Positions 1 through 64,000 of a stretch of 64,000 bases of DNA are shown piece after piece; the stretch's first letter is position 1; the number at the start of each line of letters is the position of its first letter. Position numbers and translations under genes: made by a program. Below the pieces are notes generated by a model. It saw only the letters and a program-made list of their open reading frames with translations, was not told the origin of the DNA and searched no databases. Location: assembly GCF_000337835.1 (NCBI RefSeq), contig NZ_AOLM01000008.1, forward strand, positions 124,001-188,000, read 5' to 3'. Origin of the DNA: Haloferax sulfurifontis ATCC BAA-897. Its GTDB lineage: Archaea; Halobacteriota; Halobacteria; Halobacteriales; Haloferacaceae.

Positions 1-1
1 C

Positions 2-247
2 GTGACGCTCCCGCTGGCGAAACAGGGCATCCTCGCCGGCGTGACCCTGACGTTCGCGCGGGCGATGGGCGAGTTCGGCGCGACGCTCATGCTGGCGTAC
101 TACCCGCGGACGCTCCCGGTGCAAATCTGGGTGTCGTACCTCTCGACCGGCCTCGACGCCGCGTTCCCCGTCGCGCTCGTCCTCGTCTCCATCGCCGTCG
201 GCGCGATTCTCTTGGTCCACGCGCTGGGGACGAACCCGTGGGAGTGA
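2..247 (+). CDS. Molybdate/tungstate-type ABC transporter permease, C-terminal part
   Basis: Only the last 81 residues are in the window; the frame is open to the left edge, so the true start lies outside. The visible part carries the EAA-loop region of sulfate/molybdate/tungstate permeases ([13 protein letters not shown]) followed by a last hydrophobic segment ending in a short polar tail. Proteins of this type form the membrane channel of an oxyanion importer of the ModB/WtpB/CysT class. The substrate cannot be told from this fragment, and partner genes would lie to the left. Confidence 0.8.
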
Positions 248-322
248 GGTCGAGCGAAACCGCGGCATTACAAAACCGCGTCGCACCCGAGGATTGAGTT
301 CGGCGGCCGTCGAAGCGACCGT

Positions 323-748
323 ATGCCAGTCGCGACCGTCGGCGACCGCGCGGTATCGGAGCGCGCCGTGACCGAGGAGACTATCGACCGGTTCGCCGAG
401 GTGTCGGGCGACGAGAACCCGATTCACCTCGACGCGGAGTACGCCGCCGAGACGACGTTCGGCGGGCGCATCGCCCACGGGATGCTCGCCGCGTCGGTCG
501 TCAGCGCCGCGCTCGCGCGGCTTCCGGGCGACATCGTCTACCTCTCGCAGGACCTCTCCTTCGAGCGGCCGGTCCGCCCCGGTGACACGGCGGTCGCCGA
601 GGTGGCCGTGGTCGAGTCGCTCGGCGGCGACCGACTCGCCGTCGAGACGACCGCGAGCGTCGGCGACGAGACGGTCGTCTCCGGCGAGGCCGTCGTGTTA
701 TCGCTGGCGCACGACGGGACGGGAGAAACGGAGGACGGCGGTCGGTAG
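323..748 (+). CDS. MaoC-like dehydratase, (R)-specific enoyl-CoA hydratase type
   Basis: A 141-residue single hot-dog domain protein. The sequence around residue 30 (GDENPIHLD) holds the Asp and His of the MaoC/R-hydratase catalytic motif, followed by the GGRIAHGML helix segment typical of the family. Such proteins hydrate trans-2-enoyl-CoA to (R)-3-hydroxyacyl-CoA in the cytoplasm, for fatty-acid oxidation or polyhydroxyalkanoate supply. The gene ends one base before the convergent PIN-domain gene, and no CoA-related neighbour is visible, so its pathway is unknown. Confidence 0.8.
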   Translation: MPVATVGDRAVSERAVTEETIDRFAEVSGDENPIHLDAEYAAETTFGGRIAHGMLAASVVSAALARLPGDIVYLSQDLSFERPVRPGDTAVAEVAVVESLGGDRLAVETTASVGDETVVSGEAVVLSLAHDGTGETEDGGR

Positions 749-1324
749 TTACGACTCCGAGGTCCGCAACAACTGCGCGACGTAGGGACTGTTCCCCCAG
801 CTTCGGTGCGGGGAAATCGTCGTGAGAAGCGTTCTCGCCTCGGCGCGCGTCATGTGACCGTTGCGGGCGTAGTCGCAGACGAGCCGCGGCGTCGGGACGA
901 TTCGCGGGCCGCGCAGGACGGCGTGAACGAGCGCGAAGTTCGTTCCCCCGAACTCGTCGGTGAGAAAGCCGTCGACGGCGAGCGCGTTCGCGAGCACGAT
1001 ACCGTCGGTCTCTCCGTCGTCGAGGCCGAATGTCGGGCGCTCGCCGGGCGTGTCCGCCCGTCCGTACGGGTCTTCGACCGCGTAGTAGTCTCTCGCGGCC
1101 AGCACGTTCGTCGCCGCCGCACCGTGGATGTCCGAGTACTGTGCGATGTCGCGCAGTTCCGCGACCACTTCGGGCGGCGCGGACACGTCACACGACGTGA
1201 GCACGTACTGAAGCGGGTCCGGAGCCGCGGAACTGTCGTAGTCGGGGTCCGCACGGGGAACCGCGAGGCTCACGAGCGCGCTCGTGTCGGCGACCGCCGT
1301 CCGGAGACGTGGACCGCTCATCAC
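749..1324 (-). CDS. PIN-domain protein, putative VapC-like toxin
   Basis: A 191-residue protein starting with VADTSALVSL, the first strand and Asp of a PIN nuclease. Further acidic positions follow in VVAELRD, DDGETDG and LTDEFGG, which fits the four-acid metal site. It is longer than typical VapC (about 130 residues). Its ATG overlaps the stop of the upstream ribbon-helix-helix gene in an ATGA junction, the usual antitoxin-toxin arrangement. The inferred role is a toxin RNase of a type II module; a housekeeping PIN protein is the alternative. Confidence 0.65.
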   Translation of the reverse strand: MMSGPRLRTAVADTSALVSLAVPRADPDYDSSAAPDPLQYVLTSCDVSAPPEVVAELRDIAQYSDIHGAAATNVLAARDYYAVEDPYGRADTPGERPTFGLDDGETDGIVLANALAVDGFLTDEFGGTNFALVHAVLRGPRIVPTPRLVCDYARNGHMTRAEARTLLTTISPHRSWGNSPYVAQLLRTSES

Positions 1325-1686
1325 TCGTCGGCGTCACGAGCATCGGCCGTCGTCGCCTCCCCGCCGTAGATGTCGACGTTCTCGGGTGCGGCCAAGTCCA
1401 GTGGCTCGCCTTCGAGGTCCGCTTTGAGCAGGCGGAGCCGCTGGGCCGTCTCGGCTCCGACGAGCTGTTTGACCGTCTCGAAGTCGAGCTGGTCGTCGTA
1501 GTACTTCGTCGCGACCAGTTCTTGGACGGTCTCGCTGTGGGCGGTGTCCTCGATGTAGTCGCGGATGGCCTCTACGAGGAGGTCGGTCCGGTCCTTGTCG
1601 AAGAGGTCCGCGAGCGCGTCGAGACGCTCGACGAGGTACTCGGGCGACTGAAAGTGGACTCGACGGGGGTCGTCGCTCGCGCTCAT
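1321..1686 (-). CDS. Ribbon-helix-helix-like protein, putative antitoxin of the PIN gene
   Basis: A 121-residue acidic protein. Residues about 8-45 (RRVHFQSPEYLVERLDALADL, then DLLVEAIRDYIED) fit a ribbon-helix-helix DNA-binding dimer; the C-terminal half is a helical, acidic, likely toxin-binding region. A longer open frame exists to 1794. I chose the ATG at 1686 because a TATA-like stretch lies 27-32 nt before it, fitting a leaderless transcript, and because repeated TGCACAC sites flank that box. It is translationally coupled to the PIN gene. The antitoxin role is inferred from context. Confidence 0.6.
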   Translation of the reverse strand: MSASDDPRRVHFQSPEYLVERLDALADLFDKDRTDLLVEAIRDYIEDTAHSETVQELVATKYYDDQLDFETVKQLVGAETAQRLRLLKADLEGEPLDLAAPENVDIYGGEATTADARDADE

Positions 1687-1755
1687 CTCGTGTGCAAGTT
1701 CTGCACACAGACGAATAACGGTTTCGTCGCGTTGCACACAGCTTGCACACGAGAT
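1685..1755. promoter_or_regulatory. Promoter and palindromic operator of the RHH/PIN pair
   Basis: Fourteen bases at 1685-1698 (ATCTCGTGTGCAAG) are the exact reverse complement of 1742-1755. Inside lie two direct copies of TGCACACAG (1702-1710 and 1733-1741). The AT-rich core at 1711-1722 sits at about -27 of the leaderless start at 1686. Several half-sites flanking a TATA box are what an autoregulated antitoxin operator looks like. Confidence 0.6.
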
Positions 1756-1816
1756 TCGGCGCGGAGGGAACTCAGGGAACCCAGTCCTGTTCAAACAGAG
1801 AGACGCAAGAGAAGGT

Positions 1817-1834
1817 CCACGACTTCAGTCGTGG
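1817..1834. repeat. Perfect hairpin resembling an IS200/IS605 element end
   Basis: The bases CCACGACTTCAGTCGTGG fold into an eight-base stem with a two-base loop. Hairpins of this look (CCACGACT/AGTCGTGG) are commonly seen at the ends of IS1341-type elements in haloarchaea. No TnpA or TnpB frame is nearby, so this may be a relic end or simply a terminator between the convergent aldehyde dehydrogenase and the upstream region. Confidence 0.35.
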
Positions 1835-1875
1835 GTTACTAACCGCAGTTCTCACTCAGTTCGGCGTCACCCGGC

Positions 1876-3366
1876 TTACAGCGGGTAGTCGCGCGGTTCG
1901 CGCTGGAGCGAAATCCACTTGTCCTCGGTGATTTCGTCGAGGAAGGCGTCGCTGTTGTAGGTGCCGACGCCGGAGGCTCCGATGCCGCTGAACGGGACGT
2001 GCGCCTCGTCGTTGATGGGCTGGTCGTTGACGTGGACGTTGCCGGTCTCCATGCGGAGGGCGATTTCCTTGCCCGCGGCGAGGTCGCCGGCGTGGACCGA
2101 CCCGGAGAGGCCGTACTCGGTCGCGTTGGCGAGTTCGACCGCCTCGTCGACGTCCGAGAACGGAATGACGGGCGCGATGGGACCGAAGTGCTCGTTGCAG
2201 GCCGCCGCCATGTCGTTCGTCACGCCCGAGAGGACGGTCGGTTCGACGACCAGCGAGTCGTCGACGCCGTCGAGGTCGGCCGTCGAGCCGCCGGTTTCCA
2301 GCGTCGCGCCGGCGTCGACCGTCTCCTCGACGTAGCCCAGCATCTCGTCGCGCTGGGACTCGTCGATGATGGGACCGACGACCGTGTCGTCCTCGTGGGC
2401 GGAGCCGACGGGTAGCTCCGCGGCCCGCTCGGTCAGCTTCTCGACGTACTCGTCGTAGACCGACTCGTGGACGATGTGGCGGTTGATGGAGATACAGACC
2501 TGCCCCTGGTGGACGAAGCTCCCGAAGACCGCGGCGTCGACCGCGCGGTCGACGTCCGCGGCCTCGGTCACGATGTGGGCGTTGTTGCCGCCGAGCTCCA
2601 TCGCGGGCACGGCGAGGTTCTCGCCGGCGATGCCGGAGACGCGCTTGCCGACCTCGGTCGACCCGGTGAACGCCACCACGTCGCTCTCGGGGTGGCCGGC
2701 GACGCGGTCGCCGATTTCGGAGCCGCGGCCGGTGACGACGTTGACGACGCCCTCGGGGAGGTCGGTCTCCTCGAACAGCTTGGCGAACAGCAACCCGCCC
2801 GTGATGGGCGAGTTGGTCGACGGCTTCAGCACGACCGCGTTCCCCGCGGCGACCGCGGGCGCGACCGCCCGCATCGACAGGTTCAGCGGGAAGTTCCACG
2901 GCGAGATGACCGTCACCACGCCTTTCGGATTCTTCTGGACGATGTTCTCCTTGCCGGGGATGTTAGAATCGACGTGCTCGCCCCGCATCCGCCGGGGGAG
3001 CGTCGCGGCCTCGCTCGCGTGGTCGGTGGCGATTTGGACGGACGTCTCGCCCATGATTCGCGAGCCGCCGACCTCGTGTGCGAGGAGGTCGATAATCTCC
3101 TCTTCGTACTCCCGCAGTTTCTGGAGGAACTGCTCGACGACCTCCTGACGTCGCGCGGGCGGCGCCTCGGCCCACGACTCCTGTGCTTCGGCGGCCGCTT
3201 CGTAGGCGGCGTCGACGTCGGCCTCCGTCCCGCGAGGGACGTTCGCAATCGTCTCGCGGGTCGACGGGTCCTCGACCGCGATGCTCTCACCGCTTTCACT
3301 CCCGGTCCACTCGCCGTCGATGTACAGCGCGTTCCAGTCGGCGTCGGTGGCGATGTCGTCGACCAT
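1876..3366 (-). CDS. NAD(P)-dependent aldehyde dehydrogenase
   Basis: A full-length 496-residue ALDH-superfamily enzyme. It has the SPWNFP segment of the cofactor site, the FTGSTEVGKR motif, the general base Glu257 in ELGGNN and the catalytic Cys291 in GQVC. The C-terminal NEHFGPI motif is also present. It oxidises an aldehyde to the acid in the cytoplasm. The second Asn after ELGG (usually Lys or Ala) is a mild variation. It stands alone, so the substrate is unknown; benzaldehyde or vanillin dehydrogenase-like relatives are possible. The start is the ATG at 3366; the next gene upstream is 183 nt away. Confidence 0.9.
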   Translation of the reverse strand: MVDDIATDADWNALYIDGEWTGSESGESIAVEDPSTRETIANVPRGTEADVDAAYEAAAEAQESWAEAPPARRQEVVEQFLQKLREYEEEIIDLLAHEVGGSRIMGETSVQIATDHASEAATLPRRMRGEHVDSNIPGKENIVQKNPKGVVTVISPWNFPLNLSMRAVAPAVAAGNAVVLKPSTNSPITGGLLFAKLFEETDLPEGVVNVVTGRGSEIGDRVAGHPESDVVAFTGSTEVGKRVSGIAGENLAVPAMELGGNNAHIVTEAADVDRAVDAAVFGSFVHQGQVCISINRHIVHESVYDEYVEKLTERAAELPVGSAHEDDTVVGPIIDESQRDEMLGYVEETVDAGATLETGGSTADLDGVDDSLVVEPTVLSGVTNDMAAACNEHFGPIAPVIPFSDVDEAVELANATEYGLSGSVHAGDLAAGKEIALRMETGNVHVNDQPINDEAHVPFSGIGASGVGTYNSDAFLDEITEDKWISLQREPRDYPL

Positions 3367-3549
3367 GTGCAGTCGGGAGTTGGGGACTGCGGGATAAATG
3401 GGGCCGTAATGGGGAGAAGCCCTCGCGTTGCGACAGCCTCAAAAACTTCTGTCCCTGCGACGCGCGGCGCACAATCACAGTTCGCGTGCTGAACAGACAG
3501 CGCGCGTCAGGCGCTCGACTTGCCGGTCTCGATGGCCGAAACAGGAGCG

Positions 3550-3804
3550 CTATTGGACTCCCGTGTTCGACTTCCGCTGTCTGGCACACCAGTCGAGAAT
3601 CTCCTCACGGAGTTCGTCCGGTGTCGGCCCGAACAAGCGTCCGAGTCGCCAGCCAAGGTTATTCCACGTGAGCTTCTCGAGCACTCCCTCGTATTCTCGT
3701 CCCTGAACGGCCCGGGTCCACCCCTGTTTGAAGTTTCGCCGTCGGCCGTCGGTCAAATCGTTGCGCTCGTCTTCCTCGAAGGTGAGTCCCTCTAGGTCGA
3801 ACAT
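3550..3804 (-). CDS. Small conserved-looking protein of unknown function
   Basis: An 84-residue protein beginning MFDLEGLTFEEDERN. It is charged, without membrane segments or cysteine motifs, and has a central WNNLGWRLGRLFG segment that looks structured. A longer frame runs to 3909, but TTATGG at 3833-3838 lies at about -30 of the ATG at 3804, which supports the short leaderless form. No function is recognised. Confidence 0.55.
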   Translation of the reverse strand: MFDLEGLTFEEDERNDLTDGRRRNFKQGWTRAVQGREYEGVLEKLTWNNLGWRLGRLFGPTPDELREEILDWCARQRKSNTGVQ

Positions 3805-3849
3805 GGCTGGTCGGAATATGTCGTAGACGAGCCATAAGTGCTTACACGA

Positions 3850-3880
3850 GTGAGAGGCAGACGCGATTGTGAGAGGCAGA
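3850..3880. repeat. Short direct repeat
   Basis: GTGAGAGGCAGA occurs at 3850-3861 and again at 3869-3880, just upstream of the promoter of the small gene starting at 3804. It may be a tandem regulator site or chance. Confidence 0.4.
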
Positions 3881-4100
3881 TAGCTCGTTACGAGACTCGT
3901 TCTTCCCACTTGCCCATCCGATTCGGGCGTTCAGTTCGCACGCCGCCTCGGGGGTGACGTGGATTCGGGACGACGGAGCAAGGCGTAAGCGGAAACGGAA
4001 AGAAGAGCAGAACACAGCGGAACCCGGCCGTTGCACGCAACACCCGAATCGACACCCACCTTCTTTACGGAGCGTTCCGTGGTCGCGAACAGAGGACTCG

Positions 4101-4316
4101 ATGACATCGAAACAGGGTGGACACACGCCGCTTTCTCCTCGCGCGACGCGAGCGTTCGAGCATCTTCGGCCCCTCGTCACCGACCGCGACGCGGGGATGC
4201 CCGTGGCGGACGCGCGCCGCCGGGTTCGCTCGGCGGGCGAAGACCCCGAGGCCGTCGACGAACTCCTGAACAAGGGGTATCTCTACGAAGTCGAAGGCGA
4301 CGTGTACGTGACGTAA
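4101..4316 (+). CDS. Small winged-helix-like protein of unknown function
   Basis: A 71-residue protein starting MTSKQGG. Its C-terminal half (AVDELLNKGYLYEVEGDVYVT) has the helix plus beta-wing pattern of small winged-helix domains. The start was chosen because a TATA-like CTTCTTTACGG lies at about 4068-4078, -27 to -33 of the ATG, although the frame stays open upstream to 3954. It has no operon partner. A DNA- or protein-binding role is possible but not shown. Confidence 0.5.
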   Translation: MTSKQGGHTPLSPRATRAFEHLRPLVTDRDAGMPVADARRRVRSAGEDPEAVDELLNKGYLYEVEGDVYVT

Positions 4317-4684
4317 GCGCCGTCGCGGCGGTCTGACCGGCCCCGCGGCGAGCCACCGAACCGGCCCGGACGCGACGCGGCGCGAGGCCGCACGTCGACT
4401 CGTGACCCGCTCGCTGGGTCGGGGGTCGACCACCCTGTGACACGCGAAACCTCTCGACTATATAACTCCCGTTCGACTCGTGAGGCGCACGTATCCGTCA
4501 CGAGAATCGCGGGGTGCCACGAGAGACTCGCACCGAGAGCGAGACCCGCGGCGTGTATCGTGAAGAACGACGAACTGGCGTCGCTGATTCGCGCGAACGC
4601 TGACGGTGAAATGGGGGGCGAATCACCCCAATCGCCTTCCGGCTACCCAACGTTTTTGCGTCGATTCGGCGTATCTGTGCGGGC
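4317..4684. other. Gene-free stretch of 368 bases
   Basis: I see no convincing gene here. A good TATA-like box (GACTATATAACTC, 4456-4468) points rightward but is more than 200 nt from the next start codon, so it may drive a short RNA or be fortuitous. The aldo/keto reductase promoter is probably the T-rich CGTTTTTGCG at 4650-4659. Confidence 0.4.
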
Positions 4685-5695
4685 ATGACGACACTCGAAG
4701 ACATCGACCTAGACTTCGTCCCGTTCGGGGAGACGGGCCTCCAGACGAGCGAACTCCAGTTCGGGACGTGGCGGTTCGGCAAGGAGACCGAACAGGGGAA
4801 CGTCGAAATCGACGAGGAGCGCGCGCACGAACTCCTCGACGCCTACGAGGCGGCCGGCGGGCGCTTCATCGACACCGCCGACGTGTACGGCGGCGGCGCG
4901 AGCGAGCGCTGGATCGGCGACTGGCTCGAAGACCGAGACCGAGAGCGGTTCACCATCGCCTCTAAGATCTACTGGCAGATTCGAAGCGGCGACCCGAACA
5001 GCCTCGGGACGAACCGGAAGAACGTCCGCCATCGCATCGACGCCCTGCTCGACCGCCTCGACACCGACTACGTGGACGTGCTCTACATCCACCGCTGGGA
5101 CGACGAGACGCCCACGCGCGAGATGATGAAGACGCTCAACGGCCTCGTCGAAGACGGGAAGGTCCACTACCTCGGCGCGTCGACGCTCCGACCGAACGCG
5201 TGGAAGGTGGCGAAGGCGAACGAAATCGCCCGCGCCGAGGGCTGGGAACCGTTCACCGTCGCACAGCCGCGGTACAACCTCGTCGACCGCGAAATCGAGG
5301 GAGACTACTTGGAGATGACCCGCTCGTACGGCATCGCGGTGTGCCCGTGGAGCCCGCTCGGACAGGGCTTCCTCACCGGGAAGTACACCCGCGAGGAGGG
5401 CCTCACCGGCGAGTCCCGCGCCGCGGAGTCCAGTCGGTTCGAGGACTCCTACCTGACCGAGGAGAACTTCGACGCGCACGACGAACTCGACGCGGTCGCC
5501 GAGGAAGTCGACGCGACGCCCGCACAGACGGCGCTCGCGTGGCTCATGCACCGCGACGGCGTGACCGCCCCCATCGTCGGCGCGCGCACGGTCGAACAGC
5601 TGACCGAGAACCTCGAAGCCGCCGCCATCGACCTCAGCGACGAGCAGGTCGACCGCCTGACCGAGGCGAAGCCCGACCCCTACGCGGGGCTCTAA
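4685..5695 (+). CDS. Aldo/keto reductase
   Basis: A 336-residue (beta/alpha)8 oxidoreductase. The catalytic tetrad is visible: Asp and Tyr in FIDTADVYG, Lys in ASKIYW and His in YIHRWD. The C-terminal IVGARTVEQLTENL segment is the NADPH-binding end of the family. It belongs to the YajO/Tas-like branch that reduces aldehydes or ketones with NADPH in the cytoplasm. It is a single gene; the convergent FemAB-like gene ends 18 nt beyond it. Confidence 0.9.
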   Translation: MTTLEDIDLDFVPFGETGLQTSELQFGTWRFGKETEQGNVEIDEERAHELLDAYEAAGGRFIDTADVYGGGASERWIGDWLEDRDRERFTIASKIYWQIRSGDPNSLGTNRKNVRHRIDALLDRLDTDYVDVLYIHRWDDETPTREMMKTLNGLVEDGKVHYLGASTLRPNAWKVAKANEIARAEGWEPFTVAQPRYNLVDREIEGDYLEMTRSYGIAVCPWSPLGQGFLTGKYTREEGLTGESRAAESSRFEDSYLTEENFDAHDELDAVAEEVDATPAQTALAWLMHRDGVTAPIVGARTVEQLTENLEAAAIDLSDEQVDRLTEAKPDPYAGL

Positions 5696-5713
5696 GGGTC
5701 TTTCCGGGGAGTG

Positions 5714-6733
5714 TTACACTCCCTCGCGAATCGTCTTGTAGAGGTGCGCGAGCGTCTTCATCCCCGCCGCGTTCCGTTCGAGGCTGTAGAAGGGGTGGAG
5801 CTCGGGGTTGAATTTCGCCTTGTATCGGTTGATGCGGCGGTTGTTCGCGCCGACGAGGTCGTAGGTCGTCCGCCCGCGGTCCATCGCGTCGCGCATGATG
5901 CGCCAGTCCAGCAGGTCGTTGATGGCGAGGTCGGAATCGACGTCCGTCCGGACGCCGCCTTGCCACCGCGAGACCGTCTCCTTGTAGTCGATGACGAGGA
6001 TTCCACCGGCGAACTCGCCGTCGATACGGAGGACGTAGGGGCGAACCTGCCCCTCCGGGAGAGTGGTGTAAAGGTCCCTGACGAACTCCGATGTCGACCG
6101 ATAGGAGATACCTTGAGACTCGTAGCGCGAGGCGACCTGTTCGACGATTTGCTCGATTTCTTCGAGTCCGCCCTCCTCGATGGTGTACGCGTCGTCGGGC
6201 GCGTTCCGGATGTTCGACCGGGCGTCACTGCTGAAGCTCATGAACACGTCGTCGACGCCGGGCGAGAGGTCGACGTGGTAGGTGTACTGCGGCGTTATCG
6301 CGTAGTCGTTCCAGGAGAACGCTCTGAGGTCGTCGTACCGGCCGTCGAGGCGAATGTGAGTGTAGCGCGGTCGAATCTCCTCGCGGACCCAGTCGAGGCA
6401 GTCGTCGATGAACTCGTGGTGTCGGCCCTCGCGCTTTCGCTGTTTCATGTGGTCCATGTTCAGGAGGACCGGGCCGAGGTACGCGACTCGGAGCTCCGGC
6501 GGCGGTGAGAACACCGTCGCTATCGGTCCCTTGTTGATGCGAAACAGCGGGAACAGCCCGACGACTTCCTCGCCTTTTCGTCCGACGAGCGGAACCAACT
6601 CCGCGCCGGCGTGTGCCGCCTGAATCTCCAGCGCGTCGTACTGATGGAACGCGTTGCCATGCGGGGACTGTTCGACGAACGCGTCCCAGCCGTGGACGTC
6701 GTCTCCAGTCGCCCGCCGAACCTCGATACTCAT
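5714..6733 (-). CDS. FemAB-like GNAT-fold transferase
   Basis: A 339-residue protein with two GNAT-type halves. The second half (roughly residues 180-320) shows the FemAB/FemX pattern, with YKETVSRWQGG and YDLVGANNRRINRYKAKFNPELHPFY near the end. In bacteria these enzymes use aminoacyl-tRNA to add residues to peptidoglycan. Archaea lack that polymer, and haloarchaeal members usually sit in surface-polysaccharide settings, so the acceptor is unknown here. The ATG at 6733 was preferred to an upstream ATG at 6778 because the family motif (VRRATGDDVHGWDAFVEQSPHG) follows at once. Confidence 0.75.
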   Translation of the reverse strand: MSIEVRRATGDDVHGWDAFVEQSPHGNAFHQYDALEIQAAHAGAELVPLVGRKGEEVVGLFPLFRINKGPIATVFSPPPELRVAYLGPVLLNMDHMKQRKREGRHHEFIDDCLDWVREEIRPRYTHIRLDGRYDDLRAFSWNDYAITPQYTYHVDLSPGVDDVFMSFSSDARSNIRNAPDDAYTIEEGGLEEIEQIVEQVASRYESQGISYRSTSEFVRDLYTTLPEGQVRPYVLRIDGEFAGGILVIDYKETVSRWQGGVRTDVDSDLAINDLLDWRIMRDAMDRGRTTYDLVGANNRRINRYKAKFNPELHPFYSLERNAAGMKTLAHLYKTIREGV

Positions 6734-6930
6734 GAGTAAGGTGCCTGAACTGTCGCGTCTGACCGCTTTGTTATGCACCCGTTATACGGGTGATTGCACC
6801 CGATTTGAACGCGTCACAACCGCGTCACGGCGGGCGTTAATAGAATATTTCTGATAAGAATTCGAAGAGGGCGCGAGCGTTCACGAGTCGAGAGTCGGCG
6901 GGACGGGAGGAAACCGTCGGATCGGGGACT

Positions 6931-6949
6931 ACCCTCGCGTTTGTAAATA
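6931..6949 (-). repeat. Isolated origin-recognition-box-like sequence
   Basis: CCCTCGCGTTTGTAAAT in this stretch is identical over 17 bases to one box of the origin cluster at 11.6 kb and has the same orientation. It lies about 4.7 kb from that cluster, in the promoter region of the PNPOx-fold gene. It may be a satellite Orc1/Cdc6 binding site. Confidence 0.6.
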
Positions 6950-6993
6950 TAGGTCGGAGCCACCGTTTTACTCCGAGAGAGCCATTTCTAACC

Positions 6994-7386
6994 ATGACCG
7001 GCCTCTCCGAACGCGCCGCGGCGCTCGTCACGAGCGAACCGCTCATGGCGCACCTCGCGACCAGCGTCGACGACCGCCCTCACGTCGCCCCCGTCTGGTT
7101 CGACTACGCGGCCGACCGCGGGGTCTTCGAGGTGCTCACGTCGGGTCGAAAGCTCGAAAACGTCCGCGAGAACCCGCGCGTCGCGCTCTCCATCCAGAAA
7201 GACGAGCGGGGACAGGCGCAATGGAAGGTGACGGTTCTCGGGACGGCCACCATCGTCACCGACGAGGACGCCCTGCGAGACGCCACGCGGCGAATCAACC
7301 GGAAGTACGGGGCCGAGGAGTCGGCGTGGCCCGAAAACGAGTTGGTCCGAATCTCGGTGGGGACCGCGACCGTCAGCGAGTACTGA
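6994..7386 (+). CDS. Pyridoxamine 5'-phosphate oxidase-fold (FMN-binding) protein
   Basis: A 130-residue split-barrel protein. The N-terminal part (LMAHLATSVDDRPHVAPVWFDY) is the typical first strands of the PNPOx-like family, followed by RVALSIQKDE and TVLGTATIVTDEDA. Such proteins bind FMN, F420 or haem. The exact cofactor cannot be assigned, and true pyridoxamine oxidase activity is unlikely at this size. A TATA-like TTTTAC lies at about -27. It is a single gene. Confidence 0.75.
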   Translation: MTGLSERAAALVTSEPLMAHLATSVDDRPHVAPVWFDYAADRGVFEVLTSGRKLENVRENPRVALSIQKDERGQAQWKVTVLGTATIVTDEDALRDATRRINRKYGAEESAWPENELVRISVGTATVSEY

Positions 7387-7429
7387 GGCGGGCGGTCGGA
7401 AGGCCCCGCGTCAGTCGGACGACGGTGTC

Positions 7430-8959
7430 TCAGTCGGACGACGGCGCGTCGCTTCGGCCGTCGTCGAACCGCCGAATCTCCCGCGAGAGTCGATTGAGGT
7501 CGAATCCGGCGTCCGCGAGTCGGGCGGCGACGAGCGACGCCGCCGTCGACACCACGAACGCCCCGCCGAAGGAGGTGAGATACAGCGGGTCGGCGGCGGG
7601 GAGCAGGCCGCCGACGACCGGAATCGACGTGATGACGCCGCGGAGGTCGGGGAAGAACGCGAGGCCGACGGCGAGCCCGGTGAGACTGCTCGCGAGCGCG
7701 CCGAGACCGGTGATTCGCGTCGAGTACAGCCCGTAGACGAGCGGGAAGGCGACGGCCGCGCCGAGCAGGTCGGCGAAGAAGAACAGCCGGAGGACGCTCT
7801 GAGCCCGGAGGCTGACGTAAATCGCGGCGATTGCGACGGCGATTGTGAGCGCCCGCGACCCGAGCGCGAGACGGCGGTCGCTCGGTTCCGCGAGCAGGCG
7901 GGCGAGGTCCGCGGTCACGAGGCTCGAAAGCGCGTTGAACAGCGTGTCGATGGAGCTCATCACGAGCAGGAGCGCGAGGAGGACCGCCGCGAGGACGAGC
8001 CACTCGGGGAACGCCTCGCCGAGGAGGACGAAGAAGGCGGCGTCGGCGTTGTAGCCCGCGCTCGCGGGGTCGGTGACGACGGCGGCGTTGCCGACCGCGA
8101 CGACGCCGAAGAAGGCGGTGATGAACACGATGGCACCGTTGGCGAGCGCCGCGGTCCGGAAGCTCCGCTCGACCGTCTCCGACGAGTCGGCCGCGTAGAT
8201 GCGTTGCCACCACGTCTGGTTGATGAGTTCCGCGCCGAGGATGGCGAACGCGAGCGCGAGACCGAACTGGAGGCCGGCGACCGCGCCGAGGTCGAGGAGC
8301 GCGGGATTCGTCGCCGTGATGCCGTCGATGGCCGCGGCGGGACCGCCGAGCGCGACGAGCGCGCCGGCGAACGCGAGGAGTAAGAGCGGGATGACGACGA
8401 CCGCTTGGACCGCGTCGGTCGCGATGCTGGCCCGGAGGCCGCCGTAACTCGTGTACAGCAGGACGAAGCCGCCGACGAGGAGCGCGGTCTGCCACTGCGG
8501 GACGCCGGCGACGAGCGAGAGCGCGCCCGCGATGCCGGTCAGTTCGGCGGCGAGGAAGATGAACATGTAGAGCGCGCTCACGAGGAGGACGAAGGCGTAC
8601 ATCGCGGTGCCGTAGCGGGCGTGCGCGTACTCGGTCAGCGAGTGGCCCTCGGGGATGAGGTCCCGGATTCGCGGGCCGAGGCGGGCGTAGACGAGCATCG
8701 GGACGGCCTCGCCGACCGCGTAGCCGACGACGGCGGCGATACCGAAACTCGCGCCCGCTTCGGGAGCCGAAAACAGCACCCAGACGCCCATGACGGACGC
8801 GACGAGCGTCGCCGTCGTTCGCCGACTCCCGGTGGAGTCGCGGGCGCTGATGAGGTCCTCGACGGAACCGACGCGGCCGCGGGAGAACCACACGCCGACG
8901 CCCGTAAAGGCGACGAGCGTGGCGACGGTCAGCCCGAGCGCGACGGTCGAACTCACCAT
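7430..8959 (-). CDS. Sodium:solute symporter, probably for a thiamine precursor
   Basis: A 509-residue SSS-family membrane protein with about 13 hydrophobic segments. SAPEAGASFG in TM2, GHSLTEYAHARYG and the SSIDTLFNALSSLVTADL segment are family features. It is the last gene of a three-gene operon behind two TenA genes: its ATG overlaps the stop of the second TenA gene (8953-8959). Because TenA proteins salvage thiamine breakdown products, the cargo is inferred to be an aminopyrimidine or thiamine derivative. A general amino-acid or urea substrate cannot be excluded. Confidence 0.85.
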   Translation of the reverse strand: MVSSTVALGLTVATLVAFTGVGVWFSRGRVGSVEDLISARDSTGSRRTTATLVASVMGVWVLFSAPEAGASFGIAAVVGYAVGEAVPMLVYARLGPRIRDLIPEGHSLTEYAHARYGTAMYAFVLLVSALYMFIFLAAELTGIAGALSLVAGVPQWQTALLVGGFVLLYTSYGGLRASIATDAVQAVVVIPLLLLAFAGALVALGGPAAAIDGITATNPALLDLGAVAGLQFGLALAFAILGAELINQTWWQRIYAADSSETVERSFRTAALANGAIVFITAFFGVVAVGNAAVVTDPASAGYNADAAFFVLLGEAFPEWLVLAAVLLALLLVMSSIDTLFNALSSLVTADLARLLAEPSDRRLALGSRALTIAVAIAAIYVSLRAQSVLRLFFFADLLGAAVAFPLVYGLYSTRITGLGALASSLTGLAVGLAFFPDLRGVITSIPVVGGLLPAADPLYLTSFGGAFVVSTAASLVAARLADAGFDLNRLSREIRRFDDGRSDAPSSD

Positions 8960-9777
8960 CGGCCGTCACCCGGTCGCGAGGAACCGCGACTCAGTTCGTA
9001 CGCCTCGTCGAAGAACGCGACCTCCAGTTCGACCGTGCGACGGAACAGCTGTTCGAGCCGCCGTTGTCGGCGCGGCGAGGCGGCCGCCCCCTCGCGGTCG
9101 AGTTCGGTCCGGAGCCACTCGACGAACGCCGCGAAGTCGTCGACCGCGTGGAGGTCGACCCACTCGGAGAGGTAGAACCGCGAGGGCGATTCGTCGGGGT
9201 GACTGCCGGCGTCGGCCGCGGCGGTCGCCCACGACAGGTAGACCCACTCGGCGGGGACGAGCACCGCCAGCGTCTCGGCGTACCCGCCCTGCCCCCCGGC
9301 GCGTTCGAGGAGGTCGATGAAGGCGCGCGTCGTCGGCGTGGTTTTCGGGTCCGCGTAGACCGACTCGGGCACGTCGAGCGCGTCGAACGCCCGGAGGAAG
9401 TAGTCGTCTTCGTCGTCGGTGAGGACGCCGAGGAACGAGACGAGTTCCGACTTCGACTCCATGGTCGGCGCGGTGCCGACGGCGTGGCCGAAGACGCCGA
9501 CGAGCGTCTCCACGAAGGCGTAGTCCTGTACGAGATACTGCCTGAACACGTCGTCTGCGAGTTCGTCGGCGGCGAGTTCGCGCGTCAGTCGGTGTGCGGT
9601 CGCGTCGTCCCACGAGTCGCCCGCGCGCTCGCGGAGCCAGTCGGTAAAGCGCGGGTCCGACCGCGACGCGGCGAACTCGTCGTACGTCTCGGGGGCCGAC
9701 GAGTCCGTGTCGGGTGAATTGGACGAGCCAGCCGAGTCGGGCGAACCAGTCGATTCGGGCGAATCCGCGCCGGTCAT
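8953..9777 (-). CDS. TenA family protein, probable TenA_E subtype
   Basis: A 274-residue protein with an acidic, serine-rich N-terminal tail of about 35 residues before the TenA helical fold. The segment that holds the nucleophilic Cys in thiaminase II reads VLVPAEWVYLSW here, so Cys is replaced and Glu follows. This resembles the TenA_E subtype, which acts on N-formyl aminopyrimidine in thiamine salvage. The start was set at 9777, where ATG overlaps the upstream TenA stop (ATGA); a longer frame to 9813 exists. It is the middle gene of the operon. Confidence 0.8.
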   Translation of the reverse strand: MTGADSPESTGSPDSAGSSNSPDTDSSAPETYDEFAASRSDPRFTDWLRERAGDSWDDATAHRLTRELAADELADDVFRQYLVQDYAFVETLVGVFGHAVGTAPTMESKSELVSFLGVLTDDEDDYFLRAFDALDVPESVYADPKTTPTTRAFIDLLERAGGQGGYAETLAVLVPAEWVYLSWATAAADAGSHPDESPSRFYLSEWVDLHAVDDFAAFVEWLRTELDREGAAASPRRQRRLEQLFRRTVELEVAFFDEAYELSRGSSRPGDGRW

Positions 9778-10439
9778 AGCGGCCACTCCTCTTGCCGCCA
9801 CGCGGCGTCCCAAAACAGGTACTCGTACTGCGCCGACGTGCGGAACAGGTCGCGGAAGCGCTCGCGGTCCGATTCGGTGGCGCTCGCGGCCACGTCGTCC
9901 ATGAGCGACTTACACCAGTCGGTGAGCTCGGTGAACTCGTCGCCGGCGTACATCTCGACCCACGCGGCGTACTGGTCGTGGTCCGAAACGCCCGCGTCGG
10001 CGAGTCGGCGACCCGTCTCGTTGAACCCCCACATACAGGGGAGCAGGGCGGCGACGATATCGCCGAACGAGCCGAGGGTCGCGGTGCGAACGAGGAAGTC
10101 CGTGTAGGCGCGGGTCGTCGGCGACGGCGTCGTCGCTTCGAGGTCTGTGGTGTCGATGCCGAACTCGGCGGCGTAGCTCCGGTGGAGGTCCATCTCCTCG
10201 TTGACGGTCGATTCGAGGAGGCTCGCGAACGTCCCCATCGAGTCGAACGTCGGGGCCTTCGCGGCACCGAGCGCGAAGAGGCGACTGTACTCGACGAGGT
10301 AGACGTAGTCCTGCCGCACCCAGTAGCGGAACGGCCCCTCGTCGAGGATCCCCTCCCCGAGTCGGGCGACCATCGGGTGGTCGAGGATGGCCGACCAGAA
10401 CTCGTCGGCCTCGTCGCGAATCGTGTCTGTGAACGCCAT
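9774..10439 (-). CDS. tenA: TenA family aminopyrimidine aminohydrolase / thiaminase II, Cys subtype
   Basis: A 221-residue TenA protein of normal family length. The segment LLPCMWGFNETG retains the catalytic Cys of the TenA_C subtype, and VRQDYVYLVEYSRLFALG is the N-terminal active-site helix. The enzyme hydrolyses aminomethyl pyrimidines released from damaged thiamine to hydroxymethylpyrimidine for resynthesis. It is the first gene of an operon with a Cys-less TenA and a symporter. No TPP riboswitch was recognised in the 212 nt upstream. Confidence 0.85.
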   Translation of the reverse strand: MAFTDTIRDEADEFWSAILDHPMVARLGEGILDEGPFRYWVRQDYVYLVEYSRLFALGAAKAPTFDSMGTFASLLESTVNEEMDLHRSYAAEFGIDTTDLEATTPSPTTRAYTDFLVRTATLGSFGDIVAALLPCMWGFNETGRRLADAGVSDHDQYAAWVEMYAGDEFTELTDWCKSLMDDVAASATESDRERFRDLFRTSAQYEYLFWDAAWRQEEWPL

Positions 10440-10651
10440 AGCGAGTAATCGGAGAAGACGCTGAAAAGAATTATGATGAGGTGGTATTCATTGGTTGTTC
10501 AGTGCGCAAGAAACCCGAATTCCCGGTTTTCGTATCGCGGGCCAGCCATCGACTTCGTCGTGTGTTTCGATTGTTTCGCAGTTGTCCGGTGAGTAACGCG
10601 GGTGAACGACCCTGGTAGTTTAACACGACCGAGTGTCAACGAGTTCACAAT

Positions 10652-11218
10652 ATGTCGCACGTGAACGCCGTCGGGTCAATCGAGATTCAGAACGTCGTCG
10701 CTTCGACGGAAGTCCCGCTCGAACTCGACCTCGAACGCCTCTCACTCGATATGGACGGAACCGACTACGACCCGGAGAACTTCCCCGGACTCGTGTACCG
10801 AACCCGTGACCCGAAGTCGGCGTGCCTCGTCTTCCGGTCGGGGAAAATCGTCTGTACCGGCGCGAACAGCGTGGGCGACGTGAGCACGGCCATCGAAACG
10901 CTGTTCGGCGAGTTCGCCGACCTCGGTGTTCCGATTCCCGACGAGCCGGATATCACGGTTCAAAACATCGTGTCGAGCGCCGACCTCGGGGCGGCGCTCA
11001 ACCTGAACGCGTTAGCTATCGGTCTCGGTCTCGAAGCCGTCGAGTACGAACCCGAGCAGTTCCCCGGACTCGTCTACCGCCTCGACGAACCGAGCGTCGT
11101 CGTCCTGATGTTCGGAAGCGGGAAAATCGTGATTACGGGGGCGAAGCGGGTCGCCGACGCTGAAGCGGCCCTCGAAACCGTCGACGAGGACGTCCGCGAA
11201 CTCGGACTACTCGGGTGA
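10652..11218 (+). CDS. tbp: TATA-binding protein (archaeal TBP), plasmid-borne copy
   Basis: A 188-residue TBP of standard length made of two clear repeats. PENFPGLVYRTRDPKSACLVF with SGKIVCTGA is matched by PEQFPGLVYRLDEPSVVVLMF with SGKIVITGA. The phenylalanines that kink DNA are present in both halves, so it should be functional. Haloarchaea carry several tbp genes that pair with different TFB proteins. A TTTAAC box at about -30 suggests a leaderless transcript. It is the first gene left of the replication origin. Confidence 0.95.
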   Translation: MSHVNAVGSIEIQNVVASTEVPLELDLERLSLDMDGTDYDPENFPGLVYRTRDPKSACLVFRSGKIVCTGANSVGDVSTAIETLFGEFADLGVPIPDEPDITVQNIVSSADLGAALNLNALAIGLGLEAVEYEPEQFPGLVYRLDEPSVVVLMFGSGKIVITGAKRVADAEAALETVDEDVRELGLLG

Positions 11219-11319
11219 GCGCTCGGCAGGTACTCGGCAGGTACTCGGGAGATGTTGCGGGACGGGGTGCCGTACTGACGTGGTGGCGTGGCTGGGAGGG
11301 TGTGGACTGGGAGTCGGTT

Positions 11320-11470
11320 GACTAGTCCCTGATTCGTTGTTTGTTGTGTTATTATGTTATCTAGTACCATATTATTCAATTATTGTGTTACTGTGTTGTT
11401 GTGTTGAGTAGTAGAACTAGTAGTCTAGCTACTAGTGATAGTTTGGTGTGCTAGTTAGGAGAACAGCATT
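11320..11470. other. AT-rich candidate duplex-unwinding element with CTAG cluster
   Basis: The plus strand here is rich in T and G with few C, in sharp contrast to the GC-rich surroundings. It contains six CTAG tetranucleotides (11322, 11361, 11417, 11425, 11432, 11451). Two more lie among the origin boxes (11634, 11671). It is the only strongly AT-rich part of the origin and so the best candidate for strand opening. Confidence 0.6.
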
Positions 11471-12035
11471 AGGAGAACATTTGCAGAACGTTAGGAGAGC
11501 AGTACCGCGCCGTTCGATATGTGTCGAGAAGCCGTGGCCGGTCTTCGAGATGTGGGTGTCGTTCACGATTTGCCCGTCTGCGCTTGGGAGCACACACACA
11601 CCACCCTCGCGTTTGTAACGGCTACGCCAGTCCCTAGGGGAATTCGACACACCCCCTCGCGTTTGTAAATCTAGGGGCAAAAACCACCGATAATCCCCCG
11701 CTCTCCGACGCACACCCACACCGATTCGCGTTACATTCGCGAGGGTGGTGTGTCTGCACGGCCGCTTCCGTCGCTCGACGTTACAAACGCGACGGTACTC
11801 CCCCGTTCGATTACAAACGCGAGGGTGGTCTCTCGGAGACCGAGTTACAAACGCGAGTGTACCCCCACCCACCGTGTGTTCCTCGTGGCTGTCTCGCCCG
11901 TTACAAACGCGAGGGTGGTGTCTGACGGTCTTACTTGCGCGATACTACTCGTTGATCGTCGAGTACAAAATCAGGACCGAAATACCGCTCAAACGCCCGT
12001 ATTTGTCGCTGTTACAAACGCGAGTCCACCCCTTC

Positions 12036-12045
12036 ACCTTTATTA
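12036..12045 (+). promoter_or_regulatory. TATA box of orc
   Basis: CTTTATTAGG lies 27-36 nt before the orc ATG, fitting a leaderless transcript. An origin box ends only 8 nt upstream at 12028, so the Orc protein could repress or modulate its own gene. Confidence 0.6.
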
Positions 12046-12071
12046 GGGGTGAGTATGAATACCGAACTCAC

Positions 12072-13304
12072 ATGACATCGGACGAGAGCGAGGGTGGGAC
12101 TCGCGACCCGCTGTTCCGTTACGACCAACCCATCTTCGCGAACGAGGATATCCTCAAAATCTCTCATCTCCCCGGTCCCGACAAGATCGTCGGCCGCGAC
12201 GAGCACATGTCGAAAGTCGCACAGGCGCTCAACCCCGCCATCTTCGGACGCGAACCGACCCACCTGTTCATCTTCGGGAAGACGGGGTCGGGCAAGACGC
12301 TCACCGCCCGCCTCGTGAGCGAGCGGCTCCAACACGAGGCGGTCCGCGAGGACGTCGACGTCCGCATCGCCGTCATCGACTGCGGCGAACAGCACACCGA
12401 GGCGTCGGTCATCAAGACGCTCGCCTCGCAGGTCAACGACCCGTCGAAAAGCGGAATGACGATTCCCGAACGCGGGCTGTCGACCGGCGACTACTACAAC
12501 CGGCTGTGGCAGGTGCTCGACACCTGTTCGGACGTGACCATCGTCATCCTCGACGAAATCGACATGCTCCGCGACGACGAGGTGCTCCGGAAACTCTCGC
12601 GCGCGGGCGAGAATCAAAAGATTGTGGACTCGCGCATCGGCATCATCGGCATCTCGAACAAAATCGACTACCCCGAGGAACTCACGGAGCGCGTCAAGTC
12701 GAGTTTCGCCCACGACGAACTCGTCTTCCCGTCGTACGACGCGAACCAGCTCCGCGAAATCCTCGAAAACCGGAAGGACGCGTTCAAACCCAGCGTGCTC
12801 ACCGACGACGTGATTCCCCTCGCCAGCGCGCTCGCCGCCCAGGAACACGGCGACGCCCGGAAGGCGATTGACATCCTCCGGAACGCCGGCCGCATCGCGC
12901 GAAACGAGAGCGCCGAGACCGTCACCGACGACCACGTGCGGGCGGCCAAGGAGAAAAGCGAGGCCGACCGCTTCAGCGAACTCCTCGAAGGGACCGCCAC
13001 GCAGTCGAAAGCCGTCCTCTACTCGCTGGTCCTCCAGACCGGCGGCCGAAAGACCGCCGAAATCACGACGAACAAGATTTACCGGCAGTATCTCACCGTC
13101 GCCGACGACCTCGACATGGACCAGCTCTCCGAGCGTCGCGTGCAGGAACTCCTACAGGAACTCGACTTCCTCAACGTCATCCAGTCGGAGGTCCGCGGCC
13201 GCGGCCGCGGGCAGGGCGTCCACGGGACCCACCGCCTCCTCGAAGACCCGGACATCGTCAAGCGGGTGCTCCTCCGGGACAGCCGTATCTCCACGCTCGA
13301 ATAG
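12072..13304 (+). CDS. orc: Orc1/Cdc6-type origin recognition protein
   Basis: A 410-residue initiator AAA+ ATPase. Walker A GKTGSGKT is at residues 69-76, Walker B is VILDEIDML, sensor 1 is GISNKID, and a C-terminal winged-helix domain ends near VHGTHRLLEDPDIV. It binds origin recognition boxes and loads the MCM helicase. The frame is open far upstream through the origin repeats. The ATG at 12072 was chosen for its TATA box and because the family sequence (LFRYDQPIFANEDIL) follows directly. Its gene adjoins the box cluster, so it is the cognate initiator of this replicon. Confidence 0.95.
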   Translation: MTSDESEGGTRDPLFRYDQPIFANEDILKISHLPGPDKIVGRDEHMSKVAQALNPAIFGREPTHLFIFGKTGSGKTLTARLVSERLQHEAVREDVDVRIAVIDCGEQHTEASVIKTLASQVNDPSKSGMTIPERGLSTGDYYNRLWQVLDTCSDVTIVILDEIDMLRDDEVLRKLSRAGENQKIVDSRIGIIGISNKIDYPEELTERVKSSFAHDELVFPSYDANQLREILENRKDAFKPSVLTDDVIPLASALAAQEHGDARKAIDILRNAGRIARNESAETVTDDHVRAAKEKSEADRFSELLEGTATQSKAVLYSLVLQTGGRKTAEITTNKIYRQYLTVADDLDMDQLSERRVQELLQELDFLNVIQSEVRGRGRGQGVHGTHRLLEDPDIVKRVLLRDSRISTLE

Positions 13305-13426
13305 CGACGCGCGACGCGCGATCCGCAGGTCCGCGCAGGCTCTCGAACGCTGTCGGCCGCGTCGGAAAAAAGCTACCGCACGAACCATTATCCCGCGTCC
13401 GTCTCTGTCGATAGACGACCGAAATC

Positions 13427-14584
13427 ATGGACGAGGAGTTACTTTCGTTGCTCACGAGTCTCGTCGAAATCGAGACCGAGAACCCGCCGGGAGACGAGGC
13501 GGCGGCGGCGAACTTCGTGTACGACTGGCTCGAATCTCGGGGCGTCTCGGCGACGCTCGTCGAGGAACCGTATCCCGACCGACCGCAGGTCGCCGCCCGC
13601 GTCGGCGACGGCGAGCCCTCGGTCGTCCTCAACGGCCACCTCGACGTGGTCCCGGCCGGCAACCGAGACCAGTGGGCGCACCCGCCGTACGAACCGACCG
13701 TCAGAGACGGCAGACTGTACGGCCGCGGGAGCGCGGACATGAAGGCCGGCGTCGCCCTCGCGATGCTCGCGGCGGTCGAGTTCGCCGACGCGCTCGACGC
13801 AGGTGACCTCGACGGCTCGCTCGTGTTCCACGCCGCGGTCGGCGAGGAGACGGCCGAACCGGGGACGAAGACGCTCCTCGAACGCGGCTACGACGGCACC
13901 TACGGGGTCGTGCTCGAACCCACGTCGTTGCGGACCGCGACGAGCGCGAAGGGTCTCGGCTGGTACGAAATCTCGGTCGGCGGCGACCCGTCGCACGCGA
14001 GCCGCCCCGACGAGGGGAACAACGCGATACAGAACGCCCGACTCGTTCTCGACGCACTCGAAGCGTACGACGAGGAGATTCGAGCGCGCTCCGACTCGCT
14101 CGTCGGTCACCCGACCGCGACGGTCACGCGGTTCGAGGCGGGGACGAAGGAGAACGTCGTCCCGGAGAGTGCGACGATAACGGTCGACAGACGGTTCGTC
14201 CCTTCGGAGTCCGTCGAGGAGGTCGACGCCGAAATCGACGCCCTACTCTCCGACGTCGCGGTCGAACACGACCTGCGCGTCGAGTGGACGCGAACGCGGG
14301 TCTACGAATCCGCGGCGGTTCCGACCGACGGCGACATCGCGGCGCGCTTTCGGGACGCGGCCGCCGAGCGGGCGGACATCGACCCCGAGCCGTGGGGTAT
14401 TCGGGCGGCGACCGACGTCCGGAACCTCGTCAACGACGCCGGGATGGACGCGATTACGTGGGGGCCGGGGTCGATGGCGCAGGCCCACGCCTACGACGAG
14501 TACATCGAACTGTCGGAGGTCGAGGCAGGCTACGACATCCTCCGCGCGGCGCTCCGCGGGCTGTTCGAAGACGGCGGGAACTGA
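13427..14584 (+). CDS. M20-family metallo-amidohydrolase (ArgE/DapE-like)
   Basis: A 385-residue zinc peptidase-like enzyme. NGHLDVVPAG gives the first metal His and the adjacent Asp, YGRGSADMKAG gives the bridging Asp, and GEETAEPGTK gives the general base Glu. A dimerisation domain sits at about residues 175-290. The family removes acyl groups from amino acids, as in acetylornithine deacetylase or succinyl-diaminopimelate desuccinylase, or cleaves dipeptides. The substrate is not fixed by context: it follows orc and precedes a convergent gene. Confidence 0.85.
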   Translation: MDEELLSLLTSLVEIETENPPGDEAAAANFVYDWLESRGVSATLVEEPYPDRPQVAARVGDGEPSVVLNGHLDVVPAGNRDQWAHPPYEPTVRDGRLYGRGSADMKAGVALAMLAAVEFADALDAGDLDGSLVFHAAVGEETAEPGTKTLLERGYDGTYGVVLEPTSLRTATSAKGLGWYEISVGGDPSHASRPDEGNNAIQNARLVLDALEAYDEEIRARSDSLVGHPTATVTRFEAGTKENVVPESATITVDRRFVPSESVEEVDAEIDALLSDVAVEHDLRVEWTRTRVYESAAVPTDGDIAARFRDAAAERADIDPEPWGIRAATDVRNLVNDAGMDAITWGPGSMAQAHAYDEYIELSEVEAGYDILRAALRGLFEDGGN

Positions 14585-14644
14585 CGGTCCGAACGTCGGC
14601 CCTCGGCCGAACGACTCGAAAAAAGCGGCTGACGGCGACTTCGA

Positions 14645-15064
14645 TTATTCGACGAGTTCTTCGAACCGCTCGACCGCGGCGCTCGCGACCGCCATGTCTT
14701 CGGACACCTCGCCGCCGCTGACGCCGACGGTTCCGACGATTTCGCCGTCGACTTCGAGGGGATAGCCGCCGCCGAAGACGACGAGTCGGTTCTCGTCGGT
14801 CGTCTGGAGGCCCCAGAGCGACTCGCCGGGGGTGGTCGGCTCGGCGAGTTCGTGGGTTGGCGTCTGGAGCGCGGCCGCCGTGTACGCCTTGTTCCGAGAG
14901 ATGTCGACGCTCGCGAGCCACGCGTCGTCCATTCGGTGCTGTGCGATGAGGTTACCCTCCGGGTTCGCGACCGTAATCACCATTCGCAGTCCCATCGACT
15001 CGGCCTCCGCTTCCGCCGCCTCGATGAGTACCTTCGCAGTCTCGAGATTGATTGCATCGGACAT
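14645..15064 (-). CDS. HbpS/GlcG family protein (DUF336-like)
   Basis: A 139-residue protein with the complete family pattern: LETAKVLIEAAEAEAESMGLRMVITV, RMDDAWLASVDISRNKAYTA and GGGYPLEVDGEIVGTVGVSGG. Members bind haem or a corrinoid, or act as accessory proteins near catabolic enzymes; the biochemical role is mostly unknown. A TATA-like CGTATAAGTAGG lies 30-41 nt upstream. It is a single gene. Confidence 0.8.
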   Translation of the reverse strand: MSDAINLETAKVLIEAAEAEAESMGLRMVITVANPEGNLIAQHRMDDAWLASVDISRNKAYTAAALQTPTHELAEPTTPGESLWGLQTTDENRLVVFGGGYPLEVDGEIVGTVGVSGGEVSEDMAVASAAVERFEELVE

Positions 15065-15285
15065 ATCGCTTCGTCGAAACGGGTCTCGACGACCCTACTT
15101 ATACGTGTGCCGCCGCCCGGCCTCGGCGATTGAATTCGCTTCTGTCCGACGATTTCGGGCGTCTGAGACTTCCCGAACGAATCTCTCCGGCAAAACAATA
15201 GTGTTCTAAATCCTGACATTTCGTGTCGGCGACGACGGGAGCGACCCGGAGACCTGTCGCGTCGAGGTGAGTCGCTTGGACCGAC

Positions 15286-16533
15286 TCAGTCGTACAGCGG
15301 GTACTCCTCGGTCAGTTCGTCGACCTTCTGGTCGACGAATCCCTTGACTGACTCGTCGTGCGGCGCCTCGACGACCTCGTAGATGAGGTCCGCGACGGTC
15401 CGGCAGGCCTCCTCGTCGAAGCCGCGGGTCGTCAGCGCGGGCGTGCCGGCGCGAATCCCGCTCGGGTTGAACGCCGAGCGACTCTCGCCGGGGACCGTGT
15501 TGGCGTTGAGGACGATGCCGACCTCTTCGAGCGCCGCTTCCACGTCCTTGCCGGTCGTGTCCGGGTGCGACGGGCGGAGGTCGACAAGGACTAAGTGCGT
15601 GTCAGTTCCGCCGGAGACGAGTTCGAGGCCGCGCTCCTGTAGCCGCTCGCCGAGGGCGGCGGCGTTATCGACGACCTGCGAGGCGTACTCCTCGAACTCG
15701 GGTGAAAGCGCCTCGCCGAAGCCGACGGCCTTCCCGGCGACGTTGTGCAGTATCGGCCCACCTTGGAGGCCCGGGAACACCGCCGAATCGACGTCGTCGG
15801 CGTGTTCCTCGTCGCACATGATGATGCCGCCGCGACCCGACCGAATCGTCTTGTGGGTCGAACCGGTGACGAAGTCCGCGATGCCGACGGGAGACGAGTG
15901 TTCGCCCGCGGCGACGAGACCCGTGATGTGGGCGATATCGGCGAGGTGGTACGCGTCGACCGCCTCGGCCGCGGCCTGCACGCGCTCCCACTCGACCTCC
16001 CGCGGGTACGCGGAGTACCCCGAGATGATGATGTCCGGGTCGAACGCCTCGGCTTTCTCGGCGAGTTGGTCGTAGTCGACGTAGCCGGTCTCGGCGTCGA
16101 CCTCGTACTGCTCGACCTCGTAGGTCTTCCCCGCGACGTTCACCGGGTGGCCGTGGCTCAGGTGGCCGCCGTGGGTCAAATCGAGCGAGAGAATCTTGTC
16201 GCCGGGGTCGAGCACGGCGAGGAACACGCCCATGTTCGCCTGCGACCCGGAGTGCGGTTGGACGTTGACGTGGTCGGCTCCCCAGAGTTCCTTCGCGCGG
16301 TCGATGGCGAGCTGTTCGACCTCGTCGGCGTACTCACAGCCGCCGTAGTACCGGCTTCCCGGGTAGCCCTCGGCGTAGTTGTTCGTCAGCTCCGAGCTCT
16401 GGGCCTCCATGACCGCCTCGCTGACGTGGTTCTCGCTCGCGATCATCGCGAGGGTGTCGTTCTGTCGCCCGCGTTCGCCTTCCAGCGCGTCGGCGACGGC
16501 CGGGTCGGTCTCTCGAACGGTGTCGTAAGGCAT
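15286..16533 (-). CDS. glyA: Serine hydroxymethyltransferase
   Basis: A 415-residue PLP enzyme of normal length. The Schiff-base Lys is Lys228 in TGSTHKTIRS. IASENHVSEAV and NNYAEGYPGSRYYGG are the N-terminal signature. It interconverts glycine plus methylene-tetrahydrofolate with serine. The ATG at 16533 was chosen because GGTATAAC lies at about -27 and the family start (VRETDPAVADAL) follows. It is divergent from the threonine/serine dehydratase gene and near betaine-degradation genes, so it may turn released glycine and C1 units into serine. A second chromosomal glyA is likely in such an organism but cannot be seen here. Confidence 0.93.
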   Translation of the reverse strand: MPYDTVRETDPAVADALEGERGRQNDTLAMIASENHVSEAVMEAQSSELTNNYAEGYPGSRYYGGCEYADEVEQLAIDRAKELWGADHVNVQPHSGSQANMGVFLAVLDPGDKILSLDLTHGGHLSHGHPVNVAGKTYEVEQYEVDAETGYVDYDQLAEKAEAFDPDIIISGYSAYPREVEWERVQAAAEAVDAYHLADIAHITGLVAAGEHSSPVGIADFVTGSTHKTIRSGRGGIIMCDEEHADDVDSAVFPGLQGGPILHNVAGKAVGFGEALSPEFEEYASQVVDNAAALGERLQERGLELVSGGTDTHLVLVDLRPSHPDTTGKDVEAALEEVGIVLNANTVPGESRSAFNPSGIRAGTPALTTRGFDEEACRTVADLIYEVVEAPHDESVKGFVDQKVDELTEEYPLYD

Positions 16534-16902
16534 CGTGGGTGCATCTCGACTCTGCGGTATAACGCTTCGCCGACCTTCGGGTCGAGAGAGAAACGACGGA
16601 ACGAAATCACAACGTATCAGATTTATTATATTATGTGTTCGGGTCGATGAGTGCGGTGCGTGTCTTGGGATTCTCAGATAGAACGTTCGAGATGGAGTCG
16701 TTAACGGCCAAAATCGGCGTATAGCGTGTTCGGTCACCGTCCAGACGAGCGCCGACCGGCGATAGCTCTATATTGGAACTTCGTCACGTTTCTCATACAC
16801 CGTGCGAAGAACTATCACAGTCTACGGAACGTCCCGGAACCGAGGGGACACGCGCGTGCCGTCCCGTCGCGTCGTTCGGCCGCCTGCCGAGGTGATCCGC
16901 CG
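16534..16902. promoter_or_regulatory. Divergent promoter region of glyA and ilvA
   Basis: No gene is seen. GGTATAAC at about 16556-16563 serves glyA. CTCTATATTGG at 16765-16776 faces right and would give an ilvA leader of about 110 nt. An AT-rich stretch (16610-16640) lies between them. Confidence 0.5.
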
Positions 16903-18144
16903 ATGAGCGAGGCGGAGTCCCTCCCGGTACAGTACAGTGACATCGAGCGCGCGCGCGAGCGCCTCGAAAACGACCGCGTCGTCAAGCGAACGCCGATAGA
17001 GCGGAGCACCTCGCTCGGCGACCTCGTCGGCGCGGACGTCTACCTGAAGATGGAACACCTCCAGTGGACGGGGTCGTTCAAGACGCGGGGCGCGTACAAC
17101 AAGATACGACAGGACACCGACCGCGGAATCGACGAGTTCGTGGCCGCGAGCGCCGGCAATCACGCGCAGGGCGTCGCGCTCGCCGCGACCGAGTGCGGGG
17201 CCGACTCCACGGTTGCGATGCCGGAGAACGCCCCGCAGACGAAAATCGACGCCACGCGCGACTACGGCGCGGCGGTCGAGCTCGTCGGCGAGGACTTCCA
17301 GGAGACGATGGCGTACGCGCAGTCGCTCGCCGAGGAGTCGGACGCCGAGTTCGTCCACGCCTACGACGACCGCGACATCGTCGCCGGACAGGGAACGCTC
17401 GGCGTCGAGATGTACCGCGACCTCCCCGAGATGGACACCGTGGTCGTCCCCATCGGCGGCGGCGGGCTCATCTCGGGCATCGCCACCGCCATCAAGCACC
17501 ACGACCCCGACATTCGCGTCGTCGGCGTGCAGGCCGAGGGCGCGGAGACGGTCCACGAGAGCCTCGACAAAGGCGTTCCCGTGACGCTCGACGACACGAA
17601 CACCATCGCCGACGGCATCGCGACCGGCGGCATCTCCGAGCTGACGCTCCGAACCATCGAGGAACACGTCGACGAGGTCGTCACGGTCTCGGACGGGGAA
17701 ATCGCGGAGGCGATTCTCCTGTTGCTCGAACGCGCCAAGCAGGTCGTCGAAGGGGCCGGTGCCGCCTCGGTCGCCGCCGTGCTGAGCGACGACCTCGACG
17801 TCGAGGGCGAGACCGTCATGCCGCTTCTCTGCGGGGGGAACCTCGACATGACGATGCTCCAGACGGTGCTCGTCCACGCGCTCACGGGCCGTCGCCAGAC
17901 GCTCCGACTGCGCGTCCGAATCCGGGACGAACCCGGCGAGATGGCGCGGCTCTCCCGGCTCATCGCCGACCGCGACGCGAACATCCACGACGTTCGCCAC
18001 GTCCGCGCCGTCGACGCCCTCGACGTCGGCGAGGCGCACCTCCTGTTCCGCATCGAGACCAAGGGGGCCGAACACGCGGCGGCAATCGTGGACACCATCG
18101 AAGACGCGGGCTACGCGGTCGACGACGTCTCCGCGGAGCGCTGA
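16903..18144 (+). CDS. ilvA: Threonine/serine ammonia-lyase with ACT domain
   Basis: A 413-residue PLP enzyme. Lys60 in TGSFKTRGAYN binds the cofactor, ASAGNHAQGVA and the PIGGGGLISG phosphate loop follow, and an ACT domain occupies about residues 325-405. It deaminates threonine to 2-oxobutyrate, and many relatives also deaminate serine to pyruvate. The ATG at 16903 was chosen for the near-perfect Shine-Dalgarno GAGGTGATCC just before it, unusual in a genome where most starts look leaderless. The short ACT-domain form suggests catabolic or loosely regulated use. Confidence 0.9.
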   Translation: MSEAESLPVQYSDIERARERLENDRVVKRTPIERSTSLGDLVGADVYLKMEHLQWTGSFKTRGAYNKIRQDTDRGIDEFVAASAGNHAQGVALAATECGADSTVAMPENAPQTKIDATRDYGAAVELVGEDFQETMAYAQSLAEESDAEFVHAYDDRDIVAGQGTLGVEMYRDLPEMDTVVVPIGGGGLISGIATAIKHHDPDIRVVGVQAEGAETVHESLDKGVPVTLDDTNTIADGIATGGISELTLRTIEEHVDEVVTVSDGEIAEAILLLLERAKQVVEGAGAASVAAVLSDDLDVEGETVMPLLCGGNLDMTMLQTVLVHALTGRRQTLRLRVRIRDEPGEMARLSRLIADRDANIHDVRHVRAVDALDVGEAHLLFRIETKGAEHAAAIVDTIEDAGYAVDDVSAER

Positions 18145-18320
18145 TTCCGGCCGCTTTCGCGTCTCGGGTCGTCGTCGGTCGTCGTCGGTCGTCGTCGCCG
18201 AACCACGAACTATCTCACTTCTAATGCTTCTAATAGGAGTCGTGTGCCGCGCCCATCGAAGAGGACCGACGTGCGCCGGGCTCATCGAAGTCGTCGCCGC
18301 GGCGGGGGAAACCAGCGCCG

Positions 18321-19190
18321 CTAGCTCTCGCTGGCCGACTGTCTGATTCGCGCGACGACGTCGTCACGACTCACATCGGGGTCGTCGTCGGTCGTGAGGC
18401 GTCCCATCACGAACTCCAGCAAGTCGAGGGTCTGGAGCAGTTCGAGCGCCTCGGTTCGGTCGAGGTCGATGGCTTTCCCGAACTCGCGAATCGTCTTCGC
18501 GTCGTTGGCGGCGTCGGCGAGGCGGTCTATCGTCACGGACTCGGGCAGGCCGATTCCGTCGGCGAGCGCCTCGGGCGACCCGCCTGTGTCGCCCGCGGCC
18601 GCCGGTCCCGGAGTTTCCACCGGCGACTCGTCGGCGAGCGACGTCTCGTATGAGTCCGGTTCGTGGACGCCCTGTGCGATCATGTACCTGCGGACCGTCT
18701 CGTCCGACACGTCCATCTCGAACGCCGCGGCCATCCGTTCGAACGTCTCGTACTTGGCGTACACCGCTTCGAGGTACGGCGTGTCCTCGAACGCCGGCAC
18801 GTTCGGACTCCGCACGCTTTCGAGCGACTCGGCGTCGTCGTTCTCGGCGGAACTACCCGCCGGGGACGCGTCGGCCGCGACGGTCACGACGACCGTCGGC
18901 TCGGCGTCGAGCGAGACTTCGGCCGCGTCGACGTCGACGTGTTCGTGGTCGCTCGGAACGACGTCGTCGATTTCGACCGTGAGCCCGATGGTCCCGTCGG
19001 ACTCGATTGCGGTCTCCTGGGCCCGCACGGGCGACCCGGCTTCGTCGCTCGGCGAGAGTGCGAACTCGACGTCCGCCGACGCCCTCATCTCCGCGACCGC
19101 CACTGACGAGTCCCGGACGGTCGCGGCTCCCGTCCGTTCGCACTCTTCGAGGAATTCCCCCAGTCGCCGAAGCGATGTGCCCACGCTCAT
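18321..19190 (-). CDS. Putative regulator with HTH-like segment, unknown family
   Basis: A 289-residue acidic protein. The N-terminal half (about residues 25-110) looks beta-rich. Residues about 137-180 (TPYLEAVYAKYETFERMAAAF, then DVSDETVRRYMIAQGVHEPDSY) have a helix-turn-helix pattern also found in several haloarchaeal proteins of unknown role. The C-terminal part is helical, with DRTEALELLQTLDLLEFVMGRL. It is divergent from a Bat-type HTH gene. I infer a DNA- or protein-binding regulator but do not recognise a characterised homologue. Confidence 0.6.
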   Translation of the reverse strand: MSVGTSLRRLGEFLEECERTGAATVRDSSVAVAEMRASADVEFALSPSDEAGSPVRAQETAIESDGTIGLTVEIDDVVPSDHEHVDVDAAEVSLDAEPTVVVTVAADASPAGSSAENDDAESLESVRSPNVPAFEDTPYLEAVYAKYETFERMAAAFEMDVSDETVRRYMIAQGVHEPDSYETSLADESPVETPGPAAAGDTGGSPEALADGIGLPESVTIDRLADAANDAKTIREFGKAIDLDRTEALELLQTLDLLEFVMGRLTTDDDPDVSRDDVVARIRQSASES

Positions 19191-19247
19191 TGTACGGTTC
19201 TGCGGACGCGCCGAGACTCCCTGAAGAGTGGTGTGGAATACTGAGTC

Positions 19248-19260
19248 GGTTTATATAGCC
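19248..19260 (-). promoter_or_regulatory. TATA box in the divergent regulator intergenic region
   Basis: Read leftward this is GGGCTATATAAACC, a strong haloarchaeal TATA box, 58-70 nt before the start at 19190. It implies a leader of about 35 nt for that gene. Confidence 0.5.
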
Positions 19261-19432
19261 CCACAGAATATGCGGCGAAAACTATAAACGAGAATCTGCT
19301 GTTCAAACTACTATAACGTGCCCATGAGTCACGTTTCTACCGCGAACGTCGATACGACTTCGCGTACTTCAACCGATTCGACACTCTGGTTTGGCCGGTG
19401 TCGAATCCACCGGACCACGAGGTGAAGTCACA

Positions 19433-20083
19433 ATGAGTTTGATAACTGTCGCCGACATCGCGCACGACGACCTCGCGCTGACGCCGACGATTCAGTCGGA
19501 AGCCGCGAGCGAGATAGACGTCGTCTCTCAGTCCGGAACTGACCCCGAGACGGGCCAGTTCTTCTTCGCCGTGAAGAACGCGGACGTCGCCGCGTTCGAA
19601 GAGGCGTTGGAAGCCGACCACACGGTCCGCGACTGGTGGCTCGTCTCCGAGCGGGAGGACTCCGTGGTTTATCGCATCGGCCACACGAACGACGCGATAC
19701 TGCTGTCGCCGATGGTCACGGAACTCGGCGGACTCATGCTCGACGCGTGCAGTAACGAGATGTCCGGGTGGCGGGTCCGTCTCCAGCTGTCGGACCGCGA
19801 GGCGCTCTCGGAGCTCTGGGAGTACTGCGAGGCGAACGACATCTCCTTCGACCTGAATCGGATGTTCCAGCAGGACGGCTGGATGAACGGCGAGCCGAGT
19901 AAGCTGACTGACGCACAGCGCGACGCGCTCGTGGCCGCCTACGAGCACGGCTACTTCGAGGAGCCGCGAGAGGCGGCGCTAGACGACCTCTCGGACGTGC
20001 TGGGAATCTCGCCGACGGCGGTCAGCGGGCGTATCAGGAGAGGGACCTCGGAGCTGGTCGAATCGATTCTCGTCGAGGAGTGA
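19433..20083 (+). CDS. Bat-type (HTH_10) transcriptional regulator
   Basis: A 216-residue protein with the bacterio-opsin-activator type C-terminal HTH. It runs from LTDAQRDALVAAYEHGYFEEPREA through DLSDVLGISPTAVSGRIRRGTSELVE. The N-terminal 150 residues are a mixed alpha/beta sensor-like region. The ATG at 19433 was chosen because GAGGTGA sits 8 nt upstream. It lies between ilvA and the Rieske/betaine genes and is a candidate local activator, which is inference from position only. Confidence 0.85.
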   Translation: MSLITVADIAHDDLALTPTIQSEAASEIDVVSQSGTDPETGQFFFAVKNADVAAFEEALEADHTVRDWWLVSEREDSVVYRIGHTNDAILLSPMVTELGGLMLDACSNEMSGWRVRLQLSDREALSELWEYCEANDISFDLNRMFQQDGWMNGEPSKLTDAQRDALVAAYEHGYFEEPREAALDDLSDVLGISPTAVSGRIRRGTSELVESILVEE

Positions 20084-20105
20084 CCGCCAAAAGGGGGTAC
20101 GGGAG

Positions 20106-20480
20106 TCAGACCGCGAGCACGTGGTCGTCCCGCGGTTCGTAGATTTCGCCGCTCATCCGCAGGTCTCGGACGGCGTCGAGCGTTTCGCCGATGGCGACGC
20201 CGTTGTCTGTGAGCGCCGCGGCGAGTCGCCCGAGTTCGACCCCGTCGGGGTGGTCCTCGCCGAGTTCGATGAGCGCCTCTTTCACGTCGTCGCTCTCGGC
20301 CTCGGCGCCGAACGCGACGCGTTCCCACTCGACGTCGTGGCCGGTGACGTTCGCGTGTCGCCGGTACAGTTCGACGGCGTCGTTCGGCTCCGCGACGGCG
20401 ACGTGGAGGTCGCACGACGGACAGGTGACGACCCCCGCGCGGGGCTTTTTGGCCAGTTCGGCGTCCCCGTCGTCAGGCAT
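20106..20480 (-). CDS. Small zinc-finger plus winged-helix protein, coupled to the Rieske gene
   Basis: A 124-residue protein. CPSC near residue 19 followed by RRHANVTGH gives a C-x2-C-x18-H-x5-H zinc-binding pattern. The C-terminal half (VELGRLAAALTDNGVAIGETLD, then LRMSGEIYEPRDDHV) looks like the small winged helix at the end of archaeal MCM proteins. Its start overlaps the last 8 nt of the Rieske oxygenase gene, so the two are co-translated. The role is unknown; a regulator or assembly helper are both possible. Confidence 0.65.
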   Translation of the reverse strand: MPDDGDAELAKKPRAGVVTCPSCDLHVAVAEPNDAVELYRRHANVTGHDVEWERVAFGAEAESDDVKEALIELGEDHPDGVELGRLAAALTDNGVAIGETLDAVRDLRMSGEIYEPRDDHVLAV

Positions 20481-21615
20481 TGTAGGCGTCCTGCGCGAGC
20501 CGGTGGAGCTTGTGGACGGTGTGTTCGTTCGGACCGAGCTGTGCCTGTCCGAGCGCGCCGGACTTGAGGCCCTCGTACTGCCGTTCGACGAGTTCGAAGT
20601 CCTCCTCTTGGAGCTGTCGGCTCGTCTGGACGAACTTCTCTTCTTCCTCGGAGAGGTCGGCATCGCGGAAGTAGTAGTCCGCGATGAGCTGGAAGCGCCC
20701 CTCGTCGATGGGGTCGATGATGTACGTGCCGTAGCCGTCGGCGGTGCCGTACATGTTGACCGTGAAGTTCGGCCAGAAGTAGTAGAACTTGGCCTCGTGT
20801 TCGGGGTGGATGCGCATCTCGTCGTCGACGTCCTCTCTGTGCTTGTAGTGGAGCACCCAGTGGTAGTCGTTGACTTCGAGTTCGGAGTCCATGAGTTCGA
20901 GTCCCCGGACCCAGTCTTGGTGGTTCGCCTGACAGTGGTCGCACTCCGAGTAGTTCCCGCTGAACGTCTTCCAGTTGCACTCGACTTCGGAGACGTAGCG
21001 GCGGGCGTGTTCGTACTCGCCGAGCGGCAGGTCTTCGAGCTCCGTCTTCATCGACCCGGCCTGTTCGGCCAGCGAGAGGCTCGGTTTGTCCTCGAAGTTG
21101 ACGAACACGAGCGGCCCGATAGCGTCCGTGTGGACCTCCATGAGGCCGTTCTCTTCGGGGTCGAGTTCGCTGACGGCGTCGTCGTCGAGGTCGGGGTTCA
21201 GACTCGCCTCCTCGAAGCTCTTCGGAGTGCTCTGGAGCGACCCGTCGAGTTCGTACGCCCAGAGGTGGTACGGGCAGGTGATTCGACTGAGGCTTCCGGG
21301 GTCGGTCATCGGCGTCTCGTCGAGCATCTTCGACCCGCGGTGGGCACAGACGTTGTAGAACGCCCGCACGTCGCCGTCGCCGTCGCGGGTGACGATTATC
21401 TGCTTGCCGCCGATGGTTCGCGTGAAGTAGTCGCCCGCGTCCGGGATGTGGGTCTCGTGACCCGCGTAGACCCAGTACTGACCGAACACTTTCTCCTTTT
21501 CCATCTCGTGGACTTCGGGGTCCGTGAAGTACTTCGCCGGTAACGCGTTCGTTTCCGCGGTGATGTCGGCACTTACCGCACCGATTTCGTCACGACCGTT
21601 GTTCCACCGTGTCAT
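20473..21615 (-). CDS. Rieske non-haem iron oxygenase, glycine betaine/choline monooxygenase type
   Basis: A 380-residue alpha-subunit. The Rieske cluster ligands are CAHRGSKM and CPYHLW; the mononuclear iron motif is NYSECDHCQANH. The overall pattern resembles GbcA and choline/carnitine monooxygenases rather than true aromatic dioxygenases. Next to a sarcosine oxidase-like gene, a BCCT transporter and a dimethylglycine dehydrogenase, demethylation of glycine betaine to dimethylglycine is the most likely reaction. The GbcB-type reductase is not in the window. The ATG at 21615 was chosen; the upstream extension lacks family sequence. Confidence 0.8.
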   Translation of the reverse strand: MTRWNNGRDEIGAVSADITAETNALPAKYFTDPEVHEMEKEKVFGQYWVYAGHETHIPDAGDYFTRTIGGKQIIVTRDGDGDVRAFYNVCAHRGSKMLDETPMTDPGSLSRITCPYHLWAYELDGSLQSTPKSFEEASLNPDLDDDAVSELDPEENGLMEVHTDAIGPLVFVNFEDKPSLSLAEQAGSMKTELEDLPLGEYEHARRYVSEVECNWKTFSGNYSECDHCQANHQDWVRGLELMDSELEVNDYHWVLHYKHREDVDDEMRIHPEHEAKFYYFWPNFTVNMYGTADGYGTYIIDPIDEGRFQLIADYYFRDADLSEEEEKFVQTSRQLQEEDFELVERQYEGLKSGALGQAQLGPNEHTVHKLHRLAQDAYNA

Positions 21616-21814
21616 GGGAGAAAGAAACACACATCCGAGGAAAAGGATTCGTCGGAAATAGTGGACCCGTATAAGTGGCAGTGGATAGTCGGCCGCGAGG
21701 ACGACGGCCGCCCGTGACCGCCGCCGTCGGCCGAACGGGAGCCGTCTCCCTGAAAAAGGGGCTCCGTGATACAGGTCAAGAGTGAAGGGGGGACGTTCCG
21801 AACCGCCGGACACC

Positions 21815-22957
21815 ATGAGTGTCCGTGACAACCGATACGACGTCGCCGTCGTCGGGGTCGGCGGGATGGGAAGCGCGACCGCGTACCACCTCGCCGACCG
21901 CGGCCTCGACGTCGTCGGTCTCGAACGATACGATATCCCCCACTCGCAGGGGTCGTCTCACGGTATCACGCGCATTATCCGGCGCGCGTACTACGAACAC
22001 CCCTCGTACGTCCCGCTCATCGAACGGGCGTACGACCTCTGGGACGACCTCGCCGACGAGACCGGCCGCGGGGTCATCCACCGAACCGGCTCTATCGACG
22101 CCGGCCCGGAGGATAACGACGTGTTCGCCGGCTCGAAACGCTCCTGTGAGGAACACGACATCCCCCACGAGGTGCTGACCGGCGCGGAGGTCAACGAGCG
22201 GTTCCCCGGCTACGAACTCCCCGAGGATTACCGCGCGGTCTACCAGGAAGACGGCGGCTTCGTCGTCCCCGAGCAGGCGATTATCGCCCACACCGAGGCC
22301 GCACAGGCTCGGGGTGCCGAGATTCGCGCCCGCGAGCGAGTCGAAGACTGGGCGGAGACGAACGACGGCGGCGTGCGCGTCCGCACCGACCGGGGCGTGT
22401 ACGTCGCGGACGCGCTCGTGCTCGCCGCGGGCGCGTGGAACTACAAACTCGCCGACGCGCTGGACGGCCTCGCGGTCCCCGAGCGACAGGCGCTCGCGTG
22501 GTTCCAGCCCGAGTCGCCGGCGACGTTCGCGCCCGAGGAGTTCCCAGTCTGGAACCTCAGCGTCCCCGAGGGGCGGTTCTACGGGTTCCCGGTCCACGAC
22601 GTGCCGGGATTCAAACTCGGCAAGTACCACCACCGCGACGAGGAGGTCGACCCCGACGACTTCGACCGCGAGCCGAACCGCGCCGACGAGGCGATACTCC
22701 GGGACGTCACGGAGAAGTACTTCCCGGAGGCCGCGGGGCCGACGATGTCGCTCGCGACGTGCATGTTCACGAACTCGCCGGACGAACACTTCATCCTCGA
22801 CACGCTCCCCGACCACCCGCAGGTCGCCGTCGGGGCCGGCTTTTCGGGACACGGCTTCAAGTTCGCCAGCGTCATCGGCGAAATCCTCGCCGACCTCGTC
22901 GTCGACGGCGAAAGCGACCTGCCGCTCGACATGTTCTCGCTCGACAGGTTCGAGTGA
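21815..22957 (+). CDS. FAD-dependent N-methyl amino-acid oxidase, monomeric sarcosine oxidase type
   Basis: A 380-residue enzyme of the MSOX/N-methyltryptophan oxidase family. VGVGGMGSATAYHLA is the dinucleotide fold. QGSSHGITRIIRRAYYEHPSY is the family active-site segment. Cys316 in CMFTNSPDEHFILD matches the Cys that holds FAD covalently in Bacillus MSOX. It oxidises sarcosine to glycine, formaldehyde and peroxide, or a similar N-methyl amine. It is divergent from the Rieske gene and upstream of the BCCT transporter. The ATG at 21815 begins directly before the nucleotide-binding fold. Confidence 0.85.
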   Translation: MSVRDNRYDVAVVGVGGMGSATAYHLADRGLDVVGLERYDIPHSQGSSHGITRIIRRAYYEHPSYVPLIERAYDLWDDLADETGRGVIHRTGSIDAGPEDNDVFAGSKRSCEEHDIPHEVLTGAEVNERFPGYELPEDYRAVYQEDGGFVVPEQAIIAHTEAAQARGAEIRARERVEDWAETNDGGVRVRTDRGVYVADALVLAAGAWNYKLADALDGLAVPERQALAWFQPESPATFAPEEFPVWNLSVPEGRFYGFPVHDVPGFKLGKYHHRDEEVDPDDFDREPNRADEAILRDVTEKYFPEAAGPTMSLATCMFTNSPDEHFILDTLPDHPQVAVGAGFSGHGFKFASVIGEILADLVVDGESDLPLDMFSLDRFE

Positions 22958-23246
22958 CGACGGGCGGTCGAGCTTGTCGCTCGTCAACTGATTTGGCGAT
23001 ATAACTTTCGTAAGTTCTCTTCATTTGCGTATAAATGCCACTATTATCGAAGACCACTCGTTAAGATGTGTAATCCCAATGGGTTGGTTGAATCGTGAGG
23101 GGTGTGGGCTCGTGTCACGGGACGGATGGCCGCGTCGAAGTCGATATCGGCCGTCCTCGGCGGTGACGACGGGTGGCCCCGAAGCGGGGACAACGACATG
23201 AACGTACACGAATTCCAGTGGCGGTCATCCACGGAGGGTGTATCGT

Positions 23247-25001
23247 ATGGCGAATAGCAACGACTCGGCCGACCAATCGACGAGCGACCTACAGGCGGAC
23301 GTGTTCTACCCCGAGACGGAGCGCGAACCCGGTGACGGGAACATCCAGCGGTGGGGGTTCGACATCCATCCCGTCGTCTTCCCGGTCGCGCTCTTGATAA
23401 TCGGCGTCTTCGTCGCGGCGACGCTCGTTCTCGGCGAGCAGGCGGCGAGCGTCTACTCGGCCGTCAGGGGCTTTTTCGAGGGCAACTTCGGGTGGTTCTA
23501 TCTCCTGTCGGTGAATCTCTTTATCGTCGTCTTGGCGTACTTCGCGCTGAGTAAGTACGGCGAGATAACCCTCGGCGGCGTCGAGGCCGAAACGGAGTTC
23601 AGCGACTTCTCGTGGATGGCGATGCTGTTCAGCGCGGGCATGGGCATCGGCCTCATGTTCTACAGCGTCTCGGAGCCGCTGTACTACTTCACTAACGTCC
23701 CCGGCTTCTTCGACGCCGAGGCCGGGACCGGTGGCGCGGGCATCGCCGCGATGACGCAGACGTTCTTCCACTGGGGGTTCCACCCGTGGGCCATCTACGG
23801 CCTCGTCGGACTGGGGCTCGCGTTCTTCTCGTTCAACAGGGGGCTCCCGCTCACGTTCCGGTCGATTTTCTGGCCGCTCCTCGGCGAGCGAATCTACGGC
23901 TGGCCGGGCCACCTCATCGACCTCGTGTCGGTGTTCGCGACGCTGTTCGGCCTCGCCACGTCGCTCGGCCTCGGCGTCGCACAGATAAACACGGGCCTGT
24001 CGTACATCCTCGGCGAGAGCATGCTCGGTCTCGTGAGCGTTCCGAACAACACCGGGGTGCAAATCGCGCTCATCGCCGCGATTACCCTCATCGCCACCGC
24101 CTCCGTCGCGGCCGGCCTCGAAGACGGTATCCGGCGTCTGAGCACGGTGAACGTCAGTTTGATGTTCCTCCTGTTGGCGTTCGTGCTCGTCGCCGGCTCG
24201 ACGATGAGCATCTTCGGCGCGTGGGTGCAGGGCCTCGGGAACTACTTCAGCGACTTCCTCTCGCTCGCGTTCTTCACCGGAACGCTCGGCGACGGCGCGT
24301 CCACGGTCAACGGCTGGACGGTGTTCTACTGGGCGTGGTGGATCGCCTGGTCGCCGTTCGTCGGTATGTTCGTCGCGCGCATCTCGAAGGGGCGGACGGT
24401 CCGCGAGTTCGTCCTCGGCGTGTTCGTCCTTCCGTCGCTGTTCTCGACGCTCTGGCTCTCGGCGTTCGGCGGGAGCGCGCTGTTCAACTCGCTTCAGGGT
24501 AACGGCGCGGTCCTCGCCACCTACGGCGAGGCCGGACAGACGGTGGCGATGTTCGCGCTTCTCCAACAGTTCCCGTTCAGCGCCGTCTCGGGACTGCTCG
24601 CCGTGACGCTCGTGGTGACGTTCTTCGTGACCTCCTCCGATTCGGGGTCGCTCGTCGTCGACCACCTCACGTCCGGCGGCAAGCACAACGTGCCGCGGAC
24701 CCAACGCATCTTCTGGGCGGTCACCGAGGGCCTCGTCGCGTCGCTTCTCCTCTACGGCGGCGGCCTCGGCGCGCTCCAGACGGCGGCCATCGCCACGGGG
24801 TTCCCGTTCGCCGTCGTCCTCGTCGTCATGTGCTACACGGTGTATCTCGGTCTCGACAAGGAGTACGAACTCCTGCAGTCCGAGGAGTTCGCCGAGCGAA
24901 TCGAGGACTTGGCGGACGAGGACATCGACATCGACGTCGGTCGGTCTCGGACGTCGGTCGTGACAAACGTCCGGGAAAATCCCGGTACGACGGACGATTG
25001 A
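23247..25001 (+). CDS. BCCT-family betaine/choline/carnitine transporter
   Basis: A 584-residue membrane protein with about 12 TM segments. The SAGMGIGLMFYSVSEPLYYF and FYWAWWIAWSPFVGMFVARISKGRT signatures are exact BCCT features, and SLGLGVAQINTGL is present. It imports quaternary ammonium compounds with sodium or protons. The ATG at 23247 follows a GGAGGGTG Shine-Dalgarno. The 289-nt upstream gap has several TATA-like boxes (best GCGTATAAATGCC, 23027-23039). Here it probably feeds the betaine-degradation enzymes, although osmolyte uptake is also plausible. Confidence 0.92.
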   Translation: MANSNDSADQSTSDLQADVFYPETEREPGDGNIQRWGFDIHPVVFPVALLIIGVFVAATLVLGEQAASVYSAVRGFFEGNFGWFYLLSVNLFIVVLAYFALSKYGEITLGGVEAETEFSDFSWMAMLFSAGMGIGLMFYSVSEPLYYFTNVPGFFDAEAGTGGAGIAAMTQTFFHWGFHPWAIYGLVGLGLAFFSFNRGLPLTFRSIFWPLLGERIYGWPGHLIDLVSVFATLFGLATSLGLGVAQINTGLSYILGESMLGLVSVPNNTGVQIALIAAITLIATASVAAGLEDGIRRLSTVNVSLMFLLLAFVLVAGSTMSIFGAWVQGLGNYFSDFLSLAFFTGTLGDGASTVNGWTVFYWAWWIAWSPFVGMFVARISKGRTVREFVLGVFVLPSLFSTLWLSAFGGSALFNSLQGNGAVLATYGEAGQTVAMFALLQQFPFSAVSGLLAVTLVVTFFVTSSDSGSLVVDHLTSGGKHNVPRTQRIFWAVTEGLVASLLLYGGGLGALQTAAIATGFPFAVVLVVMCYTVYLGLDKEYELLQSEEFAERIEDLADEDIDIDVGRSRTSVVTNVRENPGTTDD

Positions 25002-25036
25002 CGACCGAATCACCGAACGATGACTCGACGCTCTCG

Positions 25037-25195
25037 ATGAACGCGCTCGCTGTCGGTTCGGCGGCGTTCGCGGTCTCTCTTTTCGTCGTTGCGCTGTTTG
25101 CGATGACCGTCGGTGAGCTACGGGGCGCGGGGCTCGCGTTCCTGAGCGCCAGCCTCGTCATCTACCTCAGAGAGAAGTACCTCGTCGGCGACTGA
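25037..25195 (+). CDS. Small two-helix membrane protein
   Basis: A 52-residue protein, MNALAVGSAAFAVSLFVVAL followed by a short loop (GELRGAG) and a second hydrophobic segment ending in LREKYLVGD. It starts 36 nt after the BCCT stop and 190 nt before the dehydrogenase gene, on the same strand, so it is likely in the same transcript. It may be a small accessory subunit of the transporter; this is inference. Confidence 0.5.
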   Translation: MNALAVGSAAFAVSLFVVALFAMTVGELRGAGLAFLSASLVIYLREKYLVGD

Positions 25196-25386
25196 CGTGC
25201 GCCGGCGAACGCGACTCGCCGTCACGCGATTCTCATCGGCGCGCAATTCTCGCTGGCGCACAACTCTTGCCGAGACCGACGTTCGTCCCCGACGAGACCC
25301 GGCTCTCGTCACCCCCCAGTACGTATACACCTCAGATAATGGACCCGGAGAGATATCCGGGGGCCGCAGTCACTACTGTTTGGTAC

Positions 25387-27900
25387 ATGAACACATGGTC
25401 TACGTTTCCCGAACGCGCCGGAACGGTCGTCGTCGGGGCCGGCTGTGTCGGCTGTAGCGCGGCGTATCACCTCGCCGAGTCGGGCCGCGAAGACGTCGTC
25501 GTCCTCGACCGCGGACCGCTGTTCGAGACCGGGGGGTCGACGTCTCACGCTCCCGGACTCGTGTTCCAGACGGCCGGGAACAAGCTGATGACGGAGATGG
25601 CGTCGTACACGCGCGACCTCTACGACGGGTTCGGCGACTTCCGGACGTGCGGCGGCATCGAAGTCGCCTACTCCGAAGCGCGCTGGGACTTCCTCAAGCG
25701 CAAGCGCGAGTGGGGACAGTCCTACGGCATCGACGAGGGCGAACTCCTCACGCCCGAGGAGGTCGAAGCGCGCGTCCCGCAGATAAACTCCGACGTCATC
25801 TACGGCGGGTACTACGTCCCGTCGGACGGGAAGGCTGACGCCGTCAGCGCCGCCGAGTCGATGGCGGAGGAGGCGCGCGAGGCCGGCGTCGAGTTCTACG
25901 GCCACACCGAGGTCACGGACATCGACATCTCTGGCGGCAGTATCGACGCCGTCGACACCGAACACGGCCGCATCGAGGCCGACGAGGTGCTCGTCGCCAC
26001 GAACATCTGGGGGCCGCTGTTCGGCGAGATGGTCGGCACGGACATCCCGCTCGTTCCCTGCGCGCACCAGTATCTCGTCTCCGACGAACTGGACGAACTC
26101 GACGGCGCAGAGCGCGAAATCGAACAGCCGCTCCTCCGGCATCAGGACCACTCGCTGTACTACCGCCAGCACGGCGAGCGCTACGGTATCGGCTCGTACA
26201 ACCACGAGTCGCTTCTCGTCGACCCGGCGGATATCTACGGTCCCGACAAGCTCGACGACCTCGGACTCGAATACCCGTCGCTCCGCGAGTTCACGGAAGA
26301 GCACTTCTACGAGAACACCCACCCGGACCACGACCGGTCGGCGTTCGACGCCGCGAGCGAACTCGTCCCCAGCTTCGAGGACTGCGAGTGGACTTCCGCC
26401 ATCAACGGCATGTTCTCGTTCACGCCCGACGGCATGCCCATCCTCGGGCCGGACGAGGACACCGAGGGACTCTGGTGGGCGCTCGCCATTTGGGTCACGC
26501 AGTCCGGCGGCGCGGGCGACATCGTCGCCAGCTGGATGGAAGACGGGACGCCGCGGCTCGACGGCTCCCGCGTCGATGCCTCCGGCGCGCACGTCTCCCG
26601 GTTCCAATCGCACACGGGCAGTCGAGAGTACACCTACGGGCGCGGCGCACAGCAGTACCGCGAGGTGTACCAGCTCATCCACCCGCGCGAACAGCCGGAC
26701 GGACAGCGGGCCCTCCGCCGGAGCCCGTTTTACGACCGGCAGGCCGACCTCGGCGCGGAGTTCTACGACAGCGACGGCTGGGAGGTCCCACAGTGGTACG
26801 AGTCCAACGAGACGCTCCTCGAAACGTACGACGTTCCCGACCGGCCGGACTGGCTCTCGCAGAACTGGTCGAAGGTCCACGGCGCGGAGCACCAGCACCT
26901 CCGCGAGAAGGTCGGCATGGTCGATATGACGACGTTCACCCCCATCGAAGTGACGGGACCGGGTGCGTTGGAGTTCCTGCAGGGTCTCCTGACGAACGAC
27001 GTGGACGTCACGCCGGGCCGGATGCGCTACTCCGCGATGCTCAACGAAGACGGCGGCGTGCTCGCCGACCTGACGGTCGCTCGCCTCGGAGACGAACGGT
27101 TCGTGCTGTTCACCGGGGGCGGAAGCTCGGCGACGCTCCACTCGCGGTGGGTCACAGAGCACGCGCCCGACGACGGCTCCGTCGACGTGACCGCGCACGT
27201 CTCCAGTCGGACCGGCATCGGCGTCTTCGGACCCGACTCACGGAAGGTGCTTTCGGACCTCGTCGAGGCCGACCTCTCGAACGACGAGTTCCCGTTCTAC
27301 TCCGCACAGGAGACCTACCTCGGAAGCATCCCCGTGACGATGCTCCGACTCTCGTACGCTGGCGAACTCGGCTGGGAAATCTACGCTCCGACCGAGTACG
27401 GGAGCCAGCTCTGGGACGCGATTCGGGAGGCCGGCGAGGAGTACGACATCGCGCCCGTCGGCTGGGCCGCGCTCGACTCGACGAGCATGGAGAAGGGCTT
27501 CCGCCTCTGGGGAACGGACCTCACGCCCGAATACAACCCGTACGAGGCCGGCATCGGCTTCGCGGTCGACCTCGACACCGACTTCGTCGGGAAGGAAGCG
27601 CTCGTGGAAGCCAAAGCCGACGACAGCCCGAGCGACCGAATCGTCCCGATAACCCTCGACGAGGAGGGCACCGTCGTCGACGCGGGCCATCCGGTGTTCG
27701 CCGACGGCGACGTCGTCGGTTACTGCTGTCGGGCGGATTACGGCTACACTATCGACGCCGGCATCGCGTACGCCTACCTCCCCGAACAGTACGCCAGCGC
27801 GGGACAGGAAGTCGAAATCCGGTACGAAGGTGACGCCTACCCCGCAACGGTCCGGTCAGGGCCGCTCTTCGACCCCGGCCGCGACAAGCTAATCCGGTGA
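25387..27900 (+). CDS. Dimethylglycine/sarcosine dehydrogenase-like protein (DAO + GcvT fusion)
   Basis: An 837-residue protein. Residues 1 to about 370 are a DAO-type FAD domain (VVVGAGCVGCSAAYHLAESG). GGSTSHAPGLVFQT holds a His at the place of covalent flavin attachment in mammalian dimethylglycine dehydrogenase. Residues about 490-830 are a folate-binding GcvT-like domain with GMVDMTTFTPIEVTGPGALEFLQ and SYAGELGWEIY. It oxidatively demethylates dimethylglycine or sarcosine, passing the C1 unit to tetrahydrofolate. The ATG at 25387 was chosen just before the FAD fold; an ATG at 25339 is possible. Confidence 0.9.
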   Translation: MNTWSTFPERAGTVVVGAGCVGCSAAYHLAESGREDVVVLDRGPLFETGGSTSHAPGLVFQTAGNKLMTEMASYTRDLYDGFGDFRTCGGIEVAYSEARWDFLKRKREWGQSYGIDEGELLTPEEVEARVPQINSDVIYGGYYVPSDGKADAVSAAESMAEEAREAGVEFYGHTEVTDIDISGGSIDAVDTEHGRIEADEVLVATNIWGPLFGEMVGTDIPLVPCAHQYLVSDELDELDGAEREIEQPLLRHQDHSLYYRQHGERYGIGSYNHESLLVDPADIYGPDKLDDLGLEYPSLREFTEEHFYENTHPDHDRSAFDAASELVPSFEDCEWTSAINGMFSFTPDGMPILGPDEDTEGLWWALAIWVTQSGGAGDIVASWMEDGTPRLDGSRVDASGAHVSRFQSHTGSREYTYGRGAQQYREVYQLIHPREQPDGQRALRRSPFYDRQADLGAEFYDSDGWEVPQWYESNETLLETYDVPDRPDWLSQNWSKVHGAEHQHLREKVGMVDMTTFTPIEVTGPGALEFLQGLLTNDVDVTPGRMRYSAMLNEDGGVLADLTVARLGDERFVLFTGGGSSATLHSRWVTEHAPDDGSVDVTAHVSSRTGIGVFGPDSRKVLSDLVEADLSNDEFPFYSAQETYLGSIPVTMLRLSYAGELGWEIYAPTEYGSQLWDAIREAGEEYDIAPVGWAALDSTSMEKGFRLWGTDLTPEYNPYEAGIGFAVDLDTDFVGKEALVEAKADDSPSDRIVPITLDEEGTVVDAGHPVFADGDVVGYCCRADYGYTIDAGIAYAYLPEQYASAGQEVEIRYEGDAYPATVRSGPLFDPGRDKLIR

Positions 27901-28052
27901 GGGACGATTGCCGGTGCGTCACCGCCTCCGGTCTCCCACATCCCGCTTCCTACCCACTCGGTAGGGCCGTCTCCGTTGCTGACTTCACTCGCTGTCCGTC
28001 TCGCGAAATCCCGTCCGGCTCTACGGAGTTCAGCAGAGTCGGATTATCCGAA

Positions 28053-28463
28053 TTATTCAGAGTTCTCGTCGTCGACGCCGCGCTGTTCGAGGACGCGCTC
28101 GACGATTTCTTCGGGGTGTTCGGTGGCCACGTCGAGCGCGGCGTTGTGGAGTTCGCTCTTCGTGACGCCCTTGAGCCCGTGGTCGCGGGTCAGTTCGCGC
28201 TCCACGTCGTAGGTGATGATGTCGTCGAACTCGTCGGCGACCGATTCGAGCACGTAGAGCGCCTTGTGAACGGTCTCGTCGAACTCGAACGCGGGGCGCT
28301 CTCGGGGGTCGATTTCGTCGAGCGGTTCCGGTTCTGGCTCCGGTTCGGATTCGGCCGCGTCGGTGGCGTCAGCGCCCTCGGGCTCCGGTTCGGATTCGGG
28401 TTCCGACGCGGACTCCCCGCCTCCCATCGCGGCGTCGAGGTCGCCGAAGGGGTCTTCGCTCAT
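28053..28463 (-). CDS. Small acidic partner of ParA
   Basis: A 136-residue protein. The first half is a low-complexity acidic linker rich in Glu-Pro and Ser-Glu repeats (about residues 18-50). The second half is helical, with DETVHKALYVLESVADEF and a conserved-looking end. It is coupled to parA by an ATGA overlap (28460-28463). Position and size suggest the DNA-binding or adaptor half of a partition system, but I see no recognised ParB or RHH motif. Confidence 0.65.
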   Translation of the reverse strand: MSEDPFGDLDAAMGGGESASEPESEPEPEGADATDAAESEPEPEPEPLDEIDPRERPAFEFDETVHKALYVLESVADEFDDIITYDVERELTRDHGLKGVTKSELHNAALDVATEHPEEIVERVLEQRGVDDENSE

Positions 28464-29323
28464 CGGGCCACCTCGCCCTCTTCGACGATTTGCGCGAGTT
28501 CGTCGTAGCACGCCAACTGGTCGCAGGTGCTGTCGTAGTCCCGCAGGGGCATGTGCTCGCGAATCGACGCGTCGATGGCCGAGCGGTGCCGAATCCCCGG
28601 CTTCGGCAGGTCGCCGTCCCACTCGCCGTCGTCGATGGCCTCGAACACCTCCGGGTCGGTGTACGCGAAGTTCGGGAGCTTCGAGGCGATGTTCGGCTTC
28701 GAGACGAGCGCCTCCACGAGCCGTCTCGTCGGGCGGTCGTGGTCGATTCGGTCCCGGAGGTCGGTCGGTACGACGGCGAGGATTTCGAGGTCGAAGTGCT
28801 CCCGCGCGGGCGTGATAAGCCGCTTGACCGTCTTTTCGAGCCCCGAGAGCGCGCCCGACTCGGGGCGCATCGGCAAGACGAGGTTCTGCGTGGCGTACAG
28901 CGCGTTGTCGTTGAGTTTCCCGCGCGCCGCGGGGCAGTCCACGACGACGTAGTCGTAGTCGTCGCCGAGAAGCGGGTCGATGACGCGCTGTTTGAGCCGC
29001 GCCGACCCCATCATCACGCCGCCGAGGTCCGACTCGACCTGTTCGATGCGGTCGTTCGACGGGAGGAGGTCGATTTCGAACCCGGTCTCCAGAATGAGCT
29101 CCCGCGGCTCCAACTCGGCGTCGTCGAGGAGCACGTCGCCGAGGTGCGCTTCCGAGTAGAACTCCTCGCCGAACCCGAGGCCCGTCGTGGTGTGGCCGTT
29201 CGGGTCGAGGTCCACGAGCAGGACGTCGCTTCCCCGGTGTGCGAGTTCGCGGGCGAGGTTGATGGAGGTCGTCGACTTGCCGATACCGCCTTTGAGGAGA
29301 CAGACGCTGACTGCACGTGACAT
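28460..29323 (-). CDS. parA: ParA/Soj-family partition ATPase
   Basis: A 287-residue ATPase with the deviant Walker A KGGIGKST at residues 11-18 and the DLDPNGHTTTGLG segment. It includes a DYVVVDCPAARG Walker B region. ParA proteins segregate plasmids or large cargo. The ATG at 29323 was chosen for the immediate family start VSVCLLKGG. The only open extension is upstream and unlike the family. With the orc gene 15 kb away it makes a maintenance set for this replicon. Confidence 0.9.
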   Translation of the reverse strand: MSRAVSVCLLKGGIGKSTTSINLARELAHRGSDVLLVDLDPNGHTTTGLGFGEEFYSEAHLGDVLLDDAELEPRELILETGFEIDLLPSNDRIEQVESDLGGVMMGSARLKQRVIDPLLGDDYDYVVVDCPAARGKLNDNALYATQNLVLPMRPESGALSGLEKTVKRLITPAREHFDLEILAVVPTDLRDRIDHDRPTRRLVEALVSKPNIASKLPNFAYTDPEVFEAIDDGEWDGDLPKPGIRHRSAIDASIREHMPLRDYDSTCDQLACYDELAQIVEEGEVAR

Positions 29324-29342
29324 GATGGGGATATCCGTGCTA

Positions 29343-29355
29343 GCGAGATTCTCGC
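29343..29355. promoter_or_regulatory. Palindrome in the parA promoter region
   Basis: GCGAGATTCTCGC has two perfect six-base arms around one central base and lies 20-32 nt upstream of the parA start. AT-rich TAATTATTT-like sequence lies just beyond (29361-29375). It may be an operator or part of a centromere-like site. Confidence 0.45.
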
Positions 29356-29528
29356 CGTAGTTGAAATAATTATGGTTACCTCCGCTCTTTGGGAAACTCA
29401 AATAATCCAAGTAATTCTAATAGTTTCTATTCGGGTCGTGTCAACTCGATTCGCGCTCTCTCCTTCGACTGGCGGCCCGAATTGTCGCCGGCAGTAGCTA
29501 TTTGGGGCCGTTGTGTGCAGGTAAATTC

Positions 29529-30956
29529 GTGACAGATTGGTTGCCCGACCGAGGGCTACGCGCCCCCGAACTCTCGCCGCAGACGGTGACGCTCGCGGTC
29601 GCCGCCGCCTTGCTCCTCGCGGTCGTCGGCCTCCACCCCGTCTCCGTTCTTCCGGTCCGGTCGCAGTACGCGCTTTCGGTTTTCGTCGTCGCGCTCCTGC
29701 TCTGGCTGACGAAGCCGGTTCCGTACGCGATTTCGAGTCTGGCCTGCGTCTCGCTGTTGTACGCCCTCGGCGTCGTGGACTCCTTCGAGGCCGCGGTCAG
29801 TGGCTTCACCTCCTCGCTCGTGTACTTCCTCCTCGTGTTGTTACTCCTCGGCAACGCGGTCCGGTCGGTGGGGTTGGACACCCGGTTAGCGAACCGACTG
29901 CTGTCCCCGGACAGCACGCCTCTCGGGACGTTTCGCTCCATCGCGCGGAACGTCCTCGTGCTGGCGCTGTTCATGCCGTCGGCGATGGCCCGTGCGGTCG
30001 CGTTCATCCCCATCGTCGAGGAGGTGACGGCGGAGTTCGACCTCCCGTCGGGAAGCGGGTTCGAGCGCGCGACGTATCTCCTCTTGGGCCACATCAACCC
30101 CATCGCGTCGATGGCGCTCATGACCGGCGGCGGGATGGCGCTCGTCACCTCGGGCATCCTCGCGACGAGCGTTCGACCGCTCTCGTGGGTCGAGTGGGCG
30201 GTCTTGATGATTCCGCCGACAGTGGTTCTCTACGCGCTCGCCGCCGCGGCCGCCGGTCTCCTCAACGCCGTCGACGCCGACTCGACTGTCGACCCCGGCG
30301 AGCCGGGGATTGCGGACGCGCCCCCCGACGGCGAGTTGACCCGCGAACAGGGACTCGTCGCGGCGGTGATGGCCGGTACCGTCCTCGCGTGGGTCGTCGG
30401 GTCGTTCGTCGGACTCCCCGAGATTCTCCCGGCGGTCGTCGCGGTCACCGTCCTCGCGCTTCCGGGAGTCGACGTTATCGACGCCGACGACGTCAAGGGA
30501 CTCAGTTGGGGCGTCCTCTTTCTCATCGGCGCGACGCTGTCGATTCTAGACGCGTTGGAGGCGACTCGGACCATCACGCTCGTCGTCGACCTCCTCGCGC
30601 GGTTCGTCCCGTTTGCGGCGTTCAGCCACTGGCAACTCGTCGGACTGCTCCTCGGGTTCGCGGTCGTCGTTCGCGTGCTGTTTTCGACCGGGTCGGCCGC
30701 CATCGTGGTGATTCTCCCCATCGTGCTGCGATTCGCGGAGACGTTCGGCGTGACGCAACTCTATCTCGGACTCGCGGTCCTGCTCGTGGTGGGGTCGACC
30801 ACGATTCTCCCGTTCAACACGACCGCCGTCCTCGTCTCGCTAGACCGCGGACCGCTGACGAACCGGGACGTGACGCTGTTCGGGTTCGTGACGATGGGCC
30901 TGTCTTTCGTCGTCGTGACCCTCTCGTGGCTCTTCTACTGGCCGCTCGTCGCCTGA
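29529..30956 (+). CDS. DASS (SLC13) family anion:sodium symporter
   Basis: A 475-residue protein with about 11-12 hydrophobic segments. LLLWLTKPVPYAISSLACVSLLYALGV and the C-terminal STTILPFNTTAVLV segment fit the divalent anion:Na+ symporter family (dicarboxylates, citrate or sulfate). The GTG at 29529 was chosen over an ATG at 29502 because the latter overlaps the TATA-like TAGCTATTTGG (29495-29505), which is at -24 to -34 of the GTG. The substrate is not determined; the next gene is a regulator. Confidence 0.8.
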   Translation: MTDWLPDRGLRAPELSPQTVTLAVAAALLLAVVGLHPVSVLPVRSQYALSVFVVALLLWLTKPVPYAISSLACVSLLYALGVVDSFEAAVSGFTSSLVYFLLVLLLLGNAVRSVGLDTRLANRLLSPDSTPLGTFRSIARNVLVLALFMPSAMARAVAFIPIVEEVTAEFDLPSGSGFERATYLLLGHINPIASMALMTGGGMALVTSGILATSVRPLSWVEWAVLMIPPTVVLYALAAAAAGLLNAVDADSTVDPGEPGIADAPPDGELTREQGLVAAVMAGTVLAWVVGSFVGLPEILPAVVAVTVLALPGVDVIDADDVKGLSWGVLFLIGATLSILDALEATRTITLVVDLLARFVPFAAFSHWQLVGLLLGFAVVVRVLFSTGSAAIVVILPIVLRFAETFGVTQLYLGLAVLLVVGSTTILPFNTTAVLVSLDRGPLTNRDVTLFGFVTMGLSFVVVTLSWLFYWPLVA

Positions 30957-31101
30957 AACGTTGACGAGGGCGTCGCGAACTCGGGCCGGTGTCATCGCCC
31001 GTTGCGGTAACCACCGGTCTATTTGTAGGTGAACGGTATCTGCCCGGTACGGGTGAGTTCGCATCTTACGTGTTGAGTTTACGACGGCTCCGACCGGCGT
31101 C

Positions 31102-31755
31102 ATGTCGAAGATAGATCGCCGCCTGCGAGACGCCCGGAGCATCGAGTTGGACAACGCGTTTTACGTCGAGGACGGGACGTGGATCGAGTCGCTCACCATC
31201 GCCTCGAACGGCCCCTTCGACGTGGAGTCCCTCCTCGCCGACATCTCGGGCGTGACCGTCTTCTACGACGAGGAGATTCCGACCGCCTCGACCGACGTGC
31301 AGATACGTCGAGTGACGATTCTCGCCAACGAGTCGTACCCGTTCATCCTCGGACTGGTTCTCAGACAGGAGACGATTCCGAACCGCATCGTCCTCCAAGA
31401 CGGCGTCTTCGAGGTCGTCGCCACCGCCCAGGACTGGGACCACTTCAGGGAACTCGCCGACGAGATTCAGGAGACGCTCGGGGAGTTCGAACTCCGCTCC
31501 GTCACGCAGGACGAAGCCCCGGGTGAACCGCTCGACAGCGGCCGATTAAAGGAGGTGTTAATCTCCAAGCTGACCGACGACCAACTCGCGGTTCTGGAGA
31601 CGGCATTCAACCACGGCTACTTCCACATTCCGCGGGAGACCTCTGAGACCGAACTCGCCGAGGAACTGGGTATCGCGCAGTCCACGCTGAGCGAACGACT
31701 CCGGACCGCGGAGCGAAATCTGCTCGAACTCATCTACGGTCCGCGACAGGAGTAG
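31102..31755 (+). CDS. Bat-type (HTH_10) transcriptional regulator
   Basis: A 217-residue protein of the same build as the regulator at 19.4 kb. The C-terminal HTH_10 domain runs LTDDQLAVLETAFNHGYFHIP, then LAEELGIAQSTLSERLRTAERNLLELI. The N-terminal domain is a mixed alpha/beta region of unknown ligand. It ends 117 nt before the ABC transporter operon on the same strand and may control it. Confidence 0.85.
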   Translation: MSKIDRRLRDARSIELDNAFYVEDGTWIESLTIASNGPFDVESLLADISGVTVFYDEEIPTASTDVQIRRVTILANESYPFILGLVLRQETIPNRIVLQDGVFEVVATAQDWDHFRELADEIQETLGEFELRSVTQDEAPGEPLDSGRLKEVLISKLTDDQLAVLETAFNHGYFHIPRETSETELAEELGIAQSTLSERLRTAERNLLELIYGPRQE

Positions 31756-31797
31756 CTCACTGCTTGTTGGAGAATATTGCCGCATCCCGCCGACCGA

Positions 31798-31808
31798 GTA
31801 TATAAAGA
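31798..31808 (+). promoter_or_regulatory. TATA box of the peptide-type ABC operon
   Basis: AGTATATAAAG is a strong TATA-like box 65-75 nt before the substrate-binding protein start, predicting a leader of about 40 nt, unlike the leaderless pattern elsewhere. Confidence 0.55.
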
Positions 31809-31872
31809 ACGATAGATATCGGGCCGTATCGGGAACAGCACCATGGAAGATACTCCATAACAGGCTGTCGCA

Positions 31873-33807
31873 ATGTCGGAGAAAAATCGTGATAGTTCGG
31901 GTGTCGAACGTGGAACTGGCCTTACGCGACGCGACTACGTGGCGGCGACGGCGACCGCCCTCGGCGTGACCGGACTCGCGGGGTGTTCCGGTGGCGGCGG
32001 CAACGGGAGCGGCGGGAGCGACGGCGGGTCGAGTCTCACCCCCGAGGTCCCGTCCGGAACCCCGGAGACGGTCGAGACGAAGTACTGGCGCGAGTGGGAG
32101 ACCATCGACGCCGACGAACCGCCGCTCGACTACAGCGCGACCGCCGGCGCGGTGTTGGACCCCGTCCCGGTCGAATTTTCGAGCGAGGACGACCCGTGGA
32201 TGCGGGAACACGCGCTCATGGTCCAGCGCGGGCTTGACGCCCTCGGCGTCGGGACGCAACTCAACGACCGACCGCTGAACCAACTGTACGCCCAGAGTTG
32301 GGACACGAAGGGGCTCGAAGCAATCATCTCGATGAGCACCCACGGTCCGGACCCGCAACGCGGGCTGGACCCGAACCCGCTTTTGATGCGGCGGAGCGAG
32401 ACGAGTCTCTCGAACTACGACAACTACTACCACCCCGACCTGCAGGAGGTGCTGACGGAACAGAGTCAGACGACCGACCGCACCGAGCGCGAGGAGCTCG
32501 TCGCCGAGGCCCAGCGCATCTTCAGCGAGGACGTGGGCGCGCTCATCACGCTGTTCCCCGATATCATCACCGCGGTCAACACGGAGCGCTGGAGCGGCTA
32601 CGTCCAGACGCCGGGCAACGGGCCGACGAAGGACTCGTTCGTCTGGTCGGAGGTGAACCTGCAACCCCAGACCGACGACCGGACCTACATCAAGGGCGTG
32701 ACCACCTCTATGAACTCGCTGAACCTCCCGTGGGCCGCCGGCGGCGCGGAGGCGAAGCGGCTGACGTTCATCTACGACGGCCTCTTCGACGCCACGCCGG
32801 ACCTCGAAGTCGTCCCCGCGCTGGCGACCGGCGGCGGGTTCGTCGACGACACCACCGTCGAACTCACTCTTCGCGAGGGCGTCGAGTGGCACGACGGCGA
32901 GCCGTTCACCGCGGAGGACGTGAAGTTCACCGTCGAACTGTACAAGGAACACTCCTCGACCAGTCAGACGCCGTTCTACGAGCCGGTCGAGTCGGTCGAG
33001 GTGCTCGGCGACCACGAGGTTCGGTTCAATCTGAAGGGCCCCGACGCGGCGTTCATGACCCAGCGCGTCGTTCGCAGCGTCATCATCCCCAAGCACAAGT
33101 GGGAGGACGTGGAGAACCCGTCCCAGCACAACCCCGAGTCGCCCGTTGGCACGGGGCCGTTCACGTACGAGAACTGGGAGCAGGGAACCCGCTTCGAGGT
33201 CTCGAAAAACGAGGGCCACTGGATGTTCGACGACGACTGGCGGGCAGACGTGCTCGGCGACCAGGCCACGACCGGCGAGGGCGTCGACCGCGTCATCTGG
33301 ATAAACGTCGGCAACATCGACTCCATGATCGGCTCGCTGCAGGGCGGCGAAATCGACGCCATCGGCACGACGCTCTCGAACTCGCAGGCCGACCGCGCCG
33401 CGAGCACCGCCGGCGTCGAAAAGATGACCTCGGGCAACTTCGCGCCGCTCGACACGAAGCTGATGTTCTCCTGTCCGCTCGTCCGCGACAAGGAGTTCCG
33501 CGTCGCCCTCGCCAAGTCGGTCGACACCGAGGGCTTCGCCGCCGACGTGCTGCAGGACCGCGCGACCGTTCCGAGCGGGGAGAACCCGATTTCGGACCTC
33601 ACGCCGTGGCACACGTCGGACACGACTCACTACGAGTTCGACATCGACGGGGCGAAATCGCTCCTCGAACAGGCCGGCTACACGCGGGACGGCGACGGCA
33701 ACCTCCGGTTCCCCAACGGGGACGCGTGGGCCGCCTTCGTCGAGCGCATCCAGCCCGGGAACATGCACAAGCGCCGCGACGAACTCGGACAGGCGGACTT
33801 CTCGTGA
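31873..33807 (+). CDS. SBP_bac_5-type substrate-binding lipoprotein with permuted domain order
   Basis: A 644-residue secreted protein. A Tat signal with lipobox (TRRDYVAATATALG, then GLAGCSGG) is followed by a Gly/Ser linker. Residues about 95-262 match the C-terminal part of DppA-type binding proteins (ALMVQRGLDALGVG, SNYDNYYHPDLQEVL, ELVAEAQRIFSEDV). Residues about 268-610 match the N-terminal part (LREGVEWHDGEPFTAEDVKF, GTGPFTYENW, AKSLLEQAGY). The order is thus the reverse of the usual one. It is the first gene of an operon with two permeases and a fused ATPase. The substrate could be a peptide, glycoside or nickel complex. Confidence 0.85.
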   Translation: MSEKNRDSSGVERGTGLTRRDYVAATATALGVTGLAGCSGGGGNGSGGSDGGSSLTPEVPSGTPETVETKYWREWETIDADEPPLDYSATAGAVLDPVPVEFSSEDDPWMREHALMVQRGLDALGVGTQLNDRPLNQLYAQSWDTKGLEAIISMSTHGPDPQRGLDPNPLLMRRSETSLSNYDNYYHPDLQEVLTEQSQTTDRTEREELVAEAQRIFSEDVGALITLFPDIITAVNTERWSGYVQTPGNGPTKDSFVWSEVNLQPQTDDRTYIKGVTTSMNSLNLPWAAGGAEAKRLTFIYDGLFDATPDLEVVPALATGGGFVDDTTVELTLREGVEWHDGEPFTAEDVKFTVELYKEHSSTSQTPFYEPVESVEVLGDHEVRFNLKGPDAAFMTQRVVRSVIIPKHKWEDVENPSQHNPESPVGTGPFTYENWEQGTRFEVSKNEGHWMFDDDWRADVLGDQATTGEGVDRVIWINVGNIDSMIGSLQGGEIDAIGTTLSNSQADRAASTAGVEKMTSGNFAPLDTKLMFSCPLVRDKEFRVALAKSVDTEGFAADVLQDRATVPSGENPISDLTPWHTSDTTHYEFDIDGAKSLLEQAGYTRDGDGNLRFPNGDAWAAFVERIQPGNMHKRRDELGQADFS

Positions 33808-33817
33808 GGTGACACGC

Positions 33818-33862
33818 ATGTCGAACACTATCCACTCGTGGCGTTGGGGGGTCCGGCCATGA
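33818..33862 (+). CDS. Possible 14-residue leader ORF
   Basis: MSNTIHSWRWGVRP is preceded by a perfect GAGGTGA Shine-Dalgarno (8 nt before the ATG) and its stop overlaps the ATG of the permease gene in an ATGA junction. The permease itself has no comparable site. It may serve to couple translation from the binding-protein gene to the permease gene. It is too short to judge by coding statistics. Confidence 0.3.
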   Translation: MSNTIHSWRWGVRP

Positions 33863-34854
33863 GCGAGTTCCAGCGGTTTCTCGCAAAGCGGCTCGCCATC
33901 TCCATCGTGCTCACCCTCGTGGCCGTCTCGGTCATCTTCGTCGTCCTGCGGCTGCTTCCGGGGAGTCCGTTCGAATCTCTCGTCACCGCGGGCAACCTGA
34001 GCCAGCAGCAAATCACCGAGATTCGAGCGATGTACGGCCTCGACCAGCCGATGTGGCGGCAGTACCTCAGCTACCTCCAGAGCATCCTGCTGTTCCAGTT
34101 CGGCTACTCCATCCTGCGGAGCCAGCCCGTCTGGGGGGTACTGGCCCCGCGGCTCGTCAACACGCTCATCCTGCTCGTCCCCGCGTTAGTGACGACGGCG
34201 GTCCTGAGTTCCCTCCTCGGGATGTACGTCGGCTGGAACCGCGGAAGCAAACTGGAGAAGCTCAGCATCATCACCACGACCTTCCTCCGGTCGACGCCGG
34301 TGTTCATCACGGGCATCCTGTTCGTCATCGTCTTCGCGTACAACCTCGAACTGGTGCCCGCCTTCGGGATGCGCTCTATCAGCGCCTCGCCGGAGGGCTA
34401 CGTCGAGACGTTCGCCTCGCTCGACTTCCTGCACCACTACGTCCTGCCGTTTACCGTGTCGGTGCTGTACTACAGCGGCGACTTCCTGCTTTTGGCGCGC
34501 AACGGCGTCGTCGAAAAGCGGGGCTCTGAGTTCCTCAAGCTCCACCGCGCCAAGGGGCTCTCCGAGATGCAACAGCTCGCGCGGGCGGGTCGGAACTCCA
34601 TGCTTCCGATTCTGACCTACTTCGCGCTCCGTCTCGGGATGATATTCCAGGGGCTCATCCTGCTCGAAGTCGTCTTCGGCTGGCCCGGCATCGGCCGCGA
34701 ACTCGTGCTCGCCATCCAACAGCAGGACTACCCGCTGGTGCAGGCGGCCGTGTTCATCATGGCGCTCGCGGTCATCGTGGCGAACCTCGTCGCCGACGTG
34801 CTGTACGCCTACTTCGACCCGACCGTCTCGACCAGCGGAGGTGGTGCCGCGTGA
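33859..34854 (+). CDS. ABC transporter permease, DppB/OppB type
   Basis: A 331-residue permease with six TM segments. The N-terminal FLAKRLAISIVLTLVAVSVIFVVLRLLPGSPF and MYGLDQPMWRQYLSYL are typical of DppB/OppB. The EAA loop is at about residue 225-240 (LKLHRAKGLSEMQQLARAG), in the expected position. It pairs with the next gene; the two overlap at a GTGA junction. Confidence 0.9.
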   Translation: MSEFQRFLAKRLAISIVLTLVAVSVIFVVLRLLPGSPFESLVTAGNLSQQQITEIRAMYGLDQPMWRQYLSYLQSILLFQFGYSILRSQPVWGVLAPRLVNTLILLVPALVTTAVLSSLLGMYVGWNRGSKLEKLSIITTTFLRSTPVFITGILFVIVFAYNLELVPAFGMRSISASPEGYVETFASLDFLHHYVLPFTVSVLYYSGDFLLLARNGVVEKRGSEFLKLHRAKGLSEMQQLARAGRNSMLPILTYFALRLGMIFQGLILLEVVFGWPGIGRELVLAIQQQDYPLVQAAVFIMALAVIVANLVADVLYAYFDPTVSTSGGGAA

Positions 34855-35771
34855 GCACCGAGACGAAGCCCGAAGCCGAACTGAAAAAGCGCGTCGAGGG
34901 GATCGCGGAGACGCTCCGCGACCAGTTCACGTTCCTGCGCCGCGACCGCCTCGCGTTCGCCGGCGTCCTCATCGTCGCCGCGTTCGTCTTCCTCGGTCTC
35001 CTCGGCCCCGCGCTCGCCCCGCACGACCCCATCGAGCACACCGTCCGCGACGACGCCGGCTCGATGCTGCGGCTGTCCGAACCGACCGGCGCGGCTCCGT
35101 TCGGGACGACCGCCTACGGCAAAGACGTACTGAGCCAGTTCCTCGCCGGCGCGCAACCGACGTTCATCGTCGGACTGTTCGGCGGCATCGGGACCGGTGC
35201 GCTCGGCTTTCTCGTGGGACTCGTCAGCGGGTACTACGGCGGCTGGGTCGACGAGGTTCTCATGCGTATCACGGACCTCACGTTCTCCCTGCCGTTCACG
35301 CCGATGGCGCTGTTACTCCTGACGTTCGTGACGCCGAGCGTCTGGCTCATGACGGGCATCATCGTCGCGTTCCTCTGGAAGATGCCCGCGCGCGTCGTCC
35401 GTTCCGAAGTCCTCTCCGTCAGGGAGCGCACCTTCGTGAAGTCGGCGCGCGCCAGCGGCGCGAGCGACCTGCGGACGATGCTCTACCACGTCGCGCCGAA
35501 CGTGCTCCCCATCGGCTTTCTCTACACGGCCTACGGCATCGCGTGGGCCATCGCCGCGCAGGCCAGCCTGGCGTTCCTCGGGTTCGGCGACCCGACCGTC
35601 ACGAGTTGGGGCCGGATGCTCCGACAGGTGTTCGAATCGGGCAACATGCGCGTCGCTTGGTGGTGGGTGCTCCCGCCCGCGCTCGGCATCGCGGCCATCA
35701 CCACCTCGGTGTTCCTCATCGGCCGCGCCTACGAAGAAGTCATCAACCCGGAGATTCAGACCGAACAATGA
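34851..35771 (+). CDS. ABC transporter permease, DppC/OppC type
   Basis: A 306-residue permease starting with GTG in a GTGA overlap with the previous stop. The N-terminal cytosolic stretch and one TM are followed by PFGTTAYGKDVLSQFLAG, a DppC hallmark. The EAA loop FVKSARASGASDLRTMLYHVAPNV follows, as does FLGFGDPTVTSWGRML. Together with the previous gene it forms the membrane channel. It overlaps the ATPase gene in an ATGA junction. Confidence 0.9.
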   Translation: MSTETKPEAELKKRVEGIAETLRDQFTFLRRDRLAFAGVLIVAAFVFLGLLGPALAPHDPIEHTVRDDAGSMLRLSEPTGAAPFGTTAYGKDVLSQFLAGAQPTFIVGLFGGIGTGALGFLVGLVSGYYGGWVDEVLMRITDLTFSLPFTPMALLLLTFVTPSVWLMTGIIVAFLWKMPARVVRSEVLSVRERTFVKSARASGASDLRTMLYHVAPNVLPIGFLYTAYGIAWAIAAQASLAFLGFGDPTVTSWGRMLRQVFESGNMRVAWWWVLPPALGIAAITTSVFLIGRAYEEVINPEIQTEQ

Positions 35772-37885
35772 GCCTCCTCGATATCACAGACCTCACGGTC
35801 ACGTACTCGACCGACAGCGGAACCGTCCACGCCGTCAACGACGTGTCGTTCAGCATCGACGAGGGCGTCAACTACGGCCTCGCCGGCGAGTCCGGCTCGG
35901 GGAAATCGACGCTGGCCGAGGCCGTTCTCGGTCTCCTTCCGGGCAACGGCTCCGTCGAATCCGGTAGCATCGAATTCAACGGCCGCGACCTGACGGCCCT
36001 CAGCGAGCGCGAGCGCCGCGACGTGCTCTGGGAGGACATCGCGTACATCCCCCAGAGCGCGATGGACTCGCTCGACCCGGTGATGTCCACCGGCGCGCAG
36101 ATTCGGCAGGCGATTCAGACCCACCGGAACGTCACCGACGACAAGGCGCGTTCGCGGGTCCGAGAGCTGTTCGAAATCGTCGGGCTCGACCCCGACCGCA
36201 TCGACGACTACCCCCACGAGTTTTCCGGGGGGATGCGCCAGCGCGTGACCATCGCCATGGCGCTCGCGCTCGAACCCGACCTCATCATCGCCGACGAGCC
36301 GACCACGGGGCTCGACGTCATCGTTCAGGACAAGATTATCGACAAGATTCTGGAGATACAGGACCGGATGGACAGCTCGTTGCTTCTCATCACTCACGAA
36401 ATCGGCGTCATCGCCGAGACGTGCGACGAGCTTTCGATACTCTACGGCGGGAAAGCCATGGAACAGGGGAGCGTCGACAACGTCCTCGTGAACCCCACGA
36501 ACCCGTACACGATGGGGTTGAAGAACTCCTTCCCGGAGATAGAGGAGGGCGACCAGGACCCCGTCTCGATTCCGGGGTCGCCGCCGAACCTGAGCGAGGC
36601 ACCCGGCGCGTGCGTCTTCAAGGACCGGTGTCCCTTCGCGACCGAGGAGTGCGAGGCGTCCCATCCGGACCTCGTCGACCTGCCGAACCGAAACCACCGC
36701 TCGGCGTGCCACCACGTCACCAAAGCCGCCCAGATGCGGCGCGACGCCACCGACCCGGAGACGTGGGGCATCCCCGACAGCCACGACGAATCGGACCGCG
36801 GCGAGGTGCTCCTCGAAACCGACGGTCTCGAGAAGTACTACGAGCAGAGCCAGCCGCTCTTGGAGCAACTCAGGGGGAACGACCCGAACTACGTCCGCGC
36901 CGTCGACGGCGTCTCCCTGCGCGTCCGGCGGTCCGAAATCCTCGGCATCGCCGGCGAGTCCGGCTGTGGAAAGTCGACGCTCGGCGAGACCATCGCACTC
37001 CTGAAACAGCCGACCGGCGGCGAGTTCGTCTTCGACGGCGAGCCCTACGAGCACTACGCGGACGGGAACATGCGCGAGTTCCGCCGGAAGGTTCAGATAA
37101 TATTCCAGGACCCCTTCGACTCGCTCAACCCGAGACAGACGGTTCGGCAGTTGGTCGGCGAACCGCTCACCATCCACGACTACCGGACCGACGAGCGCGA
37201 ACGGGCCGTCGTCGAGACGCTGGAGAAAGTCGGGCTCACGCCCGCGCGGAAGTTCCTCGACCAGTACCCGCACCAGCTCTCGGGGGGCCAACGCCAGCGC
37301 GTCGCGGTGGCGAAGGCGCTCGTCCTCGATCCCGACTTCCTCATCTGCGACGAGCCGGCGTCGATGCTCGACGTGTCGCTGAAGGTGAACCTGCTGAACC
37401 TCCTGCGAGAGCTCGCGGACACCGAGGACATCGGCATCGTCTACATCTCTCACGACCTCGCCAGTCTGGTGCAGGTGTCGGACCGTCTCGCGATTATGTA
37501 CCTCGGGCGGGTCATCGAGGAGGGGGACGTCGAGTCCATCGCGGCCGAGCCGAAACACCCGTACACCACCTCGCTCCTCGCGGCCGCCCCCGAGAAGGAC
37601 CCGACGGTCGACCGCGACCGCGTCCTGCTCGACGGCGAGCCACCGAACCCGGTGAATCTCCCGTCCGGGTGCGTCTTCGCCCCCCGGTGCCCGAAAGCCG
37701 AAGACGAGTGCCGGGAGAGCGAACCCGGACTCGACACCGTCCGTGACGGCGAACACCGCGCCGCTTGCTACTTCCCGGACGGCGAAACTCCCGGCGCGGA
37801 CGGCCTCGCCGACGACCGCTCGGACTCTACGTACGGAGACTCCGAGTTCTCGTCGCCGGCCAGCGGCGATTCGGCCAGCGACTGA
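35768..37885 (+). CDS. Fused double ATP-binding protein (DppD-DppF type)
   Basis: A 705-residue fusion of two complete ABC ATPases, usually separate genes in bacteria. The first domain has Walker [10 protein letters not shown] (about residues 40-48) and signature FSGGMRQRV. The second has GESGCGKST (about 396-404) and LSGGQRQRV. Each domain ends with a Cys-containing oligo_HPY tail ([14 protein letters not shown] and [14 protein letters not shown]). It powers the transporter encoded just upstream. Confidence 0.92.
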
Positions 37886-38268
37886 CGCCGCCCTTCGACT
37901 CTCCTCGCTTCGTCTCTTCGGCGACCTCTCGGTAGCGCCGCGTCCCGATTCGGATTCGAGGTTCGACCCGACGCATTAGTATTGTCTAAAATAGGAACTT
38001 CTGCTGAGTAAAATTCCCGAACAGTTTTGAATTATTGGGTTAATATCCTATATAAACTCTTATTATGAGCTTTCAAACCCGGACAACTGTCATTTATTCG
38101 TAGAATATGAGGAATATATGCTTTCTACTCTCTAAGAATGAATTTAAATGCGTATTCTGTGACGTAGACGTTGTTTACTGGTTGAATCGACGTCTTTTCC
38201 TGTCCACAGTATTGCTTCAAATTTGATTTACTACTGCCGGGTTGAACTGCTCTCGTCCGAAACTCCCC
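37886..38268. other. AT-rich gene-free stretch
   Basis: From about 37,980 to 38,230 the sequence is markedly AT-rich with many TATA-like runs, unlike all neighbours except the origin. I find no open frame worth calling and no terminal inverted repeats. It may be a remnant of a lost mobile element or a composite promoter/terminator region between the ABC operon and the convergent dehydrogenase gene. Confidence 0.5.
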
Positions 38269-39309
38269 TTACGCCAACTCCGAGATATCGAACACCGGCT
38301 TGCACGTCCCGCCCTCGATGAACGTCTCGAAGGCCTCGTCGGCCTCGAACAGCGAAAACCGGGTGTCGACGAACGTCTCGCAGTCCACGTCGCCGTCGCG
38401 AATCAGCCGGAACGAGCGCTCGAAGTCCTCGTACATCGAGGCGTACGAGCACTGCAGGTCGATTTCGGCCCGGACGAGCGGGGAGTAGGGCATCGAGGTC
38501 TCGCCGGTCTGACCGACGAGGACGATTTGGCCGCCCTTGCGGACCTCGTCGACGGCCGTCGTGAGCCCCGAGGGGTGGCCGGTCGTGTCGAACACCACGT
38601 CGTAGCCGACGCCGCCGGTGTGGCGCTCGCGGCGCGCCTCGGTGTCGTCGTCGGCGACGTTGACGGTCTCGAAGCCGAGTTCCTCCGCGAGCGGGAGCCG
38701 ATAGTCGGCGTCCTGTCCCACGCCGGAGACGACGACGGTGCCGCCCTGCGCGGCCGCGATTTGGGCCGTGAGCAGACCGATGGGGCCGGGTCCTTCGACC
38801 AGCACGCGGTCGCCCGCGCCGACCCGGGAGTTCTCGATGACGGCGCGCGCGGCGATGCTCGTCGGCTCCGCGACCGCGGCGTGCCGCTGTTCCACGTCGT
38901 CCGGAATCGGATGGAGGGCGCGTTCCGGGACGGCGATGAACCGCTCGTAAGCGCCGTCGTGGTCGACGCCGGTGATGACCGCGTCCTGACAGACGTTCTC
39001 CTCGCCGATGCGACACTGATAGCACTCGCCGCAGCCCCGAATCGGCCGTTCGACCACGCGGTCGCCGACGCCGAACTCGGTCACGCCGTCGCCGACTTCG
39101 ACCACCCGACCGGCGTACTCGTGGCCGATGACCGTCGGGAGTTCCATCCGCTCGAAGGCGGATTCGAACTCGTAGATTCCCGCGTCGCTCCCGCAGAGAC
39201 CGGCGTAGTCGACCTCCACCAGCACCTCTCCCGCGCCCGGCTCCGGTTTCGGTCGCTCGACGAACTCCATAGCGCCGGAGCTACGCTCCACTTTGGCAAG
39301 TCCTCGCAT
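38269..39309 (-). CDS. Zinc-dependent medium-chain dehydrogenase (MDR)
   Basis: A 346-residue enzyme. Catalytic zinc ligands appear in LCGSD and GHEYAGRVVEVG, and the structural zinc site is the four-Cys lobe CGECYQCRIGEENVC. The coenzyme fold is VEGPGPIGLLTAQIAA. It oxidises a polyol, sugar or amino alcohol with NAD(P), like sorbitol or threonine dehydrogenase. A frame to 39417 exists, but MRGLAKVE is the natural start. It is divergent from an SDR gene, a pairing that suggests a small sugar/polyol pathway next to the pentose cluster. Confidence 0.88.
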   Translation of the reverse strand: MRGLAKVERSSGAMEFVERPKPEPGAGEVLVEVDYAGLCGSDAGIYEFESAFERMELPTVIGHEYAGRVVEVGDGVTEFGVGDRVVERPIRGCGECYQCRIGEENVCQDAVITGVDHDGAYERFIAVPERALHPIPDDVEQRHAAVAEPTSIAARAVIENSRVGAGDRVLVEGPGPIGLLTAQIAAAQGGTVVVSGVGQDADYRLPLAEELGFETVNVADDDTEARRERHTGGVGYDVVFDTTGHPSGLTTAVDEVRKGGQIVLVGQTGETSMPYSPLVRAEIDLQCSYASMYEDFERSFRLIRDGDVDCETFVDTRFSLFEADEAFETFIEGGTCKPVFDISELA

Positions 39310-39407
39310 GACAGCACATGTGAGACGTGCCCGTAAAAACGTACTGCATGCGGCACTTCCATCGCGCGTTCCGCAACTATCATGTCGGTACCGTGTGGAC
39401 TCCAACC

Positions 39408-40181
39408 ATGGTCGCATACGAGCACACGCCAGTCTCCGTCAGTGACAAGCGCGTCGTCGTCGTCGGCGGGACGAGCGGTATCGGACAGGCAATCGCCCTC
39501 GGATTCGCCAGCGAGGGCGCGGACGTCCTCGCAACCAGCCGACGCGAGTCGGCGGTCGACGAGACGGCCGACGAAATCGAGGAACTGGGAGCGAACGCGG
39601 TTCGGGTGACCTGCGACGTGACCGACCCGGCCTCGCTCGAACGCGTCCGCGAGCGCGCCGTCGAGGAGTTCGGCGGCATCGACGTGGTCGTCGCCTCGCA
39701 GGGTGCGATTTCCCGCGAGTCGGTCCTCGGCATCGACGACGACGCGTGGAACCACGTCACCGACATCGCGCTCGGGGGCGTCCGGCGCGTGACGCAGGAG
39801 TTGGCACCGGCCGTCGCCGACGGCGGGTCGATTATCAACATCTCCTCTCTGGCCGCGCGGCTCTCGATGGCGAACCTCCCCGCCTACTCGGCGGCGAAGG
39901 GCGGCGTCGAGGCGTTCACCCGCGCGTCCGCGAAGGAACTCGCGCCCGAGATACGCGTCAACGCCATCGCTCCGGGCTTCGTCATCACGCCACAGAACGC
40001 CGACACCTACGCCGAGGGGACCGAAAAGCGCGAGCGAATCGACGAGAGAACGCCGCTCGGCCGGGTCGCGGAGCGAGAGGAAATCGTCGGCGCGGCGGTC
40101 TTCCTCGCGAGCGACGCCGCCTCGTTCGTGACGGGCGAGGTCGTCACCGTCGACGGAGGGTTCGCGGACAGCGCGTTCTAA
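39408..40181 (+). CDS. Short-chain dehydrogenase/reductase (SDR)
   Basis: A 257-residue classical SDR: cofactor motif GGTSGIGQ, NISSLAAR with the catalytic Ser, and YSAAKGG with Tyr and Lys. The C-terminal VTVDGGFADSAF end is intact. It resembles gluconate 5-dehydrogenase or 3-oxoacyl-ACP reductase-like sugar dehydrogenases. It is divergent from the zinc dehydrogenase with only 98 nt between, so the two are probably co-regulated. The ATG at 39408 places the cofactor fold at the usual distance. Confidence 0.88.
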   Translation: MVAYEHTPVSVSDKRVVVVGGTSGIGQAIALGFASEGADVLATSRRESAVDETADEIEELGANAVRVTCDVTDPASLERVRERAVEEFGGIDVVVASQGAISRESVLGIDDDAWNHVTDIALGGVRRVTQELAPAVADGGSIINISSLAARLSMANLPAYSAAKGGVEAFTRASAKELAPEIRVNAIAPGFVITPQNADTYAEGTEKRERIDERTPLGRVAEREEIVGAAVFLASDAASFVTGEVVTVDGGFADSAF

Positions 40182-40875
40182 CCCGGCACCACCGAGCGAC
40201 GATTCTGTAATAGGGAACGAAACTCCGGGACCGAACTCTCGACCACCTGTCTCCGTTCTTCGTCCCGAGAACTCGGCAGTCTCGCCTCTATCCCTCGGTG
40301 TCGGGCGTTCTAAATTACAAGCGTACGCGTGTAATACAGCGTCGAATCGCCACGAATCGAGCGAGCCGTCGCCGTGCTCGTCCTTCGATATCTGTCCGAC
40401 TCCGTTCTGTAATAGGAAACATAATCGGTTGATAAACGTCTGAACTCGGCTGTTCCCGAACGTCGCCGGAGGCGCGTCAAAGCTGTCGAACTGCTTCTAC
40501 TTGGCGGGTCGATATCGACGAACTCGGGCGTCCGTTCTCGTTGAAATACGCTGAAGCGACCGCATCTCCCTCGCTCGTTCGATTCGACTCGCCGACTCGG
40601 AGTGTTCTGTTACTCAGAATGTCTATGTCGCCCTCCAGCACGGTGGTTCCGTGTTACGTCGGCGGCACCGTCCACGCCCCGTCCGTGCCGCGCTTGCGGT
40701 CCGGCACCGCCGTCTCGCGACCATCGGGGTTCGTCGCCGGTCGACGGCTGACTTCCCCCGCTCGGCGGTTTGAGGCCGGCCCCGCCGCAGTCTCGCGGTT
40801 TTGTGTCTCACCCCGCGGCACCTCGTTCGGGTCGGGACGTACTTTTATAACAATCGATGGTAATGAGAATACTGA
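40182..40875. other. Long intergenic region before the pentose cluster (694 bases)
   Basis: I see no credible gene. It contains a 12-base direct repeat TTCTGTAATAGG (40203-40214 and 40405-40416) and an imperfect 20-base palindrome at 40315-40334. The xacE promoter lies at its right end (TATA-like ACTTTTATAA, 40841-40850). A weak open frame (40541-40924) crosses the promoter and is not believed. Confidence 0.5.
40315..40334. promoter_or_regulatory. Imperfect 20-base palindrome
   Basis: TTACAAGCGTACGCGTGTAA reads the same on both strands except for one mismatched pair (nine of ten arm positions match). It has the size and symmetry of a dimeric regulator site, but no start codon is within 500 nt downstream. 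Confidence 0.45.
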
Positions 40876-40886
40876 ATGCATTACCA
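40841..40886 (+). promoter_or_regulatory. xacE promoter and inverted-repeat operator
   Basis: The TATA-like ACTTTTATAA is 26-35 nt before the leaderless ATG. TGGTAATG (40858-40865) is inversely repeated as CATTACCA (40879-40886) with 13 bases between, so the site spans the start codon. This would suit a repressor such as the IclR protein encoded at 55.8 kb. Confidence 0.5.
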
Positions 40887-41745
40887 CCAGCTTGAGGTGT
40901 CGGGAGAGCGCCGCCTCACGGTGAGGCACGACTCCACGACCTACGACCTGACGAGCGCCGACGCGGACCTTCGGACCTTCGGCGATTTGGCCCGGGTGGC
41001 CAGTATCGCCCGGACCTCCGTCGACCGACTCGCCTCCGAACTCACCGAAGACGCCGACGTGGTCGACGACGCCCTCGTCGACCAGCACGCGACCGTCCCC
41101 GTCGACGCCGAGGAGGTCTGGGCCGCCGGCGTCACCTACCAAATCAGCGAGCAGGCCCGCGAAGAGGAGAGTTCGATGCCGGACATGTATTTCGACGTCT
41201 ACGACGCCGACCGGCCGGAAATCTTCTTCAAGGCCACGCCGTCTCGGACCGTCGAACCGGGCGACGCCATCGGCGTCAGAGACGATTCCGAGTGGGACGT
41301 GCCCGAACCCGAACTCGGTATCGTTCTCCGTCGCGGCGAAATCGTCGGCTACACCGTCGGCAACGACGTGAGCAGTCGGTCGATAGAGGGCGAAAACCCG
41401 CTGTACCTCCCGCAGGCGAAAGTGTACGACCGCTGTTGTTCTATCGGCCCGTGCGTGGTCACGCCCGAAGACGTCGATGACCCCCACGAGTTAGAGATGA
41501 GCATGACCATCGAACGCGACGGCGAGGTCGTCTACGACGACGCCACGAACACCAGCGAGATGGTTCGCAGTTGTGACGAACTCGTGTCGTACTTCACGCG
41601 CCATAACACAGTGCCCGAACTGGCAGTCATCCTCACGGGCACCTCGCTCGTGCCTGACCACCCCTTCGACCTTCAAGAGGGCGACCGCGTCGATATCACC
41701 ATCGAGGGAATCGGCACCCTCTCGAACTCCGTCACCACCGTATGA
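40876..41745 (+). CDS. xacE: 2-keto-3-deoxypentonate dehydratase (FAH superfamily)
   Basis: A 289-residue fumarylacetoacetate hydrolase-fold enzyme. [19 protein letters not shown], the metal-binding [42 protein letters not shown] segment and ILTGTSLVP are family motifs. In Haloferax this enzyme dehydrates 2-keto-3-deoxy-xylonate/arabinonate to 2-oxoglutarate semialdehyde. It is coupled to the xylose dehydrogenase gene by an ATGA overlap. The symbol is assigned from cluster resemblance. Confidence 0.85.
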
Positions 41746-42860
41746 GTTCCACACCCACCGACGTCGTCGAAGACTTCACGCGCCGCGACTGGCAGGGCGA
41801 GGACGTGGCGGGCACCGTCAGGGTCGCCATGATCGGCCTCGGCTGGTGGACCCGCGACGAGGCGATTCCCGCCGTCGAGGCGTCCGAGTTCTGCGAGACC
41901 ACGGTCGTCGTCAGCAGTTCGAAGGAGAAAGCCGAGGGCGCGACGGCGTTGGCCGACTCGATAACCCACGGGCTCACCTACGACGAGTTCCACGAGGGGG
42001 TCGCCGCCGACGCCTACGACGCGGTGTACGTCGTCACGCCGAACGGGTTACACCTCCCGTACGTCGAGACCGCCGCCGAGTTGGGGAAGGCGGTTCTCTG
42101 CGAGAAACCGCTCGAAGCGTCGGTCGAGCGGGCCGAGAAGCTCGTCGCCGCCTGCGACCGCGCCGACGTGCCCCTGATGGTCGCCTATCGGATGCAGACC
42201 GAGCCGGCCGTCCGACGCGCCCGCGAACTCGTCGAAGCCGGCGTCATCGGCGACCCGGTGTTCGTCCACGGCCACATGTCCCAGCGCCTGCTCGACGAGG
42301 TCGTCCCCGACCCCGACCAGTGGCGGCTCGACCCCGAACTCTCCGGCGGCGCGACCGTCATGGACATCGGACTCTACCCGCTGAACACCGCGCGGTTCGT
42401 CCTCGACGCCGACCCCGTCCGCGTCAGGGCGACCGCCCGCGTCGACGACGAGGCGTTCGAGGCCGTCGGCGACGAGCACGTCAGTTTCGGCGTCGATTTC
42501 GACGACGGCACGCTCGCGGTCTGCACCGCCAGCCAGTCGGCCTACCAGTCGAGCCACCTCCGGGTGACCGGCACCGAGGGGGAACTCGAAATCGAGCCCG
42601 CATTCTACAACCGCCAGAAACGCGGCTTCCGGCTGTCGTGGGGAGACCAGTCCGCCGACTACGACTTCGAGCAGGTGAACCAGATGACAGAGGAGTTCGA
42701 CTACTTCGCGTCCCGGCTCCTGACGGGGACCGACCCCGCGCCCGACGGCCAGCACGCGCTCGTGGACATGCGCGCGATGGACGCGATTTACGCCGCGGCG
42801 GAGCGCGGCACCGACGTCGCTGTTGACGTCGACGCCGACGCCGATGCCGACGGGACGTAG
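41742..42860 (+). CDS. xacA: D-xylose 1-dehydrogenase (NADP+), Gfo/Idh/MocA family
   Basis: A 372-residue oxidoreductase. The cofactor fold is [19 protein letters not shown], the CEKPL motif holds the catalytic Lys, and [20 protein letters not shown] is the active-site helix with Asp and Tyr. It fits my recollection of haloarchaeal glucose-fructose-oxidoreductase-type xylose dehydrogenases, which convert xylose to xylonolactone. The C-terminal tail is a run of Val-Asp/Ala-Asp. It is the second gene of the xacE operon. Confidence 0.87.
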
Positions 42861-42920
42861 GAACCGATTCGGCGCACCGTCGCCCGCAGTTTTATCTGCC
42901 GGGTCGCCGCAGTTCCCCGC

Positions 42921-43898
42921 ATGCAGTTCGGCATCCTCAGTACGGCAGGCATCGGCGTCAAATCGGTCATCCCCGCGGTGCAGGCGAGCGAGCACACGGC
43001 GGCCGCCATCGCGTCCCGCGACGAGGCGCGGGCGAGCGCGGTCGCCGACGAGCTCGGCATCCCCACCGCCTACGGCAGTTACGAGGCGCTTCTGGCCGAC
43101 GACTCCCTCGACGCGGTGTACGTCCCGCTCCCCAACGGCCTCCACGCCGACTGGGTCCGGGCGGCCGCCGACCGCGGTCTCCACGTGCTCTGCGAGAAGC
43201 CGCTGACCGCCAGCGCCGACGAGACCGCCGCCCTCTTCGACTACTGCGAGGACGCTGGCGTCACGCTGATGGAGGCGTTCATGTACCGGTTCCACCCGCG
43301 GACCGAGCGGGCCGCGGAGCTCGTCGCGTCGGAGCTCGGCGAGGTCGTCTCGGTCACGTCGAACTTCTCGTTCCGTCTGCCCGACGGGGCCGAGGACATC
43401 CGCATCGACCCCGACCTCGCCGGCGGGAGCGTCATGGACGTGGGCTGTTACGCCGTCAGCGCGGCGCGGCTCTTCCTCGGGACGCCCGACCGGGTGTACG
43501 CGACCACGACCGACACGCGCGACTGCGGCGTCGACACGCGGATGTCGGGCGTCTTGGAGTACGACGACGGCGCGACCGCCCGCGTCGAGTCGTCGTTCGA
43601 CACGCCCGAGACCCAGTACTACCGCGTCCAGACCACCGACGGCTGGCTGGAGGCGACGCCCGCGTTCAACGTCGGGTCGACGGCCTCGGCCGAACTCACC
43701 TACGCCACCGACGGCCGCGTCGTCACGGAGACGTTCGACCCGACCGACAGCTACCGCCGCGAGGTCGAGGCGTTCGCCCGCGCCGTCGAGACCGGCGAGA
43801 CGCCGCGCGTCGACCGCGAGGAATCCGTGGAAGTCATGCGGACTATCGACGCGATTTACGAGAGCGCCGACACCGGGCGCGCGGTCGAGTTGAACTGA
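42921..43898 (+). CDS. Gfo/Idh/MocA-family sugar dehydrogenase, paralogue of the preceding gene
   Basis: A 325-residue oxidoreductase with ILSTAGIGVKSVIPAVQ, CEKPLTAS and LAGGSVMDVGCYAVSAARLF. It shares the fold but is clearly diverged from the upstream gene (different start, shorter). It probably oxidises a pentose or another aldose with NAD(P). It begins 60 nt after the previous stop and likely belongs to the same transcript; the next gene converges on it. Confidence 0.85.
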   Translation: MQFGILSTAGIGVKSVIPAVQASEHTAAAIASRDEARASAVADELGIPTAYGSYEALLADDSLDAVYVPLPNGLHADWVRAAADRGLHVLCEKPLTASADETAALFDYCEDAGVTLMEAFMYRFHPRTERAAELVASELGEVVSVTSNFSFRLPDGAEDIRIDPDLAGGSVMDVGCYAVSAARLFLGTPDRVYATTTDTRDCGVDTRMSGVLEYDDGATARVESSFDTPETQYYRVQTTDGWLEATPAFNVGSTASAELTYATDGRVVTETFDPTDSYRREVEAFARAVETGETPRVDREESVEVMRTIDAIYESADTGRAVELN

Positions 43899-43923
43899 CC
43901 GCTCGGTCGCTGTCCGTTTCGAC

Positions 43924-44778
43924 TCACCCCAGCCGAACGTCCGAGCGGAACTCGGGCCGCCCGGTCGCCGCCACGTCGAGGCGGAACAGCGCGCCCGCAT
44001 CGTCGTCTGCTCCGCCGTCCCCGTCGCCGCCGGCGGTCGTCACGTAGAGCGAATCGAGGTCGGGCCCGCCGAAGGCGACGCTCGTCACCTTCTCCGTCGG
44101 CACCTCGAACCGGTCGAGTTCGGTTCCGTCGGCGTCGTACTTGACCACGCGGCCCCCCTCCCAGCGGGCCGACCAGATGTGACCCGCCGAATCGACCGTC
44201 ATCCCGTCCGGCAGTCCAGGCGTCTCCGGCGATTCGACGAACCGCTCGCGGTCCGAGACGGCTCCCGTCTCCTCGTCGTAGTCGTACCGATAGATGGTGT
44301 GCGCCTCGGTCTCCGTGAAGTAGAACCGCTCGCGGTCGCGGGTGAACCCCATCCCGTTCGGGATTCCGACGCCGGTCTCGACCGTCGTCACCGTCCCGTC
44401 CGTGTCGAGGCGGAACAGCCGCCCGCCCGCGGACTCGGCGGGCATCGTCCCGCAGAACACCCGCCCGGCGGGGTCGGCGATGACGTCGTTGAACCGGGTC
44501 GGCGAGTCGACGATTCGCGTGACTTCCCCGAGTTCGCCGTCGACGACGCGCCCGACGCGGCCGCGGTCCATAAACGCCAGGAGCGACCCGTCGCGCTGAA
44601 TCGTCACCCCGGCGATGACCGACGTTTCGACCGGACAGTCGTGCGCCCCCGTCTCGGGGTCGTAGCGATGGAGTCGCCCGGATTCGATGTCTACCCAGTA
44701 CAGCCGCTTTTCGTCGGGGTGCCAGACCGGCCCCTCGCCGAGTCGGCACGACGTGTGGACCACTCTCGTGACGGTCAT
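43924..44778 (-). CDS. xacC: Pentonolactonase (SMP-30/gluconolactonase family)
   Basis: A 284-residue six-bladed propeller enzyme. LGEGPVWHPDEKRLYWVDIESGRLHRYD, SPTRFNDVIADPAGRVFCGTM, GIPNGMGFTRD and LPDGMTVDSAGHIWSARW supply the metal ligands (Glu, Asn, Asn, Asp). It hydrolyses xylono- or arabinono-lactone to the acid in the oxidative pentose pathway. The Asp/Gly-rich loop near the end is a halophilic insertion. It is followed convergently by the sugar dehydrogenase. Confidence 0.87.
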   Translation of the reverse strand: MTVTRVVHTSCRLGEGPVWHPDEKRLYWVDIESGRLHRYDPETGAHDCPVETSVIAGVTIQRDGSLLAFMDRGRVGRVVDGELGEVTRIVDSPTRFNDVIADPAGRVFCGTMPAESAGGRLFRLDTDGTVTTVETGVGIPNGMGFTRDRERFYFTETEAHTIYRYDYDEETGAVSDRERFVESPETPGLPDGMTVDSAGHIWSARWEGGRVVKYDADGTELDRFEVPTEKVTSVAFGGPDLDSLYVTTAGGDGDGGADDDAGALFRLDVAATGRPEFRSDVRLG

Positions 44779-44851
44779 GGGCGTCCGTTCGGAACCGACC
44801 GCAAAATACGCTTCCCTCGATTGTTGGGAGTACCGTCGCGCCCGCGGCCGC

Positions 44852-45613
44852 TCAGAAGTGCGAGAGCTTGTCGCGCCGGTAGAGGTCGAGCGACAGCACC
44901 GTGTTCGGCGACCGCTGGCGGACCGCGTAGGCGATGGCGTCGGCGACCTCTATCGCCTCCGTCACTTCGCCCTCCTCGAACGACTCTTCGAGCGTCTCGC
45001 CGCTCTCGGAGCCGAACTCGGTCCGAACCTCGGTCGGGTTGACGCAGGTCACGCCGACGTTCTCCTCGCCGATGGACCCCTGCAGGCTCGACGCGAACCC
45101 GCGGACCCACCACTTCGTCGCGGCGTACACCGGGTTGTGCGGTCGCGGGTGGTTCCCGGACATGCTCCCGAGGAAGACGAGGTTCCCCTCGGACTCCACG
45201 AGATGTGGAATCGACTCTCTGGCCGTGTAGAACATCCCGTCGACGTTGACGCCCGTCATCAGACGGTACTCCTCGTCGGTCAACTCCGCGACCGACTTGT
45301 CGATGCCGAGGCCGGCGTTGCAGACGACGATGTCGAGCGAGCCGAACCGCTCGACGGTCGCGTCGACGAGCGCCCGGACCGCGTCGGGGTCGGTCACGTC
45401 CGTCGGCACGACGCTCACGGCGGCGTCCGTTGCCTCGCGAATCTCGTCCGCGAGCGATTCCAGTTGTTCGACTCTGCGGGCGGCGAGACAGACGTCCGCG
45501 CCGTCCTCGGCGAGCACGCGCGCCGTCGCCGCGCCGATTCCCGAACTCGCACCCGTGACGAGCGCCGTCCGTCCGTCGAGTGGGTCTTCCATGGCGGTTG
45601 GTCGGTCGACCAT
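44852..45613 (-). CDS. Short-chain dehydrogenase in the pentose cluster
   Basis: A 253-residue SDR: GASSGIGAATARVLAEDGA, NAGLGI, FLGSMSG with catalytic Ser and YAATKWW with Tyr and Lys. The ATG at 45613 is supported by TATGAAAC at about -20 to -28 on the minus strand; an internal ATG at 45592 is the alternative. It is not one of the enzymes I can place in the standard pentose route. It may act on a side product or another sugar. It is divergent from the arabinose dehydrogenase-like gene. Confidence 0.85.
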   Translation of the reverse strand: MVDRPTAMEDPLDGRTALVTGASSGIGAATARVLAEDGADVCLAARRVEQLESLADEIREATDAAVSVVPTDVTDPDAVRALVDATVERFGSLDIVVCNAGLGIDKSVAELTDEEYRLMTGVNVDGMFYTARESIPHLVESEGNLVFLGSMSGNHPRPHNPVYAATKWWVRGFASSLQGSIGEENVGVTCVNPTEVRTEFGSESGETLEESFEEGEVTEAIEVADAIAYAVRQRSPNTVLSLDLYRRDKLSHF

Positions 45614-45713
45614 ACGCCGTGATTGTGACCCTGTTTCATACGTGTTTTCCCCGTGGCAATCCGGCGGCGGGAGCTTGGAACACGTTTATTAGACTCCCGT
45701 CGATTGTCATCGT

Positions 45714-46478
45714 ATGGCACGCATTGCGGTCACCGGAGCGGCTGGCAACGTCGGGAGAGTCACGGTCGAAGCGCTGGCTTCGGACCACGACGTGACGCCC
45801 ATCACGCACCGCGAGCGCGAGGGGCTCGACAGCGTCATCCTCGACGTGCGCGACGAAGACGCGCTGACGGAGGCGTTCGAGGGCCACGACATCGTCGTCC
45901 ATCTCGCGGCCAACCCGAACCCCGACGCGGCGTGGGACAGCGTCTACGAGGTCAACATCGGCGGCACGTACAACGTCTACGAGGCGGCGCTGGGGGCCGA
46001 TATCGACCGACTCGTCTTCGCCAGCACGAACCACGTCCACCAGATGTACAACATCGCGGACGCGACCCGGCCGGAGACGCTGGCCGCCGACGCCGAGGCG
46101 GTTCGGGTGTCTGACCCGCCGCGCCCCGACTCGTACTACGGTGTGAGCAAGGTGTTCGGCGAGGCGCTGGGCAACTACTACGCGGACCGACACGGGTTGG
46201 AAGTGCTCAATCTCCGCATCGGGTGGCTCCTGACGGTCGACGAACTCCGCGAGAAGGTGGACGAAGAGGAGTCCGTCGCGCGCTACGTCCGCGCGATGTG
46301 GCTTAGTCCCCGCGACTGCGAGCAGGGGATGCGGCGGGCCGTCGAGGCTCCGCTTCCCGACTCACCGCTCGCTGTCAACCTCGTCTCGGCGAACGACGAC
46401 CGGTATCTCTCGCTCACAGAGACGATGCGAACCATCGACTATCGCCCGCGAGACAACTCGGCGACCGCCGTGGAGTGA
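45714..46478 (+). CDS. L-arabinose 1-dehydrogenase-like extended SDR
   Basis: A 254-residue NAD-dependent epimerase-fold protein: GAAGNVGRVTVEAL, HLAANPNPDAAWDSVYEVNIGGT, ASTNHV and the catalytic YYGVSKVFGEALG. Haloferax oxidises L-arabinose with an enzyme of exactly this family, encoded in the same cluster, so L-arabinose to arabinonolactone is the likely reaction; uronate dehydrogenase is a related alternative. CGTTTATTAG at about -27 marks a leaderless start. Confidence 0.8.
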   Translation: MARIAVTGAAGNVGRVTVEALASDHDVTPITHREREGLDSVILDVRDEDALTEAFEGHDIVVHLAANPNPDAAWDSVYEVNIGGTYNVYEAALGADIDRLVFASTNHVHQMYNIADATRPETLAADAEAVRVSDPPRPDSYYGVSKVFGEALGNYYADRHGLEVLNLRIGWLLTVDELREKVDEEESVARYVRAMWLSPRDCEQGMRRAVEAPLPDSPLAVNLVSANDDRYLSLTETMRTIDYRPRDNSATAVE

Positions 46479-46677
46479 GCGACAGGGGCGTCGGCTGAGC
46501 GACCGCGGGGTGACGTCCGTCGATGCCGACGTACTGCGACTGCGAGACGGACGGTGTCGCGGGCGGCGACGAGCGACTCCGAACGGTGTCTAGTTCGTCT
46601 CTCGAAAGCGTAGTCAGATTCTCGCTCGGTGGACTCCGGGGCGAAACCATCGCAAAGCGCGTTGACGAGACCCCCGC

Positions 46678-46719
46678 CGCTTTTATATCACCATCTGTCA
46701 TTCACAACCTATATATGTG
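46678..46719 (+). promoter_or_regulatory. Two TATA-like boxes before the sugar ABC operon
   Basis: CTTTTATATCA (46678-46688) and CTATATATGTG (46709-46719) both face the operon. The second lies at -27 of the ATG at 46741 and would give a leaderless message; the first would give a leader of about 30 nt. Confidence 0.5.
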
Positions 46720-46740
46720 GGTGGCTAACATAGATACTGC

Positions 46741-48120
46741 ATGGTCGAGCATGATAGTAGCGATGAAAGTGTGAACCGTCGAAAGTATCTGAAGGCCCTG
46801 ACCGTGGGTGCGGCCGCTGGCATCGCGGGGTGTACCGGCGGTGGCGGAGCCGAGACGGAGGGCACCGAGAGCGGAAGCGGGGACAGTTCTGGCAGTTCCG
46901 GCGACGACACCGAGACCGGCGGAAGCAGTTCGGGCAGTACGTGGGACTCGCAACTCGAAGTGCTTCACGGCTGGGCCGGCGGCGACGGCGAGGCGGCGGT
47001 CACCGCGCTCATCGAGGCGTTCGAGGAGGAGTATCCAGAGATGGATACGAACTTCCAAGCGGTCGGCGCGAGCGCGAACGTGAACCTCAACGCGACGATT
47101 CTCCGACGACTGGCGAACAACAACCCGATGAGTTCGTTCGCCAACTGGCCGGGGAAGAACCTCGAACGGTACTCGGGCGCGCTGATGGACCTCGAAGCCG
47201 ACGTGTGGGACGCCGAAGGATTCAAAGACACCATGCAGTCCCGCGCGGTCGAACTGTGTAAGTTCAACGACAAGATGCCGGCGGTCCCGATCGGCTCCCA
47301 CCGGATGAACAACCTGTTTTACAACACCGCCGTGTTCGAGGAGGCCGGCATCGACGCGTCGAGCCTCGACAGCGTCGACGCGCTCCTCGACGCGCTCGAA
47401 GCCATCGACCAGAACACGGACGTGACGCCGATGGCGCAGGCGATGGTCGCGCCGTGGACGAACCTCCAACTCTGGGCGCAGATTCTGACGAGCCAGAGCG
47501 GCGTCGAGGCGTACACGAACTTCATCGAGGGCAACCCCGACAGGGCGGCCGTCGTCGAGGCGCTCGAAGCGCTGAAGACCATCAACGAGAACTACATCAC
47601 CGCCGACGCCTCGTCCATCAGCTTCACGACGGCGGGGCAGAAGGTCATCTCGGGCAACGCGGCGACCATCCATCAGGGGAACTGGGTGTACGGGATGTTC
47701 CGCGCCGACGACAGCTTCAACTACAAAGAGCAGTGGGACTGGATACCGTTCCCGGGCACGGAAGGCATCTACTTCTACCACGTGGACTCCATCGTCGCGC
47801 CGAGCAACAACCCAAGCCGCGAGGAGACTATCGCGTGGCAGAAGTTCGTCGGCACGAAGAAGGCCCAAATCGCCTTCAACAATCCCAAGGGGTCGGTCCC
47901 GCTTCGTACGGACATCGATCCGAGCGAACTGACCGACTTCCTCGCGATGACCTACGAGGACCTCACCGACTCGGAGGCGTACCCGCCGACCATCGCCCAC
48001 GGTCTCGCCGTCACGCCCAAGACGATGGGCGCGTGTAAGACCGCCTTCGGCGATAACTTCATGGGGCCGTTCAAGGTCGAAGCCACCGCCGACGCGCTCG
48101 TCGAAGCGGTCTCCGAGTAA
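46741..48120 (+). CDS. xacG: Pentose ABC transporter substrate-binding lipoprotein (CUT1)
   Basis: A 459-residue secreted protein. The Tat motif and lipobox (NRRKYLKALTVGAAAGIAGC) precede a long Gly/Ser/Glu/Thr linker of about 40 residues. The family-1 solute-binding fold follows (LEVLHGWAGGDGEAAVTALIEAFEEEYPEM, then WTNLQLWAQILTSQSG). It captures D-xylose and L-arabinose at the cell surface if the cluster works as in Haloferax. A separate AT-rich promoter-like gap follows before the permease genes. Confidence 0.88.
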   Translation: MVEHDSSDESVNRRKYLKALTVGAAAGIAGCTGGGGAETEGTESGSGDSSGSSGDDTETGGSSSGSTWDSQLEVLHGWAGGDGEAAVTALIEAFEEEYPEMDTNFQAVGASANVNLNATILRRLANNNPMSSFANWPGKNLERYSGALMDLEADVWDAEGFKDTMQSRAVELCKFNDKMPAVPIGSHRMNNLFYNTAVFEEAGIDASSLDSVDALLDALEAIDQNTDVTPMAQAMVAPWTNLQLWAQILTSQSGVEAYTNFIEGNPDRAAVVEALEALKTINENYITADASSISFTTAGQKVISGNAATIHQGNWVYGMFRADDSFNYKEQWDWIPFPGTEGIYFYHVDSIVAPSNNPSREETIAWQKFVGTKKAQIAFNNPKGSVPLRTDIDPSELTDFLAMTYEDLTDSEAYPPTIAHGLAVTPKTMGACKTAFGDNFMGPFKVEATADALVEAVSE

Positions 48121-48174
48121 CGCTTCGGTCGAAACTACACCTTTATCATACACAAATAAAATATAGGTATATCG
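48121..48174 (+). promoter_or_regulatory. Possible internal promoter between xacG and xacH
   Basis: The 54-base gap contains CCTTTATCATAC and CAAATAAAATATAG immediately before the xacH ATG. Such AT-rich sequence is uncommon here and could be a second promoter or an RNA-processing site that lets binding protein exceed permease. Confidence 0.4.
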
Positions 48175-49128
48175 ATGGCTACACACGATAACACGGAGCA
48201 GGTCGCCGACACGACCGACGAGGCGGTCGGGTGGGAGTCGAAGCTCCGGTATTTCCTCAACAGCGACTTCGTTCGCTCCGCGCCGTACTGGGGAATCCCG
48301 TTCGTCCTCATGAGCATCGCCGTCTACGGTGGCATCGGCTACAACTTCGCCATCTCGTTTACGGACTACGAGGGCCTCGGGACCCCCGATTACTCCACGC
48401 TCGACTTGGAGATGTACACACAGGCGCTGTCGAGCGACGCGTTCATCTCCGCCGCGCAGAACAATCTGGTTCTCCTCGTCGGCTTCACGACTATCTGTCT
48501 GGTACTCGGCCTGTTCCTCGCGGTCCTGTTGGACCACGGCATCAGGTTTTCCGAGAAGTTCCAGACGGTCTATCTCCTTCCGATGAGCCTCTCGTTCGTC
48601 GTCACCGCGCAACTGTGGCTCTGGATGTTCAACGTCGAAAGCGGCATCCTCAACCTCGTCGTGACGACCCTCGGGTTCAATCCCGTGGACTGGCTGGGGA
48701 ACCCATCAATCGCGCTCGGCGCGGTGATATTCGCCCTCATCTGGCAGTTCAGCGGGTACACGATGGTCGTCTACCTCGCGGGGCTCCAGTCGATTCCCGA
48801 CGACCAGTTCGAGGCGGCCCGCGTCGACGGCGCGAGCATCACTCGGACCTACCTCCGCATCATCGTCCCGCAACTGAAGGAAGCGTCCGTCAGCGCGGCC
48901 GTCGTGCTGATGGTGTTCGCGCTGAAGGCCTTCACCTTCCTGTACGCTCTCGTCGGCCGCTACCGCCCGCCGAACGGGACGGACATCCTGGCGACGCTCA
49001 TGGTGCGCCGCGCGTTCAAGTTCGGTGAGTGGGCCTACTCGGCCGCCATCGCGACCATGCTCCTCATCATGGCGCTCGGCGTCATCGGACCGTACCTCTA
49101 CTACCAGTACAAACAGGGGAGTCTCTGA
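48175..49128 (+). CDS. xacH: Pentose ABC transporter permease 1
   Basis: A 317-residue MalF/UgpA-type permease with six TM segments after a 40-residue cytosolic start. QLWLWMFNVESGILNLVVTTLGFNPVDWLG and the EAA loop (DQFEAARVDGASITRTYLRIIVPQLK) identify the CUT1 class. It forms the channel with the next gene, 2 nt downstream. Confidence 0.9.
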   Translation: MATHDNTEQVADTTDEAVGWESKLRYFLNSDFVRSAPYWGIPFVLMSIAVYGGIGYNFAISFTDYEGLGTPDYSTLDLEMYTQALSSDAFISAAQNNLVLLVGFTTICLVLGLFLAVLLDHGIRFSEKFQTVYLLPMSLSFVVTAQLWLWMFNVESGILNLVVTTLGFNPVDWLGNPSIALGAVIFALIWQFSGYTMVVYLAGLQSIPDDQFEAARVDGASITRTYLRIIVPQLKEASVSAAVVLMVFALKAFTFLYALVGRYRPPNGTDILATLMVRRAFKFGEWAYSAAIATMLLIMALGVIGPYLYYQYKQGSL

Positions 49129-49130
49129 CC

Positions 49131-50060
49131 ATGTCACAGTCGTCATCCACAGGCAGTTTCGACGTCGCATCGCTCGTCGAGGACGTGAACCTCCGGCGCG
49201 TCGCCCAGTACGCGCTCGTCGTGTTCTTCCTCGGCTTCTTCCTCGTCCCGCTAGAGACGGGAATCATGACCGCCATCAAGACGAACGAGTCGGTCGCGCG
49301 CTCGCTCCCCTTCGCGCCGCCGGTCGGCGAGGGCTTCACCCTCGGGAACATCCAGTTCGCCCTCGAACAGCTCTCGGGGTCGTTCTTCAACTCGCTCATC
49401 ATGTCGATTCCGGCGACCGTCGGGAGCGTCCTGTTCGGGAGTATGGCCGCCTACGGCCTCACGATGGTCAACTGGCGGGCGCAGATGGGCATGCTGATGC
49501 TGTTCGTCGTCGGCGTCTTCGTCCCCTATCAGGCCGTGTTGGTCCCGCTCGCGCGCTTCTGGAACAACATCTTCCCGCTCGCGCGGATGCTAGAGCCGAT
49601 GGTGGCGTCGATACCCTTCTTCCAGGGGTACCACGCCGAACTCGTGCCGCTCGTCATCACCCACATCGCCTACGGGATTCCCATCTGTACGATACTGTTC
49701 CGGTCGTACTACCAGAGCCTCCCGAACTCGCTCGTCGAGGCCGGGAAAATCGACGGCGCGAGCATCACGAAGATTTACCGGCGCATCATCCTGCCCATCT
49801 CGAAGCCGATGTTCGGCGTCGTGTTCATCTACCAGTTCACGCAGATTTACAACGAGTTCCTCTTCGCGTTCACGCTCGTCACCGGGTCCGACGCGCCCGC
49901 GGCGCCGGTCACGCTGGTGCTGCCCGCAATCGGGGCGTCGACCTCCGGTATCGACTTCGGTATCAGGATGTCCGCGGCGTTCCTCGCCGCGGTTCCGACG
50001 CTCATCCTGTACGTCGCGTTCGCCGAGCAGTTCGCCAAGGGACTTCGCACGGAGGCCTAA
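49131..50060 (+). CDS. xacI: Pentose ABC transporter permease 2
   Basis: A 309-residue MalG/UgpE-type permease. GSFDVASLVEDVNLRRVAQYAL starts the cytosolic N-terminus, VLVPLARFWNNIFPLARMLEP and the EAA loop (NSLVEAGKIDGASITKIYRRIILPISK) follow. It begins 2 nt after the previous stop. The open frame extends further upstream, but the ATG at 49131 gives the family N-terminus. Confidence 0.9.
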   Translation: MSQSSSTGSFDVASLVEDVNLRRVAQYALVVFFLGFFLVPLETGIMTAIKTNESVARSLPFAPPVGEGFTLGNIQFALEQLSGSFFNSLIMSIPATVGSVLFGSMAAYGLTMVNWRAQMGMLMLFVVGVFVPYQAVLVPLARFWNNIFPLARMLEPMVASIPFFQGYHAELVPLVITHIAYGIPICTILFRSYYQSLPNSLVEAGKIDGASITKIYRRIILPISKPMFGVVFIYQFTQIYNEFLFAFTLVTGSDAPAAPVTLVLPAIGASTSGIDFGIRMSAAFLAAVPTLILYVAFAEQFAKGLRTEA

Positions 50061-50063
50061 GCT

Positions 50064-51227
50064 ATGGGACAGATTCAACTCACCGACCTGACGAAGCGCT
50101 TCGGCGACACGGTCGCCGTCGACGACCTCTCGCTCGACATCGCCGACGAGGAGTTCCTCGTGCTCGTCGGCCCGTCGGGCTGTGGGAAGTCGACGACGCT
50201 CCGGATGCTCGCCGGCCTGGAGACCCCGACCAGCGGGGACATCTACATCGGCGGGGACCACATGAACTACCGCGTCCCGCAGAACCGCGACATCGCGATG
50301 GTGTTCCAGGACTACGCGCTGTACCCTCACATGACCGTCCGGCAGAACATCCGGTTCGGGCTGGAAGAAGAGGAAGGATACACGTCTGAAGAGCGCGACG
50401 AACGCGTCGTCGAGGTCGCCGAGACGCTCGGCATCTCGGACCTGCTCGACCGGAAACCCGACGAACTCTCCGGCGGCCAGCAACAGCGTGTCGCCCTCGG
50501 TCGCGCCATCGTGCGTGACCCCGAAGTGTTCCTGATGGACGAGCCGCTGTCCAACCTGGACGCCAAGCTCCGGGCGGAGATGCGCACCGAACTCCAGAAC
50601 CTGCAGGACCAACTCGCCGTCACGACCGTCTACGTCACCCACAACCAGACGGAGGCGATGACGATGGCCGACCGTATCGCCGTCATGGACGACGGCGAAC
50701 TCCAGCAGGTCGCCTCTCCCTTCGAGTGCTACCACGAGCCGAACAACCTGTTCGTCGCGGAGTTCATCGGCGAGCCGATGATAAACCTCGTCCGCGGGAC
50801 GCGCTCGGAGACGACGTTCGTCGGCGAGCACTTCTCGTACCCGCTCGACGCGGACGTGATGGAGTCCGTCGGCGACCGCGAGGACCTCGTCTTGGGGATT
50901 CGCCCCGAAGACATCGAGGTCGTCGACGCGACGACCGACGACACCGCCGCCGACGCCGCGCTCGGCGACCACGAACTCCGGATGGACGTGACCGTCGTGG
51001 AGCCCCACGGCGACCAGAACGTCCTCCACCTCTCGCACCCGGACCAACCCTCCGCCGACGACGCCTTACAGGCTGTCACGGAGGGGATGCACCTCGTCAC
51101 GCGGGGCGACCGCGTCACGGTGACGATTCCGCCGGACAAGATTCACGTGTTCGACGCGGAGACCGGAACCGCGGTGCACAACCGCCGCCACGACCAGGAA
51201 GCCGACCGCACGCAACTCGAACAGTAG
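50064..51227 (+). CDS. xacJ: Sugar ABC transporter ATP-binding protein 1
   Basis: A 387-residue MalK/UgpC-type ATPase. Walker A GPSGCGKST is near residue 36, the signature is LSGGQQQRVALGRAIVRDPEV, and Walker B is VFLMDEPLSNLD. A regulatory OB-type C-terminal domain follows (about residues 240-380). The His-loop reads THNQTEA where most relatives have THDQTEA. It starts 3 nt after xacI. A 72-base stretch (50526-50597) is identical to the next gene. Confidence 0.92.
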   Translation: MGQIQLTDLTKRFGDTVAVDDLSLDIADEEFLVLVGPSGCGKSTTLRMLAGLETPTSGDIYIGGDHMNYRVPQNRDIAMVFQDYALYPHMTVRQNIRFGLEEEEGYTSEERDERVVEVAETLGISDLLDRKPDELSGGQQQRVALGRAIVRDPEVFLMDEPLSNLDAKLRAEMRTELQNLQDQLAVTTVYVTHNQTEAMTMADRIAVMDDGELQQVASPFECYHEPNNLFVAEFIGEPMINLVRGTRSETTFVGEHFSYPLDADVMESVGDREDLVLGIRPEDIEVVDATTDDTAADAALGDHELRMDVTVVEPHGDQNVLHLSHPDQPSADDALQAVTEGMHLVTRGDRVTVTIPPDKIHVFDAETGTAVHNRRHDQEADRTQLEQ

Positions 51228-51229
51228 CC

Positions 51230-52381
51230 ATGGCACGATTGACACTCGACGACGTAACGAAGGTGTACACCGACGACGGCGGCGACGACATCGTCGCCGT
51301 CGAAGAGATATCGCTCGACATCGACGACGGGGAGTTCCTCGTGCTCGTCGGTCCCTCGGGGTGTGGCAAATCGACGACGCTCCGGATGATGGCGGGGCTC
51401 GAAACCGTCACGGAGGGCGAACTCCGACTCGAAGAGCGCGTTCTCAACGACGTGTCCGCGCAGGACCGGGACATCGCGATGGTGTTCCAGTCGTACGCGC
51501 TGTACCCGCACAAGAGCGTCCGCGGGAACATGTCGTTCGGCCTCGAAGAGTCGACCGACCTCCCGGACGACGAGATACGCCAGCAGGTCGAAGAGACGAC
51601 CGACATGCTCGGTATCTCCGACCTACTCGACCGCAAGCCCGGACAGCTTTCGGGCGGTCAGCAACAGCGGGTCGCCCTCGGGCGCGCAATCGTGCGCGAC
51701 CCCGAGGTGTTCCTGATGGACGAGCCGCTGTCCAACCTGGACGCCAAGCTCCGGGCGGAGATGCGCACCGAACTCCAGCGACTGCAGGAGGAACTCGGCG
51801 TCACGACCGTCTACGTCACCCACGACCAGACGGAAGCGATGACGATGGGCGACCGCGTCGCCGTCCTCGACGACGGCGAACTCCAGCAGGTCGGGACGCC
51901 GCTGGACTGCTACCACCGGCCGAGCAACCTGTTCGTCGCCGGCTTCATCGGCGAGCCGTCGATGAACTTCTTCCCCGGGTCGCTTTCGGGCGACACCTTC
52001 AGCGGCGACGGCTTCGACTACCCGCTTTCGGACGCGACCAGAGACCAGCTCGGCGACGCGAGCGCCCTCACGCTCGGCATCCGACCCGAGGACGTCGCGG
52101 TCGGCGAGCGGCGCTCCGGCGAGCGGACCTTCGACGCCGAAGTCGTCGTCGTCGAGCCGCAGGGGAACGAGAACACCGTCCACCTGCGGTTCGCCGACGG
52201 GGACGAGGGGCCCCAGTTCACCGCGACCACCACCGGGCGGTCGAGAGTCGAAGCGGGCGACCGAACGACCGTCTCGTTCTCCGAAGACGCGATTCACCTG
52301 TTCGACGGGGAGACCGGCGACGCGCTGAAGAACCGAGAACTCCCGTCGAACCGCGCCATCGACGCGTTCGTCTCGAACTGA
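51230..52381 (+). CDS. xacK: Sugar ABC transporter ATP-binding protein 2
   Basis: A 383-residue MalK-type ATPase with Walker A GPSGCGKST near residue 41, signature LSGGQQQRVALGRAIVRDPEV, Walker B VFLMDEPLSNLD and the usual His-loop THDQTEA. It is a paralogue of the gene just upstream, from which it is separated by 2 nt. Two ATPase genes with one permease pair suggest a heterodimeric motor or alternative partners. The long upstream open frame is a shadow of xacJ. Confidence 0.92.
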   Translation: MARLTLDDVTKVYTDDGGDDIVAVEEISLDIDDGEFLVLVGPSGCGKSTTLRMMAGLETVTEGELRLEERVLNDVSAQDRDIAMVFQSYALYPHKSVRGNMSFGLEESTDLPDDEIRQQVEETTDMLGISDLLDRKPGQLSGGQQQRVALGRAIVRDPEVFLMDEPLSNLDAKLRAEMRTELQRLQEELGVTTVYVTHDQTEAMTMGDRVAVLDDGELQQVGTPLDCYHRPSNLFVAGFIGEPSMNFFPGSLSGDTFSGDGFDYPLSDATRDQLGDASALTLGIRPEDVAVGERRSGERTFDAEVVVVEPQGNENTVHLRFADGDEGPQFTATTTGRSRVEAGDRTTVSFSEDAIHLFDGETGDALKNRELPSNRAIDAFVSN

Positions 52382-52638
52382 CCGGTCACTGCTTTCTGCT
52401 TCTCGTTCGCGGTTTGCGTGCCGCGCTCAGCCGTCGAGCTATCTGCGTCAGCGTAGCGACTGCAACCGCGAGTCGCGTCGCTCCGGTATCGAACTTCAGC
52501 GAGTGAAAAAGCGGCCGCGGGGGACGCGCCGCGTGCCGAGAGACGTTCGCGTTTCTCGCTCGCGGTGGTGCGTCCGGGTTATGGGTGCATGTCAGGCGGT
52601 CGCGGCCGCTGTGGGACAGTCTCGCTCTCGGTGGCGGC

Positions 52639-53877
52639 TTACTCCTCGTCGAAGAGCGTCTCCCCTTCGACCATGTGTTCTCCGACGGCGTCGAGGTCGA
52701 GCGTCAGCCCGAGGCCGGGCTTTTCGGGAATCTCCATGCGACCGTTCTGAATCAGGTCGTCCTCCTCGACGAGGTCCTCCCACCAGCCGAGCTGGTAGGA
52801 GTGGTATTCGAGGGCAAGCGAGTTCGGGATGGCCGCGGCGACCTGCGCGGAGGCCATCGTCCCGATGGGCGACGAGACGTTGTGCATCGCCACGGGGATG
52901 TAGTACATGTCCGCGAGGTCGGCTATCTTCCGCGTCTCGCGCATGCCGCCGACGCGGGGCAGGTCCGGCGCGATGATGTCCACCGCCTGCGGTTCGAGCA
53001 GTGTCCGCTGGCCGAACTTCCGGTAGACGTTCTCGCCGACCGCGATGGGCGTCGTCGTGGACTGGGTCACGAGCTTCTGTACGTCGTGGTTCTCCGGCGG
53101 GACGGGGTCTTCGAGCCACCACACGTCGTAGTCTTCCAGCTCGGCGGCGAGGCGCTTTGCGCTCCCGCCGGTAAAGGACCAGTGGCAGTCGAACGCGACG
53201 TCGGCGCGGTCGCCGACGGCCTCGGTGACGGCCTCGACGATTTCGACCTTGTGGTCGATTTCGGGGTTGCGGAGGTGGCGGTTCGCGCGGTCCTTCTCGT
53301 GGCCCGAGGGCACGTCGAGGTCGAACTTGATGGCGTCGTAGCCGAGCTCCTCGACCACGCGGACGCCCTCCTCGGCGCAGGCCTGCGGGTTGGCCTCGTC
53401 TTCGGTGTGGAGGTCGCAGTAGACGCGCACCTCGTCGCGGTACTTCCCGCCGACGAGCTGGTAGGCGGGCACGTCGAGGAGCTTCCCGGCGACGTCGTGA
53501 AGCGCGATTTCGATGCCCGAGATGGCGGAGATGACCTTGCCCGAGACCGAGCCCTCGCCGGACATCTTCTGGACGAGGTGCTCGTACAGGCGGTCGATGT
53601 CGAGGGGGTTCTCGCCGACGAGGAACGGTTTCATCCGCTCGATGATGGCGGTGTCGCCGCCGCCCCAGTAGGCCTCGCCGGTGCCGACGACGCCCGCGTC
53701 GGTGTAGACGCGGACGAGAATCCACGGGTAGTTCCCGTCGACCATCGTCGTCTGTACGTCCGTGATTTCGGCGTCGCGGACGCCGCCTCGCGGATTCGTG
53801 ATATCCATCGTCTCCGCGGACAGGTCGCGCATCGTGTACTCCGCGTTCGGGTCGCTAAGCTTCGCTTGCTCAACCAT
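52639..53877 (-). CDS. xacD: D-xylonate/L-arabinonate dehydratase (enolase superfamily)
   Basis: A 412-residue mandelate-racemase-type enzyme. The metal ligands appear in order: Asp in VAFDCHWSF, Glu in WLEDPVPPEN and Glu in IAVGENVY. KFDLDVPSG supplies the Lys region and VAMHNVSSPIG the C-terminal His. It removes water from pentonate to give 2-keto-3-deoxypentonate. CTTTTGTAG at 26-35 nt upstream fits a leaderless start at 53877. It is divergent from the semialdehyde dehydrogenase gene, as expected for the pentose cluster. Confidence 0.9.
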   Translation of the reverse strand: MVEQAKLSDPNAEYTMRDLSAETMDITNPRGGVRDAEITDVQTTMVDGNYPWILVRVYTDAGVVGTGEAYWGGGDTAIIERMKPFLVGENPLDIDRLYEHLVQKMSGEGSVSGKVISAISGIEIALHDVAGKLLDVPAYQLVGGKYRDEVRVYCDLHTEDEANPQACAEEGVRVVEELGYDAIKFDLDVPSGHEKDRANRHLRNPEIDHKVEIVEAVTEAVGDRADVAFDCHWSFTGGSAKRLAAELEDYDVWWLEDPVPPENHDVQKLVTQSTTTPIAVGENVYRKFGQRTLLEPQAVDIIAPDLPRVGGMRETRKIADLADMYYIPVAMHNVSSPIGTMASAQVAAAIPNSLALEYHSYQLGWWEDLVEEDDLIQNGRMEIPEKPGLGLTLDLDAVGEHMVEGETLFDEE

Positions 53878-54006
53878 TGCGCACGTATATCTCGAAAGCC
53901 ACTACAAAAGTGTGTGGGTTGGTAGTTCGTCGCTCACCCCGATGCACGCTCCCGAACTCCCCCGTCGACGACAGCCAACAAATAGTGACAGCTTCGGAAG
54001 AATTGT

Positions 54007-54036
54007 ATGTCGGAAGACGAAACATGCACTCGATGA
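54007..54036 (+). CDS. Possible nine-residue leader ORF before xacF
   Basis: MSEDETCTR is followed by a stop that overlaps the xacF ATG (ATGA, 54033-54036). It may be a coupled leader, or chance. Confidence 0.15.
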   Translation: MSEDETCTR

Positions 54037-55481
54037 CGGACCCCAGTAAAAACTACGTCAACGGTGAGTGGGTGACCTCGGAGACCGGCGAGACGGCCGA
54101 GGTGACGAACCCCGCGAACCCGAGCGAAGTGGTCGCGACATATCAGAAATCCAACGAGAACGACGCCGCCGCGGCCGTCGACGCCGCCGTCGCGGCCGAA
54201 GACGAGTGGCGAAACACGCCCGGTCCCGAGCGCGGACGCATCCTCCGCGAAGCGGGGACGCTCCTCGCCCAGCGCAAGGACGAACTGACCGACATCCTCA
54301 TCGCCGAGGAGGGGAAGGCGCGCCCCGAGGCGGCGGGCGAGGTACAGCGCGCAATCGACATCTTCCACTACTTCTCGACGAAGGCCGCCGACCTCGGCGG
54401 CGCGAGGAAGGGTGCGAGCGGGCCGAACACGAACCTCTACACGCGGCAGGAGCCGGTGGGCGTCGCGGCGCTCATCACGCCGTGGAACTACCCCATCGCC
54501 ATCCCGGCGTGGAAGCTCGCTCCGGCGCTCGCCGCCGGCAACACCGTCGTCCTCAAGCCCGCCTCCATCGCGCCCGGCGTCGTCGTCGAAATCGCCCGCG
54601 CGCTCGACGAGGCCGGCCTCCCGGACGGCGTCCTCAACGTCGTCACCGGCCCCGGTAGCTCGGTCGGTAGCGAGTTCATCGCCAACGAGGGCACGGACCT
54701 CGTCTCCTTCACCGGGAGCAGTCAGGTCGGCGAGATGGTGTACGAGCAGGCCACAGACGCCGGCAAGCGCGTCCAGACCGAACTCGGCGGGAAGAACCCG
54801 ACGCTCGTCGCCGACTCCGCGGACCCCGCCGAAGCCGCCGACATCGTCGCTAACGGCGGGTTCGGAACCACCGGCCAGTCGTGTACGGCCTGCTCCCGCG
54901 CCATCGTCCACGAGGACGTGTACGACGACTTCGTCGCCGAGCTCGTCGACCGCGCGAAGTCCCTCGACGTCGGTCCCGGCACCGACCACGAGATGGGCCC
55001 GCAGGTCAGCGAGTCCGAGCTCTCCTCGACGCTCGAATACATCGACATCGCCGAGGGCGAGGGCGCGACTCTCGTCGCGGGCGGCGGCGTCCCCGAGGGC
55101 GAGGAAGTCGAGACGGGTCACTTCGTGGAGCCGACGGTGTTCACCGACGTCGACCCCGACATGCGCATCGCACAGGAGGAGGTCTTCGGGCCGGTCATCG
55201 CCGTCATCGAAGTGAGCGACTTCGACGAGGGGCTTGCGGTCGCGAACGACGTCGACTACGGCCTGTCGGCCAGCGTCGTCACCGACGACCACACCGAGGC
55301 GAACCGCTTCGTCGACGAGGTCGAAGCCGGCGTGGTGAAGGTCAACGACAAGACGACCGGCCTCGAACTCCACGTCCCCTTCGGCGGGTTCAAGCGTTCC
55401 TCGTCGGAGACGTGGCGCGAGCAGGGCGACGCCGGCCTCGACTTCTACACCATCGAGAAGACCGTCTACGACAACTACTGA
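54033..55481 (+). CDS. xacF: 2-oxoglutarate semialdehyde dehydrogenase
   Basis: A 482-residue ALDH. LITPWNYPIAIPAWK, FTGSSQVGEMVY, the general base in ELGGKNP, catalytic Cys284 in GQSCTACSR and QEEVFGPVIAVIE are all intact. It oxidises 2-oxoglutarate semialdehyde to 2-oxoglutarate, the last step of oxidative pentose breakdown. An ATG at 54024 is also in frame; 54033 gives a start matching what I recall for the Haloferax enzyme. Confidence 0.9.
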   Translation: MTDPSKNYVNGEWVTSETGETAEVTNPANPSEVVATYQKSNENDAAAAVDAAVAAEDEWRNTPGPERGRILREAGTLLAQRKDELTDILIAEEGKARPEAAGEVQRAIDIFHYFSTKAADLGGARKGASGPNTNLYTRQEPVGVAALITPWNYPIAIPAWKLAPALAAGNTVVLKPASIAPGVVVEIARALDEAGLPDGVLNVVTGPGSSVGSEFIANEGTDLVSFTGSSQVGEMVYEQATDAGKRVQTELGGKNPTLVADSADPAEAADIVANGGFGTTGQSCTACSRAIVHEDVYDDFVAELVDRAKSLDVGPGTDHEMGPQVSESELSSTLEYIDIAEGEGATLVAGGGVPEGEEVETGHFVEPTVFTDVDPDMRIAQEEVFGPVIAVIEVSDFDEGLAVANDVDYGLSASVVTDDHTEANRFVDEVEAGVVKVNDKTTGLELHVPFGGFKRSSSETWREQGDAGLDFYTIEKTVYDNY

Positions 55482-55792
55482 GCCTCCCACCCGGTCGCCG
55501 ACGGCGACCGTCTGCCATCGTCTCGTTCTTTTCTTTCCTCTCCTCATCTGTCTCCCGTCACCATCACCTATCCCCCGTCACCCGCGCTCTCACCCTGCCG
55601 ACACTGTCGTCTCAGCTACCTCGCGTATAATTCTCTATACCAGAACGACATTCCGTAGACGACTGCAATCAAGATTACACCCATAGCTGTGTAACTTACG
55701 GCCGTAGTCACATGACGAGAGCTATGTTAACACGGCCCCGCATCGAGAATTCGAGGGGCTCGCGCCCTGTTCCGAGATAGCGAACGAGAGGG
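55482..55792. other. Intergenic region between xacF and xacR
   Basis: The two flanking genes converge here. The left part is CT-rich and featureless; the right part (55,616-55,740) is AT-richer and holds a possible very small membrane ORF on the minus strand. Confidence 0.4.
55616..55711 (-). CDS. Possible tiny single-helix membrane protein
   Basis: A 31-residue frame (GTG at 55711; an ATG at 55684 gives 22 residues) encodes one hydrophobic helix, AMGVILIAVVYGMSFWY, followed by RELYAR. Size and shape recall small accessory subunits of sodium symporters, but no such transporter adjoins. GTTAACATAG at 55722-55732 could be its TATA box, which suits the ATG form better. Confidence 0.25.
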   Translation of the reverse strand: MTTAVSYTAMGVILIAVVYGMSFWYRELYAR

Positions 55793-56548
55793 TCAGTAGT
55801 TGATGTTCAGTTCGACGACGTTCGCCGCGCTCAGGACGCGCTCGGGGAGCGCTCCGTGGAGGTCTTCGTCACTGACTCGGCTGGCGGGCGCGGAGACGCT
55901 GATGGCCCCGAGCACCTCACCGGACGACGATTTGATGGGTGCGGCGATACAGCGCAGGCCTTCGAGACGCTCGCCGTCGTCGATGGCGTAGCCGCGCTCG
56001 CGGACCGCTTCGAGCACCTCGAACAGCTCCTGCCGCGTGCCGATGCTCTTCGGCGTCTTCTGTTCGAGCCCGTGGCGCTCGATTATCTCGTCGACCCGAG
56101 ACTCCGGGAGGTTCGCGAGAATCGCCTTCCCGAGCGCCGTCGTGTGCAGGTTCGTCCGCAGACCCGCGTAGGTGTCGAGGTCCACGGCGTCGTCGCCTTT
56201 CGCCCGCATCAGGTAGACGCCCATCCCCTGTTCTTCGACGAGGAGGTTGGCGAGTTCGCCCGTGTCGGCGGCGAGCGACTTGACCTCGGGTTCGGCGATT
56301 TGATACACCTCCATCGACTTCCGACTGTGGCCGCCGACTTCGAGGAACTTCAAGCCGACCCGGTAGTCGTCGCCGTCCTTGAGGACGTACCCGTGTTTCT
56401 GGAGCGTCGTCAGGTGGTTGTGCACCGCGCTCTTTCCCATCTGGAGGTCGCTGGCTAACTCCGTGACCCCACAGGGTCCTTTCTCCATCAGTTCCTCGAC
56501 GAGCGCCAGCGTCTTTTCCGTGGTCCGGACCGGATGTTTGGCGTCCAT
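55793..56548 (-). CDS. xacR: IclR-family regulator of pentose catabolism
   Basis: A 251-residue IclR protein. The N-terminal winged helix is [37 protein letters not shown], and the C-terminal ligand domain includes [22 protein letters not shown] and GLRCIAAPI. In Haloferax the IclR protein encoded beside these genes controls the pentose pathway, and the same location holds here. CTTATTC about 25 nt upstream marks a leaderless start. Confidence 0.88.
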
Positions 56549-57079
56549 GATTATTCGTTATCAAGTATCTGAATAAGTGTTCTGGTCGGGAGAACGGTGG
56601 GCCGTGAACGTGGAACGTCGTTTCCGCGGGACTCCCCCGTCTGTCAAGCGACTGTTCTGCTTTCCGGCTGCTGTTCTGCTATCGAGCAATACTATGTGCG
56701 GTGGTCCTTCGGTTTTCCCTATCTTACGTACTCGTCGTCCGTTCTCTACCTCTCGCCCGAAACGACGTTGTGTTCGGTTTCTCTAACTTGGGATTTTTTG
56801 TTAACGCTTCCGAGGCGTCCAGAAACTCGTCAATCTCGCTCGTCTCTGTGGCCGCTGTTTTCGTCTCGACGACCGGTCGTGACTGGCGGACGCCGACGCC
56901 CCCGTCTTCTTCGGATAGTTGTTCGATGTGTACAATATGGATCCCGTTTCCTCGCGGCTCAGTCCCACGGTTCGCACTCGTCGTGTCTCACGGCGTGGGA
57001 CGAACGGGGAGGTCCACAGCGGCCGGCGTCGGTGACGAACCGCCGGCGGAGCCCACGGTCCGGCCTCCCGTCTCTCGGT
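56549..57079. other. Intergenic region between the siderophore operon and xacR (531 bases)
   Basis: Both flanking genes read leftward, so this holds the end of the siderophore operon and the xacR promoter (CTTATTC at about 56568-56575). Open frames on the plus strand here are low-quality and lack start signals. I see no RNA gene. Confidence 0.4.
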
Positions 57080-58918
57080 TCAGTCGTCCGCCGTCCCCAC
57101 CTGACTCGCGTCGTCAGCTCTGTCGCCCGCGACTTCGGCGAGGGCGTTCGACACCGTTCCGTGTTCGGCGGCGTGCGGACGACCGGGGGAGTCGTCGTAG
57201 CCGTAGTCGAAGATGCGGTTCCGGTTGAGACTGAGCTTCGTGAACTCCGGTCGGAGCATGTCGAACAGGTCGAACCGCGCTTGGAGTTCGGGGAACTGCG
57301 CCTGATAGTCGAGCACCGCGCGTCGTGCGTGCGCCCAGAACTCCCGTTCGGAGTAGTCTTCGTGTTCTTCGAGCACGTCGGCGACGTACCGGAGGACGCA
57401 GACGAACAGCCCGGAGAAGATGAACTGACAGAGGCCTTCAGGCGGTTCCTTTCGGAGCACGTCGTGCACCTCGTCGGGAAGCGCCTCCAACTCCGGGAGC
57501 GACTGGTCGCTCACGTTCACGTCGTCCGCGAAGTCCTTGACCGCGAGTCGGGTGGGAACGCCGTCTTCGACGACGAGGATGGTGTTCTGGCCGTGCGGGG
57601 AGAACACGGTTCCGTAGCGGTAGAGGAAGTGCAACAGCGGCGGCAGGACGGTGTCGAAGAACTCGGCCAGCCACTCGTCGAGCGCGAGTCCCGACTGTTC
57701 GACCAGCCGCGAGACGAAGGGTTCGCCCGCGCCGTCGACGTGCATCAGCGACGAGAGCGTAATCGCTCGCTCGTCGTCTTCGAGGAACGTGTAGATGGAC
57801 TCCCGCCAGACCGCGCCAAGCAGTTCGTGGTACTGGTACGGCGAGCCGTCGATGTCGGTGAAGTCCGCGTGGTCGTAGTTGAGACCCGCAATCTCGCCGG
57901 GGAGAATCAACCCCTGTTCCTGCAGGAAGTCGTCCCGCTCGTAGATGCCTTTGATGTAGTCGGTGACCGTCGGCGCGAGTTCGGTCCGCTCGCCGGGAAG
58001 CCCCCGCCAGACCAGCGTGTTGAGAATCCGCATCGGAACCTTCACGTGGTGTTTCTCCGCGTCGTCGACGTTGACGAAGGTCCGGACCGACTGTTGCGGG
58101 AGGTACTCGTCCGGTCCCTCGCCGAGCGGGACGATGTCGCCGGCCGCGATGTGGTCGGGAAACAGCGGGACGACGCTGTGTTCCCACTGCCAGTCGTGGA
58201 CCGGCATGAAGAAGTAGGCGTCCGGGTCGTATCCCTTCGCGTCGAGGCGACTTCGGAAGCGTTCGTAGTAGTCGCCGAGTTCGCCGCGGACGAGCGAGTC
58301 GTGGTCGACCTCCCCGGTCCCGACGAACGTCGCGTGTTCCTTGCGGACGGCCGCCCACGAGAGCGTCACCGGCTCTTTGCGCTCCGGTGCGTACTGCTTG
58401 TAATCGTCGTACCCCCAGCCGAGCCGTCCCTTGTTGTACGTAATCCAGGGGTGGCCCTCCATCTCGCCTTCGAGACGGGCGTAATCGAGCGCCGTCGGGT
58501 CGAACCCCTCCCGGCCCCGCTTTCGCGACTCGATGTGGGCGTCCGCGAGTAGCGTTCGCTTGTACTCGCGGACGAGGTTCCCCTCGGTGAGCCCGTCGAG
58601 GTCGGTCGTCTCGCCGAGGTCGCGCAGTAGTCGAAGCGGGTCGCCGAGCGGCTTCCACGCCCCGTCGGTTCGGCGCTCGACCGTGTCGCCGTAGACGTGA
58701 AGGCTGTCCATCAGTCGGTCGGCGGCCTCGAACCGGTAGCTCGTCTCGCCGAGGTCGAACCGGTAGCCGTGGCGGTCGTCGCCGGCGTCTATCTTCCGCG
58801 GCTCGACGATTTCCTCGTAGGCGAACTCTTCGAGCATCTTCGTCAGGAGGCGGCGTTCGACCGTCTCCCAGACGTCTGCGTCCAGTGCGTCCCGTAGCGT
58901 GGTGTCGTTCGGATTCAT
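57080..58918 (-). CDS. iucC: NRPS-independent siderophore synthetase, IucC type
   Basis: A 612-residue IucA/IucC-family enzyme. LEGEMEGHPWITYNKGRLGWGYDDYKQYAPER is the ATP-binding start, MPVHDWQWEH is the central motif and FSPHGQNTILV carries the catalytic His segment; a FhuF-like C-terminal region follows. It adds the second hydroxamate arm to citrate. It is the last gene of the operon, 8 nt after the monooxygenase stop. Its first six residues (MNPNDT) are identical to those of the other synthetase. Confidence 0.9.
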   Translation of the reverse strand: MNPNDTTLRDALDADVWETVERRLLTKMLEEFAYEEIVEPRKIDAGDDRHGYRFDLGETSYRFEAADRLMDSLHVYGDTVERRTDGAWKPLGDPLRLLRDLGETTDLDGLTEGNLVREYKRTLLADAHIESRKRGREGFDPTALDYARLEGEMEGHPWITYNKGRLGWGYDDYKQYAPERKEPVTLSWAAVRKEHATFVGTGEVDHDSLVRGELGDYYERFRSRLDAKGYDPDAYFFMPVHDWQWEHSVVPLFPDHIAAGDIVPLGEGPDEYLPQQSVRTFVNVDDAEKHHVKVPMRILNTLVWRGLPGERTELAPTVTDYIKGIYERDDFLQEQGLILPGEIAGLNYDHADFTDIDGSPYQYHELLGAVWRESIYTFLEDDERAITLSSLMHVDGAGEPFVSRLVEQSGLALDEWLAEFFDTVLPPLLHFLYRYGTVFSPHGQNTILVVEDGVPTRLAVKDFADDVNVSDQSLPELEALPDEVHDVLRKEPPEGLCQFIFSGLFVCVLRYVADVLEEHEDYSEREFWAHARRAVLDYQAQFPELQARFDLFDMLRPEFTKLSLNRNRIFDYGYDDSPGRPHAAEHGTVSNALAEVAGDRADDASQVGTADD

Positions 58919-58926
58919 GGGTATCG

Positions 58927-60294
58927 TCAGTCGTTCTGCGTCGGCGTGAGTCGCGTTTCGCTTCCGCCCGCGCGGGTCGCGTTCGGTGCGCGTTCGAGGA
59001 ACTGCGCCACCGAGAAGTCCTGAAAGACCGTGTCGCCGTCGTCGGGGTAGACCTCGCGCCCGACGAGTCGGTTGACGAACTTCGCGTTCCGGTAGCACCC
59101 GAGGCCGAGGTCCGGAACCCCGACGCCGTGGGTGTGGACCTCGGCGTTCTGGAGAAACACGTCTCCCGGCACGCCGACCGCGAGTCGGTGGTCCTCGGTC
59201 ACTTCGAACCGACCCTTCTCGTCCCACTCGATGGCGTCTTCCATCGGTTCGAGGAACTCGGGAATCGGCCGCTCGTAGCCCGTGCCGAGAATCACGACCT
59301 CGCTTTCGTGGACGAACGACTCCTCGGCCTGCCACTGGTGACAGTCGAGGGCGTACGCGTCGCCGGCGGCCGCGATGTCTCGGACCTCCGTCATCGCGAA
59401 GAGGCCGACGTCCGGGTCGTTGCCACCGATGGAGCGCCGGTAGAGCAGGTCGTATATCTCGGCGCTCGTCTCCGGGTCGATGCCCAGCAGGTCCTGATTC
59501 GGGATGAGGTCGTCTTTCACCGCCTGCGGGAGGTCGTAGACGTACCGCTCGTACTCGGGCGTGAAGTGCTGGAGGCCGAGCTTCGAGTACTCCATGGGGA
59601 AAAAGCCGTCCGAGCGAGTCAGCCAATCCAGTCGGTAGCCGTGGTCGGGCTGGCGGTCCAAGAGGTCTTGGAACACCTCGGCGGCGCTCTGTCCGGACCC
59701 GACGACGGTGACTGTGTCCGCGTCCACGACGCGCTCGCGGTTGTGCCGATACCGCGCCGTGTGGAACACGTCTTCGGTCGGGTGTCCGCGGAGGTGTTCG
59801 GGGATGTGCGGCCGAGAGCCGATTCCGAGCGCGAGGTTCTCGGCGCGGTACTCGGAGCGCTCGCCGGTCTCCGGGTTCCGCGCGGTGACCGCGTAGCACT
59901 CCTCGCGTTCGTCCCAGCGAACGTCGGTGACCTCGCGGCTGAACCGGCAGGCGTCGAGTCGGCCGACCACCCATCGGAGGTAGTCGTTGTACTCCCGCCG
60001 GGGAATCTGGAACGTCTCGTAGAAGTAGAACTCGTAGATGCGGCCCGTCTCCCGCAGGTAGTTGAGGTAGCTGTGGGGACTCGTCGGGTCGGCGAGCGTC
60101 ACGAGGTCCGCGAGGAACGGGACCTCCAGCGTCGTCCCCTCGATGAGCATCCCCTCGTGCCACGCGAACTCGGCGTCCCGTTCGAGGAACGCCGCGTCCA
60201 CGTCCTCGGGCGCGCCGTCGAGCAGGGCGGCCAGTCCGAGGTTGAACGGGCCGAGACCGATTCCGACCACGTCGCGGACGTGCGACTCGCTCAT
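58927..60294 (-). CDS. iucD: Flavin-dependent diamine N-monooxygenase, IucD/RhbE type
   Basis: A 455-residue N-hydroxylating monooxygenase. FAD site GIGLGPFNLGLAALL is at about residues 10-24, the segment FLADLVTLADPTSPHSYLNYL is typical, the NADPH site is VVGSGQSAAEVFQDLL and ILGTGYERPIP is present near the end. It hydroxylates the free amine of 1,3-diaminopropane if the decarboxylase upstream supplies that substrate. It overlaps the acetyltransferase stop by an ATGA junction. Confidence 0.9.
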   Translation of the reverse strand: MSESHVRDVVGIGLGPFNLGLAALLDGAPEDVDAAFLERDAEFAWHEGMLIEGTTLEVPFLADLVTLADPTSPHSYLNYLRETGRIYEFYFYETFQIPRREYNDYLRWVVGRLDACRFSREVTDVRWDEREECYAVTARNPETGERSEYRAENLALGIGSRPHIPEHLRGHPTEDVFHTARYRHNRERVVDADTVTVVGSGQSAAEVFQDLLDRQPDHGYRLDWLTRSDGFFPMEYSKLGLQHFTPEYERYVYDLPQAVKDDLIPNQDLLGIDPETSAEIYDLLYRRSIGGNDPDVGLFAMTEVRDIAAAGDAYALDCHQWQAEESFVHESEVVILGTGYERPIPEFLEPMEDAIEWDEKGRFEVTEDHRLAVGVPGDVFLQNAEVHTHGVGVPDLGLGCYRNAKFVNRLVGREVYPDDGDTVFQDFSVAQFLERAPNATRAGGSETRLTPTQND

Positions 60295-60932
60295 CGGCTC
60301 ACCTCCGCCTCCGCGTTCTCGGCCACCGTGTCGAAGAATCTGTCGCGCTCGCAGTGCATCAACACGGCCTCCTTGTCGGGGAGATCGATACGTTTCTGCG
60401 CCTCGTAGCCGCACCGCTCGAAAACGTGGATGACCCGCTCGTTTCGCACGTCCGGTTCGCTGACGACGCGGGTCGCGTCGGTCGCGCGGAACTGAAACGC
60501 CGTCATCGCCCGCAAGAGCGGTATCGAGTAGCCGTGCCCGAGATACTCCGGCGGCCCGATGAGCAGGTGGACGCCCCGGTCTTCGGGGGCGGCGTCGTAG
60601 CACTCGGCGACGACGTCGTCGGCCGCGCGGTACGCCTCCCAGTAGCTCATCGGCGTGTGGTCGAGCAGGCCGACGTACGGCGTGAGATGGTCGTCGGACA
60701 GTTTCTCGTCGAGCCGTTCTCGAAACGCCGGTTCCGGGAGGTCGAGTTGCCAGTACGGCTTCACGTGGTCGGAGCCGAGCCACGCGTGAAGCCGGTCGAA
60801 GTCCAGCGCCGGGTCGACTTCCGCGAAGGCGATGGTCCGGTCGATGGGCTCGTCGCGGACGCGGTAGGCGTACTCGCGGCCCGCGTCGTCGGTCGCCGAG
60901 CCCGCCGCGGCGTTTGCCGACGCGTCGGTCAC
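60291..60932 (-). CDS. iucB: Siderophore acetyltransferase, IucB/RhbD type
   Basis: A 213-residue GNAT-fold protein of the siderophore acyltransferase class: FDRLHAWLGSDHVKPYWQLD, TPMSYWEAYRAADDVV, GVHLLIGPPEYLGHGYSIPLLRAM and DPDVRN-like SEPDVRNERVIHVFERCGY. It acetylates the hydroxylamine to a hydroxamate. The start is the GTG at 60932, which overlaps the upstream stop as GTGA; no ATG gives a full domain. Confidence 0.88.
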   Translation of the reverse strand: MTDASANAAAGSATDDAGREYAYRVRDEPIDRTIAFAEVDPALDFDRLHAWLGSDHVKPYWQLDLPEPAFRERLDEKLSDDHLTPYVGLLDHTPMSYWEAYRAADDVVAECYDAAPEDRGVHLLIGPPEYLGHGYSIPLLRAMTAFQFRATDATRVVSEPDVRNERVIHVFERCGYEAQKRIDLPDKEAVLMHCERDRFFDTVAENAEAEVSR

Positions 60933-62710
60933 GACGCGGGCACCTCCAGTTCCGTGACGAGCGGGTTGTCGATGTCGGCGTACACCGACTGGTTCGCCAG
61001 CGACCCCTCCAGTTCGTCCATGTCGTGGAACCGCGTGAGCAGGTTCGCCTTGCAGGGAATCGTCGCTTTCGTGAGGAGGTCGTCGAGAAGCGACGACGAC
61101 GGCCGGTCGTACCGGCGGAGCGATTCGAGCTCCTCGCGGAGGACGCCCAAGAGGCGTCGCTCGTCGACCAGTCCGGCCGTGCCGAAGGCGTTGACGAGGC
61201 CGAGGGCGTTGTTGATGACGACGTAGTACCGGATGCGTTCGTCGGCGACGGCGTCCGGGCAGACGGTGTCGGCGCGCTCGCCGATGCCCGGCAGGAGCGC
61301 GTCCACCTCGTCGTACATCGACTCGGGGAGGTAGTAGCCCTGATTGTCGCGGTAGCGGAACGTCTCGGGATAGCCGCCGTCGAGCGTCAGCACGCTGTTT
61401 TGCTGGTGGGCTTCGACGCCCAGTCCGCGTTCGAGATAGAGCCACAGCACCGGCCGAACCGACAGTTCGAGGTACTGGCGGAACCAGTCTTCAGCCACCG
61501 CGTCGGTCGGTCTGCCCTCGTGCTCGGCGATTCCCTCGACGAGCGTCGCCAGCCGCGACGACCCGTCGCCGAGGTGGTCCTGACAGAGGCCGACCACGGG
61601 CGTCGCGTTCGCCGCCGCGTTGCCGCGGAAGGGGTTCTCGCGGAGGACGGTCTCGAAGCCGGATTCGCCGTTTCCGAGGTCGACCGTCAGGTACGCCGGG
61701 TCGCGGACGACGTCGAACGCCGGGAACCGCTCTTCGAGGTCGTCGCCGAGTTCGGTGTCCAGCAGTTCGGTGACGGCGACGCCGCGCTCCAGTTCTGGGA
61801 GTTTGTTCGTCCGCTCGGAGTTGGTGATTTTGACGTTCAGCGACGCCTTGACCATGAACGGCGAGTCGGGGGCGTACAGGGTCCGCACCGACGAGGTCGG
61901 ATAGAAATCCCGACCGACTTGGCCGACGTATTCGAGGCCGTCGCCGAGGTGCGCCTGCACTTCGGGTTGCGCGCGGAGGTAGTCGGCCTGCCACGGGTGG
62001 ACGGGAACCAGCACCTCGTCGGCGTCGACGCGTTCGGCGACGAACGACTCGGGGACCGACTCGTCCGCTCGGAGCGCCGACGCGACCCACTCGGCCGCCG
62101 AGTCGTCGCGCGCGGAGTCCTGCGAGACGAGCGAGGGGTCGGCGCTGAAGTACGCCAGCGGGAACGACCCGCGGAGTTCGGGCGCGTAGGTCCGCGACTC
62201 GTGGGCCGGGATGCCCTGTCTGCTCTTCGGCGTCGGGTGAAGCGGGTGGCCGAAGACGAGCGACTGTTCGGCGTCGCGGAAGGTGGTGTCGAAGCCGTAC
62301 AGTCGCTCCTCGTCGCCGCGGCGGGCCTCGACGAACCGATCGATGTTCCGACAGCTCTTGACGACTCGCAAGAGGAGTTCGTCGGCCGCGCCGGTGTCGT
62401 CGCGGTCGAGTCTGAGTTCGGTCGTGACGAGCGTCACGAGCGTCGTGTACTCCAGCGGGAGCGTCTCGCCGTGGGGGAGCCGGTAGACCCCGGGCAGGTC
62501 GAACAGGTGGCGGTCCGTCGGCGACCGGTACGAAAGCGGGACGTAGAGGTCCACGCCCTGCCGGGAAAGCGGTGCGTGGACGACTTCGTCGGCGTCCGTC
62601 TCGACCGGCGCGTCCCCGGCTGGGACGACGGCGTAGTCGCCGGTCTCCCGGAGGTAGCAGTTCAGGAAGCTGTGTATCGTCGCTGACTCGGCCGTGTCGT
62701 TCGGATTCAT
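60929..62710 (-). CDS. iucA: NRPS-independent siderophore synthetase, IucA type
   Basis: A 593-residue IucA/IucC-family enzyme. GHPLHPTPKSRQGI is the ATP-binding motif, VPVHPWQADYL the central motif and GVEAHQQNSVLTLDGGYP the catalytic segment. It condenses the first hydroxamate arm with citrate. It is coupled to the decarboxylase upstream (ATGA, 62707-62710) and to the acetyltransferase downstream. The ATG at 62710 was chosen over a longer frame to 62827. Confidence 0.9.
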   Translation of the reverse strand: MNPNDTAESATIHSFLNCYLRETGDYAVVPAGDAPVETDADEVVHAPLSRQGVDLYVPLSYRSPTDRHLFDLPGVYRLPHGETLPLEYTTLVTLVTTELRLDRDDTGAADELLLRVVKSCRNIDRFVEARRGDEERLYGFDTTFRDAEQSLVFGHPLHPTPKSRQGIPAHESRTYAPELRGSFPLAYFSADPSLVSQDSARDDSAAEWVASALRADESVPESFVAERVDADEVLVPVHPWQADYLRAQPEVQAHLGDGLEYVGQVGRDFYPTSSVRTLYAPDSPFMVKASLNVKITNSERTNKLPELERGVAVTELLDTELGDDLEERFPAFDVVRDPAYLTVDLGNGESGFETVLRENPFRGNAAANATPVVGLCQDHLGDGSSRLATLVEGIAEHEGRPTDAVAEDWFRQYLELSVRPVLWLYLERGLGVEAHQQNSVLTLDGGYPETFRYRDNQGYYLPESMYDEVDALLPGIGERADTVCPDAVADERIRYYVVINNALGLVNAFGTAGLVDERRLLGVLREELESLRRYDRPSSSLLDDLLTKATIPCKANLLTRFHDMDELEGSLANQSVYADIDNPLVTELEVPAS

Positions 62711-64000
62711 GCGTGTCGGTCGTCGGTCGTCGTTTCGAGTGCGGTGCCGCGGGTCGAAACCTCGCGCAGGAGTTCTCGGAGGTCCTCGCGCGTCGTTCGG
62801 GGGTTCAGGAGCGTCAGCTTCAGGCACGTCTCGCCGTCGACGGTGGTCCGGGCCACCACGGCCTCGCCGTCGTCGAGGAGCGAGTCGCGGATGGCCTCGT
62901 TCAGGTCGGCGGCGCTCGGGCCGTCGGCCGGGTCGTCTTCCTTCTCCCGGTCGGAGACGTACCGGAAGACGACGACGTTCAGCTCGGAGTCGTGGACGAG
63001 CCGGAGGTCGGGGTCGGCCTCGACGAGCCTCGCGGCGTCGTCGGCGAGGTCGATGGTGTATTCGACCATCGACGCCAGCCCCTCGCGGCCGAGCGCCTGC
63101 ATCGTGACGAAGGGCTTGAGCGCGTCGAACCGCCGGGTCGTCTGGACCGACTTCGAGACGAGGTTCGGCACGCCCGCGTCGTCGTCGCGCTCGGGGTTCA
63201 GGTAGGCCGCGTTGCGGTCGATGAGGTCGTACGCCGACTCGTCGCGGACGAGGACCGCGCCGCAGCTAATCGGCTGGTAGAACAGCTTGTGGAAGTCGAC
63301 CGCGACTGAGTCCGCGGCCTCGATGCCGGCGAGCTTGTCGGCGTGGTCGCCGCTCAGGGCGAGCGCGCCGCCCCACGCGGCGTCGACGTGGTACCAGCAG
63401 TCGAGTTCGGCCGCACGGTCGGCCAGCGGGCCTAACGGGTCGATGCTCCCGAAGTCGGTCGTCCCGGCGGTCGCGACGATTGCGAACGGGCGTTTCCCGC
63501 GCTCGCGGAGGTCCGCCACCGCCTCGTCGAACGCCGCCATCGACAGGCGGCGGTCGTCGTCGGTCGGGACGGTGACGACGGCGTTCTCGCCGAGGCCGAG
63601 GTGCGAGGCGGCCTGCGTGGCGGTGAAATGGGCGTCGGCCGAACAGAGGATTCGCAGGTCCCGCGCTTCCGGCGGGAGGCCCGCCTGTTGGACATCGACG
63701 CCGTACTCCTCAAGGACGACCCTGTTGCGCGCGAGGAGCAGGCCGACGAAGTTCGACTGCGTGCCGCCGCTCGTGAACACGCCGTCGCCGTTTTCGTAGC
63801 CGAACAGGTCGCACAGTTCCCCGACGAACCGCCGTTCGAGTTGCGTCGCGGCGGGGCTCTGGTCCCACGAGTCCATCGACTGGTTCGTCGCCGTCAGGAG
63901 CACCTCGGCCGCGAGCGCCGGAATCGTCGGCGGGCACTGGAGGTGCGCGACGCAGGCCGGGTCCGAGACGCCGACGGAGTTTCGCAGAACCGGCTCGGTG
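62707..64000 (-). CDS. ddc: L-2,4-diaminobutyrate decarboxylase (PLP group II), N-terminus outside window
   Basis: The last 430 or so residues of a group II decarboxylase. The frame stays open to the right edge; the first visible residues (CVAHLQCPPTIPALAAEV) match the substrate-pocket region of the family. FTSGGTQSNFVGLLLAR and WYHVDAAWGGALAL precede the PLP Lys in DFHKLFYQP. It makes 1,3-diaminopropane for the siderophore. Its aminotransferase partner would be expected just outside the window. Confidence 0.88.
   Translation of the reverse strand, partial: TEPVLRNSVGVSDPACVAHLQCPPTIPALAAEVLLTATNQSMDSWDQSPAATQLERRFVGELCDLFGYENGDGVFTSGGTQSNFVGLLLARNRVVLEEYGVDVQQAGLPPEARDLRILCSADAHFTATQAASHLGLGENAVVTVPTDDDRRLSMAAFDEAVADLRERGKRPFAIVATAGTTDFGSIDPLGPLADRAAELDCWYHVDAAWGGALALSGDHADKLAGIEAADSVAVDFHKLFYQPISCGAVLVRDESAYDLIDRNAAYLNPERDDDAGVPNLVSKSVQTTRRFDALKPFVTMQALGREGLASMVEYTIDLADDAARLVEADPDLRLVHDSELNVVVFRYVSDREKEDDPADGPSAADLNEAIRDSLLDDGEAVVARTTVDGETCLKLTLLNPRTTREDLRELLREVSTRGTALETTTDDRHA

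Follow-up and report, generated by a model that had tools for sequence, protein, structure and literature searches.

The 64-kb window analyzed here lies on contig C8 (356 kb), from a Haloferax genome of 3.81 Mb, and it raises the question why CTAG, a tetramer that is otherwise rare in it, is crowded into a few hundred base pairs ahead of an orc1/cdc6 gene. CTAG is the target of a widespread orphan methylase (PMC5867850). As a kind, CTAG clusters at haloarchaeal orc1/cdc6 genes are already known: Blow et al. (2016) reported them upstream of these genes and suggested a Dam-like role (PMC4752239, Fig. 6D)—the analogy that the original prediction had put forward as its own. The running text of that work prints CATG and the figure legend CTAG (PMC4752239); GATC and CATG were considered as the true motif and rejected, neither being enriched at these origins. 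The published case for methylation control of archaeal replication was built on density profiles, and it was set aside for H. volcanii, where enrichment at the chromosomal origins is little and a methylation-free mutant grew normally.

Origin anatomy and the CTAG cluster

The initiator gene of the window (12072 to 13304, forward strand) encodes an Orc1/Cdc6 protein of 410 aa, which features an AAA+ domain, a Cdc6 lid, and a winged-helix domain, as judged by Pfam and TIGR02928 matches over cut-off. The origin recognition boxes upstream of it, identified by motif match, are inverted: two inward-facing cores at the left on the reverse strand (11607 to 11618 and 11657 to 11668, both TTACAAACGCGA) oppose six cores at the right on the forward strand, namely TTACATTCGCGA with two mismatches at 11731 to 11742, followed by those at 11781 to 11792, 11811 to 11822, 11845 to 11856, 11901 to 11912, and 12012 to 12023. 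Farther to the left, an AT-rich stretch at 11340 to 11460 is a candidate duplex-unwinding element on the basis of its composition and its position beside the boxes; in a composition scan, GC ranges from 0.25 to 0.48 across 11340 to 11520. Three imperfect forward-strand copies of GTTAGGAGAACAG were found by repeat comparison at 11454 to 11466, 11468 to 11480, and 11490 to 11502. The adjoining orc1/cdc6 gene, the inverted boxes, and the AT-rich stretch bear out the earlier reading of the locus as an origin and show it to be linked to Orc1/Cdc6. It lies between the initiator gene and a gene for the TATA-binding protein (TBP; 10652 to 11218), which ends approximately 100 bp before the first CTAG sites. 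A lone exact box core, TTACAAACGCGA, occurs at 6935 to 6946 on the reverse strand, 4.7 kb away from the origin and flanked by two divergent genes.

The initiator gene has a length of 1233 nt, exactly that of HVO_B0001, which is orc6 of H. volcanii and occupies positions 201 to 1433 of pHV3 (PMC2841640). The other Orcs of the same genome match orc1, orc2, and orc5 by length. Orthologues of the window's Orc are located on a 344-kb plasmid in H. larsenii and on secondary contigs in two Haloferax genomes of three contigs each. Because of the length match and these replicons, the gene is most likely the orthologue of orc6 on the mini-chromosome pHV3, and the origin is probably that of a pHV3-type mini-chromosome and not a chromosomal one. 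An assignment to oriC3 and orc2 was dropped: orc2 has 408 aa and fits another locus of the same genome. The pHV3 origin of H. volcanii is reported to be functional in literature cited by PMC3528665.

By direct count, the window contains 18 CTAG sites, eight of them inside 11322 to 11674 and 10 elsewhere; all eight positions given in the original prediction are exact, as is its estimate of about ten for the remainder. Six sites (11322, 11361, 11417, 11425, 11432, and 11451) form an array at 11322 to 11454, which has a GC content of 0.35 and counterparts at orthologous origins. This array occupies the AT-rich candidate unwinding stretch, outside the box array and 150 bp to the left of the boxes, whereas the other two sites adjoin the two leftmost boxes—a placement that agrees with the earlier description. 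Three of the six sites belong to a near-palindrome at 11416 to 11436, ACTAGTAG-TCTAG-CTACTAGT. The site at 11634 to 11637 lies amid the two leftmost boxes, about 439 bp before orc, and is retained in all Haloferax orthologues read; the site at 11671 to 11674, just inside the second box and about 401 bp before orc, is retained in approximately half of them.

In the remaining 63.1 kb of the window, CTAG occurs 10 times versus 57.6 expected from its own trinucleotides and is hence about six times rarer. The contrast with base composition claimed in the original prediction is right in direction, but it was overstated because the frequency of CTAG in this genome rises with AT content. Against a background of approximately 400 kb of sampled stretches, the mean number of CTAG per 353-bp window is 0.02 at a GC content above 0.65 and 0.83 at a GC content of 0.45 to 0.50. 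The excess at the origin nevertheless survives the comparison with AT-matched DNA of the same genome, on which the original prediction had been staked: eight sites represent an approximately tenfold excess (Poisson P ~3e-6 per window), and 5 is the highest count in the approximately 461 kb of DNA that served as control. Dinucleotide shuffles of 11322 to 11454 yield on average 1.14 CTAG versus the six observed, and none of 2000 shuffles reaches six. Part of the excess is therefore due to simple AT-richness, and the rest goes beyond AT-matched DNA. GATC is depleted more strongly than CTAG in the rest of the window (21 versus 259 expected) and is not raised at the origin, with a single occurrence in 861 bp; of the two tetramers, CTAG alone is raised. 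Over the whole window, the deficit of GATC is about twelvefold (22 versus 260 expected).

Orthologous origins in Haloferax and Natrialbaceae

The kilobase before the orthologous orc gene contains 4 to 10 CTAG sites in ten named Haloferax species and the window. In 10 of these 11 species, three or more CTAG fall inside a 100-bp span at a similar place, as had been anticipated for orthologous origins; in the AT-rich part, individual sites shift and multiply between species. In the 200-bp AT-rich part of the 11 orthologues, CTAG ranks first of 136 tetramers and is 10.6 times as frequent as in AT-matched DNA. In H. marinum (L009, orc start at 10001), approximately nine tandem copies of CTAAT follow the array, about 605 to 735 bp before the orc start, which suggests array growth by slippage.

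The orthologous Orc (66 to 71% identity) is found in 116 of 391 Halobacteria genomes, nearly always in single copy, and in Natrialbaceae it is often encoded on the main chromosome. In the 1300 bp examined upstream of orc, 39 of 45 Natrialbaceae origins have three or more CTAG inside 100 bp, with up to nine sites; two further arrays lie just past this limit, which brings the count to 41 of 45. The arrays are located upstream of the boxes, at a distance of 550 to 1650 bp from orc, and their CTAG sites are spaced by 4 to 13 bp—most commonly by 5 and 6 bp—with no fixed phase. In the 41 arrays, CTAG occurs 5.51 times per 150 bp versus 0.19, 26 times control, while GATC, CATG, TATA, and TTAA remain at 0.7 to 1.3 times control (CATG at 0.8 times). 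Dinucleotide shuffles of these arrays retain 1.7 CTAG versus 5.5 observed. A or T occupies 86% of the flanks of array CTAG, compared with 59% for CTAG elsewhere in AT-rich DNA, and CTA/TAG half-sites are 2.6 times enriched after the CTAG sites themselves have been masked. One complete Natrialbaceae genome of 3.8 Mb (G163) has no tight CTAG triplet other than the array. In alignable pairs, 122 of 123 CTAG bases are kept and the spacers are approximately 0.83 identical, numbers to be read with the pairs being non-independent and the repeats helping the aligner; the test is usable only above approximately 0.78 identity, below which the alignments are untrustworthy.

The CTAG cluster is hence a conserved cis-element of one Orc1/Cdc6 origin lineage, which comprises the pHV3-type origin of Haloferax and the orthologous, often chromosomal origin of Natrialbaceae. 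The element consists of a dense array of mostly A/T-flanked CTAG sites in an AT-rich stretch outside the boxes, the density of which is kept while sites come and go. Because of this position, density, and conservation, the array itself is very probably functional as an origin element. Compared with the published work consulted, three points appear to be new: the confinement of the array to a single Orc lineage, its anatomy of dense A/T-flanked sites, and the control for methylase independence at other origins.

The CTAG methylase and the origin lineage

The orphan CTAG-type m4C methylase that the original prediction had ascribed to Haloferax is encoded in the window's genome as P0001, an N4-cytosine methylase; from its SPPY motif, size, and Pfam family, it appears to be of the HVO_0794 type. 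Each of the 59 other genomes tested that have an orthologous Orc encodes the methylase, as do 15 of 15 Haloferax genomes. These 74 genomes offer no methylase-minus contrast, so that the co-occurrence of array and methylase proves little. Such a contrast exists at 80 other orc loci from 40 Haloferacaceae genomes, where CTAG clustering occurs at 5 of 41 methylase-plus and 4 of 39 methylase-minus loci. In five Natrialbaceae genomes, comparable clusters are found at 3 of 22 other orc genes versus 4 of 4 array-lineage orc genes in the same genomes. These 80 and 22 loci reject the proposal that all origins are clustered wherever the methylase is present. Of 15 loci with an orthologous Orc in methylase-bearing genomes of family f6, family f3, and f1 outside Haloferax, one carries an array; orthologous Orcs of approximately 70% identity occur without arrays. 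A substitute palindrome was sought in 18 array-less loci with an orthologous Orc, and none was found. Because most origins in the same genomes lack the array, as do some methylase-bearing lineages with an orthologous Orc, the array follows the origin lineage rather than the methylase.

The clusters of Blow et al. share with the present array the motif, the noncoding place before orc1/cdc6, and the proposed link to the orphan methylase. They were described by a density profile drawn from many origins, in which a genome could have clusters at several of its orc genes and clustering correlated with the methylase; here, one Orc lineage with a defined array structure and flank preference is concerned, and outside this lineage clustering does not depend on the methylase in Haloferacaceae. 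Ouellette et al. (2018) found CTAG enrichment in H. volcanii near oriC2 only and doubted its role (PMC5867850). That case also concerns a Haloferax origin, but it consists of a broad rise of both CTAG and GATC on a cumulative plot, whereas the present array spans approximately 130 bp and GATC is unraised. At the oriC2-type locus of the window's genome, the 1.4 kb preceding orc are free of CTAG.

Readings of the array and CTAG clusters elsewhere

We slightly favor, as a tentative reading, that the array is read via its m4C methylation, because the conserved motif is the exact target of the methylase and no other tetramer behaves alike. Counting against it are the normal growth of methylation-free H. 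volcanii (PMC5867850), the independence of clustering from the methylase at the 80 other Haloferacaceae orc loci, the single array among 15 loci of f6, f3, and non-Haloferax f1, and a flank and half-site preference that exceeds the four bases of the methylase target. The orphan CTAG methylase would mark the array, replication would leave it hemimethylated, and the change in methylation may alter how the initiator or another protein binds or opens the AT-rich stretch. This is likened to the clustered GATC sites of Escherichia coli oriC, where dense palindromic tetramers of an orphan methylase likewise lie in the origin beside the unwinding region, with Dam and SeqA acting on them. The two systems differ in the modification, m6A in E. 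coli versus m4C here, and in the abundance of the motif, GATC being common in E. coli and CTAG rare in haloarchaea. Furthermore, loss of Dam has clear phenotypes, whereas none is reported for loss of CTAG methylation. To our knowledge, there is no SeqA-like reader of CTAG m4C. The more specific version, in which the array would act as an m4C-dependent licensing switch—hemimethylated after replication and then bound or unopenable until remethylated—is rather unlikely; if true, it would be the first epigenetic replication control in Archaea, convergent with Dam/SeqA. In H. volcanii, approximately 89% of CTAG sites are methylated (PMC5867850). The array may well be partly unmethylated, because unmethylated CTAG sites of H. 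lucentense concentrate in low-GC DNA (PMC11001535). For methylation control in general, the results indicate where to look, namely at a single origin lineage. Its array is compact and shared by two families, and the replicon is suited to plasmid tests with or without the methylase.

Nearly as likely, and a serious contender, is an array that works independently of methylation. The origin's own Orc1/Cdc6, on double- or single-stranded DNA, a nucleoid protein, or another factor would bind A/T-CTAG-A/T for loading or unwinding. The A/T flanks and the half-sites, which exceed the four bases needed by the methylase, and the association with one Orc lineage (4 of 4 versus 3 of 22 other orc genes) argue for this binding. 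Strictly spaced, operator-like CTAG elements elsewhere in Haloferax make proteins that recognize CTAG half-sites plausible. H. volcanii is able to grow without origins, and methylation-free growth is therefore a weak test. With this proviso, the lack of a growth defect in H. volcanii stripped of all detectable methylation also speaks for binding (PMC5867850). Against it stand the unphased spacing of 4 to 13 bp, unlike that of a fixed operator, the identity of the motif with the target of the orphan methylase, and the orthologous Orcs of approximately 70% identity that have no arrays.

A role as transcriptional operator for the neighboring orc or TBP gene, rather than as a component of the origin, is improbable. 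The second orc gene of the same genome has three CTAG 10 to 23 bp before its start codon, and in H. lucentense the motif is overrepresented ahead of transcription starts (PMC11001535), as would suit an operator. The array, however, lies 550 to 1000 bp from the orc start and beyond the boxes, in the window as in Natrialbaceae, and it stays in place while the upstream neighbor gene varies between lineages. More doubtful still is a role in melting only, by which the TpA step of CTAG would give flexible, unstable DNA that eases duplex opening. The array does coincide with the part of the origin that is richest in AT, but the tetramer ranking rejects melting alone: TATA, TTAA, ATAT, and AAAA are at 0.4 to 1.3 times control versus 26 times for CTAG. 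Relaxed avoidance, in which selection depletes CTAG over most of the genome and AT-rich intergenic DNA simply regains the neutral frequency, would fit the some 35-fold rise from GC-rich to AT-rich DNA but is hardly credible and is rejected by the AT-matched windows (mean 0.83, none above 5) and the shuffled Natrialbaceae arrays (1.7 versus 5.5), along with a position conserved over two families.

The whole 3.81-Mb genome contains only three triple-CTAG clusters with gaps of up to 30 bp. Two of them are directly upstream of orc1/cdc6, at the window's origin and at the second orc gene, on contig C27; the third is a hairpin in the vicinity of a probable regulator. Of the remaining orc genes in this genome, most have no cluster. 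A hand count over nine Haloferax genomes gave 43 distinct clusters, of which 11 are situated no more than 1.5 kb upstream of an orc gene versus approximately 0.2 expected.

An element with the strict spacing CTAG-N4-CTAG-N22-CTAG-N4-CTAG is found repeatedly among Haloferax genomes, in several of them (L258, L259, L260, L261, and L262, at approximately 1960 to 2080); it sits between a PAS/GAF/BAT/HTH_10 regulator gene and its divergent neighbor, as well as close to a class II tRNA synthetase-like gene, and looks like an operator. A conserved cluster with a hairpin, CTAGGTACCTAGAGGTGG...CCACCACTAG, is present in most Haloferax genomes (L022 at 1501 to 1536, L046, L272, and L273), between a regulator-like gene and a small gene of approximately 115 aa. 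The main contig of genome G005 (L265, 1931 to 2054) carries nine CTAG in approximately 120 bp with no adjoining orc, and a serine-recombinase-like gene lies about 1.2 kb off.
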